A stretch of 38,717 nt of DNA, from the NCBI GenBank assembly GCA_008015325.1, contig SSFI01000115.1:1-38717 (forward strand), read 5' to 3'. The notes beneath the pieces are model-generated. The model made no database searches, was not told the origin of the DNA, and was given only the letters and a program-made list of their open reading frames with translations. This DNA is from Rheinheimera sp. GTDB lineage: Bacteria > Pseudomonadota > Gammaproteobacteria > Enterobacterales > Alteromonadaceae. This document shows, piece after piece, positions 1 to 38,717 of this stretch (positions within the stretch are counted from its first letter, which is position 1; each line of letters starts with the position of its first letter). A program made the position numbers and the translations under genes.

Positions 1-488
1 CTGCTGCGTTGTCCGCTGCGGGCTTGTTGGGTCCAGGCGCGGCGGTCGGCGGCACAGGCAGTCAGACTGTCGGTGCCGGTCATACAGCCGGACATATCAC
101 GCAAATAGGTCACACCATGTGCCAGATAAGGCGGGTGGTGCAGCTGTGGCGACAGTTTCAGGCTATGGCTGTGGTTATCCCACAAGCCCGGCACTACATA
201 ACGGCCCTGACCAGAGACATAATGGTAAGCCGCGGGCACTGCAACACCTGCCGCAGTAATTTGCTCGATACGGCCTTGTTTCAGCCAAATGGCGCGGTCA
301 GGCTGGATCTTGCCGCTGCGGGTGTCGACGATATGCACATTGTCCAGCACTAAAGCGTCGCCGCTCCAGACCGGGCCAGGTGGCTCGGCCTGCGGCCGCA
401 GCAGCAATCCGGTAAACAGCAGTAACAGGCAGAGCAATACACTGCCAAGGCCAAGGCTTAAAGTTTTTATCAATCCGGTTTTGCGCAT
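1..488 (-). CDS. Amidohydrolase-family protein, N-terminal part (cut by window start)
   Basis: The gene reads leftward from ATG at 488 and runs off the window edge, so only about 162 residues are visible. The start is followed by a Lys/Arg-flanked hydrophobic stretch (residues 8-30, LSLGLGSVLLCLLLLFTGLL), a signal peptide or membrane anchor. A short beta-rich segment follows, then VVPGLWDNHSHS near residue 115. That matches the first metal-binding H-x-H of the amidohydrolase superfamily (imidazolonepropionase/dihydroorotase-like, usually PGxxDxHxH). The later text YLAHGVTYLRDM also fits the family. Enzymes of this class hydrolyse C-N bonds at a mononuclear or binuclear metal centre. The substrate cannot be deduced because the rest of the barrel is missing. 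It lies downstream of and in the same direction as the decayed kinase genes, with a gap of about 60 bases. Confidence 0.75.
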   Translation of the reverse strand, partial: MRKTGLIKTLSLGLGSVLLCLLLLFTGLLLRPQAEPPGPVWSGDALVLDNVHIVDTRSGKIQPDRAIWLKQGRIEQITAAGVAVPAAYHYVSGQGRYVVPGLWDNHSHSLKLSPQLHHPPYLAHGVTYLRDMSGCMTGTDSLTACAADRRAWTQQARSGQRS

Positions 489-548
489 CACCCATTCTCA
501 TTTGCACCGACAAAAACTGAAGATAGCGCCGCGTTGGTGAAATTTTTG

Positions 549-1456
549 TCAAAGTGGGTCGCGCTGAAAGGTTTGCAGGCGGATGCACCAGCCTTGCGCG
601 TCAGCTTTGCTGTCAAAATGCAGCGCACAGGCCTGAGCCAGCCTTGCGGCAATACTTTGACCAAAGCCACTGGCAGCCCGCTCTGCTGCAGTTTGCGTTG
701 GGTTTGTCAGGCTGAGACCTTGTGGGAGCGGTTGGATGCAAATAACACCTGCAGCGCTGTGCCGCCAGATATTTTGCAGCAGATTGGCAAACAGCAGCCG
801 TAACACCGGTCACGGGGCTTGCCATTGCAAATCTGCCGGCAGCTGCAAATCGAGCTGTAAGTCCGTCCTCGGTTGCCATTGTTGTTGTTGCTGCCACAGC
901 TGCAGCAACAGCGGAGCCAGAGTCGCAGCGCTCAGCTGTTGCCCTTCACCTTCGCGCACCAGTAACAATAAGCTGTCGATCAGCTGCTGCATCTGGCCGC
1001 AGGCAATGGCAATTTGCAGCAGGCGGCGTTGTGCTGCCATATCAATGGGCGGTTGTAATAACAGCAGTTCACAACTGCTTTGGATCACCGTCAGCGGCGT
1101 GCGTAATTCATGGCTGGCGTCACGGCTGAATAAACGTTCGCGCTCGGCGAATTGCTGCAATCTGAGCAGGCTGGACTCCAGTTTTTGCGCCAGTATGCTG
1201 ATTTCTTTGTCGCGGAACTGACCGGCAAAACCGGCGGCGACTGGTTCCTGGCTGACCAACAACGCCAGTTGCTGCAGTGGTGCCACCGCGCGCCGTGCCA
1301 GATACCAGCCCAGAGCCAGCGCCAGCAGCAAAAACAGCGCAAGCAGGCCGCCATAGACTGCCAGCATGGGGTGCAGCACCGGCCGCACCACCAATTGCTG
1401 GCTGACTTCAGTCACCAGGAACAGTTGTTGCGGGGTCGCAGGATGGACCCTGCGTC
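549..1456 (-). pseudogene. Sensor histidine kinase remnant with an in-frame stop and no proper N-terminus
   Basis: Reading leftward in one frame from 1456, a short extracytoplasmic tail is followed by a membrane helix (about 1280-1355, LLALFLLLALALGWYLA), a HAMP-like linker and the dimerisation/phosphoacceptor helix with the H-box FSRDASHELRTPLTVIQSS. An in-frame TGA at 810-812 then interrupts the protein. The same frame continues after it with an N-box-like segment (RLLFANLLQNIWRHS) and a weak G2-like GFGQSI to the stop at 549-551. The usual DxGxG ATP-binding box is not recognisable, so the catalytic domain looks eroded as well. There is no initiation region or first membrane helix: the sequence upstream of 1457 lies in the response-regulator frame. 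A truncated protein could start at GTG 1415, but it would lack the ATP-binding domain. I infer a dead kinase, or an assembly error at the stop. Confidence 0.7.
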
Positions 1457-2269
1457 TTAAGTGGTAATGCCGGCCAGCTCCGATGCTTTGGGCTCTGCCT
1501 GATAAGCGGCCGCCAAATCCGCCGGGAACTCAGCGGCTGAATGATAGAGGCGTAAATGGCTGTCCAGTGGCGTGGTTGGCGCTGGTAGTCCTTGCTGACG
1601 GTTTAATACCGCCGGATATGCTTCGGCCAACAGTTGCAGAATTTGAAAGCCAAGGGGATGCAGTTGCAGCAGCTGGTCGCCGCGCCAGGCCTGCAAAGTA
1701 AGCCGATCCAGCCTTAAAGGGCCAATCTCCAGACAATACTGCTGCGGTTCGTTGCGTCTTGCTAATGCCTGGCAGTGCAGTGCCAGTTCAGCCAGCGCAA
1801 AAGGTTTGGTCAGATAATCGTCGGCGCCGGCATTAAAACCATCGGTTTTGTCGGCCAGGGGGTCGCGGGCGGTTAACATCAGTACCGGCGTGTGCCGGCT
1901 GGCCTGACTGCGCAGCTGACGGCACAAGCTCAGGCCATCCAGCCGCGGTAACATCAGATCGAGCAAAATCACATCAAACTGCTGCTGCAGCGCCAGCTGC
2001 AGGCCGAGTTTGCCGTCGGCGGCGTAATCGGTCTGATGTCCGAGCAATTGCAGATAATCGACAATATTCCGCGCCAGTGCCGGTTCGTCTTCGACCAGTA
2101 AAATCCGTAAAGTCCGGCTGGGAAAAGCGGTTGATGGTGCAGCAGGCTGTGGCATGAATGGGTCCGGTGTCTCGGGTTCTGCGCAGCATAATGCGGGTAA
2201 TGTGAAAAATTTGTCAAACATCGCTGTTGCCGCGGAATTTTCCGGTGGTCGAGCCGATTTTTTATCCAC
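1457..2269 (-). pseudogene. Response regulator with intact receiver, truncated winged helix, fused to kinase sequence
   Basis: The receiver domain is complete: acidic pair E60-D61, phospho-acceptor D104 (VILLDLMLP), T133 and K155 (LTKPF), numbering from 2269. An OmpR/PhoB-type DNA-binding domain starts at about residue 180 but stops being recognisable after PAVLNRQQ. The loop and recognition helix, normally some 40 more residues, are not present. The last 30-40 residues (LYHSAAEFPADLAAAYQAEP...) look like the extracytoplasmic sensor part of a histidine kinase. At ELAG (about 1470) the reading frame leaves the kinase frame, which resumes as RHYHLRRR one frame over. The simplest reading is an internal deletion joining the regulator to its partner kinase, plus a small frameshift. 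The ATG at 2155 is a better start than 2269, because residues 1-38 resemble nothing and 2155 precedes the receiver closely. Confidence 0.65.
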
Positions 2270-2281
2270 TTACATCATCGC

Positions 2282-2297
2282 TGCGACATTTGTCGCA
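2282..2297. promoter_or_regulatory. Probable BlaI-type operator, copy 1
   Basis: Perfect palindrome TGCGACATTTGTCGCA (two 7-base arms around TT). The inner ACA-nn-TGT core is the half-site arrangement bound by BlaI/MecI/CopY repressors. It lies 66 bases upstream of the blaI-like start and is duplicated exactly at 2315-2330. Binding is inferred from family knowledge and position. Confidence 0.7.
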
Positions 2298-2314
2298 TTT
2301 TTTGCTTGTCAATC

Positions 2315-2330
2315 TGCGACATTTGTCGCA
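2315..2330. promoter_or_regulatory. Probable BlaI-type operator, copy 2
   Basis: Exact second copy of the 16-bp palindrome at 2282-2297. The centres are 33 bases apart, close to three helical turns, which suits two dimers on one face of the DNA. It ends 33 bases before the repressor start codon, so bound protein would block transcription of the downstream operon. Confidence 0.7.
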
Positions 2331-2363
2331 GCATGACCTTATCAACCCCACAGAGAGTCGCTG

Positions 2364-2741
2364 ATGCAACCGACAGCACCTGAACTGGAAATCCTGAAAC
2401 TGCTCTGGCAACAACAACCGCAAACCGGCCGTGAACTACACGACCAGCTGGCGGATGTGTTGGACTGGAGTTATTCGTCCACCCGAAAAACGCTGGAGCG
2501 TATGGTCGACAAAGGCCTGCTGCAACTGGTGCAGCAAGGCAATCAGAACAGCTACGCTGCGCTGGTGGCCAAAGTGCCGACTCTGGCCGCGCTGGCGCAG
2601 GATTTCGCCAGCCGGGTGCTGGAACTGAAGCAACCGCTGCCACTGGCGATGTTTGCCGACAGCGCTTTGTTAAGTGCTGAGGATTTGCAGGCGCTGGAGC
2701 AACAGCTGCAACAGCTGGAGCGGGGAGACAAGCCATGCTGA
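2364..2741 (+). CDS. BlaI/MecI/CopY-family transcriptional repressor
   Basis: A 125-residue protein with the typical BlaI layout. An N-terminal winged helix (residues 5-70) contains EILKLLWQQQPQTGRELHDQ, then STRKTLERMVDKGLL for the recognition helix and wing entry. A helical C-terminal dimerisation region with a Leu/Gln-rich coiled stretch follows (about residues 95-122). In the family this protein represses a peptidase-sensor and an effector gene and is inactivated by proteolysis when cell-wall stress is sensed. The start ATG follows a CAGAGAG ribosome-binding sequence. The stop overlaps the next start by 7 bases, so the two are translationally coupled. Two identical palindromes upstream (2282, 2315) suggest autoregulation. 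Confidence 0.88.
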   Translation: MQPTAPELEILKLLWQQQPQTGRELHDQLADVLDWSYSSTRKTLERMVDKGLLQLVQQGNQNSYAALVAKVPTLAALAQDFASRVLELKQPLPLAMFADSALLSAEDLQALEQQLQQLERGDKPC

Positions 2742-4150
2742 ATCTGTTAATGCTGCTATTTTGCTGGGTGTTGTGGACCACACTACTGGCTGGCTTGTTA
2801 CAGCTTGGCCGGCATTACTCGCAGCGGCTGATAGCGGCGGCGACGCTCGCGCCGCTGTTGCTGCTGGTGTCCGTGCTGCCGTTTTTGCCCTGGCCTGAAC
2901 AAGGCGCAGTATTGCCGGCACTGTGGCTGAGTGCGCATGATCACGGCATCAGCCCGTTACTGGCATTACCGACCCATCCGGCCTGGCTGGAGCAACAACC
3001 GTTGCAGGCCTGGTTGCCGGAATTGGTTTTTTGGCTGCTGGCGGCCGGTTGTGTGCTCTCCTCTTTGCTGATGGCTCGGCAATGGCAATTGTGGCGCCGC
3101 TTGCATCAATGGTCGCTGCCGTTATCAGCGCAGCGTCTGGACGTGGTTGTCGCGCCGGAGCCGGCATTGCAGGCCGCGCTTGCGCGTCATCCGCTGCAAC
3201 TACGGCAATTGCCGCATGGCGGCAGCCCTTTTGTCAGCGGTATCCGTCGGGGCACGCTGTGGCTGCCGGACTGGTTCTGGCATTTACCTGCCGGCCAGCA
3301 GCGGCTGTTGTTATGGCATGAACTGAAGCATCTGCAGCGGCGTGACCCGTTATGGCTGCTGAGCTGGCGGCTGCTGTGCACCTTATGCTGGTTCAATCCG
3401 GCGCTGCGGCTGCTGGAGCGGCATTACCAGGCGGCGATGGAACATGCCGTTGACCACTGGGTACTGCGCCAGCATCCGGCTCAGCGCAGCACCTATGCCC
3501 GCACTTTGCTTGCAGTGATCCGTGCTCAGCAACAGGCGGTTCAGTCCGGACTTTGGCTGCAGGCCAACGCCGGTACAGGCCCGGCGCAAGTGTTACAACA
3601 ACGGCTGCAGCAGATTTTACAGCCCACACAGTTGTTGTCCGGCCGGCAGTTCGGGGTTTTAGCTCTGGCATTGATGAGCCTGAGTGTACCGGCGCTGGCG
3701 CTGAAAACTGAGCTGACAGGTCTGGCGCCAAAGCATTGGCTGCCGCCGCTGCAGCAGGGCCGGGTCGGCTCCTGGTTTGGGGAAGTGCACCGTTTTCGCC
3801 AGGGCAAACCGCATGGCGGGCTCGATTTTATTGCACCCCGTGGCACACCGGTGCTGGCTGTTGCCGCCGGCCAGGTGCTGCTCAGTGGCAGCGACAGCCT
3901 GCACCCGAATCTCGGTAATGTGGTGTTGATAGACCACGGTGGTGGTTATCAGTCGATGTACGCTCATCTCGACGCTGTCACAGTGCAGCCCGGCCAGCAG
4001 TTGCAGGCCGGTCAGTCAGTCGGCACTTTGGGCAACAGCGGCCGCACTACAGGGCCACATCTGCATCTGGAACTGATCCAGGCCGGCAAACGGATCAATC
4101 CGGCAACCTTGCTGCCTTTAAACATGATGCCAGGAGTTACGGGTGAATAA
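2735..4150 (+). CDS. M56 (BlaR1-like) / M23 fused membrane metallopeptidase
   Basis: 471 residues with two peptidase domains. The N-terminal M56 part has membrane helices at about 3-23, 33-52 and 95-115 and the zinc motif HELKH at 195-199. A probable third ligand is E236 in EHAVDHW, and a fourth hydrophobic helix lies at about 305-323. Beyond it, outside the membrane if the topology is BlaR1-like, lies a complete M23 (LytM/lysostaphin-type) domain. Its ligands are H360 and D364 (HGGLD), with catalytic histidines H411 (YAHLD) and H442/H444 (HLHLE). M56 proteins sense wall stress and cleave a BlaI repressor; M23 domains cut or bind peptidoglycan peptides. Here the M23 domain occupies the place of BlaR1's penicillin-binding sensor. 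Starts within the repressor gene after GGGGAG and overlaps the next gene by 8 bases. Confidence 0.88.
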   Translation: MLNLLMLLFCWVLWTTLLAGLLQLGRHYSQRLIAAATLAPLLLLVSVLPFLPWPEQGAVLPALWLSAHDHGISPLLALPTHPAWLEQQPLQAWLPELVFWLLAAGCVLSSLLMARQWQLWRRLHQWSLPLSAQRLDVVVAPEPALQAALARHPLQLRQLPHGGSPFVSGIRRGTLWLPDWFWHLPAGQQRLLLWHELKHLQRRDPLWLLSWRLLCTLCWFNPALRLLERHYQAAMEHAVDHWVLRQHPAQRSTYARTLLAVIRAQQQAVQSGLWLQANAGTGPAQVLQQRLQQILQPTQLLSGRQFGVLALALMSLSVPALALKTELTGLAPKHWLPPLQQGRVGSWFGEVHRFRQGKPHGGLDFIAPRGTPVLAVAAGQVLLSGSDSLHPNLGNVVLIDHGGGYQSMYAHLDAVTVQPGQQLQAGQSVGTLGNSGRTTGPHLHLELIQAGKRINPATLLPLNMMPGVTGE

Positions 4151-5330
4151 GTTGTACCGTTTTTTCCGATTTTTGCCACTGGCAGCCTGCTGTGGCTTTG
4201 CGGTTGCCGGTCAGGCGCTGGCGGCTGCCGATCCGGCGCTATCGGCGCAATTTCAGCAGCAATTTAATGTGCAGTTACAACAAGCTAAAGTACCCGGTGG
4301 CGCTTATGCCATCGTGTATCAGGACCAGGTGCTGGCACTGGGCAGTTATGGCGTGCGGGCCGTGGGTGAACCAGCGCGGGTTAATCCGGACACTGTGTTT
4401 CGTCTTGCGTCTGTATCCAAAACCTTTGCCGGCAATTTACTGGTGCAGCTGTCGCAGCAGGGGCGGCTCGATTTGCAGCAACCGCTGAAAGCCTACGTGC
4501 CGGAGTTACAGCTGAAAAATGCCAAAATCGAGCAGCAGGTCAATGTCGAAAGTGTGCTGTCACAAGGTTCCGGTTTCTGGGCCCATGCTTTTGAGGATTT
4601 GATTGAAGCCAACAAAACGCCGGCTGAAATTCTGCCGCGACTGGCCGAACTGGCGCCGGTCTGCCCGCCGCGCCGCTGTTACAGCTACCAGAATGTGTTG
4701 TTTGGTCTGCTCGGGCGGGCGGCTGAACAGTCCACCGGCAAATCCTATGAAAGCCTGGTGACAGAACGGGTATTCAGCCCGTTGCAGATGCACAACGCCT
4801 CTTATGGACTGGCTGGGTTGCTGGCGAGCCGCAATAAAGCGCTGCCGCATCAGCGCGGTGGCAAGGGCTGGCGGACAGTCAAACCCAAAGCGAATTTTTA
4901 TCGTTTTCCGGCCGCGGCCGGGGTCAATGCCAGTGCGCGTGATTTGTCGCGCTATTTGATTGCGATGCTGGGGCACCGGCCTGAAGTTTTCTCACCGGCG
5001 CTGCTCAGTCAATTACAACAACCGCTGGTGAAAATGCCGGGTAAACCGCGCTGGCCGGTCTGGCAGCAATATCGCAATGCCAGCGCTTGGTATGGACGGG
5101 GCTGGCGCATGGTGCAGTATGGCGACGACCGGTTGTATTACCACGCTGGCGTGGTCGACGGTTACCGGCCATATATCGCCTATTCACCATCGACAGGTTA
5201 TGGCCTGGTGCTGCTGACCAATGCCGAAGCCGATGTCACCGGCAAACTGGCTGGCTGGTTCTGGCAACAAGTGTTGCCGGGGCCGCAACTGGCAAAACAG
5301 CAGCAGGGGACTGCAAAAAAGCGGGGCTAA
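4143..5330 (+). CDS. Exported serine hydrolase of the class C beta-lactamase / DD-peptidase fold
   Basis: 395 residues starting at GTG 4143, preceded by AGGAG. The first 28 residues form a signal peptide ending ALA-A. The three active-site motifs of the S12/AmpC-like family are present: S90-V-S-K93 (nucleophile and base), Y182-Q-N184, and H334-A-G336 in place of the KTG box. These enzymes are periplasmic acyl-serine hydrolases, acting as beta-lactamases, D-aminopeptidases or esterases. The sequence does not decide which; HAG rather than KTG is common among esterase and peptidase members. Cysteines 173 and 179 flank the second motif. It is the last gene of the repressor-M56/M23-hydrolase operon (8-base overlap with the previous gene), so it is the likely effector induced when the repressor is cleaved. 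Confidence 0.85.
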   Translation: MNKLYRFFRFLPLAACCGFAVAGQALAAADPALSAQFQQQFNVQLQQAKVPGGAYAIVYQDQVLALGSYGVRAVGEPARVNPDTVFRLASVSKTFAGNLLVQLSQQGRLDLQQPLKAYVPELQLKNAKIEQQVNVESVLSQGSGFWAHAFEDLIEANKTPAEILPRLAELAPVCPPRRCYSYQNVLFGLLGRAAEQSTGKSYESLVTERVFSPLQMHNASYGLAGLLASRNKALPHQRGGKGWRTVKPKANFYRFPAAAGVNASARDLSRYLIAMLGHRPEVFSPALLSQLQQPLVKMPGKPRWPVWQQYRNASAWYGRGWRMVQYGDDRLYYHAGVVDGYRPYIAYSPSTGYGLVLLTNAEADVTGKLAGWFWQQVLPGPQLAKQQQGTAKKRG

Positions 5331-5404
5331 ATGAGCAGGGGCAGGCTATTGCCGATTTCGTGTGGATGGGGTTTACAGATCAGCGCCCGAACACCGCGGC
5401 TGAT

Positions 5405-5689
5405 TTAATGCCCCAGATGGATGCGCCGGCGCGCCAGCGCTTCCTGCTCGTAGTCTTCCATATACTGTGCCAAATCGTTTTTCCAGCGTTCGTTCTCATC
5501 TGTCAAATCCAGGTGAGTCCGGGCTTCAATATGATCTTTACGCACCAGCAAATCATGTGCCCTTTGCTGCAATTCACTGGCAACTTCGGCATAGATTTGG
5601 GGTTCACCGCACAGCGTCAGCAGTTTTCTGTGCGCGATGATTGCCAGAAAGACCAGCAAGAGACTTAGCAATATCAGCACAAATGCCAC
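5405..5689 (-). CDS. Small single-pass membrane protein, unrecognised
   Basis: 94 residues. An N-terminal membrane helix (about 2-18, AFVLILLSLLLVFLAII) is followed by a basic, then strongly charged helical region rich in Glu, Asp, Arg and Gln, consistent with a cytoplasmic coiled-coil-like tail. I do not recognise a family. The start ATG directly abuts the stop of the upstream membrane-protein gene (no gap), so the two are almost certainly co-transcribed. It is convergent with the serine-hydrolase gene, with 74 bases between the stops. Confidence 0.65.
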   Translation of the reverse strand: MAFVLILLSLLLVFLAIIAHRKLLTLCGEPQIYAEVASELQQRAHDLLVRKDHIEARTHLDLTDENERWKNDLAQYMEDYEQEALARRRIHLGH

Positions 5690-6202
5690 CTAACTCTCCT
5701 TATACATCAACGCGGTTTTACGAAAATCCTGCAGCCAGAAGTAACAAATCAGCGGAATTAATCCGATATTTATGGTCGGAATACTGATCTGATAAATCAT
5801 GGCAAAAGCATTGCTGTTGAGGGTTGCCCGATCAATAAAATCCACGGCCTGCACGACGGTCAAAATGACATAGGCCAAAGACACAGTGATCGCGACATTA
5901 GATGCCCGGATTTTATTTGCCAGATGAAACTTCAGAATCAAGCCAATACAAATAACGTTCAATCCCATCCAGCAGCCATACCAGGCAAACTTGTAGTGCA
6001 GACCGGTCTGTGAAGCTACAGTCAACAAATCGGGCAAAAGAAGACTGGCTATCCCCTTACACAAACACAAAACAAGCAGTGCCACAGTGGTTGAGCTCAT
6101 GCGCTTCTCGATAAAGAAAATTGCCAGAAAAAGCACGATATACATGATGCTGGTCATCGCTTCGAATGATTTCAATATCCCGAATATTTGCTCGTTCAGC
6201 AT
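5690..6202 (-). CDS. Multi-pass inner-membrane protein, unrecognised
   Basis: 170 residues with about five hydrophobic helices (roughly 13-32, 38-58, 72-92, 103-125, 135-158) joined by short loops containing a few charges. No catalytic or binding motif stands out and I do not recognise the family. A short charged tail ends the protein. It is followed without a gap by the 94-residue membrane protein and begins 5 bases after the stop of the 81-residue gene, so the three form one leftward transcription unit. Base composition is somewhat more AT-rich than the neighbours, which may hint at a different origin. Confidence 0.65.
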   Translation of the reverse strand: MLNEQIFGILKSFEAMTSIMYIVLFLAIFFIEKRMSSTTVALLVLCLCKGIASLLLPDLLTVASQTGLHYKFAWYGCWMGLNVICIGLILKFHLANKIRASNVAITVSLAYVILTVVQAVDFIDRATLNSNAFAMIYQISIPTINIGLIPLICYFWLQDFRKTALMYKES

Positions 6203-6207
6203 AAAAT

Positions 6208-6453
6208 TTAGTCTTTCACTGGTGTTGCTGGCGGCTCATCTGGTGGTCTTATCCCGCCACCGTTCATCGGTGTGACAGGTTCTTCGACATTGGACAGGTC
6301 AAATAACTTCTGTGCTGCTGAACTGATGGACACTGTATCAGCGCTTGTCGTTGTTTCTGCTGGTATTGGTTTGGCGGCGGCTGGTGCTGCGGTGGCGGTC
6401 GAAACATAAGCACTGGCTATGGTGCTGTTTCGCTGGATGCTCAAATCGGTCAT
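6208..6453 (-). CDS. Small low-complexity protein, unrecognised
   Basis: 81 residues, apparently largely disordered: an Ala/Thr-rich N-terminal half, a short predicted helix around DTVSISSAAQKLFDLS (about residues 39-54), and a Pro/Gly-rich acidic end. The DTVSISSAAQKL stretch resembles short helices seen in flagellar and secreted-system accessory proteins (DTVxISxxAxxL), but that is too little to assign a role. It is the first gene of the leftward three-gene unit and lies 5 bases upstream of the multi-pass membrane protein. Confidence 0.5.
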   Translation of the reverse strand: MTDLSIQRNSTIASAYVSTATAAPAAAKPIPAETTTSADTVSISSAAQKLFDLSNVEEPVTPMNGGGIRPPDEPPATPVKD

Positions 6454-6610
6454 GGCATTTATCCTGGCTTATTTGTCTTGGTTGCTCCGGTCTGATATTG
6501 CTCGCCGGTGTCCAAGACTATAAGTGGATAAAAACGTGATAAACAATTGGTTAGCGCCGTTACTGTCAGCAAAAACCTTGATAAAAATTTGATATTTTTA
6601 AGTATCTGCC

Positions 6611-6646
6611 ATTTTTTAATAAAAAAAGCCGGTCAAAGACCGGCTT
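6611..6646 (-). terminator. Rho-independent terminator after the second dsbA-type gene
   Basis: Leftward reading: a 9-base stem AAGCCGGTC / GACCGGCTT (6626-6646) with a 3-base loop, followed by an uninterrupted T run. It lies 20 bases past the stop of the gene ending at 6666. Confidence 0.88.
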
Positions 6647-6665
6647 AGTCTGGTGAATTGCAGAG

Positions 6666-7313
6666 TTATTTTTTTGCAGCCAGATAAGCCAGCAAATCAA
6701 TTAGCTCTTGCTCAACATTGTCCTGATTCAGACCATCAAATTTGACTTTGTATTTGCCGTTGACTAACAGCATAGGCACACCGGTCAGCACCTTCTTTTC
6801 CGACCAGTATGTTTGCTGTTCTTTCATTTTGCCGGCTTCCGCGAGCACCGGCATGCTGTTAAAACCACTGTCAAAAGTTGCCGCGTCGAAGTTATTTACC
6901 AGCAATAAGGAGCGGATATCGCTGTCTGAGCCAAAATTAGCGCGTTGTTTGTGGATATAGTCAAAAATCATCCCGGCGACTTCTTCACCTTTGCCGGCGT
7001 TGCGGCCGACTAAATAAGCCCTTGCCATGCTGTTTTGCACTTCAGGCGAGCTTGCCCGCATGAAATCCACATGGTTTTTTTCGAACTTAACGCCCTTCGG
7101 CAGGTTTTTGGCGATTTTGTTTGCCAAGGGTTCAAATGCAAAACAATGGCCGCAATAAAACGAAAAGAACTCGGTTACCACTGGCGTTGCTGTCGCTTTG
7201 TCGGCTACGACTTCGTAGTGCTTACCTTCGGTGAAGGTCGATGCCGCCTGGCTGATCGTTGCTGCGGCAAGACCGGTACAGAATAAAACAGCTTTAAAGA
7301 TCTGACGGTACAT
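6666..7313 (-). CDS. DsbA-type thiol:disulfide oxidoreductase with a CGHC active site
   Basis: 215 residues with a signal peptide (1-24, ending ISQAA). The thioredoxin-fold active site is C54-G-H-C57 inside EFFSFYCGHCFAFEP, the DsbA helical insert is present, and the cis-proline loop is TGVPMLLVNGKY. DsbA enzymes donate disulfides to proteins entering the periplasm and are reoxidised by DsbB. The dipeptide GH, rather than the classical PH, is the pair found in protein disulfide isomerase and usually makes the enzyme less oxidising. It follows its CPHC paralogue by 17 bases in the same operon and is ended by a strong terminator, suggesting a duplicated pair with divided roles. Confidence 0.85.
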   Translation of the reverse strand: MYRQIFKAVLFCTGLAAATISQAASTFTEGKHYEVVADKATATPVVTEFFSFYCGHCFAFEPLANKIAKNLPKGVKFEKNHVDFMRASSPEVQNSMARAYLVGRNAGKGEEVAGMIFDYIHKQRANFGSDSDIRSLLLVNNFDAATFDSGFNSMPVLAEAGKMKEQQTYWSEKKVLTGVPMLLVNGKYKVKFDGLNQDNVEQELIDLLAYLAAKK

Positions 7314-7330
7314 AACAAAACTCCGTGTGC

Positions 7331-7969
7331 TTATGGTTTGCTCAACAAGTGTTGGACTAAAGCCTTTAAATCCTGCTCAGTATTAGCTTGATCCAGCCCC
7401 TGATTGATGATTTTGTAACGGCCGTTGACAATAAAGGTTGGTACTGAATCCAGTACTTTGGATTTAGACGCATCGGCCTGACTTTTTTGCATCAGTTTGG
7501 TTTGCGACTTCACCACAAAGTTATTAATTTCTTTGTCATAGACGGCGGCATCAAGACCGGCGGCAACGACAACAGCTTTAATATCTGCAGCTGAGGCAAA
7601 TGGCTGGCGTTTCACATGAATATGTTCAAAAATCGCCTTGTTGACTTCATCACCTTTGCCTTTCGCCTTGGCCAGAATCATCGCCTGAGTAAGACCTGCC
7701 TGGATCTCCTGGCTGGCTTGTCCCATAAAATCAACATGGTATTTCTTGAACGCAGTGCCTTCCGGTAATGACTTTTCCAGACTTTTCACAAAAGGGTCAA
7801 AGGTAAAACAATGCGGACAATAAAATGAGAAATACTCTTTGACTTCAGGTTTGGCAGTGCCCTGTTCGGCAACAACCTTATAGTGTTTACCTTCTTCGTA
7901 AGGACCGCCAACCGCAATGGCTGATGGTACCAGACAAAACGCGAATAAAAACGACAACAGTTTTTTCAT
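7331..7969 (-). CDS. dsbA: DsbA thiol:disulfide interchange protein (CPHC)
   Basis: 212 residues with a signal peptide (1-20). The active site C51-P-H-C54 lies in EYFSFYCPHCFTFDP, and the cis-proline loop is DSVPTFIVNGRY. This is the canonical E. coli-type DsbA motif: a strong periplasmic oxidant that introduces disulfides into exported proteins. It sits just downstream of srkA in the same direction, the order also found in Escherichia and many other gammaproteobacteria, which supports the assignment. A second DsbA-like gene follows after 17 bases. Confidence 0.92.
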   Translation of the reverse strand: MKKLLSFLFAFCLVPSAIAVGGPYEEGKHYKVVAEQGTAKPEVKEYFSFYCPHCFTFDPFVKSLEKSLPEGTAFKKYHVDFMGQASQEIQAGLTQAMILAKAKGKGDEVNKAIFEHIHVKRQPFASAADIKAVVVAAGLDAAVYDKEINNFVVKSQTKLMQKSQADASKSKVLDSVPTFIVNGRYKIINQGLDQANTEQDLKALVQHLLSKP

Positions 7970-8062
7970 AGCAAATTCCAGTTAATCCGTTGAAAAGTCT
8001 CAGATGGCGCACAGCTTACACTGAAGCAATTTCCGCTGTATAGCCTCTGGTAACAGCAGGTT

Positions 8063-9054
8063 TCAGTAATAGTCCGGATACAGACGTATAGCCGGTTGCT
8101 GCAGGCGTTGTTGCTGCAGTTTTAACTGCTCCAGCTGCTGTCGCCAGTAATCTTCCGTGGCAAACCAGGGGAAGTGCAACGGAAAAGCCGGATCTGCCCA
8201 GCGTTTGGCCAGCCACAGCATATACAAGATCTGCCGGCGGCAGCGCAGCGCAGCGGTTCAATCAGCGCCAATTCTGACTGGTTAAAATCAGTAAAGTTCT
8301 GATATTGCTCAGCAAGAACTTCAAGCTGGATGCGTTGCTCCATCTCATCGCCACTGAGCAGCATCCACCAGTCCTGTACCGCTGGCCCTTGCAGGCAATC
8401 ATCAAAATCGAGCAGGAATAGCCGTTGATCGGTTAGAATATTGCCGGCATGACAATCGCCGTGCAGGCGCAATGCTCTGAACTCCGGTAATTTGAGTTGA
8501 CGGATGCACCGCAGTAACTCTGCGGTTACTGCAGTGAAAGCATCATGCAGACTGGCTGGTAACAGCGGGCAACACAGCAGTTCCGGGATTGCCTGCTGCA
8601 GGTCTGCTGCAATATTCAGCTGCGGCCTGTGGCTGAAAATCTGACCGGCGCCGGTTTGATGAATTTGCCCCAACAAATTACCAAGCTGCTCCCAATGTTC
8701 ATCATGCTCAGCGCTAAAAGTGCGGCCACCTTTACTCGGGAACACAGCAAAAGAATAGCCCTGATACTGCAGCAGGCTCTGACCGTCAAACTGCAAGGGC
8801 GCAATGATATCGAGCCCGGCTTGCTGTAAATCGCGGCAGAACTGATGTTCCTCGTTGATTTGCGCTGCCGTCCAGCGCTCTGGCCGGTAGAACTTCACCA
8901 CATATTTTTGCTGGTCATCCGCTTTGAACTGATACACACGGTTTTCATAGCTGTTCAGCGCCAGCAATCCGCTGTCTGGCAGGATTCGATAGCTTTGCAA
9001 TGCATCCAGTAAAGTTTCGGGTTGCAACTGAGCGAAGTGGAAATGAGCAGACAT
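8063..9054 (-). pseudogene. srkA: Stress response kinase A, frameshifted near the C-terminus
   Basis: SrkA (YihE) is a Ser/Thr protein kinase of the aminoglycoside-phosphotransferase fold that protects cells under envelope and MazF-type stress. Visible parts are the N-terminal ATP-binding region, the catalytic LRLHGDCHAGNIL and the metal-binding LLDFDD. After LIEPLRCAAAG (about 8235) the frame ends in unrelated sequence at 8122. The adjacent frame continues the family-typical C-terminus as ILYMLWLAKRW...FPWFATEDYW and ends at TGA 8063-8065. One missing base in the GCTGCCGCC stretch near 8240 would explain it (expected LRCAARRQILYMLW). Restored length is about 330 residues, normal for the family. 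It may be a real mutation or a sequencing error. Neighbour of dsbA, as in E. coli. Confidence 0.82.
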
Positions 9055-9122
9055 CAGCGGGATCCGGCGGCAGAAGGTAGTGATGACCTATGATAACGCG
9101 TCCTGTCGCATGGCGTAAAAAC

Positions 9123-9148
9123 AAAAAAGCCGCCCGCAGGCGGCTTTT
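9123..9148 (-). terminator. Rho-independent terminator after ccoG
   Basis: Stem AAAAGCCGCC / GGCGGCTTTT (9125-9148) with loop CGCA. Read leftward it ends in six T. It starts 15 bases past the ccoG stop. Confidence 0.88.
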
Positions 9149-9162
9149 GGCAAGGTTTGGCT

Positions 9163-10572
9163 TTAGCGCGCTGAGAAGAAATTACTGCGTTGCGACAGTT
9201 TCACTTCTGCATCTGCGATGTTTTCAATACTGAATTCAATATCGGTCATCGGCTTGGACAAATCCGCCGGATCTGCCGACAGGCTGATCGGCACACTGGC
9301 GGTGTCGCCGCCTTTGATGGTGATTTCGTTGATGCCGAGCCAGTTCACTTTATCCATGCCGGTGAAACTCAGCTTAAAGGTTTGTTCCTGCTGAGATTTA
9401 TTAATAATTTTCAGCGTGTAGGTGTTTTCTATCAAGCCTTCGTCCGTTTCACGGAACAAGCTGCCGCGGTCACGTATGACATCCATTTCGGCCGGCATCC
9501 GGGTCCATAACGTCCAGGCAAAAGCACTGCAGACTACCAGCAGCACGACAAAGTAACCGAGCAGTTTTGGTCGCACTACTTTGGTCGGCTTACCGTTGAG
9601 GCTGTGTTCTGTGGTGTAACTAATCAGACCTTTGGCATAGCCCATTTTATCCATCGTATCGTCACAGGCATCGATACAGGCGCCACAGTTAATACATTCA
9701 TATTGCAGGCCGTTACGGATATCAATCCCGGTAGGGCAGACATGCACACAGAGGTTACAGTCGATACAGTCACCCAGACCTTTGGCTTTGTATTCAGTAT
9801 CTTTACGTGAACGGGGACCACGGCTTTCGCCCCGTGCCGCATCATAGGTCACAGTAAAAGTATCTTTGTCGAACATGGCTGACTGGAAGCGGGCGTACGG
9901 GCAAATGTGCGTACACATGATTTCGCGCATCCAGCCGGCGTTACCATAAGTACAGAACATAAATAACAGGACAAAAACGACAGACCAGAAACTGGCCTGC
10001 GCGGTAAAGAAATCGATAAACAGCTGGTCAATCGGCGTGAAATACCCGACGAAGATCAACGAGGTCAGCAGTGAGAAGGCTAACCAGGCCAGATGAGTCA
10101 GACCTTTTTTCAGCACTTTCTGGCCGCTCCAGGGGTCTTTATCCAATTTCATCCGCTGGTTGCGGTTACCCTGAATTTTTTCTTCAAACCAGATAAAAAT
10201 AAAAGTCCAGACGGTCTGCGGACACATGTAACCGCACCAGACCCGGCCGTAAAAAGTAGTGACGAAAAATAACGCATAAGCGCCAATCACAAAGATCCAG
10301 GCCATGATGGTGAAATCCTGTGGCCACAGTGTCATCGCAAATATGTTGAATTTTTGTTCGTCTAAATCGAACAACACTGCCTGATGTCCTTCAAACTGCA
10401 ACCATGGCAGCAGGAAAAACATTGCCATAAACACAAAGCCCATATTGCGGCGCAGACGTTGGTGCAAACCTTTGACCGCCCGGACGTAGATCCGGTCTCG
10501 CGACGGATAATGCTCCGGCGCTTTGGGGTTGTGCATGTCGACTTTGACCGGAATTCGTTGTTGCTGGTCCAA
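9163..10572 (-). CDS. ccoG: Cytochrome c oxidase accessory protein CcoG
   Basis: 469 residues, the normal length for CcoG/RdxA/FixG. Membrane helices lie at about 44-60, 86-105, 158-178, 190-208 and 336-352. Conserved cysteine motifs are CGYMCPQ (113-119) and CTHICP (220-225). Two 4Fe-4S ferredoxin clusters follow: CIDCNLCVHVCP (269-280) and CINCGACIDAC (293-303). The C-terminal third is an Ig-like periplasmic domain. CcoG acts in copper delivery and assembly of cbb3-type cytochrome oxidase. No ccoNOPQ or ccoHIS genes are in the window, so it is detached from the oxidase operon here. A TATAAT box with an FNR-like site at -41.5 upstream suggests oxygen control. Confidence 0.95.
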   Translation of the reverse strand: MDQQQRIPVKVDMHNPKAPEHYPSRDRIYVRAVKGLHQRLRRNMGFVFMAMFFLLPWLQFEGHQAVLFDLDEQKFNIFAMTLWPQDFTIMAWIFVIGAYALFFVTTFYGRVWCGYMCPQTVWTFIFIWFEEKIQGNRNQRMKLDKDPWSGQKVLKKGLTHLAWLAFSLLTSLIFVGYFTPIDQLFIDFFTAQASFWSVVFVLLFMFCTYGNAGWMREIMCTHICPYARFQSAMFDKDTFTVTYDAARGESRGPRSRKDTEYKAKGLGDCIDCNLCVHVCPTGIDIRNGLQYECINCGACIDACDDTMDKMGYAKGLISYTTEHSLNGKPTKVVRPKLLGYFVVLLVVCSAFAWTLWTRMPAEMDVIRDRGSLFRETDEGLIENTYTLKIINKSQQEQTFKLSFTGMDKVNWLGINEITIKGGDTASVPISLSADPADLSKPMTDIEFSIENIADAEVKLSQRSNFFSAR

Positions 10573-10702
10573 GGGGTACCTCGTTAATGCTGAATATGCT
10601 GCAGTGACAGTCGGGCAGGACTGAGAGTATAGCAGTTCCTGTCCGCGGCTTGTCCAAAGGCCATGCTGTTTTTATGGTTTTGCAGCTATTGCCCGAACAT
10701 CT

Positions 10703-10744
10703 ATTATACCTGAAGCAATATGCGGACCATTTGATATAGCTCAG
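10703..10744 (-). promoter_or_regulatory. Probable FNR-dependent class II promoter of ccoG
   Basis: On the minus strand there is a perfect TATAAT -10 box (10708-10703), placing +1 near 10696. The sequence CTGAGCTATATCAA (10744-10731) matches the FNR consensus TTGAT-N4-ATCAA at 8 of 10 positions. Its centre is at 10737.5, which is -41.5 from that start, the class II FNR position. The -35 hexamer (AATGGT) is poor, as expected for an activator-dependent promoter. Confidence 0.6.
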
Positions 10745-10845
10745 TATTTCAATGACCTGCACTAAAGTTTGGCATAGGGTGTCGCCAGTGTTGACATGAT
10801 TTTGCGGCGAAAGTGTCAATATCGTTGACGATTTCATTTTGCCTG

Positions 10846-10873
10846 TTGTCAGCCTTATCGATCTGCGTAGAAT
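10846..10873 (+). promoter_or_regulatory. Candidate sigma-70 promoter of the small exported-protein gene
   Basis: TTGTCA (10846-10851), a 16-base spacer, then TAGAAT (10868-10873). It is followed 16 bases later by the ribosome-binding site GGAGG at 10890-10894. Each hexamer matches the consensus at five of six positions. Confidence 0.45.
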
Positions 10874-10898
10874 AGTGACAGAGCAATGCGGAGGCAGT

Positions 10899-11258
10899 AT
10901 GAAAAAAACCTTGTGGCTGGTTGTCGCGATTCTGTTGTTAGCGACCTTTTCCGATCATCCGACAATTAAGCCTTATAAAGAACAGCTGTACGCTCTGTTT
11001 TCAGAGAGTGTCGGTCAGGCGAGCCAGGTGCATGGTGAACAGGTGTTGCGGACTATCAGTGCGCGCTTTGCGGCTTTTTCCGGTGAGCTGGGGCAAAAAC
11101 AACAGGATGAGCTGAAACGCATCACCAGTGATAAAACCGAATTGCTGGCGTTTTATCAGGCATATTGCGTGGAAAAACAATTTAATCCGTTGTTTTTTGG
11201 CGACACTCAGGGCCGGATCTGTGACGTTATTGCGGAGTTCGAACGCGGGATGCGCTAG
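10899..11258 (+). CDS. Small exported or membrane-anchored protein, unrecognised
   Basis: 119 residues from ATG 10899, chosen because GGAGG lies 4 bases upstream and the protein then opens with a typical signal or anchor (MKKTLWLVVAILLLATF). The in-frame extension to 10839 adds nothing signal-like. The mature part is mostly helical and charged, with two cysteines near the end (about residues 88 and 107) that could form a disulfide. I do not recognise a family and give no function. It is a single gene, convergent with the ParA-RHH unit, and shares a bidirectional terminator with it. Confidence 0.7.
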   Translation: MKKTLWLVVAILLLATFSDHPTIKPYKEQLYALFSESVGQASQVHGEQVLRTISARFAAFSGELGQKQQDELKRITSDKTELLAFYQAYCVEKQFNPLFFGDTQGRICDVIAEFERGMR

Positions 11259-11273
11259 AACGACGGAATGAGC

Positions 11274-11301
11274 AAAAATCAGCGGCCTCAGCCGCTGATT
11301 T
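11274..11301. terminator. Bidirectional terminator between two convergent genes
   Basis: Perfect 11-base stem AAATCAGCGGC / GCCGCTGATTT (11276-11301) with loop CTCA. Leftward it ends in TTTTT; rightward the tail is a weaker TTTC. It lies 15 bases after the rightward stop (11258) and 6 bases beyond the leftward stop (11308). Confidence 0.82.
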
Positions 11302-11307
11302 CATCGG

Positions 11308-11655
11308 TTATTCGACTTTTTTCACTACTACCGCGTTACCACTTTGCATAATCGCACTTTGATTGTGCGCGTCAACATTCAGAATTAACTGACGGATTAA
11401 CTTGGATTTGGAGACCCCGGTTTCCTGACTCAGCTGATTCAGAATTTCGATCGCTTCTTCACTCAATGTGAAAGTGGCATGCCGCATCGGACCTTTGCTG
11501 ATCAAAGGTTCCAGTTCATCGCCGGCAACCTTGCGGACACTGACAATCTGCGGTTTACCCATCGCATAGTTTTCAGCGTCGGCAATAAATTCATCGACTG
11601 AAAAAGCGAGCTTATTCGATCGTGTTGAATTTTTTTTCAGGTCGGTCAATGCCAT
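11308..11655 (-). CDS. Ribbon-helix-helix protein, presumed partner of the ParA-like ATPase
   Basis: 115 residues. A basic, flexible N-terminus (MALTDLKKNSTRSNK) is followed by a middle segment with VSVRKVAGDELEPLI. Then comes an Arc/CopG-like ribbon-helix-helix: strand HATFTLSEEAIEILNQL and helices SQETGVSKSKLIRQLILNV (about residues 58-92). Such proteins bind DNA as dimers and, next to ParA ATPases, often act as the centromere-binding or ATPase-stimulating partner through a basic N-terminus. The start ATG lies 44 bases inside the parA-like gene in another frame, which implies coupled translation. A strong terminator follows. Confidence 0.78.
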   Translation of the reverse strand: MALTDLKKNSTRSNKLAFSVDEFIADAENYAMGKPQIVSVRKVAGDELEPLISKGPMRHATFTLSEEAIEILNQLSQETGVSKSKLIRQLILNVDAHNQSAIMQSGNAVVVKKVE

Positions 11656-12310
11656 CTTCTTGTATCGCCTTCATTGCCATTAATTCTTGAATGATGTCTT
11701 TGATTTCTGTGGCGGCCTTACCATCAGGCTCTGTGTCCATCACCGACATACCTTTCTCTTCGCTGTCGTCGTAAATGTTGCGGCTGAAAGTGACGGAATT
11801 CAGCACCCGCAGATTAAAGGAACGCACGACGTCTTTGGCTTCGAGAATTCGGTTACTTTGATTTGGTAACGAGGGACATTGGGTCAATACACAAGCGACA
11901 ATCATGTCCGGATTGACCACATTACAGTTGCTTACCAAATCTTCCAGGTGTTCCAGCGTTTTCAGATCCCGACGCTTCGGTCGCAGTGGCAGCAGCACAT
12001 GTGAGGCGACTGACATCGCCGAGCGCAGCGCGACGCTGTCCTGACCACCACAGTCGACGATCACATAATCGTAGTGGTGTTCCAGGCTTTTTAATTCGTA
12101 ACGGATTTTTCCGTACATTTGCACGCAGTTGATCCACTGGACCTGAGGCGACAAGTGACGCTCCTGGACCCAGTCAGACGTGGTGCGTTGCGGGTCACAG
12201 TCGACCAGGATGACATTGGCATTTTTCATACTGGAAAAATACACTGCGATGTTCTGCGCCAGACAACTTTTGCCGCTGCCGCCTTTTTCACCACCAACTA
12301 ACAAAATCAT
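11612..12310 (-). CDS. Chromosomal ParA/MinD-family partitioning ATPase
   Basis: 232 residues with all signature elements: deviant Walker A KGGSGKS at about 9-15, Walker A' ILVDCDPQ at about 34-41, and Walker B YVIVDCGGQD near residue 83. There is no N-terminal HTH, so it is the short (type Ib-like) form. ParA proteins form ATP-dependent dimers on DNA and position plasmids, chromosome origins or protein clusters. The gene has no ParB homologue nearby. It overlaps an RHH gene instead, resembling ParA-ParG / ParA-omega pairs or protein-positioning pairs. GAGGGAAG precedes the ATG at a good distance. The cargo is unknown; no replication or carboxysome genes are near. Confidence 0.88.
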   Translation of the reverse strand: MILLVGGEKGGSGKSCLAQNIAVYFSSMKNANVILVDCDPQRTTSDWVQERHLSPQVQWINCVQMYGKIRYELKSLEHHYDYVIVDCGGQDSVALRSAMSVASHVLLPLRPKRRDLKTLEHLEDLVSNCNVVNPDMIVACVLTQCPSLPNQSNRILEAKDVVRSFNLRVLNSVTFSRNIYDDSEEKGMSVMDTEPDGKAATEIKDIIQELMAMKAIQEDGIDRPEKKFNTIE

Positions 12311-12445
12311 GGAGCTTCCCTCTTAGTCGCGACCAAAACAATTCAGCACTGCTTTTGCAGAACTGCAGGTTGTGCAGACCACCCCGGAACAGGCAGTCCA
12401 TTCATAGTGTAGGAGACTTCAGCACAATCAGCCACAGCCTGATGA

Positions 12446-13630
12446 TCAGAGACTGACTTTGACTTGCGCTACAGCCTGCAAAGCTTTATCCACGGCATGC
12501 TGCACTGAATCCCCCAGTGCCAGCGCCACGCCAAGCCGGCGTTCACCTTGTACTTCTGGTTTACCAAATAAACGGATTTCCGTGTCCGGCTGAGTTAACG
12601 CCGCCGCCAGATTGCCATATTGCATTTGTTGCGAATGACCTGCCACCAGTAAGACAGCAGAAGCTGCAGGCCCATACTGGCGGATAACCGGTACCGGCAG
12701 GCCGAGAATGGCCCGTGCGTGCAGGGCAAATTCGGACAAATTCTGCGAAATCAACGTAACCATGCCAGTATCGTGTGGTCGTGGCGAGACCTCACTGAAC
12801 CAGACGTCGTCGCCTTTAACAAATAATTCGACACCAAACAAACCACGGCCACCTAATGCGGCGGTAATGCGGCCGGCATAATCGCGTGCTTTGGCTAAGG
12901 CCGCATCCGACATCGCCTGTGGCTGCCACGACTCGCGATAATCGCCGCGTTCCTGCCGGTGACCGATAGGTTCACAGAACTGAGTCTGGCCGTCAGCGGT
13001 CCGTACTGTCAGCAGGGTGATTTCATAATCAAAATCGACAAAGCCTTCGACAATGACCCGGCCTTTGCCGGCGCGGCCACCTTCCTGTGCATATTGCCAG
13101 GCATGGGCCAAATCCGCCGGACTTTTCAGCACAGACTGGCCCTTACCTGAAGATGACATGATCGGTTTTACCACGCAGGGATAACCGATTTCTGCCACTG
13201 CAGCGAGATAACTCGGATGATCATCAGCGAATCTAAAACGTGATGTCGGTAACCCCAGTTCTTCGGCTGCCAGCCGGCGAATGCCTTCGCGGTTCATCGT
13301 CAGGTGGGCGGCCCGCGCGCTTGGGATCACACAAAAGCCTTCCTGCTCCAGTTCCAGCAAGGTCGCAGTGGCGATGGCTTCGATTTCCGGCACGATAAAA
13401 TCCGGTTTTTCCCTGATCACCAATTGGCGTAATGCGGCACCGTCGAGCATTGAAATCACATAATGACGGTCAGCCACCTGCATGGCCGGCGCGTTGGGGT
13501 AGCGGTCAGCGGCAATGACTTCGCAGCCATATCGTTTTAGTTCCAGACAAACTTCTTTTCCAAGTTCACCACAGCCCAGCAGCAATACTTTGGTGCTGCT
13601 GGCGCTGCCGGGAGTTCCAATTGTGGGCAT
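12446..13630 (-). CDS. purT: Formate-dependent GAR transformylase (phosphoribosylglycinamide formyltransferase 2)
   Basis: 394 residues, the family length. The ATP-grasp architecture opens with a nucleotide-binding-like [17 protein letters not shown] (about 14-30). It continues with [11 protein letters not shown], the ATP-binding [15 protein letters not shown], and near the end [17 protein letters not shown] with the metal ligands. PurT makes formyl-GAR from GAR, formate and ATP, replacing the folate-dependent PurN step of purine synthesis. It appears to be a single gene. A short hairpin (13652-13666) lies in its leader, but no clear PurR box was found. Confidence 0.95.
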
Positions 13631-13833
13631 CAGCGGTCTCTTTTTCCGGTGACGGCGTTTCGCCGTTGTTCATGGCTTCAGATTACTGATCAGATTAGGT
13701 TTTTCAACCATTATTCCGGTGAATGCCGTTATTTTGCTGCGAGATCGCCAAAATACAGCTGCGATGGTGAAATCTGATGGACGGGATCGGCAATTAGCAG
13801 GATCTGTCGGCGCTATGACCGAATCTTATGCAT

Positions 13834-13859
13834 AAAAAAACGGACCCGCAGGTCCGTTT
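13834..13859 (-). terminator. Rho-independent terminator after the choice-of-anchor A gene
   Basis: Stem AAACGGACC / GGTCCGTTT (13838-13859) with loop CGCA. Read leftward it is followed by seven T. It starts 18 bases past the stop of the gene ending at 13877. Confidence 0.88.
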
Positions 13860-13876
13860 ATGGTCGCTGATAAAAA

Positions 13877-14941
13877 TCAGACCGTCTGTAGCTGTGGCAG
13901 TGCCTGCAATGTCGTGCGGCGGCGCAGCGAGAATAAAGCCGGTACCAATAACAACAGGGCAACCGGGCTTGGTGCATTGACGCTGTTGTTTCCGCCTGGT
14001 GGGATGTCCAGTGGCGCCCAGTTCACTTGCTGATTGCCGCTCCAGGATTTCGCCATCACCTGACCCCAAATCACGCCCCAATCTGTTGAGATGGCCGCCT
14101 TTGGCGCCAGAATAGAACCGTAGACTGAAGATGCAATTCGCAGGTCATTGATACCGTTGAAGTTAAATAGAACATGATTGGCGATAGCTGCACTGTTGCT
14201 GTTCAGGTCGCCCACTTCATATCGCACTTGCGTCAGCGACAAACAGTCGGTTTTTCCGGCCGCGCATGTCGCTTGTGGCGTCCAGTTTTTCGCTGGCGTA
14301 CCGTTTGGATTGCTGACGTTGAACACCACCAGTGCATCTTTGCTGATGTTGCTGTTATCCACACGAATGGTGTGGAAAGTATTCAGGTCGTCCTGCGTGA
14401 TCTTAAATATATAGACATTGTCTGTGGTGACTTTGGCCGGCGTAAATACCAACACGCCGTCCTGGGTGTTGCGATTAACATCAACCGCAGGGGTGGTTTT
14501 GGCAGCCAGTTGATCGGACAGCGCATTGAGCCGGGTAAAAGCACTGTTAAAGTCTAGTGCCGCTGGCGCTTTACTGGTACCCGCAACACCAACACCACCG
14601 CCGGTCACGCTATAGCTGCCGCCGTATACCAGTTCGCCGAGGCGGGTATTGCCGGCACCATCATAAACGTTGAGATGACCCTCACCCTTTTTCACTACGT
14701 TGCCACCGACTGTGACTGTTGCAGCAGCACTGCTGTTGACGTAACCAAAATCATAACCGCCATTGACCTGCAAATTACCGCCGATCGCCGCCGCTCCTTC
14801 GGTGTCTGAAGAGCTGGCGCTGAAGTTTTCTTTGACGAACATATTATAATTGGCGGCCTGACCCAGGCTGATGCTACCGGCCTGACAGACCACGCTAAAC
14901 AGGCTGGCCGCAACCAAGCCAAAAACTAATGCTAACTTCAT
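13877..14941 (-). CDS. Choice-of-anchor A family exported protein with a PEP-CTERM-like tail
   Basis: 354 residues from ATG 14941, preferred over upstream starts because AGGAG precedes it and a clean signal peptide follows (MKLALVFGLVAASLFSVVCQA). The body matches the choice-of-anchor A domain: LGQAANYNMFVKENFSASSSD, AAIGGNLQVNGGYDFG, and late VLFNFNGINDL...SSVYGSILAPKA. The C-terminus is a sorting-signal tripartite tail: NAPSPVALLLLVPALFSLRRR, a hydrophobic helix ending in Arg. The usual Pro-Glu-Pro is Pro-Ser-Pro here. In the family these are surface or extracellular-matrix proteins processed by an exosortase; no exosortase gene is in the window. Neighbour of a PrsT-like TPR gene of the same system. 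Confidence 0.85.
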   Translation of the reverse strand: MKLALVFGLVAASLFSVVCQAGSISLGQAANYNMFVKENFSASSSDTEGAAAIGGNLQVNGGYDFGYVNSSAAATVTVGGNVVKKGEGHLNVYDGAGNTRLGELVYGGSYSVTGGGVGVAGTSKAPAALDFNSAFTRLNALSDQLAAKTTPAVDVNRNTQDGVLVFTPAKVTTDNVYIFKITQDDLNTFHTIRVDNSNISKDALVVFNVSNPNGTPAKNWTPQATCAAGKTDCLSLTQVRYEVGDLNSNSAAIANHVLFNFNGINDLRIASSVYGSILAPKAAISTDWGVIWGQVMAKSWSGNQQVNWAPLDIPPGGNNSVNAPSPVALLLLVPALFSLRRRTTLQALPQLQTV

Positions 14942-14977
14942 TGCAGGCTCCTGCAGATGCTGCTGAAAATTTGCACG

Positions 14978-15014
14978 ATGATAACCGATTTGGTTTCTTT
15001 TTGACAGCGCTGTC
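14978..15014 (-). promoter_or_regulatory. Candidate promoter with overlapping palindrome, upstream of the anchor-A gene
   Basis: On the minus strand, CTGTCA (15007-15002), an 18-base spacer and TATCAT (14983-14978) form a sigma-70-like promoter with a leader of about 30 bases. The -35 hexamer lies inside the perfect 12-base palindrome GACAGCGCTGTC (15003-15014), a plausible operator. Confidence 0.45.
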
Positions 15015-15049
15015 TTTTTGGATTTTCGCTGAAATCTCATTATGGTCAG

Positions 15050-15108
15050 TTTATTAAGAATTAATCATTTAATAACAATGGTTTGTATATCTTTGATTTC
15101 TTAATAAA
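15050..15108. repeat. Inverted repeat of 11-base AT-rich arms
   Basis: TTTATTAAGAA (15050-15060) and its perfect complement TTCTTAATAAA (15098-15108), 48 bases centre to centre. They lie between the TPR gene and the anchor-A gene. The spacing is too wide for a terminator, so a pair of protein-binding sites is possible. Confidence 0.5.
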
Positions 15109-15189
15109 GCGCAGAGGGTCTAAGTATTAGACGGTTTAAATGACAGAAAATAGAGTTTCTGAAGCAGCTACTCTGTTTATGATTGATTT

Positions 15190-17741
15190 CTAATGTTTCT
15201 GTAGTTGCTGCAACAGCTGTTGTTCTGCAGCATTGAGCTCAGGTCTGTTCAGGGCGCTGAGGATCTTCTTAGCCTCTGCAGTTCGCTTGAGCTGCAGCAA
15301 AGCGGCGGCGATATGCAGTTGCAGTAAGGCCGACTGCGGCTGCCGGATCTCTGCTTCGCGCAGCACGCCAAGGCCTTTTTCTGCCTGACCGGCTTTGACC
15401 AGCGCATAGCCGTACGTATCGAGAATATCGGCTTGTTCCGGCATGGCCTGGTGCGCCTTTTCCGCCCACTGCAGCGCTTGTTGTGGGTCGGTATCCAACA
15501 GCAACACCGCCAGGTTATTTTGCAAAATGGCCTGCGTCGGCAATAACGGGCTTTGTTGATAAACGGCACGGGCTTGCTCGGTGGCACCTGCTTGCTCAAG
15601 CTGTTCAGCCAGCGCCAGCGTGGCACTGAGGTCCGTTGGATGCTGTTGCAGCCAATCCTGTAACAGCTGTCGCACTACGGCCGGCTTATTGCGTTGTGCA
15701 TGCAATAACAACAATAAATGTTGTTGTGCACCGGATTGGCGAAACAGCGGTGTCAGGAGCTCTACTGCGGCCTGATTTTGATCTTGCGCCAGATAAAAAT
15801 GCGCTTTGAGTTCAGCCACTGTGCTTTGCTGCGCCTGATGATTTTCCAGCTTTTGCAATTGACGTAAGCCATCGGCATACCGTTGTTCCAGCAGGGCCAG
15901 CCGGGCCTGCAGCAGACTGAGCTGAACTTCATCGCTGTCCAGTGCCTGCAGCCGGCTCAGCGTTTTCTTCGCCCCGTTACTGTCTTTAGCGCTTAACTGC
16001 AGATCGGCGAGGTCGCGCAGCCGCCAGGACTGATCGTACCAAAGCCCATAGAGAATATCGTGCAGACGCTGCGCTTCAGCCTGGTTCTGTTGTTTCAGCG
16101 CCAGTCGCGCTTTGGCAAAATACAAATCTGCGCTGATATCGGTTTGTTCCGTCAGTTGCTCTGCCAGCGCTTTGGCTTCAGCTAACGCATTAGTTTGTAA
16201 ATACAATTCCATTAAAGCCATCCGGGCGGGTACCAGCTTTTGGTCCTGCGCGTCCAGCTGTTGTAAATAATGAATTGCCTCGCTGGCTTTCCCCAGCCTT
16301 AGCGCAGCGTCAGCCATCAGCTGCAGCACCAGCGGGTCGGCAGCATCCTTTTGCAGCAAAATCTGGTAAGACTGCATAGCGCCGCTCCAGTCCTGTTGTT
16401 GCAGTGCCAGACTGGCCATGGATAACAGACTGGGTTTGTAGGCCGCATCCAGGGTCAGCGCTTGTTGATAAAACTGTCGTGCCAGGGCAGCATCGCCAGA
16501 TTTGGCCGCGACATCGCCGGCCAGCTGGAAAATTTCCACTTTGGACTGATCAGCCTTGAGTAAATCAGCGGCAGTTTGCTGCGCATCGCCCAGTAAACCC
16601 TGCTCCAGCTGCAAATAGCCCAATACTATTAAATCCGCTTGCTGATTGTGCCCGGGTTGCTCACTCAGCAGTTGACGCGCCTTCGCGCCTTGCTGATTGC
16701 CCAGCAGGCTTTGGATATAGGCTTTACGCACCTCAGTTTGCTCTGGAAAAGCCTGGAAGGCTGTTTGCAGCACGGTTTGCTCTGCTGCGGCGTCCTGTTG
16801 GGCGCGGGCGATGGCGGCAGCGAGTAAATAAAGCTGGAAATCCGCCGGGTTGAGCTTGATGGCCTGCTGGCTGAATCCTGCCGCCGTTTTGGTATCATTC
16901 AGTTGCAGATAACTTTGGGCCAACAGCTGATGCACCTGGTAATTGGCCGGATAGAGTTTCAGTGCCCGGCGCAGTTTTAGAATGGCCTGCTCAAATTTTT
17001 CCTGGCTGAAATCCATAGTTGCGGTCAGCAATAACACATCTTCCTGCTCTTTGGCGTCTTCCGGCAGATTGTTCAGCTGCATCTGGACCTGACGCAGCAT
17101 GCGGTTTTGTTCTTTGTCATCACCCTGCAGACCAACTAATGCCGCATGGATCAGCTGGCCATATGGGTTGTAGGGGAATTTCTCCCGGTACAATACGATG
17201 CTGTTCAGGGCCTCTGCCAATTTGCCCTGTTGCTGCAGCACACGGGCTTTGCCGAGCAAAGCGATAGGGTCATTTGGGTCTTTGTTCAGCAGTTGCTGAT
17301 AGATGCGCAGCGCCTGTTCCGGCTGTTGCTGTACCAGATGTAATTGCGCCTGCAGATACTGCGCTTTAATGGCGAAGTTGCTATCTGAACGGATCGATTG
17401 CAGCAATGGTGGGATCTGAGAAAACTGCTGTTGATTTAACCGTAAATCAGCGGTTCGACCGCAGCACCGCCGTCCAGCGCCAGCTGTAATTCTTTTTCCG
17501 CACTGCTCCAGTTGCCGGCTTTGAGCAGGACCTGACCCAGCATCAGCCGGGCCGGCAAATAAGCTGGGTTTTGCTGCAGACTGTTGCGCAGCTCCAGTTC
17601 TGCTGCACGCCATTGTGCCTGCTGACTATATTGCCGGGCTTTTTCGTAATAAGCTGACGCGGTATCCGCTGCGAACACCGCTTGTGCGGCGAAAGTAGTG
17701 AACACAGCAACCAACACAGAGAGCACAGGCAATTTCATCAT
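15190..17741 (-). pseudogene. prsT: PrsT-like TPR protein of the PEP-CTERM/XrtA system, frameshifted near the N-terminus
   Basis: A signal peptide (MMKLPVLSVLVAVFTTFAAQAVFA) and the family-typical first TPR (ASAYYEKARQYSQQAQWRAA, then a LELRNSLQQNP segment) read from 17741 to a stop at 17436. The remaining roughly 740 residues, at least fifteen TPR units (e.g. QALRIYQQLLNKDPNDPIALLGKARVL, split across helices), continue in the next frame down to 15190. The break lies near 17445, at EPLIYG / LNQQQFSQ. A small deletion is likely, since the joined length (about 850) is slightly under the usual 900 or so. PrsT proteins occur with exosortase A and exopolysaccharide loci and are thought to help assemble surface polymers. 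Here only the anchor-A protein keeps it company. Confidence 0.72.
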
Positions 17742-17882
17742 TTATCCTTCAGAGCCGGCGTGGCTGCAGCCAGCGAGCGATCAGAGAGCGGTCAGAATGC
17801 GGCCACTTTAAATGATAGCGTTGTCATAGGTAAAGCTTGTCTGAATTTCAGTAACAGAGATGATGAACCGGGAGAGCCAGAG

Positions 17883-18149
17883 ATGCAGGTCCAACACCAA
17901 ATACCACAATGTTGTTTTATTTATCAGGCCGAAGGCGCCGAAGCACGGCTGGAATACCGGCTATTTCAGGCGCAAGGGCAGCCGGCGGTCGATTTGTATC
18001 ATACTTTTGTTCCGCCGGAATTTCGGGGGCAGGGCATTGCGGCATTGTTAACCACGGCCGCACTCGAATGGGCCCGTCAGCAACATTTGCAGATCCATGC
18101 CAGTTGCAGTTATGTCGCCCGTCAGCTGGAGGTTTCAGGCAAAAACTAA
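17883..18149 (+). CDS. Small GNAT-fold acetyltransferase (YjdJ type)
   Basis: 88 residues from ATG 17883, chosen for the GGGAGAG ribosome-binding sequence just upstream and the family length. The core is VDLYHTFVPPEFRGQGIAALL with the acetyl-CoA pyrophosphate loop R-G-Q-G-I-A. The last part, CSYVARQL, is the conserved end of the short stand-alone GNAT family (Acetyltransf_CG). Members are thought to acetylate small molecules or proteins; the substrate is unknown. The stop is immediately followed by the first operator of the benE unit. Confidence 0.85.
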   Translation: MQVQHQIPQCCFIYQAEGAEARLEYRLFQAQGQPAVDLYHTFVPPEFRGQGIAALLTTAALEWARQQHLQIHASCSYVARQLEVSGKN

Positions 18150-18193
18150 AAATGTATACAAATTTATTTTGTGTATACATTTAATGGTATGCT
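18150..18193 (+). promoter_or_regulatory. Paired TGTATACA operators and promoter of the benE-gntR unit
   Basis: AAATGTATACA (18150-18160) and its perfect complement TGTATACATTT (18172-18182) form an 11-base inverted repeat with an 11-base spacer. Each arm contains the self-complementary TGTATACA, with centres 22 bases apart (two turns). TGTATAC-type palindromes are typical sites of FCD-subfamily GntR regulators, and such a gene ends this operon. An extended -10 TGGTATGCT (18185-18193) follows, with a weak AT-rich -35 between the sites, so binding should block transcription. Autoregulation is an inference. Confidence 0.7.
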
Positions 18194-18225
18194 GCTGACA
18201 AACCAAATAAAGCAGGGGGAGCAGC

Positions 18226-19413
18226 ATGACAGCGTCAGTACAGCAGAGCGGTGGAGATACTGCCGGTTGGAGCAGTTCACATTGGGTCGCAGGTTTTGTC
18301 GCGGTGTTAGTTGGCTTTGCCAGCTCAGTCGCCATTGTGTTTCAGGCGGCTGCTGCGGCAGGGGCCAATGCCGGGCAAATCGCCAGCTGGATTGGGATTC
18401 TTGGATTTGCCATGGGGGTAACCTGCATCGGCTTTTCCTGGTACTTCAAAGCACCAGTACTGACAGCCTGGTCCACACCCGGTGCTGCGCTGCTCGCCAC
18501 CAGCCTGAGCGGCTATAGCCTGGCCGAAGCTGTCGGCGTTTTTATGTTCAGCGCCTTGCTGACCTTGCTGCTTGGGCTGTCGGGCTGGTTTGACAGACTC
18601 AGCAAAGTGCTGCCACTACCATTGGCCAATGCGATGCTGGCCGGAATTTTGTTGCAGTTTGGCTTAGGTATTTTCCGCCATTTGCCACAGGCGCCCGTGC
18701 TGGTGATTGGCTTAGTGCTGCTGTTTGTTCTGAGTCGGCGTTTTATCGCCAGATACAGTATTCCGCTGGTGTTACTGGCTGGAGTAATTTTCACCTTGCT
18801 GCGCGGCGAATGGTCGGTGCAGCAGTTAGAGCCATCCCTGGTGCAACTGGAATGGGTCTGGCCGGAGTTTCACTGGCAGGCGATGTTAGGTGTCGGGTTG
18901 CCGCTTTTTATCGTGACTATGTCGTCACAAAACCTGCCTGGGCTGGCGGTGCTGCGCAGTCAGGGTTATCAGACGCCGGTGTCGCCCTTGTTAACTGTGA
19001 CTGGTTTGCTGACCTTGATCACCGCGCCATTTGGCAATTTCTCAATTAACCTCGCGGCTATTACCGCTGCGATTTGCAGCGGGCCAGAAGCGCACCCGGA
19101 GCCGGCATCACGTTACCGTGCCGGCATTGCCGCCGGGGTGTTTTATCTGCTGACTGGCCTTGCCGGCTCCACCATAGTGGCCTTATTCCTGGCCTTCCCG
19201 CCGGCATTGGTGGCGGTGGTAGCAGGGCTGGCGTTATTGGTCACGATCGCCGGCAACTTATCGGTGGTCACCGCTGAAGGACAGTACCGTGAAGCGGCGA
19301 TGCTGACCTTTTTGCTGACCGCATCCGGCGTCAGCTTTTTTGGTTTAGCTTCGGCCTTTTGGGGTCTGGTATTGGGATTGGTTGTTTTACTGCTGCAAAA
19401 ATGGCGGGCCTGA
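18226..19413 (+). CDS. benE: BenE-family benzoate/H+ symporter-like transporter
   Basis: 395 residues, like E. coli YdcO and Acinetobacter BenE, with about 11-12 membrane helices. Family-typical stretches are VAGFVAVLVGFASSVAIVFQ, TAWSTPGAALLA (the conserved substrate-site region), LPLANAMLAGILLQFGLG and NFSINLAAITAAICSGPEAH. BenE proteins import benzoate or related aromatic acids with protons. No benzoate-degradation gene is in the window, so the substrate is uncertain. A strong GGGGGAG ribosome-binding site precedes the ATG. The stop overlaps the next start (TGATG). Confidence 0.9.
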   Translation: MTASVQQSGGDTAGWSSSHWVAGFVAVLVGFASSVAIVFQAAAAAGANAGQIASWIGILGFAMGVTCIGFSWYFKAPVLTAWSTPGAALLATSLSGYSLAEAVGVFMFSALLTLLLGLSGWFDRLSKVLPLPLANAMLAGILLQFGLGIFRHLPQAPVLVIGLVLLFVLSRRFIARYSIPLVLLAGVIFTLLRGEWSVQQLEPSLVQLEWVWPEFHWQAMLGVGLPLFIVTMSSQNLPGLAVLRSQGYQTPVSPLLTVTGLLTLITAPFGNFSINLAAITAAICSGPEAHPEPASRYRAGIAAGVFYLLTGLAGSTIVALFLAFPPALVAVVAGLALLVTIAGNLSVVTAEGQYREAAMLTFLLTASGVSFFGLASAFWGLVLGLVVLLLQKWRA

Positions 19414-20069
19414 TGCAAAAAGCTGATCTTTATCTGCAACTGCGGGACGACATCCGCCGCCGGCGCTGGCCGGCAGGCCGTGCACTGAAACAACAAGAGC
19501 TGGCGGACTATTATCAGACCAGCCGCATTCCGGTGCGGGAAGCGCTGGCACGGCTGTTGGCAGAAGGCTGGCTGGTCAGCGCCGGCAAAGCCAGTCTGAT
19601 GGTGCCGCCTTTATCGGCCGGCGAAGCGCAGGAACTTTGCCTGATCCGCAGTCAGCTGGAACCTTTAGCACTGCGTCAGGCTTTGCCTCAGCTGAATCAG
19701 GCGATTTTGGGTGCGGCCGAAGATTGCCTGAATGCTGCTGATGCCGCAGCGCATGATCCGTTACTACAGGGTGAACTAAACTGGCAGTTTCATCAGCTGT
19801 TGTATCAGCCATGTGGCATGCCAACGCTGCTGCAGTTACTGCAGCAATTGCACCTCAAAGTGGCGATGTATCTGGGGTTTCAGCAAGCAGAGCTGGGTTA
19901 TGCTGACAAAAGTGCGGCAGAACATCGTGCGCTGTTACAGCATTTGCGGCAGGGCCGGCATGCAGCGGCGCTTGAACTGCTGCAACAGCATATCAGCGAG
20001 GCCGCCATTGAATTGCAGCAGCATCTGCAACACAGCGGGGATAAAAGATCATGCAACCAGTGTCTGTGA
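19413..20069 (+). CDS. GntR-family transcriptional regulator (FCD type)
   Basis: 218 residues when started at ATG 19413, which overlaps the benE stop by one base. The longer upstream frame adds only benE-overlapping sequence. An N-terminal winged helix (1-65) has the GntR recognition segment RIPVREALARLLAEGWLV. An all-helical FCD domain follows, with metal- or ligand-binding features such as LNWQFHQLLY and EHRALLQHLRQGRHAAALELL. FCD regulators usually sense organic acids and repress nearby catabolic or transport genes. Coupling to benE and the paired palindromes in front of benE suggest that it represses its own operon until the transported acid is present. Confidence 0.88.
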   Translation: MQKADLYLQLRDDIRRRRWPAGRALKQQELADYYQTSRIPVREALARLLAEGWLVSAGKASLMVPPLSAGEAQELCLIRSQLEPLALRQALPQLNQAILGAAEDCLNAADAAAHDPLLQGELNWQFHQLLYQPCGMPTLLQLLQQLHLKVAMYLGFQQAELGYADKSAAEHRALLQHLRQGRHAAALELLQQHISEAAIELQQHLQHSGDKRSCNQCL

Positions 20070-20290
20070 ATAGTCAGTTGTGTCCGCGTTGTGGCGCAAC
20101 CAATAGTTGCGGTTTTGCACAAGGGCAGGCGGTTTGCTGGTGCATGCAATTACCGCCGTTACAGGATAAACAGGCGGCGGCGAATGCCACAGCCTGTTTT
20201 TGCCGGAATTGTCTGACCGAATTAACGACGACGGGCCAGGCCGAGCAAAGCGGCCAAGCCCAGCAATACAAACCCGAAAGCACCGCCTGA
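20051..20290 (+). CDS. Cysteine-rich CWC-family protein
   Basis: 79 residues. Cysteines at the start (LCPRCGATNSCGF), the eponymous CWC (VCWCMQLP) and FCRNCLTEL at about 56-64 form the two-knuckle pattern of the Cys-rich CWC family, probably metal binding; the role is unknown. The start overlaps the end of the GntR gene by 19 bases. The last 23 or so residues lie over the 3' end of the convergent cyclophilin gene and do not belong to the conserved domain, which ends at about residue 64. Confidence 0.75.
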   Translation: MQPVSVNSQLCPRCGATNSCGFAQGQAVCWCMQLPPLQDKQAAANATACFCRNCLTELTTTGQAEQSGQAQQYKPESTA

Positions 20291-21007
20291 ACTGCTGCTG
20301 TCGCTGTTTTGCTGCTGTAAAATTGCGGTATTAGCTTTTGGATTCAGGCTGGCGGCGCTGTTGGTTTCGCTGTTAACGACGCTGATGCTTTCAATCAGCA
20401 CCAGATTATCCTGAGTCACTGCTCGCTGCGCTGTGGCATCAGCACTGGTGTAATTACGCAGTGGCACGCCGTTGAAACTGGCGTTGAGTTTATTCGGCAG
20501 CGCGGCGATGGCATCAATCACTTCCATGCCATTGCCCGTAACCTGACCAAACACGGTAAAGCCGGCGTTTTGTAAATCGAGCTGCGGATTGCCACCACTG
20601 TTATCCGCCAGATTGATAAACCATTGATTGGTGGCACTATGCGCGTCGCCGGCGACTTTGGCCATCGCAATAGTGGCGCGCACGTTCGACCATTTCGGTT
20701 CGTTGCGGATCGGCGCCTGTTGCGCCACGGCACTAAATGGTGCCGCATTGTTCCCGCTGTATTTAAATCCACCGCCCTGGATCACAAAGCCAGGCTCGCT
20801 GCGATGGATAAAGGTGCCGTTATAGCTACCGGCTTTGACATAACTGAGGAAATTGGTGACGGTCACCGGCGTGGACTGGTCAAACAGGTTGACTTCAAAG
20901 TCACCGAGACTGGTTTTCACTAACACGACAGTGGCCAGCGCAGGCTGGGCAATTAACACAGAACTCAACAGGGCTGCGATTGGCAGCGGGCGATAAATCT
21001 TTGACAT
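20222..21007 (-). CDS. Exported cyclophilin-type peptidyl-prolyl isomerase with a GlyGly-CTERM tail
   Basis: 261 residues from ATG 21007, chosen because GGAG precedes it and a signal peptide follows (IAALLSSVLIAQPALA). The cyclophilin domain spans about 27-200: TSLGDFEVNLFDQSTPVTV, then FIHRSEPGFVIQGGGF (catalytic Arg and Gln), ATNQWFINLADN, and FTVFGQVTGNGMEVID. It isomerises peptidyl-proline bonds in the periplasm or beyond. A Ser/Thr-rich linker leads to SSSSGGAFGFVLLGLAALLG and a terminal RRR. This is a GlyGly-CTERM signal, processed by rhombosortase, so the enzyme is probably delivered to the cell surface. The 3' end overlaps the convergent CWC gene by 69 bases. Confidence 0.9.
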   Translation of the reverse strand: MSKIYRPLPIAALLSSVLIAQPALATVVLVKTSLGDFEVNLFDQSTPVTVTNFLSYVKAGSYNGTFIHRSEPGFVIQGGGFKYSGNNAAPFSAVAQQAPIRNEPKWSNVRATIAMAKVAGDAHSATNQWFINLADNSGGNPQLDLQNAGFTVFGQVTGNGMEVIDAIAALPNKLNASFNGVPLRNYTSADATAQRAVTQDNLVLIESISVVNSETNSAASLNPKANTAILQQQNSDSSSSGGAFGFVLLGLAALLGLARRR

Positions 21008-21132
21008 GAGGTGTCTCCGGAATAAATTAAGCAAAAGCTTAACTGAGCCGGGATTACCACCGCGAGCAGCATTACACTTAGTGACGAATTGACTACAGAA
21101 TATTGTAAAGTGCCGGGTGCTGGAACCCGGCG

Positions 21133-23085
21133 TTATTTGGCTGGCTGTGCCGTCAGCTGCTGCCAGTTTTCCAGATAATAGCGGGCTTTCGGATGTTCCC
21201 GCGCCTGTTCAAAATACTGCCGGGCTTTGACCAGATCGCGGCTGACCTGCTGACCTTCAAAATACAACAAACCGAGGTAATAACTGGCGCTGGCACTGCC
21301 CTTGCTGGCGGCCTGTTGCAGTAATTCCACGGCTTTCACCGGATCAGCTTTAGTGCCTTTGCCAAACAGATATAACAATCCCAGCCGGTTTAGCGCCGGC
21401 GCATAACCCTGTTCGGCGCCAAAACTATAAAACCGCATGGCGGCGGCAGGGTCGGCATTGATACCTTCACCGTCATCCAGCATCACACCGACATGGAAAG
21501 CACAGGCCGCAATCCCCTGGCGGGTACACAAATATAACCAGCGGCTTGCTTGCAGCGGGTCGGCTTTGACGAGTTCGCCATCACTGTACATATTGCCAAG
21601 CCGCAGCATGGCGCGGGCAAAAAAGCGTTCAGCAGCTTGTTGGTAATAATAATTGGCCGGCATGCTGTCGCCAGCGAACCAGCGCCGCTCCAGGCCATAG
21701 CCATACAGATAAAAGGCTTCCGGGTGATAGGATAACATCGCCTGTCGCAGCAGCTGCTGCGCCTGCTGGCGCTCAGTTTCGTTGAGCTCTGGCTGTTGCA
21801 TCAAATCCGACACATACAAATAAGCGGCTGTGGTACTGCCCTGTTCTGCCAGTTGTTTTAGCTGTGCCGTGGCAGTAGCTGCAGGGAGCTGCTGATGTTC
21901 AAGCTGCGCCAGAATGGCAAAGCTGGCGGCGTCCGGGTGGCCGGCTTTCGCTGCTGCCAGTAATTGCGTAATAGCTGCTGCGGCGTCGCGTGGGGTCAGT
22001 TTTCCCTGCAGCAGATAACGGGCCAGCTGCACTTCGGCGACGCCAGGGCCAGCTCGTTCGTTGATATAGGCTTGCAGTTCAGTTACTGCAGGCTGATGTT
22101 TGCCTGCGATCAGTGTCTTAAAATGCAGGAGATGTAACAGTTGCAACGCCGGGATATAGTCCTGGTCCGCTGCATCAGTCAGCCAGCCCAGACACTGTGC
22201 TTTACTGGTTTTTAAGTGCAGGGCCGGTTGGAAACACCATTCTGCCAGCTTGACTTTGGCTTGCAGCGAGCCTTGCGTCACCGCTTTGAGTAGCAAAGCC
22301 TCGGCTTCTGCTGTGTTGTTTTCTTCCATCAGTGCGATTGCCAGTGGCACCATCATCGCCGGATTGCTGGCTGCGCCTTCCGGTAACAGTTCTTTGCGCC
22401 AGCCATCGACCAGCCCGACAAAGGGAAAGGGTAAGCCGTCGATGGCATGCAGATAACGCTGATTGTCAAAAAACACGGTTTTCAGCCGGTTGTCGGCCGG
22501 GTCGTAGACCTGCACTTCATAATGCATGCTGTTGCCAGACGATGACAGCACGGCATGGTAATCTTGGGTTTGCATGCCCAGCAGGCTGAGCAATTCGTGC
22601 GCGTCGGCAAAGGTATTAATGCGCCAGGCGGAGTAACTGGCTTTGCCGTTGCCGCTGCGCAATATACCGTCGCGCAGATAACTCTGGTAAGCTTGCAGTG
22701 CTTTCAGTTCGCTCTGTTGCTGATGTTCCTGATAGCAGTTCATTGCCAGCCGGTAAAAGGCCAGATTCAGCAGGTTTTGTTGTTGCCATTGCCGCCAGGG
22801 CAGGCTCAGACACTGGCTGATATCGGTCTGCATCAGCTGCTGTTGCATGGCACGCCAGTCGATGGCGCTTTGCTGCGCCTGGCCTGACGCTAAAAAGCTC
22901 TGATATAAAGCTGCATAATCTGGTAAAGCATTAGCCGGCGGTAACTGTGCTGCCGTTTGCGCGTAAAGCTGACCAGCCGCTGGCACTGCATTGACCGGCT
23001 GACCCGGCTTAAGAGGCGTTTGCTGACAACCAGCCAGAAATAAGCAGAGACAGCAAAACAGGGCAATGGCTTGCCAGCGGATCAT
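21133..23085 (-). CDS. Lipoprotein with Sel1-like and TPR repeats
   Basis: 650 residues from ATG 23085, preferred because a lipoprotein signal follows directly (IALFCCLCLFLAGC, lipidated Cys at about 20). The upstream in-frame extension overlaps the preceding gene and has no signal. A mostly helical middle leads to at least four Sel1-type repeats in the last third, e.g. AAMRFYSFGAEQGYAPALNR and AVELLQQAASKGSASASYYL. Sel1 repeats mediate protein-protein contacts, often in envelope or signalling complexes. No catalytic motif is seen. It begins 17 bases after the stop of the 90-residue gene, so the two are probably co-transcribed. Confidence 0.82.
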   Translation of the reverse strand: MIRWQAIALFCCLCLFLAGCQQTPLKPGQPVNAVPAAGQLYAQTAAQLPPANALPDYAALYQSFLASGQAQQSAIDWRAMQQQLMQTDISQCLSLPWRQWQQQNLLNLAFYRLAMNCYQEHQQQSELKALQAYQSYLRDGILRSGNGKASYSAWRINTFADAHELLSLLGMQTQDYHAVLSSSGNSMHYEVQVYDPADNRLKTVFFDNQRYLHAIDGLPFPFVGLVDGWRKELLPEGAASNPAMMVPLAIALMEENNTAEAEALLLKAVTQGSLQAKVKLAEWCFQPALHLKTSKAQCLGWLTDAADQDYIPALQLLHLLHFKTLIAGKHQPAVTELQAYINERAGPGVAEVQLARYLLQGKLTPRDAAAAITQLLAAAKAGHPDAASFAILAQLEHQQLPAATATAQLKQLAEQGSTTAAYLYVSDLMQQPELNETERQQAQQLLRQAMLSYHPEAFYLYGYGLERRWFAGDSMPANYYYQQAAERFFARAMLRLGNMYSDGELVKADPLQASRWLYLCTRQGIAACAFHVGVMLDDGEGINADPAAAMRFYSFGAEQGYAPALNRLGLLYLFGKGTKADPVKAVELLQQAASKGSASASYYLGLLYFEGQQVSRDLVKARQYFEQAREHPKARYYLENWQQLTAQPAK

Positions 23086-23101
23086 ATTCAACGGGATGGG
23101 C

Positions 23102-23374
23102 TCAGTCTTGTTCAATCCATGGGGTTTGCGGTAACAAATCCAGATGTGCTTCATACCGTGGCAGATTAAATTCCTGCTGCAGTTCCACCACGGCAAACAT
23201 TTCCGGCGCCAGAGCGCAGGCAATCAGTTCCAGCGCATCTTCGCGGCTATGACCAGTCATGCACAGCCGCATCAGCGTGGCTTTGACTTTGAGCGGATAA
23301 CCATCCGCCAGTTGATTTTCGATGACTTCAAATAACAGTTGTTGATCGAGTTGATCGCCATGGTCCTGACTCAT
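23102..23374 (-). CDS. Small conserved-looking acidic protein, unrecognised
   Basis: 90 residues, soluble, acidic and mostly helical. The central part (KATLMRLCMTGHSREDALELIACAL) reads like a compact helical domain and the end is PQTPWIEQD. No signal peptide or membrane helix is present. I do not recognise the family. It is the first gene of the leftward pair with the Sel1-repeat lipoprotein, 17 bases apart. Confidence 0.65.
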   Translation of the reverse strand: MSQDHGDQLDQQLLFEVIENQLADGYPLKVKATLMRLCMTGHSREDALELIACALAPEMFAVVELQQEFNLPRYEAHLDLLPQTPWIEQD

Positions 23375-23690
23375 TGATCCGGGGTTCCTGCCACAGAGTA
23401 AAGATGTCCAGCATGCCAGATTTGCAGGGCGCTGCCCAGCGTATATTCGTCGAAGGACGCTGGCTTTGTCGCCGGTTAGCCGGTGTATTACCGTGATATG
23501 GAGCGAAAGATTTTTGTTTAAATGAAAATCAAGCAGTTGCCGTGACGCAGCTAGTCACTGCTTGCACCGCTTAAAACGCTTCTGTATGTTGGTAATAAAA
23601 CTACAGCCGGCAGCAAAAGCCGGCGCACAAACCGACACCATCACTCACACTACCTTGTCGTTAATAATTGTTAAAAAGAGATAATAAGCA
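23375..23690. other. Divergent intergenic region upstream of the antiporter gene
   Basis: 316 bases without a gene. It contains a 6-base GCCGGC hairpin (23606-23611 / 23619-23624) with no T run and a weak rightward promoter candidate (TTGCAC 23562-23567, 17-base spacer, TATGTT 23585-23590). Nothing else can be supported. Confidence 0.4.
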
Positions 23691-24974
23691 ATGAGTTATG
23701 TCGATTTGGCTTTGGCATTTCTGCCACAACTTGCGCTGATTATTGTCGCCGCCCAAGTTTTTGGTTATCTGGCTAAATTTATCGGTCAACCGAAAGTGGT
23801 CGGCGAAATGATTGCCGGCGTGGTGTTGGGGCCGTCCTTATTTGGTTTGTTCTGGCCAGAGCTGCAGCAAAGTATTTTTGTCGCTGAAACCATGCCGATT
23901 TTGTATTTCGGTGCCCAGCTTGGCGTCGGCTTGTATATGTTTCTGGTCGGCCTCGAGTTTAACACCCAGCTGTTTCGCAAAAATGCCCGCAGCGCTGTCG
24001 GCGTCAGCCTTGCTGGCATGATAGTGCCTTTTGGCGTTGGCGCGCTGTTGTGTCTGTGGTTATTAGAAACTCCGGGCTTGTTTGCTGCCAATATCTCTTT
24101 TGCCAATGCGGCTTTATTTATGGGCGCGGCAATTGCTATCACTGCGTTTCCGATGCTGGCGCGGATTATTTATGAGCGAGGCCTGGCTGGGACTGCATTG
24201 GGAACGCTGGCCCTGGCGGCTGGTGCCATAGACGACGCGGCGGCCTGGGTGGTGCTGGCGGTGGTATTAGCCAGCTTTGGAGGCGGCACTATTCTGGCGA
24301 TTAAAGCCGTGGTCGGTGGTGTGTTATACGCCAGCCTGATGCTGACCAAAGTGCGCGGCTGGCTGCAGCCACTGGCAGATAAAGTCGAAAAAACCGGCGT
24401 GCTGACTGCCGCCCAGCTATTGCTGGTGTTTGTGTTGTTCTCCATCTCCGCTTATGCAATGGAATGGGTCGGTTTACATGCTGTGTTTGGCGGCTTCCTG
24501 CTTGGTATTGCGATGCCACGTGGCAAACTGACCGAGCTGGTCACAGCGCGGCTGCAAAAAGTCACCGTTTTTGTGTTACTGCCGATGTTCTTTACTTACT
24601 CCGGCCTGAAAACCCAGTTAAACGTGCTGGCGTCTTTTGATGTGCTGTTTATCGCGCTGGCTATTCTGGCGGCCTCTATTTTTGCCAAAGGTGTAGCTTG
24701 TTGGGCTGCGGCGCGGATTGGCGGCGCAGATAACCGCACGGCGATGGCCGTTGGTGCGCTGATGAACGCACGTGGCCTGATGGAGCTGATTATCATCAAT
24801 ATCGCGCTGAAGTTTGGCGTGATAGAACAAGGGCTGTTCTCGATTATGGTGCTGATGGCGATTGTCACCACGCTGATGGCGTCACCGTTGTTCCACCTCG
24901 TTTATGGCCGGCATATGAATAAACCAGACGACCAGCCGCCGGTGCCACCGTTCAATGCGGCGATGAAGGTTTAG
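23691..24974 (+). CDS. CPA2-type cation:proton antiporter (KefB-like membrane domain)
   Basis: 427 residues with about 12 membrane helices covering nearly the whole length and a short Pro-rich cytoplasmic tail. CPA2-family stretches are seen: IGQPKVVGEMIAGVVLGPSL, LVGLEFNTQLF, the acidic pair AAGAIDDAAAWVVLA (about residues 180-195, the probable ion-binding aspartates) and VGALMNARGLMELIIINIAL. There is no C-terminal TrkA-N/RCK domain, so glutathione or nucleotide gating as in KefB/KefC is unlikely. Expected role: Na+ or K+ exchange for H+. AAAGAG lies about 10 bases before the ATG. Confidence 0.88.
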   Translation: MSYVDLALAFLPQLALIIVAAQVFGYLAKFIGQPKVVGEMIAGVVLGPSLFGLFWPELQQSIFVAETMPILYFGAQLGVGLYMFLVGLEFNTQLFRKNARSAVGVSLAGMIVPFGVGALLCLWLLETPGLFAANISFANAALFMGAAIAITAFPMLARIIYERGLAGTALGTLALAAGAIDDAAAWVVLAVVLASFGGGTILAIKAVVGGVLYASLMLTKVRGWLQPLADKVEKTGVLTAAQLLLVFVLFSISAYAMEWVGLHAVFGGFLLGIAMPRGKLTELVTARLQKVTVFVLLPMFFTYSGLKTQLNVLASFDVLFIALAILAASIFAKGVACWAAARIGGADNRTAMAVGALMNARGLMELIIINIALKFGVIEQGLFSIMVLMAIVTTLMASPLFHLVYGRHMNKPDDQPPVPPFNAAMKV

Positions 24975-24988
24975 CCTGTTGTACAGAT

Positions 24989-25003
24989 AAAAAAGCCGGC
25001 AAA
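24989..25003. terminator. Left half of a terminator apparently split by the IS4-type element
   Basis: AAAAAAGCCGGCAAA directly after the antiporter gene can pair with TTGCCGGGTTTTT at 26449-26461, beyond the inserted element (one G-G mismatch). Joined, they would form a bidirectional terminator between the antiporter gene and dapD. Confidence 0.5.
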
Positions 25004-25067
25004 TGTGCCTAATGCCGATCAGTTAAGCACTTTTCAGATCGGTTGACCGATCCAGTGGTTGATGTAT

Positions 25068-25101
25068 AAAGGCCTGCAACAGAAATGTCGCAGGCCTTTT
25101 T
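25068..25101 (+). terminator. Terminator-like hairpin inside the left end of the insertion sequence
   Basis: Stem AAAGGCCTGC (25068-25077) / GCAGGCCTTT (25090-25099) with a 12-base loop, followed by TT. It ends 2 bases before the likely transposase ATG at 25104. It could stop incoming transcription from the antiporter gene and hide the start site in read-through RNA. Confidence 0.65.
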
Positions 25102-25103
25102 CT

Positions 25104-26414
25104 ATGCAGTTAGTCACCGCTTTAACCCTTGCCAATCGTTATTTCCCAAACATCGAAGCCGGTGCGCTTCAGCAATTGTTACCAGAAGCGTTCATCAGTC
25201 AATGCTTGCAGGAAGCTGGGGTTGTTACCGTCCGCCGACGCCGCTTGCCTTTAGAATCACTGGTGATGGTTGTGCTCGGAATGGCGCTGTACCGTGGCAA
25301 AGATGTCTGGAGCATTGCTGACAAAATGCAAATTGCGTTACCTGGACGACGAGAATTAGTCGCGCCCAGCGCCATCGTCCAAGGCAGACAGCGCTTAGGC
25401 TCTGAAGCCATGCGGCAAGTCTTTCATCAAACACAAGAACTCTGGCACCAGGATGCTGAACACCCACGCTGGTGTGGTCTGCAACTACTTGGGGTTGATG
25501 GTGTTGTCTGGCGCGCTCCTGACACGGCAGAGAATACCGAAGCTTTTACCAAACCTATCACCACCGCAGGCGAATCCGCGTGGCCAATGGTCAGAATGGT
25601 TTGCCAAATGGAGCTGACCAGTCATTTATTGATTGGTGCCGCGATGGATAAATACAGTACCAATGAAATGATACTGGCTGAGCAACTGATTGAAACGACA
25701 CCAGATAATAGCCTGACGCTGTTTGACCGAGGCTTTTACTCGTTAGGGCTGCTCAATGCATGGCAAGCGAAAGGCCAAAACCGTCACTGGCTTATTCCGC
25801 TTAAAAAAGGCACGCAATATGAGGTCGTGGAAAAGCTGGGTAAACAAGATTTACGAGTTCGAATTGCAACCAGCCCGCAAGCACAAAAGAAATGGCCGGG
25901 TCTGCCAACGCATGTGGAAGCTAGGTTGCTGCATAAAAAAGTGAAAGGAAAAGAATGCTTTATCCTAACTTCAATGCTCGATACGAAGCAGTATATGGGG
26001 GATGAAATCGTGGATTTATATAGCCAGCGCTGGGAAATCGAACTGGGTTATCGGGAGATAAAACAGCAACTGCTGGCAAACGAATTCACGCTGCGAAGCA
26101 AAAAATCCGAGATGGTGAAACAAGAGCTATGGGGCGTATTGCTCTGTTACAACCTCATCCGCTATCAGATGGTCAGAATGGCCAAAACCCTACCGGGAAT
26201 TTATCCGAACGAGTTAAGTTTTATGTTATGTGCCAATGCGATAGTGAGCTTGTTTGAGCATGGATTCACCTTAATCAGCGCCCATCATATTCCGAAAGAG
26301 CTAGAAGATTTAACGAGAAAAGCCGAATTCTTTGTGTTGCCGTTCAGGCGTGAGGAGCGATCGTATCCAAGACTCGTGAAACGAAAGCCCAGTAAATATC
26401 CGCACAAAAAATAA
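25104..26414 (+). CDS. IS4-family transposase
   Basis: 436 residues from ATG 25104 ([15 protein letters not shown]); E. coli IS4 transposase has 442. Upstream in-frame starts at 25059 and 25062 exist, but they lie in or before the hairpin. The DDE residues are seen in [14 protein letters not shown] and [17 protein letters not shown]. The IS4 signature Y-x2-R-x3-E-x6-K is [16 protein letters not shown] good internal match to IS4 is [12 protein letters not shown]. It catalyses cut-and-paste transposition. The frame is intact, so the element may be active. The stop codon lies in the right-end hairpin. Confidence 0.93.
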
Positions 26415-26442
26415 TGCCAGTCAGCTTATCTGACTGGCATTA
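26412..26442. repeat. Perfect 13-base hairpin at the right end of the IS4-type element
   Basis: TAATGCCAGTCAG (26412-26424) / CTGACTGGCATTA (26430-26442) with loop CTTAT. The first arm contains the transposase stop codon and the second arm is the right terminal repeat. There is no T run directly after it, so it may be a transposase-binding or RNA-stabilising structure rather than a terminator. Confidence 0.75.
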
Positions 26443-26478
26443 CGGCAATTGCCGGGTTTTTCTTTTCCAAAATATTTA

Positions 26479-27303
26479 TTAATCAATACTGCGCAGCAGG
26501 GCATTAATGCCGACTTTGGCGCGGGTCTGGGCATCAACTTTTTTCACGATAATAGCCGCATACAGGCTATGGGTACCGTCCTTAGACGGAATGGAACCTG
26601 GTACAACCACTGCACCTGCTGGTACACGGCCATAAGTGATTTCGCCGGTTTCACGGTCAAAAATTCGCGTCGACTGGCTGATATAAACACCCATCGACAA
26701 TACCGCACCTTCTTCGACGATGACGCCTTCAACCACTTCAGAGCGCGCACCGATAAAACAGTTGTCTTCGATAATGGTCGGATTGGCCTGCAACGGTTCT
26801 AACACACCACCGATGCCGACGCCGCCGGACAAATGCACGTTTTTACCGATTTGAGCGCAAGAGCCAACTGTCGCCCAGGTATCCACCATCGTGCCTTCAC
26901 CGACATAAGCGCCAATGTTGACGTAGGACGGCATTAACACCACGTTTTTCGCGATATAGCTGCCTTTGCGCACGGCGGCTGGTGGCACCACGCGCACACC
27001 TTCAGCGACAAACTGCTCGTGGCTGTAGCTGGCATATTTCATTGGGACTTTATCAAAGAAGCGATTTTCTGCGCCGTCCATCACCTGGTTGTCATTGATT
27101 CGAAACGACAACAGCACTGCCTTCTTCAGCCATTGATGGGTCACCCATTCGCCGGAAATTTTTTCGGCAACGCGGGCCTGACCAGCATCGAGCAGGGCGA
27201 TTGCGTTGTTGACGGCCTGGCGGACTTCGTCACTGACGGTGGATGGAGTGATCGACAAGCGGTCTTCAAATGCTTGTTCGATAATGCTTTTTAAATCAGA
27301 CAT
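26479..27303 (-). CDS. dapD: 2,3,4,5-tetrahydropyridine-2,6-dicarboxylate N-succinyltransferase
   Basis: 274 residues, the same length as E. coli DapD. The N-terminal helical part is followed by left-handed beta-helix hexapeptide repeats (about 100-250): [37 protein letters not shown] and [20 protein letters not shown]. DapD transfers succinyl from succinyl-CoA to tetrahydrodipicolinate in the lysine and diaminopimelate pathway, supplying peptidoglycan. It is last of the leftward map-glnD-dapD set, 9 bases after glnD. Its natural terminator seems to have been split by the IS4-type insertion just downstream. Confidence 0.96.
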
Positions 27304-27312
27304 GGTGGTTCT

Positions 27313-29937
27313 TCAGCCTTCTGTAACATCTGTGAGTTGTTCCACCAGCACCCGGCGTAAAATTGCCTGCTCATCAGCTGACAACGCCTGGTCCTCGCGG
27401 GTTGAAATCATAAAAAAGTCTTCGGCACGTTCGCCAATGGTGGTGATTTTTGCAGCGTGAATATTGATGTCACACTGCGCAAACACTTGACCAATAGTGG
27501 CCAGCAAACCCGGCATATCCAATGCAGCCAGTTCCAGCATAGTCCGGTGTTTATTTTTGCCCGGTAAAAACACCACTTTGGGCGGCACATGGAAGGCTTT
27601 GAGCTGTTTGTTCACGCGAACTTTGGCACTGAGTACCAAATCAGGCTGGCCTATTGCCTGTTCCAGCGCTTTCTTGATGCTTTGGATGCGTGAGGTGGAG
27701 GTCACGGCATTGCCGTTTTGCTCCAGCACGACAAAAGTATCCATGGCATAACCATCTTTATTGGTCATGATCTGTGCATCAAAGATACTGACTTTTTTGC
27801 TGTCGAGTGCTGCCACCATCCGGGCGAACAGCTTTGGCTGGTCAGCGGTATACACGAAGATCTGGGTGCCGCCGCGCATTGCGGTCGGGCTGACCAGCAC
27901 CAGCGGTTTGCTGAAATCGGCATGTGCCAGCAGATGTTCGCTATGCCAGGCAATCAGTTTAGGATTATACCGGGCGAAGTAATCGGCTTTAAATTTGGCC
28001 CACAGCGGCAACACTTTATCTTCGGTGATGCCGATTTCAGCCAGCAGACGCAAGGCTTCAGACTGGTGTTCGCGGATTTGGTCGCGCAGGTCCATCGGTT
28101 TTTCCAGACCACGGCGGAAAGCCTTCTGTGTGCCGAGATAAAGTTCACGCAGCAACGAGCCTTTCCAGTCATTCCACAAATTGTCGTTGGTGGCGCGGAT
28201 ATCGGCCAGTGTCAGGCAATACAGGTAATTCAGCCGGGTTTCGTCGCGCACTTTGTCGGCAAATTCGGCGATCACGGCAGGATCGTGAATGTCGCGGCGC
28301 TGCGCGGTGACCGACATCAGCAGATGTTGCTCGACCAGCCAGACAATCAGTTTGGTATCAAATTCACTGAGTTTGTGCATCTTGCCAAACTCACGGGCGT
28401 CGATGGCGCCGAGTTCTGAGTGGTCACCACCGCGGCCTTTGGCAATGTCATGAAAAATACCGGCTAAATACAGCAGTTCCGGTTTTTCCAGCCGTTTGAC
28501 GATATCAGTGCAAAGCGGAAACTCGTTGGCGAATTCCGGCTCAGTGTAGCGGTGCAGATTCTTCAGCAAACGGTGCGTGTGCTCGTCGACCGTGTAGGCA
28601 TGAAATAAATCAAATTGCATCTGGCCAACGATATTACGCCAGGCCGGCAGATAAGCCGCCAGAATGCCATGGCGGTGCATCAGTGTAATAGCGCGGTCCA
28701 TGCCTTGCGGATGGCGGATTATCGCCATAAATAAATCACGACAGCCCTGGTAATCCTGCAAATCGCCCATCAGCCGGCGCCGCACCTGGCGCAGCAGCCG
28801 CAGCGTTTCCGAGTGGATGCCCTGGATGCTGGGTTGTTCGGCGATATGCCAGAACAGTTTCAGAATGTTTTCGCGCCGGGCGAATACCGCTTTATCCAAG
28901 GCATAGATTAAGTGGCCATGTTGCTCGAACACTTCATCGAGCTTTTGCACTTTAAATTTGCTGTGGCTTTTCAGGATGTTGCCTTCAAAGTGCTGCAACA
29001 GCATTTCGTTAAGTTCGCTGACGCGCTGCACAGTACGGAAAAAGCGTTTCATCATCCGTTCGACTGAGGCTTTGCCGTCATCGCCAAAACCGAGCCAACG
29101 GGCCACAGCCGGCTGATAATCAAACAAAATGCGGTTTTCATTGCGACCGGCTTCCAGATGCAGCGCAAAGCGCATCTGCCACAGGTACGCCTCACATTCC
29201 ATCAGTTCCTGATATTCATCTTCGGTCAGGTAATGGTGTGCGACCAGCTCCCGCATGGTGCGGGTGCGGAAGTGTTTTTTTGCCACCCAGCCGACGGTCT
29301 GGATATCACGCAAACCGCCAGGGTTGGCTTTTAAATTTGGTTCCAGATTGTAGGCGGTGCCGTGATATTGCGCGTGACGGCCCTGTTGTTCGTGGCGTTT
29401 GGCCTGGAAGAAGTCTTTGCTTGGCCAGAAACTGTCTTTACTGACTTCCAGCGCCAGCTGTTCAAACAACTGCTGATTACCACTGAGGAAACGCATTTCC
29501 ATCAGGTTGGTGGCGATGGTGATGTCTTCCCGCCCAAGTGTCAGTGTTTCTTTAATAGTGCGGACACTGTGGCCGACTTCGAGGCGTAAATCCCACAGGA
29601 TAGTGACAAACTGGCCGATTTGTTCCTGCTGCTCGCGGCTTAAGCGCGATTCGGTCAGGATCAATAAATCAATGTCGGAGTAGGGGTGGAGTTCGCCGCG
29701 GCCATAACCGCCCACGGCGATTAAGGTCAGGCCTTTGTGCTGCTGCAACTGATAATGGCGCCACAGCTGCTGCAGCACCTCGTCGATAAAACGGGCGCGG
29801 GCCCGCACCAGTGTCGCCACACTTTGCGTGGCAGAAGCGACTTTCAGCCAGTCGAGAAAGTCACTGAAATGTTTTTTATAACCGTCGAGGGTAAACTGGC
29901 CCGGGACTGTTTTTTCAAAGACCATAGCCGTTGTCAT
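27313..29937 (-). CDS. glnD: Bifunctional uridylyltransferase/uridylyl-removing enzyme GlnD
   Basis: 874 residues, normal length. Domain order: a nucleotidyltransferase with GGYGRGELHPYSDID at 76-90 (metal-binding D-x-D), a helical linker, an HD hydrolase domain around residue 500 (AGIFHDIAKGRGGDHSELG), and two C-terminal ACT domains (VLVSPTAMRGGTQIFVYTAD and RTMLELAALDMPGLLATIGQ) that sense glutamine. GlnD uridylylates PII proteins when glutamine is low and removes UMP when it is high, controlling glutamine synthetase and nitrogen genes. It follows map by 32 bases and precedes dapD, as in other gammaproteobacteria. Confidence 0.97.
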   Translation of the reverse strand: MTTAMVFEKTVPGQFTLDGYKKHFSDFLDWLKVASATQSVATLVRARARFIDEVLQQLWRHYQLQQHKGLTLIAVGGYGRGELHPYSDIDLLILTESRLSREQQEQIGQFVTILWDLRLEVGHSVRTIKETLTLGREDITIATNLMEMRFLSGNQQLFEQLALEVSKDSFWPSKDFFQAKRHEQQGRHAQYHGTAYNLEPNLKANPGGLRDIQTVGWVAKKHFRTRTMRELVAHHYLTEDEYQELMECEAYLWQMRFALHLEAGRNENRILFDYQPAVARWLGFGDDGKASVERMMKRFFRTVQRVSELNEMLLQHFEGNILKSHSKFKVQKLDEVFEQHGHLIYALDKAVFARRENILKLFWHIAEQPSIQGIHSETLRLLRQVRRRLMGDLQDYQGCRDLFMAIIRHPQGMDRAITLMHRHGILAAYLPAWRNIVGQMQFDLFHAYTVDEHTHRLLKNLHRYTEPEFANEFPLCTDIVKRLEKPELLYLAGIFHDIAKGRGGDHSELGAIDAREFGKMHKLSEFDTKLIVWLVEQHLLMSVTAQRRDIHDPAVIAEFADKVRDETRLNYLYCLTLADIRATNDNLWNDWKGSLLRELYLGTQKAFRRGLEKPMDLRDQIREHQSEALRLLAEIGITEDKVLPLWAKFKADYFARYNPKLIAWHSEHLLAHADFSKPLVLVSPTAMRGGTQIFVYTADQPKLFARMVAALDSKKVSIFDAQIMTNKDGYAMDTFVVLEQNGNAVTSTSRIQSIKKALEQAIGQPDLVLSAKVRVNKQLKAFHVPPKVVFLPGKNKHRTMLELAALDMPGLLATIGQVFAQCDINIHAAKITTIGERAEDFFMISTREDQALSADEQAILRRVLVEQLTDVTEG

Positions 29938-29969
29938 GCGCTGTTACCCTGTGCTGACAGGGCGCGCAC

Positions 29970-30764
29970 TCAGGCGTCCGCTGTCAGGATCCGCTCAATA
30001 GTGTCATCTGAACGCAACGTCAGAATTTCACAACCCGTGTCCGTCACCACAATAGTGTGCTCGAACTGCGCAGATAAACTACGATCTTTCGTTACAACCG
30101 TCCAGCCGTCTTTCAGTAATTTACTGTGGCGCTCACCAGCGTTGACCATAGGTTCAACGGTCAGGCACATGCCGGTTTTTAACACATCGCCGGTGTTGGG
30201 CCGGCCGTAGTGCAACACTTGCGGGTCTTCGTGAAACACTTCACCGATGCCATGACCGCAATATTCACGCACGATGGAGTAGTTATGTTTTTCCGCATGC
30301 ACCTGAATCACATGGCCGATATCGCCAAGGCGGGCACCATTTTTGACTTTCTTCAGGCCGAGGTACAGACATTCCTGCGTCACCCGGATCAGCCGGTCTG
30401 CCAGAATGCTGGGTTTGCCGACGACAAACATTTTTGAGGTGTCACCATGAAAGCCATCTTTAATGACGGTGATGTCGATGTTGACGATATCGCCGTCTTT
30501 GAGCACTTTGTCATCCGCCGGAATGCCGTGACAAATCACATGGTTGACTGAGGTGCAAATCGATTTGGGGAAACCGTGGTAGTTCAGTGGGGCAGGGACA
30601 GTTTTTTGCACATTGACCATATAGTCGTGGCAAATGCGGTCCAGCTCGCCCGTCGTCACACCCGGTTTGACATAAGGCTCGATCATTTCCAGCACTTCTG
30701 CGGCCAGACGGCCTGCAATGCGCATTTTTTCGATTTGTTCCGGGGTTTTGATCGTGGCGGCCAT
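29970..30764 (-). CDS. map: Methionine aminopeptidase, type I
   Basis: 264 residues, as in E. coli. The pita-bread fold metal ligands are visible in GDIVNIDITVIKDGFHGDTS (two Asp), CGHGIGEVFHEDP (His), MCLTVEPMV (Glu) and FEHTIVVTD (Glu). It removes the initiator methionine from nascent proteins in the cytoplasm. It is divergent from rpsB, the classic arrangement, with a shared control region of 248 bases. AGAGAG precedes the ATG. Confidence 0.97.
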   Translation of the reverse strand: MAATIKTPEQIEKMRIAGRLAAEVLEMIEPYVKPGVTTGELDRICHDYMVNVQKTVPAPLNYHGFPKSICTSVNHVICHGIPADDKVLKDGDIVNIDITVIKDGFHGDTSKMFVVGKPSILADRLIRVTQECLYLGLKKVKNGARLGDIGHVIQVHAEKHNYSIVREYCGHGIGEVFHEDPQVLHYGRPNTGDVLKTGMCLTVEPMVNAGERHSKLLKDGWTVVTKDRSLSAQFEHTIVVTDTGCEILTLRSDDTIERILTADA

Positions 30765-30787
30765 CAGGTTCTCTCTGCTGTAAAACT

Positions 30788-30826
30788 ACACAATTCATTG
30801 TGTTTGCGGGGCGCCTATGGTATAAA
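30788..30826 (+). promoter_or_regulatory. rpsB promoter with overlapping palindrome
   Basis: TTGTGT (30798-30803), a 17-base spacer and TATAAA (30821-30826), then a GC-rich discriminator GCGCGCC typical of growth-rate and ppGpp-controlled ribosomal promoters. The predicted start near 30833 gives a leader of about 180 bases, comparable to the long E. coli rpsB leader. The -35 lies in the perfect repeat ACACAAT-TC-ATTGTGT (30788-30803). Confidence 0.65.
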
Positions 30827-30931
30827 GCGCGCCGCAATTTGGCAAATAAAGCCGACGAAATTCTGCAAAGATTAGTCAGCGTCAAGGTTGCACAACCAAA
30901 CTTAAGTTAAACAACACACATACATCGTCAC

Positions 30932-30993
30932 ATAAACCGGGGTGCTGAAGCATGCTTCAGTCGGATTTATGGGGTGTATGGAGGCCTAACCCC
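30932..30993 (+). promoter_or_regulatory. Structured rpsB leader, probable S2-binding autoregulatory element
   Basis: Two adjacent hairpins lie before rpsB. The first has outer pairs ATAAA-CCG (30932-30939) with CGG-A-TTTAT (30962-30970) and the inner palindrome CTGAAGCATGCTTCAG (30945-30960). The second is GGGGT (30971-30975) / ACCCC (30989-30993). In gammaproteobacteria, ribosomal protein S2 represses rpsB-tsf through a conserved leader structure; the position and layout fit, but I have not aligned it to that motif. Confidence 0.65.
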
Positions 30994-31012
30994 TTACTAA
31001 GGAATTACTCAA

Positions 31013-31741
31013 ATGGCTAAAGTTTCAATGCGCGATATGCTCCAGGCGGGCGTACATTTCGGTCACCAAACCCGTTACTGGAACCCAAAAATGAAGCCTT
31101 TCATTTTCGGCGCCCGTAACCGCGTTCATATCATCAACCTGGAAAAAACTGTTCCAATGATGAACGACGCACTGACTTTCATCCAGTCAGTGGCTGCGAA
31201 GAAAGGCAAAATCCTGTTCGTAGGTACCAAACGCGCTGCTTCTGAAGCAATCAAAGACGCTGCAAAACAAGCTGATCAGTACTACGTCAACCACCGCTGG
31301 TTAGGCGGTATGCTGACTAACTGGAAAACTGTGCGTCAGTCCATCAAACGTTTAAAAGACCTGGAAGCTCAGAGCCAGGACGGTACTTTCGACAAGCTGA
31401 CTAAAAAAGAAGCTCTGGACCGTACCCGTGAAATGGACAAACTGGAGAAGAGCTTAGGCGGTATCAAAGATATGGGCGGTCTGCCAGACGCTCTGTTCGT
31501 TATCGATGCTGACCATGAACACATCGCGATCAAAGAAGCTAACAACCTGGGTATTCCAGTAGTTTCTATCGTTGATACCAACTCTGATCCTAAAGGTGTT
31601 GATTTTGTTATCCCAGGTAACGATGACGCGATCCGCGCTATCCAGCTGTACCTGAGCGCCGTAAACGCTGCTATCGCAGAAGGCCGTGATAAAAACATCG
31701 AAGTTCAGGCAGAAGCCGACAACTTCGTTGCAGCTGAGTAA
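31013..31741 (+). CDS. rpsB: 30S ribosomal protein S2
   Basis: 242 residues, family length. Diagnostic stretches are [20 protein letters not shown], then [13 protein letters not shown], and late [14 protein letters not shown]2 joins the 30S subunit late and bridges head and body near the mRNA exit side. Codon use is strongly biased (mostly CTG, CGT, AAA, GGT), as expected for a highly expressed gene and unlike the accessory genes to the left. AAGGA precedes the ATG by 9 bases. First gene of rpsB-tsf. Confidence 0.98.
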
Positions 31742-31750
31742 TACAGCTGT

Positions 31751-31818
31751 ATGGGGTCTGTCATCTGATTGACCCCATTCACCTTTTAATCTGACAGGGG
31801 CATTGCCCCTGTTTGTCT
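31751..31818 (+). terminator. rpsB-tsf intergenic hairpins, likely attenuator
   Basis: ATGGGGTC (31751-31758) / GACCCCAT (31771-31778) is followed by ACAGGGGC (31794-31801) / GCCCCTGT (31805-31812) and the short tail TTGTCT. The second is terminator-like but with a broken T tract, which fits partial termination that lowers tsf relative to rpsB. Confidence 0.6.
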
Positions 31819-31844
31819 AACCCGATTGAAACGAGGAATTCCCC

Positions 31845-32717
31845 ATGGCCGTAACTGCCGGTATGGTTAAAGAATTACGCGAGCGCACTGGCGCTGGCAT
31901 GATGGACTGCAAAAAAGCCTTAGAAGAGACCAACGGTGATATCGAAGGCGCAATCGAATTAATGCGTAAAAACGGTCAGGCCAAAGCTGCCAAGAAAGCA
32001 GGCCGGATCGCTGCTGAAGGTACTGTACTGACTCGCGTTGGTAACGGTTACGCAGTTGCAATCGAATTTAACTGTGAAACAGATTTCGTTGGCCGTGACG
32101 CCAACTTCCTGGCATTTGCTAATGCCGCTGCTGATCTGGCTCACGCCAACAAGCTGTTCACTGTAGAAGCCTTAAGTGCTGCTTCTCTGGGCGACGCTAC
32201 TGTTGAAGAAGCGCGTGCGACGCTGGTTGCTAAAATCGGTGAAAACATCGCTATCCGCCGTATCTCTGTTGCCCAGGGCGACGTGATCGGTCAGTACACA
32301 CACTCAGGCCGTATCGGCGTGTTAGTGGTACTGGAAGGCGGTAACGAAGAAGTTGCCAAAGACGTTGCAATGCACGTTGCTGCAAACAACCCTTCATTCC
32401 TGACTCCAGATTCAGTTCCGGCTGAAGTTGTGGCAAAAGAGCAGGAAATCCAGATCGAAATCGCTATCAACAGCGGTAAGCCAAAAGAAATCGCTGAGAA
32501 GATGGTTGCTGGCCGGATGACGAAGTTCACTGGCGAAGTTTCTCTGACTGGTCAGCCATTCGTGAAAGACCCAGCTATCACTACAGGCGAGTTCCTGAAG
32601 CAACACGGCGCGAAAGCAGTCAGCTTCATCCGTCTGGAAGTAGGCGAAGGCATCGAGAAGCAGGAAACTGACTTCGCAGCTGAAGTTGCTGCGCAAATCG
32701 CTGCTGCGAAAAAATAA
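31845..32717 (+). CDS. tsf: Elongation factor Ts
   Basis: 290 residues (E. coli 283). The N-terminal UBA-like domain and the EF-Tu contact are clear: [21 protein letters not shown], then the conserved [12 protein letters not shown] that inserts into EF-Tu. EF-Ts exchanges GDP for GTP on EF-Tu in translation elongation. Highly biased codons, like rpsB. ACGAGGAATT precedes the ATG. A strong terminator follows. Confidence 0.98.
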
Positions 32718-32752
32718 TCGCGCTTCAGCATGCTGCTGAAACCGACTACACT

Positions 32753-32786
32753 AACCGCGACTGGCTTGCCAGCCGCGGTTTTTTTT
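32753..32786 (+). terminator. Rho-independent terminator after tsf
   Basis: Stem AACCGCG-A-CTGGC / GCCAG-C-CGCGGTT (32753-32780) with a TT loop and one internal mismatch, then an eight-base T run. It separates rpsB-tsf from pyrH-frr. Confidence 0.92.
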
Positions 32787-32883
32787 AAGTGAAACCTGTG
32801 CAAACTTCGGTGAATCCGTTAGTCCCGCCACAGCTGTTTCATTGCATTCTAAGTATTTAACTGACCAGCACAATGGGGATCCT

Positions 32884-33624
32884 ATGAGCATCAATCCAAA
32901 ACCTACCTACAGAAGAATCCTGTTAAAACTCAGTGGTGAGGCCCTGATGGGCGATGAAGGCTTTGGTATTGATCCCAAAGTGCTGGACCGGATGGCTGCT
33001 GAAATCAAAGAGCTGGTTGAACTGGGCATTCAGGTTGGTATCGTGATTGGCGGTGGCAACATTTTCCGCGGTGAAGGCTTAGCCAAAGCTGGTATGAACC
33101 GCGTGGTCGGCGACCATATGGGCATGTTGGCGACCGTGATGAACGGCCTGGCGATGCGCGATGCGCTGCACCGTGCTTTTGTCAACGCCCGTCTGATGAG
33201 TGCATTTCCACTGAATGGCGTGTGTGACAACTACAGCTGGGCTGAAGCTATCAGCCTGCTCAAATCCGGTCGTGTGGTGATTTTCTCTGCCGGTACCGGC
33301 AATCCATTTTTTACGACAGATTCTGCAGCCTGTTTACGCGGCATTGAAATTGAAGCCGACGCGGTATTAAAGGCAACTAAAGTAGACGGCGTCTATTCTG
33401 CAGATCCGGTGAAAGACCCTACAGCGACACTGTACAGTAGTCTGACTTATGACGAAGTATTGTCAAAAGAGTTAAAAGTCATGGACTTAGCGGCATTCAC
33501 TCTGGCGCGCGACCACAACCTGCAAATCCGCGTGTTTAACATGAACAAACCAGGCGCACTGAAGCGCGTGACGATGGGTGAAGCTGAAGGTACAGTGATC
33601 GACCACGCTGAAAATTTACAGTAA
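32884..33624 (+). CDS. pyrH: Uridylate kinase (UMP kinase)
   Basis: 246 residues from ATG 32884, chosen for the GGGGAT sequence just upstream and the conserved beginning [17 protein letters not shown]. Amino-acid-kinase fold: [13 protein letters not shown]-like phosphate loop (here [15 protein letters not shown]) and later [12 protein letters not shown]. It converts UMP to UDP as a hexamer, activated by GTP and inhibited by UTP in the family. It is followed by frr after 46 bases, the usual order. Confidence 0.97.
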
Positions 33625-33670
33625 ACTACCGGCACTTTTTCGAGCCGAAAGTACGCGAAGGAACAACCAA

Positions 33671-34228
33671 GTGATCAACGATATTCTGCAAGACAGCAAA
33701 ACCCGGATGGAAAAAAGCGTTGAAGCGCTGAAAAGCCAACTGTCAAAAATCCGCACCGGCCGTGCTCATCCGAGCCTGCTTGATGGTATTCAGGTTTCTT
33801 ATTACGGTGTGGATACACCACTACGTCAATGCGCCAACGTATCTGCTGAAGACTCCCGCACCCTGATGATCACGGTCTTTGATCGTTCTATGATTCAGGC
33901 GGTGGAAAAAGCCATTATGCAATCTGACCTGGGGTTAAACCCGATTGGTGCCGGCACCAGTATCCGTGTGCCGTTACCAGCGCTGACGGAAGAGCGTCGC
34001 CGTGACCTGGTCAAAGTGGTGCGTGGTGAAGCTGAAGGCGCCCGCGTTGCGGTGCGCAACATCCGTCGTGATGCCAACGCCGACTTTAAAGCGTTACAAA
34101 AAGACAAGGAAATCAGTGAAGACGATGAACGCCGCGCAGTGGATGAAGCGCAGAAGCTGACAGACTTGTTCATCAAGAAAATTGATGAAGTTCTGGCAGC
34201 AAAAGAAAAGGAACTCATGGAAGTCTGA
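33671..34228 (+). CDS. frr: Ribosome-recycling factor
   Basis: 185 residues starting at GTG 33671 with AAGGA 8 bases upstream. Conserved [21 protein letters not shown], then [20 protein letters not shown] and the long C-terminal helix of the three-helix bundle. RRF with EF-G splits post-termination ribosomes. A terminator follows at 34249. Confidence 0.98.
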
Positions 34229-34248
34229 TGACTGTCCATGGCTGATGG

Positions 34249-34283
34249 AAAGCGCCGTGCAGACCCCTTCGCGGCGCTTTTTT
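34249..34283 (+). terminator. Rho-independent terminator after frr
   Basis: Stem AAAGCGCCG / CGGCGCTTT (34249-34257 / 34272-34280) with a 14-base loop and a TTTTTT end. It lies 20 bases past the frr stop and 20 bases before the uppS start. Confidence 0.88.
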
Positions 34284-34303
34284 GTTGATAAAAACAGCAT
34301 TTA

Positions 34304-35089
34304 ATGCGGAAATCTCGACGGATGACAATTTCAAGCACGACGATGGATCAGGCGCTGCCCCGACATGTTGGCATCATTATGGATGGCAACGGTCGCTGGG
34401 CGGAACGGCAAGGCAAACCACGGGTTTGGGGCCACAAAAAAGGTGTCGACGCAGTGCGTCGTGCTGTCAGTTTTTGCCGCCGGCTGAATATTCCTTCGTT
34501 AACTCTGTTTGCTTTTAGCAGCGAAAACTGGCGCCGGCCGGAAGATGAAGTCAGCAGTCTGATGGAACTTTTTATGTTTGTGCTGCAAAAAGAAATCAAA
34601 CTGCTGCATAAAAATCAGGTCCGATTAAAAATCATCGGTGATTTATCGCGTTTCAGCACCAAGTTACAATTAAAAATCGCTGAAGCTGAGTCTTTGACCG
34701 CTGGTAATACCGGGCTAACTCTGAACGTAGCCGCCAACTATGGTGGGCGCTGGGATATTGCTCAGGCCGCGCAAGAACTTGCCCGTCAGGTCGCTGCCGG
34801 TACTTTGCAGGCCGATGACATCGACGAAAAATTACTCGCCAGCCATATCCAAATGCACGACCAACCAGAACTGGACCTGATGATCCGCACCGGTGGTGAT
34901 ATCCGCATCAGCAATTTTTTGCTGTGGCAGGCTGCCTATGCGGAGCTGCTTTTTATTGATACCTTATGGCCAGATTTTGACGATCAGGTGTTTGCTGACG
35001 CTATTGCCAGTTTTGTCAGCCGCGAACGTCGTTTTGGCTGCACCGGTGCGCAAATTCGCGAGCTGGCCGCAGCAACTGTACAAGGATAA
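34304..35089 (+). CDS. uppS: Undecaprenyl diphosphate synthase
   Basis: 261 residues from 34304. In-frame ATGs at 34322 and 34343 are also possible, since none has a strong ribosome-binding site and the conserved part starts after them at [14 protein letters not shown] (catalytic Asp). Later [15 protein letters not shown] is the cis-prenyltransferase signature. It adds eight isoprene units to farnesyl diphosphate, giving the lipid carrier for peptidoglycan and O-antigen. First of uppS-cdsA-dxr-rseP-bamA; cdsA starts 5 bases after. Confidence 0.96.
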
Positions 35090-35094
35090 CGATT

Positions 35095-35955
35095 TTGTTT
35101 AAACAACGGGTGATCACAGCGTTAGTGCTGGCACCGCTGGCGCTTGGCGCGGTGTTTTATTTACCGCCAGTCGGCTTTGCTATTTTTCTTGCAACTGCTT
35201 TTTCAGTCGCAGCCTGGGAGTGGGCCGGCTTTTGTGGCTGGCACACCCTGAGCAGTAAAACCGCTTTTACTACATTAATCGCTGTGTTGTATGGCGTGGT
35301 ATACCTCGCAACACCGGCCGCTTTGCACTGGCCGGTTCAAAGTAATTACACCGTTGAGGCGCTGTTGTGGCTTGGTGTGATCTGGTGGTTAATTGCCGTC
35401 TTGTTGGTTCTGAGCTTTCGCAAGTCCCAACAGCTGTGGGCGCAGTCCCGATTGATTAAAATCTTCATGGGGGTGTTAACCCTCGTGCCCAGTTTTACAG
35501 CAATCTGGCTGGTGCGTCAGGTCAATTACGAACAGTCGAGTTTTACCGGTGCCTGGCTGATTTGCCTGATGTTAGGCCTGGTCTGGGCTGCGGATATTGG
35601 CGGTTATGTCATTGGTAAACCTTTTGGCAAACACAAATTAATGCCGGACGTGAGCCCGGGTAAAACGCTGGAAGGTTTCGCCGGTGGTTTGTTATTTGTA
35701 CTGCTGTTAGTAACCGCCGTTGCCGCCAGTCAGCAGTGGCCGGAGCAAACCATGCTGTGGTTTGGGGCTGCAGTGATCCTGACTATTTTGTCGGTGTTTG
35801 GTGATTTATCGGAAAGTATGTTTAAACGCGTTGCCGGTCTTAAAGACAGCGGCAGTATTTTCCCAGGCCACGGCGGCATGTTAGACCGGATCGACAGTCT
35901 GACCGCGACTGCACCGTTGTTTGCCATTTTTGTCGCGCTGTTTGGTGGCTTCTGA
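35095..35955 (+). CDS. cdsA: Phosphatidate cytidylyltransferase
   Basis: 286 residues from a TTG start (AAGGATAACGA just before it). About eight membrane helices. The family signature near the end is [14 protein letters not shown], and [20 protein letters not shown] is the conserved cytoplasmic loop. It makes CDP-diacylglycerol from phosphatidate and CTP, the branch point to all phospholipids. Stop and dxr start overlap by one base (TGATG). Confidence 0.96.
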
Positions 35956-37151
35956 TGCCAAAGCAAGTGGTCATTTTAGGCGCGACCGGTTCTATTGGCT
36001 GCAGCACGCTGGATGTTGTCGCGCAGCATCCTGAGTTGTATCAGGTACTGGCGCTGACCGGCGGAAAGCGCGTCGATGTGCTGCTGCAGCAATGTATTCA
36101 GTTCAGACCGCGTTTTGCAGCCTTAACAGATGCAGCAGATGCCGCTGAGTTGCGCCGGCAACTGCAACAAGCTGGTGTTAAGACCGAAGTGTTCAGTGGT
36201 GCTCAGGCGCTGGCTGATCTCGCAGCGCATCCGGACGCTGATATCGTCATGGCCGCTATTGTCGGTGCCGCCGGTTTGTTACCAACCCTAGCTGCGGTCA
36301 AAGCCGGCAAAACAGTGTTGCTGGCCAATAAAGAAGCACTGGTGATGAGTGGCGAGCTATTTATCCAAGCCGTACAGCAACATGGCGCTACCTTGCTGCC
36401 GATCGACAGCGAACACAACGCCATTTTTCAGTGCCTGCCGGCGCCGTTACAGCAACATTGTTATCAAAGCAAACTGGCAAGTGCCGGCATTGCCAAAATT
36501 CTGCTGACCGGCAGTGGTGGCCCGTTCCGGCAAAAGCCACTTGTTGAATTTGACCAAATCACACCAGAGCAGGCCGTCGCCCACCCAAATTGGAGTATGG
36601 GCAAAAAGATTTCGGTCGACAGTGCCACCATGATGAACAAGGGCCTGGAATTTATCGAAGCGCGCTGGTTGTTTAACTGCGACGTTAGCGACATTCAGGT
36701 GGTGATCCATCCGCAAAGTATTATCCATTCGATGGTGCAATATACAGACGGCTCTGTGCTGGCGCAGCTGGGCAATCCCGACATGCGTACGCCCATCGCC
36801 CATGCCCTGGCGTTCCCCGAGCGCATCGCGTCCAACGTTAAACCGCTGAACTTCTTTGATGTGCCGGCTTTTACCTTTGAAGCGCCGGATTATGGTCGTT
36901 ATCCTTGTTTATTGTTGGCGCAGCAGGCCTGTGCCGCCGGGCAGGGCGCAACCACGGCGTTAAACGCCGCGAACGAAATTGCGGTTGAAGCTTTTCTAAA
37001 CCGCCAAATCCGTTTTCCGGAAATCGCTGCGCTCAACGCGCGGGTACTGGCGCATTTTTCCGCCAGTAAAGTGGCCGAACTCGAAGAGATTCTGGCGCTG
37101 GATGCGCAGGCCCGTACTTATTCGCAGTTGTTGTTGAAGGATTTCGTCTGA
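35955..37151 (+). CDS. dxr: 1-deoxy-D-xylulose 5-phosphate reductoisomerase
   Basis: 398 residues, E. coli length. NADPH-binding [14 protein letters not shown] at the start, [10 protein letters not shown], then the metal and substrate site [13 protein letters not shown] and [20 protein letters not shown]. It forms MEP, the committed step of the non-mevalonate isoprenoid pathway that feeds UppS in the same cluster, and is the fosmidomycin target. It overlaps both neighbours by one base, so the three genes are translated as a coupled set. Confidence 0.98.
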
Positions 37152-38503
37152 TGCCTGATTTTCTGTGGAATTTGCTTAGTTTTGTGGTTGCGCTGGGTTT
37201 GCTGGTGACAGTGCACGAATTTGGCCATTTTTGGGTAGCGCGTAAAAACGGCATTCTGGTGAAGCGGTTTTCGATAGGTTTTGGCAAGACGTTGTTCAGC
37301 TGGCGCGATAAACAAGGCACTGAATTTGTCATTGCTGCTATTCCGCTTGGCGGTTATGTACGGATGCTGGATGGCCGCGTCGACCCGGTGTTACCGCAGT
37401 TTGCCGACTTAGCCTTTGACAGCAAAACAGTGCCGCAGCGCATGGCAGTGATAGCTGCCGGCCCTGTCGCCAATTTCCTGTTTGCCATTTTTGCGCTGAT
37501 GCTGATGTATCTGATTGGTGTGCCGAGTTTGCGTCCGGTGGTGGCGGAAGTCGCCCCGGATTCGATTGCGGCCAGAGCTTATGTACCGAACCAGCAGATC
37601 ATTGCGGTCAATGGCGAAACAGTACAGGACTGGCAGGGTGTGCAGCTGCTATTACTCGAACAGATTGGACGCGACAGCGTGACGCTGACGCTGGCGGATG
37701 ATATCGACAGCCCTGGTGCTGATGTACAGCTGGATTTAACCGGCTGGAAGTTTGACCCTGAACATGATTCGGTGTTCGGTAGTCTTGGCATAGTGCCTGT
37801 GCAAGCCCGACCTTTGCTGGAAGTTGGGCAGGTGCAGCCGAACAGCCCTGCAGCAGCAGCCGGATTGCAATTAGACGACAAACTGCGGGTACTCGAAGGT
37901 GTTGCGTTGACCGACTGGGCCAGTATGGTCAAAGTGATCCAAAACAGCCCGGGCAAGACGCTGACTCTGCTGATTGAGCGGGGCGGTCAGCCGATGACGC
38001 TGAGCGTCACGCCGGCCTCACAACAAACCGCTGATGGTTTCCATCAGGGCTTTTTGGGGGTGTCACCGAAAGTAAAACCGGTCGACCCTCAATATATCCG
38101 CACGCTGCAATACGGCCCGCTCGAAGCAGTCTGGCAGGGCGTGCAAAAAACCTGGCAACTAGTGCGCTTAAGTTTTTCGATGGTTGGCAAACTGATTTTC
38201 GGCGATGTATCGGTGAAACATTTAAGCGGGCCAATTTCGATTGCGCAGGGCGCCGGTAGCAGTGCCGACCTCGGTTTGATTGCGTTCTTGTCCTTTCTGG
38301 CCTTAATCAGCGTTAATCTCGGCGTGGTAAATTTACTGCCGCTGCCTATTTTGGATGGCGGCCATTTAATGTATCTTGTGGTGGAACTTATCCGCGGTAA
38401 ACCGGTCTCTGAAAGAGCGCAAGAGCTTGGTTTTAAATTTGGAGCCCTGGTCTTGCTGACATTAATGGGAATTGCGCTGCTCAACGATATTTCTCGTTTG
38501 TAA
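37151..38503 (+). CDS. rseP: Site-2 zinc metalloprotease RseP
   Basis: 450 residues. HEFGH (22-26) in the first membrane helix, two PDZ domains (about 115-200 and 210-290; VQPNSPAAAAGLQ is in the second), and LPLPILDGGHLMY near residue 400 completing the zinc site. RseP cleaves the anti-sigma factor RseA inside the membrane after DegS, releasing sigma-E under envelope stress, and also removes remnant signal peptides. Just upstream of bamA, whose product it monitors indirectly. Confidence 0.97.
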   Translation: MPDFLWNLLSFVVALGLLVTVHEFGHFWVARKNGILVKRFSIGFGKTLFSWRDKQGTEFVIAAIPLGGYVRMLDGRVDPVLPQFADLAFDSKTVPQRMAVIAAGPVANFLFAIFALMLMYLIGVPSLRPVVAEVAPDSIAARAYVPNQQIIAVNGETVQDWQGVQLLLLEQIGRDSVTLTLADDIDSPGADVQLDLTGWKFDPEHDSVFGSLGIVPVQARPLLEVGQVQPNSPAAAAGLQLDDKLRVLEGVALTDWASMVKVIQNSPGKTLTLLIERGGQPMTLSVTPASQQTADGFHQGFLGVSPKVKPVDPQYIRTLQYGPLEAVWQGVQKTWQLVRLSFSMVGKLIFGDVSVKHLSGPISIAQGAGSSADLGLIAFLSFLALISVNLGVVNLLPLPILDGGHLMYLVVELIRGKPVSERAQELGFKFGALVLLTLMGIALLNDISRL

Positions 38504-38529
38504 TAACTAATCAGAAGTAGTCCAAAACA

Positions 38530-38717
38530 ATGACAATTAAACGATTAGTAGCTGCGATGTTACTGGCCTTAGGCAGTAACTCGGTGCTCGCTGAAGAATC
38601 ATTCACAGTCAAGGATATTCAAGTCGAAGGGTTACAACGGGTTGCTCTTGGAGCCGCCTTGAATAATCTCCCCTTTAGTATCGGTGATCGTGTCAGTGAC
38701 TATACACTGGCCAAAAG
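38530..38717 (+). CDS. bamA: Outer-membrane assembly factor BamA, N-terminal part (cut by window end)
   Basis: Only about 62 residues are visible: a signal peptide ending SNSVLA before EESF, then the start of the first POTRA domain (FTVKDIQVEGLQRVALGAAL, NLPFSIGDRVSD). BamA inserts beta-barrel proteins into the outer membrane with BamB-E. It begins 27 bases after rseP and follows the conserved order dxr-rseP-bamA. The barrel lies beyond the window. Confidence 0.95.
   Translation, partial: MTIKRLVAAMLLALGSNSVLAEESFTVKDIQVEGLQRVALGAALNNLPFSIGDRVSDYTLAK

Follow-up and report, generated by a model that had tools for sequence, protein, structure and literature searches.

A three-gene operon on the + strand of a contig from the water bacterium Rheinheimera encodes a BlaI-family repressor, then a membrane protein in which an M56 protease is fused to an M23 peptidase domain, and then a secreted S12 serine hydrolase (Table 1). 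On balance, this is best seen as a BlaR1-type proteolytic switch in which the M23 domain acts as a receptor for peptidoglycan or for something that acts on it. The circuit itself is well supported; the signal, the binding of the repressor, and the activity of the proteins are inferred. How Gram-negative bacteria adjust their supply of wall-cutting enzymes to the condition of the wall is still a largely open question. If the reading is true, a receptor built on a wall-endopeptidase domain, held in one operon with its own protease and repressor, would be a direct sensor, and the bla/mec switch would be an instance of a broader design whose receptor domain and output are exchanged.

Table 1. Features of the operon within the window, the whole 38,717 nucleotide stretch of DNA that was analysed.
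Feature	Position	Strand	Basis
Operator 1 (putative), TGCGACATTTGTCGCA	2282..2297		Perfect palindrome, 7-base arms, 2-base spacer
Operator 2 (putative), TGCGACATTTGTCGCA again, 33 bases on	2315..2330		Perfect 7-2-7 palindrome
Promoter candidate, weak: TTGTCA 2306-2311, CATGAC 2332-2337, spacer 20, around operator 2	2306..2337	+	By eye
BlaI-family repressor, 125 aa	2364..2741	+	PF03965 (Penicillinase_R) 81.6 bits (cut-off 22.6)
M56-M23 fusion, 471 aa, 4 predicted transmembrane segments	2735..4150	+	Pfam, alignment, hydropathy/charge
M56 domain, residues 98-277	3026..3565	+	Peptidase_M56 (PF05569) 81 bits
M23 domain, residues 359-456	3809..4102	+	Peptidase_M23 107.5 bits
S12 serine hydrolase, 395 aa, GTG start	4143..5330	+	PF00144 205.7 bits

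The sequence-only reading had described three overlapping genes behind two perfect palindromes, and open reading frame calls, Pfam, and a palindrome search bore this out. The repressor and fusion genes overlap by 7 bases (2735-2741) and the fusion and S12 genes by 8 bases (4143-4150). That the fusion reading frame is an artefact was considered and rejected, as full-length copies without stop codons, at 65% and 95% identity, are present in G016 and G021.

An M23 domain had also been placed where BlaR1 has its beta-lactam sensor, complete with its zinc and catalytic residues, and both claims stood. The blaR1_generic model scores 37.5 of 400 bits, over residues 92-296 only, and finds no class D beta-lactamase-like sensor; residues 359-456 are instead Peptidase_M23. 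The zinc and catalytic motif of M23 peptidases is HxxxD ... H ... HxH. The corresponding residues H360, D364, H411, H442, and H444 are invariant in 18/18 aligned fusions, as are H195-E196-x-x-H199, E236, and D240 of the M56 domain, and when the M23 domain is aligned with ShyA all of the catalytic residues are kept. Hydropathy and charge bias predict a Nout/Cout protein, with the M56 protease inside and the M23 domain in the periplasm rather than the cytoplasm. Nout/Cout is the topology reported for BlaR1 in the available text of PMC9834060, which also has the loop EL1 entering the BlaR1 sensor. A single-sequence AlphaFold model of the fusion was discarded (mean pLDDT 40.7).

The repressor aligns with the structures of MecI and BlaI. 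The scissile bond of these proteins is described as Asn-Phe, at N101-F102 (PMC3305447 and PMC9834060, as far as available), and in the alignment N101-F102 of MecI corresponds to M96-F97 here. The phenylalanine is invariant in 13/13 sequences; the P1 residue is Met, not Asn, which counts against our best reading. The NCBI models for CopY (TIGR02698, 65.8 of 121.95) and Bacillus BlaI (NF012168, 40.5 of 180) score below cut-off.

Two palindromes of this kind were found in 0/5000 dinucleotide shuffles of positions 2156-2363, and at least one in 86/5000. In the 3.86 Mb genome the operator core, GCGACANNTGTCGC, occurs exactly twice, each time at this operon. Sites that differ from it by one mismatch number 14, no more than expected by chance (16 in all, against 26 in the reversed control). 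A wider regulon in this genome was considered and set aside; the one further operator-like site in the window, at 15659 (13/14 positions), lies inside an 807-codon open reading frame on the other strand. A similar operator is present in 45 of the 47 other fusion loci compared, and 32 of the 47 have two sites, spaced mostly 33-34 bases. The fusion loci without an operator, L209 and L210, count against the best reading as well. Within the genus, the exact operator is present in 19 of 22 genomes, the same 19 that hold the fusion, and is absent from the other 3. The earlier proposal that the palindromes are operators is supported by this conservation and by their recurrence before esterase genes outside the operon, and they would presumably be bound by BlaI. 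On the operon strand, a consensus promoter scan limited to spacers of 16-18 found none. At places matching the weak candidate, the upstream sequences of relatives have, by eye, TTGACC/TTGCCA and TATAAT-like hexamers.

In all 19 of the fusion-bearing genomes (22 genus genomes), BlaI is directly before the fusion and the S12 gene directly after it. The S12 hydrolase has an export signal at its N-terminus, judged by eye, and its motifs S90xxK93, Y182-Q-N184, and H334-x-G336 are invariant in 8/8 sequences. Its third motif is HxG in all eight, whereas that of class C beta-lactamases is KTG. Against the class C model NF033085 it scores 100.4 of 415 bits, below the cut-off; its relatives of solved structure include class C beta-lactamases and ClbP.

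In the nearest relative, an esterase is the fourth gene of the operon. It is absent from the operon described here, and has no match at E <= 1e-15 in the whole genome of this bacterium. Outside the operon, the exact operator is found only before esterases of the family that elsewhere provides this fourth gene, a family assigned by Pfam scan in L065, L069, and L056 and by sequence similarity in all other cases. Tandem operators precede 5/5 out-of-operon esterases in fusion-bearing genomes, 0/9 in-operon esterases, and 0/2 esterases of genomes without the fusion (0/11 together). The description of the operon as self-contained is right for this genome, which is without the esterase, and fails in relatives, where the operator is also before esterases elsewhere.

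A BlaR1-like switch with similar operators recurs in related bacteria, often before genes for envelope-remodelling enzymes. BlaI is directly upstream of the fusion in 47/47 of the other loci, all of which were picked for having the fusion. BlaI plus the M56-M23 fusion is the conserved core of the unit. Co-occurrence holds for BlaI with the fusion, and for the S12 gene within the genus, but not for the S12 gene elsewhere: none of the 29 loci from outside the genus has one downstream. An S12-like gene at L104 (24% identity) is upstream on the opposite strand and was excluded from the outputs.

The outputs differ by lineage and comprise S12 hydrolases, esterases, ShyA/MepM-type endopeptidases, lytic transglycosylases, a deacetylase, and TonB receptors. 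Outside the genus there is an M23 endopeptidase in 5 of the 29 loci, a lytic transglycosylase in 4, a TonB receptor downstream in 3, and a deacetylase; for the MltD-like, deacetylase, and TonB classes, Pfam confirmation covers L062 and L097, L096, and L095 and L204, respectively. No output was recognised in 14/29 loci by comparison with reference proteins taken from the loci themselves, so these 14 may hide other outputs. Some per-genome counts are lower bounds, with 4 or 5 candidates scored per genome.

Sensing of peptidoglycan by the M23 domain is plausible. Peptidoglycan endopeptidases and lytic transglycosylases are among the outputs of other lineages, but 14 of the non-genus loci lack a recognised output, three have a TonB receptor, which is no wall enzyme, and in the genus the output consists of an S12 hydrolase together with an esterase, each with a putative wall substrate.

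The operon shares its repressor family with the staphylococcal BlaI-BlaR1-BlaZ and MecI-MecR1-MecA systems. An M56 membrane protease of predicted Nout/Cout topology, palindromic operators ahead of the genes, and an output in the form of a secreted serine hydrolase are further points in common. It differs in its C-terminal M23 domain, where those systems have a class D beta-lactamase-like sensor, and in an output that is no recognised beta-lactamase. Gene order differs too: the output gene comes after those for repressor and receptor in a single operon, whereas the arrangement described for bla/mec in the accessible text of PMC3305447 is divergent. The likeness to the ShyA/MepM-type M23 DD-endopeptidases is evident from the alignment with ShyA, and the M23 domain of the fusion is 46% identical over 101 residues to the product of a ShyA-like gene after the fusion in L057. 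Unlike in those enzymes, the M23 domain here follows an M56 protease and four membrane segments within one polypeptide, and the LysM_OapA and Csd3_N2 domains, present in the L057 ShyA-like protein, are absent from the fusion.

M56 plus M23 is listed among the rare architectures of M23 enzymes in a review (PMC9662197), where the portion available mentions no repressor, operator, regulon, or function. In the available portions of that review and of PMC7593790, PMC5957439, PMC9834060, PMC12915585, PMC8348566, and PMC3305447, it alone has M23 and M56 in one protein, and searches of the open-licence PMC library brought up no account of a BlaI/M56-M23 circuit.

By the proposed mechanism, BlaI dimers on the two operators would hold the operon down. 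The M23 domain, predicted to be periplasmic behind the last membrane segment, would engage peptidoglycan peptides or an agent that alters them. By analogy with BlaR1, a change of occupancy or turnover at its site may reach the cytoplasmic HExxH protease by way of the membrane segments. This protease would cut BlaI near M96-F97, the aligned scissile bond. Derepression would yield more repressor, receptor, and secreted serine hydrolase, with the esterase as well in relatives, to act on the envelope. Other lineages place this switch ahead of a ShyA/MepM-type endopeptidase or a lytic transglycosylase. Overall, envelope-remodelling enzymes would be produced as they are needed. Tentatively, the fusion may be enzyme and receptor at once, cutting peptidoglycan outside and, by substrate or turnover, its own repressor inside. 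It would then be a gauge of wall turnover that is not confined to a single class of Pseudomonadota and that combines a common operator language with envelope-remodelling outputs that can be exchanged.

It is possible, though unlikely, that the system serves self-protection. The M23 domain would then report a natural product aimed at the wall, or the damage that it does, and the compound would be destroyed by the S12 hydrolase and esterase, as in bla but for another drug. The regulon of the genus, two secreted serine hydrolases, and the class C beta-lactamases and ClbP among the structural relatives of one of them are consistent with this; the peptidoglycan endopeptidases and lytic transglycosylases of other lineages, the low class C score, and the HxG motif argue against it. 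Quite unlikely is a fusion made for co-expression, in which M23 serves chiefly as an active wall hydrolase and the signal takes another route to BlaI, for example as a cytoplasmic muropeptide. The M23 catalytic set is indeed complete, and in G010, a genome without the fusion, a stand-alone M23 gene ends 43 bases ahead of the S12 orthologue. In B. licheniformis, a peptidoglycan dipeptide is reported to destabilise the BlaI-operator complex (PMC3305447, available text). However, the invariant M56 catalytic residues would be needless in a mere carrier, and M23 and M56 are fused beside BlaI in 47 loci, albeit loci chosen for the fusion. TonB receptors can import metals, and both M56 and M23 are zinc peptidases by family. 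A zinc-loaded M23 domain reporting zinc shortage or membrane state, with outputs that adjust the envelope, is nevertheless improbable, as TonB receptors are few (3/29 non-genus loci, two of them Pfam-confirmed) and the remaining recognised outputs are hydrolases.

Carriage of the fusion on a mobile element was considered and set aside. Among plasmids, 3855 records match it, 0 with one place covering 80%, and the best 15 of the 3855 match the M23 part. In IMG/VR there are matches at at least 80 loci; among the matches listed, 79 begin at residue 283 or beyond and so cover just the M23 part, while the match in L166 spans residues 189-456, and the 5.8 kb of L166 gave no match to BlaI. The Rheinheimera genome has a second BlaI/M56 pair (G000:C104), whose M56 protein is without an M23 match and has, by eye, ankyrin-like repeats.

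A BlaI gene lies upstream of the M56-M23 fusion, a membrane protease carrying a C-terminal peptidoglycan-peptidase domain, in all 47 loci that were compared with the window, 18 from the genus and 29 from outside it. The sequence-only reading had proposed a survey of co-occurrence for the three genes of the operon. The pairing of BlaI with the fusion holds throughout, but the S12 serine hydrolase gene is next to the fusion only in the genus (18 of 18 loci), where an esterase gene then follows as the fourth operon gene in 9. The S12 output is thus limited to one genus in this sample, with the BlaI-fusion core being widespread. The fusion is present in 9 genomes outside the genus (147 family genomes sampled), at least 10 outside the family (295 order genomes), at least 3 outside the order (369 class genomes) and at least 7 further genomes, 5 of them outside the class (398 phylum genomes). 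The last three counts are lower bounds because 4 or 5 candidates were scored per genome in those searches.

Among 22 genomes of the genus, 19 have a full-length fusion, with BlaI before it and the S12 gene after it in every case; G010, G012 and G014 have partial matches only. The sequence TGYGACANNTGTCGCA occurs exactly in the same 19 genomes and its reversed control in none of the 22. An exact operator copy is present at the operon in 18 of the 19. In genome G007 each of the operon copies has one mismatch and the exact copy sits elsewhere. Across the 47 loci, at least one operator-like site (12 or more of 14 positions) was identified in 45 and two sites in 32; sites in L096, L106 and L208 score only 12. 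No site reaching 12 was found in L209 and L210, which have a different near-palindrome, CGCTACAAGTGTAGTG, instead.

In the window, the operator-like palindrome is TGCGACATTTGTCGCA. Two perfect palindromes in front of the operon had been noted from the sequence, as had gene overlaps of 7 bases (BlaI/fusion) and 8 bases (fusion/PF00144 gene), and these are borne out. Two 7-2-7 palindromes were seen in none of 5000 dinucleotide shuffles of positions 2156-2363, and at least one in 86. A promoter candidate, read by eye, surrounds operator 2 with a spacer of 20-21 bases. No third exact copy of the core GCGACANNTGTCGC was found in the 3.86 Mb genome. At one mismatch the core is found at 16 places and its reversed control at 26, so there is no genome-wide excess.

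Features of the operon and of the fusion protein
Feature	Position	Strand	Basis or remark
Operator-like palindrome, two identical copies	2282-2297 and 2315-2330		ahead of BlaI gene
BlaI-family repressor gene	2364-2741	+	ORF + Pfam
M56-M23 fusion gene	2735-4150	+	ORF + Pfam
PF00144 serine hydrolase gene	4143-5330	+	ORF + Pfam
M56 catalytic residues of fusion	H195-E196-x-x-H199, E236, D240		invariant 18/18
M23 catalytic residues of fusion	H360-x3-D364, H411, H442-x-H444		invariant 18/18

Outside the genus, the fusion is followed by an M23 endopeptidase in 5 of the 29 loci, an esterase in 4, a lytic transglycosylase in 4 (two of them also with an esterase), a TonB receptor in 3 (L095, L204, L205, from genomes of the same class) and, directly next, a deacetylase in 1; no output was recognised downstream of the fusion in 14. 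Pfam matches bear out the transglycosylases of L062 and L097 (SLT and LysM domains), the L096 deacetylase and the TonB receptors of L095 and L204. In L057 a deacetylase sits behind the endopeptidase, whose scores stay under the cut-offs of the ShyA model (463.9 bits against 700) and of the MepM model (325.6 against 341). The main ground for reading the circuit as wall-directed is that most recognised outputs are envelope enzymes, and caution is advised because of the 14 blank loci and the three TonB receptors. For the S12 gene, identity as a class C beta-lactamase was rejected (100.4 of 415 bits; HxG motif).

Three exact genus operators lie off the operon (G004, G007, G017), all ahead of esterase genes of the same family as the fourth operon gene. 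A search of the 22 genus genomes identified this esterase at 16 places, spread over 13 genomes. Nine of these belong to the operon, 5 lie off it in fusion-bearing genomes and 2 are from fusion-less genomes. Two operator-like sites (13-14 of 14) precede all five off-operon esterases of fusion-bearing genomes, three of which were first met via the operator and two (G006, G013) independently. No such pair precedes the operon esterases (0 of 9) or those of fusion-less genomes (0 of 2), the best site there scoring 10. Random 430-base stretches score 13 in 8 of 3000 draws and 14 in none. Judged by sequence, the operator accompanies the esterase outside the operon and is missing where the switch is missing. 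Approximately 1 kb with the esterase in R. texasensis, the nearest relative, is absent at window positions 5339-5404, possibly through an assembly fault.

The aligned fusions reach down to 28% identity. All M23 zinc and catalytic residues had been said to be kept; they are invariant in this set and align with those of ShyA. Membrane segments, from the mean hydropathy of the alignment, are centred in 1-18, 39-51, 96-107 and 309-322, with a weaker peak at 215 within M56. Near the membrane, Lys/Arg exceed Asp/Glu in stretches 15-34, 113-205 and 226-308, and the reverse is true of 62-92 and 329-471. Hydropathy and charge bias together predict an Nout/Cout topology, which would place the protease in the cytoplasm and M23 in the periplasm; an M23 domain facing the cytoplasm would have told against the sequence-only reading. 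Such a topology is reported for BlaR1 (PMC9834060). At L207 (4207-6555) the fusion is 783 aa long, and Pfam assigns nothing to the roughly 300 residues beyond M23.

The repressor profile (A3) matches the MecI and BlaI structures at positions 4-117 and 5-120 of 127. The BlaI/MecI scissile bond, N101-F102 (PMC3305447, PMC9834060), aligns with M96-F97 of the window repressor; all 13 relatives keep the Phe, and the preceding residue is not Asn. The circuit would work like bla/mec. By analogy with BlaR1, the repressor would occupy the operators; the M23 site would encounter wall peptides, a change would be relayed via the membrane segments to M56, BlaI would be cleaved, and the operon and the outlying esterases would go up. 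Of this, the linkage of the genes, the conservation of operators and residues and the operators at outlying esterases are seen in the sequences, and topology, binding, ligand, cleavage and activity are inferred. The beta-lactam sensor of BlaR1 is missing from the window fusion, in agreement with the earlier view that M23 takes its place, and the fusion is therefore not classed as a BlaR1 beta-lactam receptor. Fused M23/M56 proteins had been called known and this circuit uncharacterised. The combination is named in one review, according to which M56 has yet to be linked by evidence to the cutting of peptidoglycan (PMC9662197), and no paper on the circuit was found in the open-licence literature.

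Genome G010 has neither the fusion nor an exact operator. There, a stand-alone M23 gene whose start resembles that of a lipoprotein is followed, after 43 bases, by the S12 orthologue (60% identity). The stand-alone M23 clade, from 9 genus genomes, groups with the fusion M23 domains at a support of 93/94, which is below threshold and carries a long-branch warning. The S12 gene was not found beside the other eight (flank up to 1.5 kb), so the G010 arrangement, one case of nine, is suggestive. A stand-alone M23 gene (L107, 8181-8615 on contig C72, and L032) is the closest paralogue of the fusion M23 in the window genome; in R. texasensis some 5 kb separate it from the fusion.

The window genome has a second BlaI/M56 pair (L002/L073, contig C104), in which ankyrin-like repeats, seen by eye, replace M23; another serine-hydrolase-like ORF follows. 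Adjoining the operon, 810-2155 on the minus strand looks like a broken two-component pair, divergent from it: a response regulator (Pfam: receiver domain only) and a histidine kinase (HisKA only, 201 codons). Compared with R. texasensis (L065), about 0.3 kb between regulator and kinase is absent at a joint near 1592-1601, and the counterparts in another relative (G016, L066) are longer, at 236 and 417 codons.
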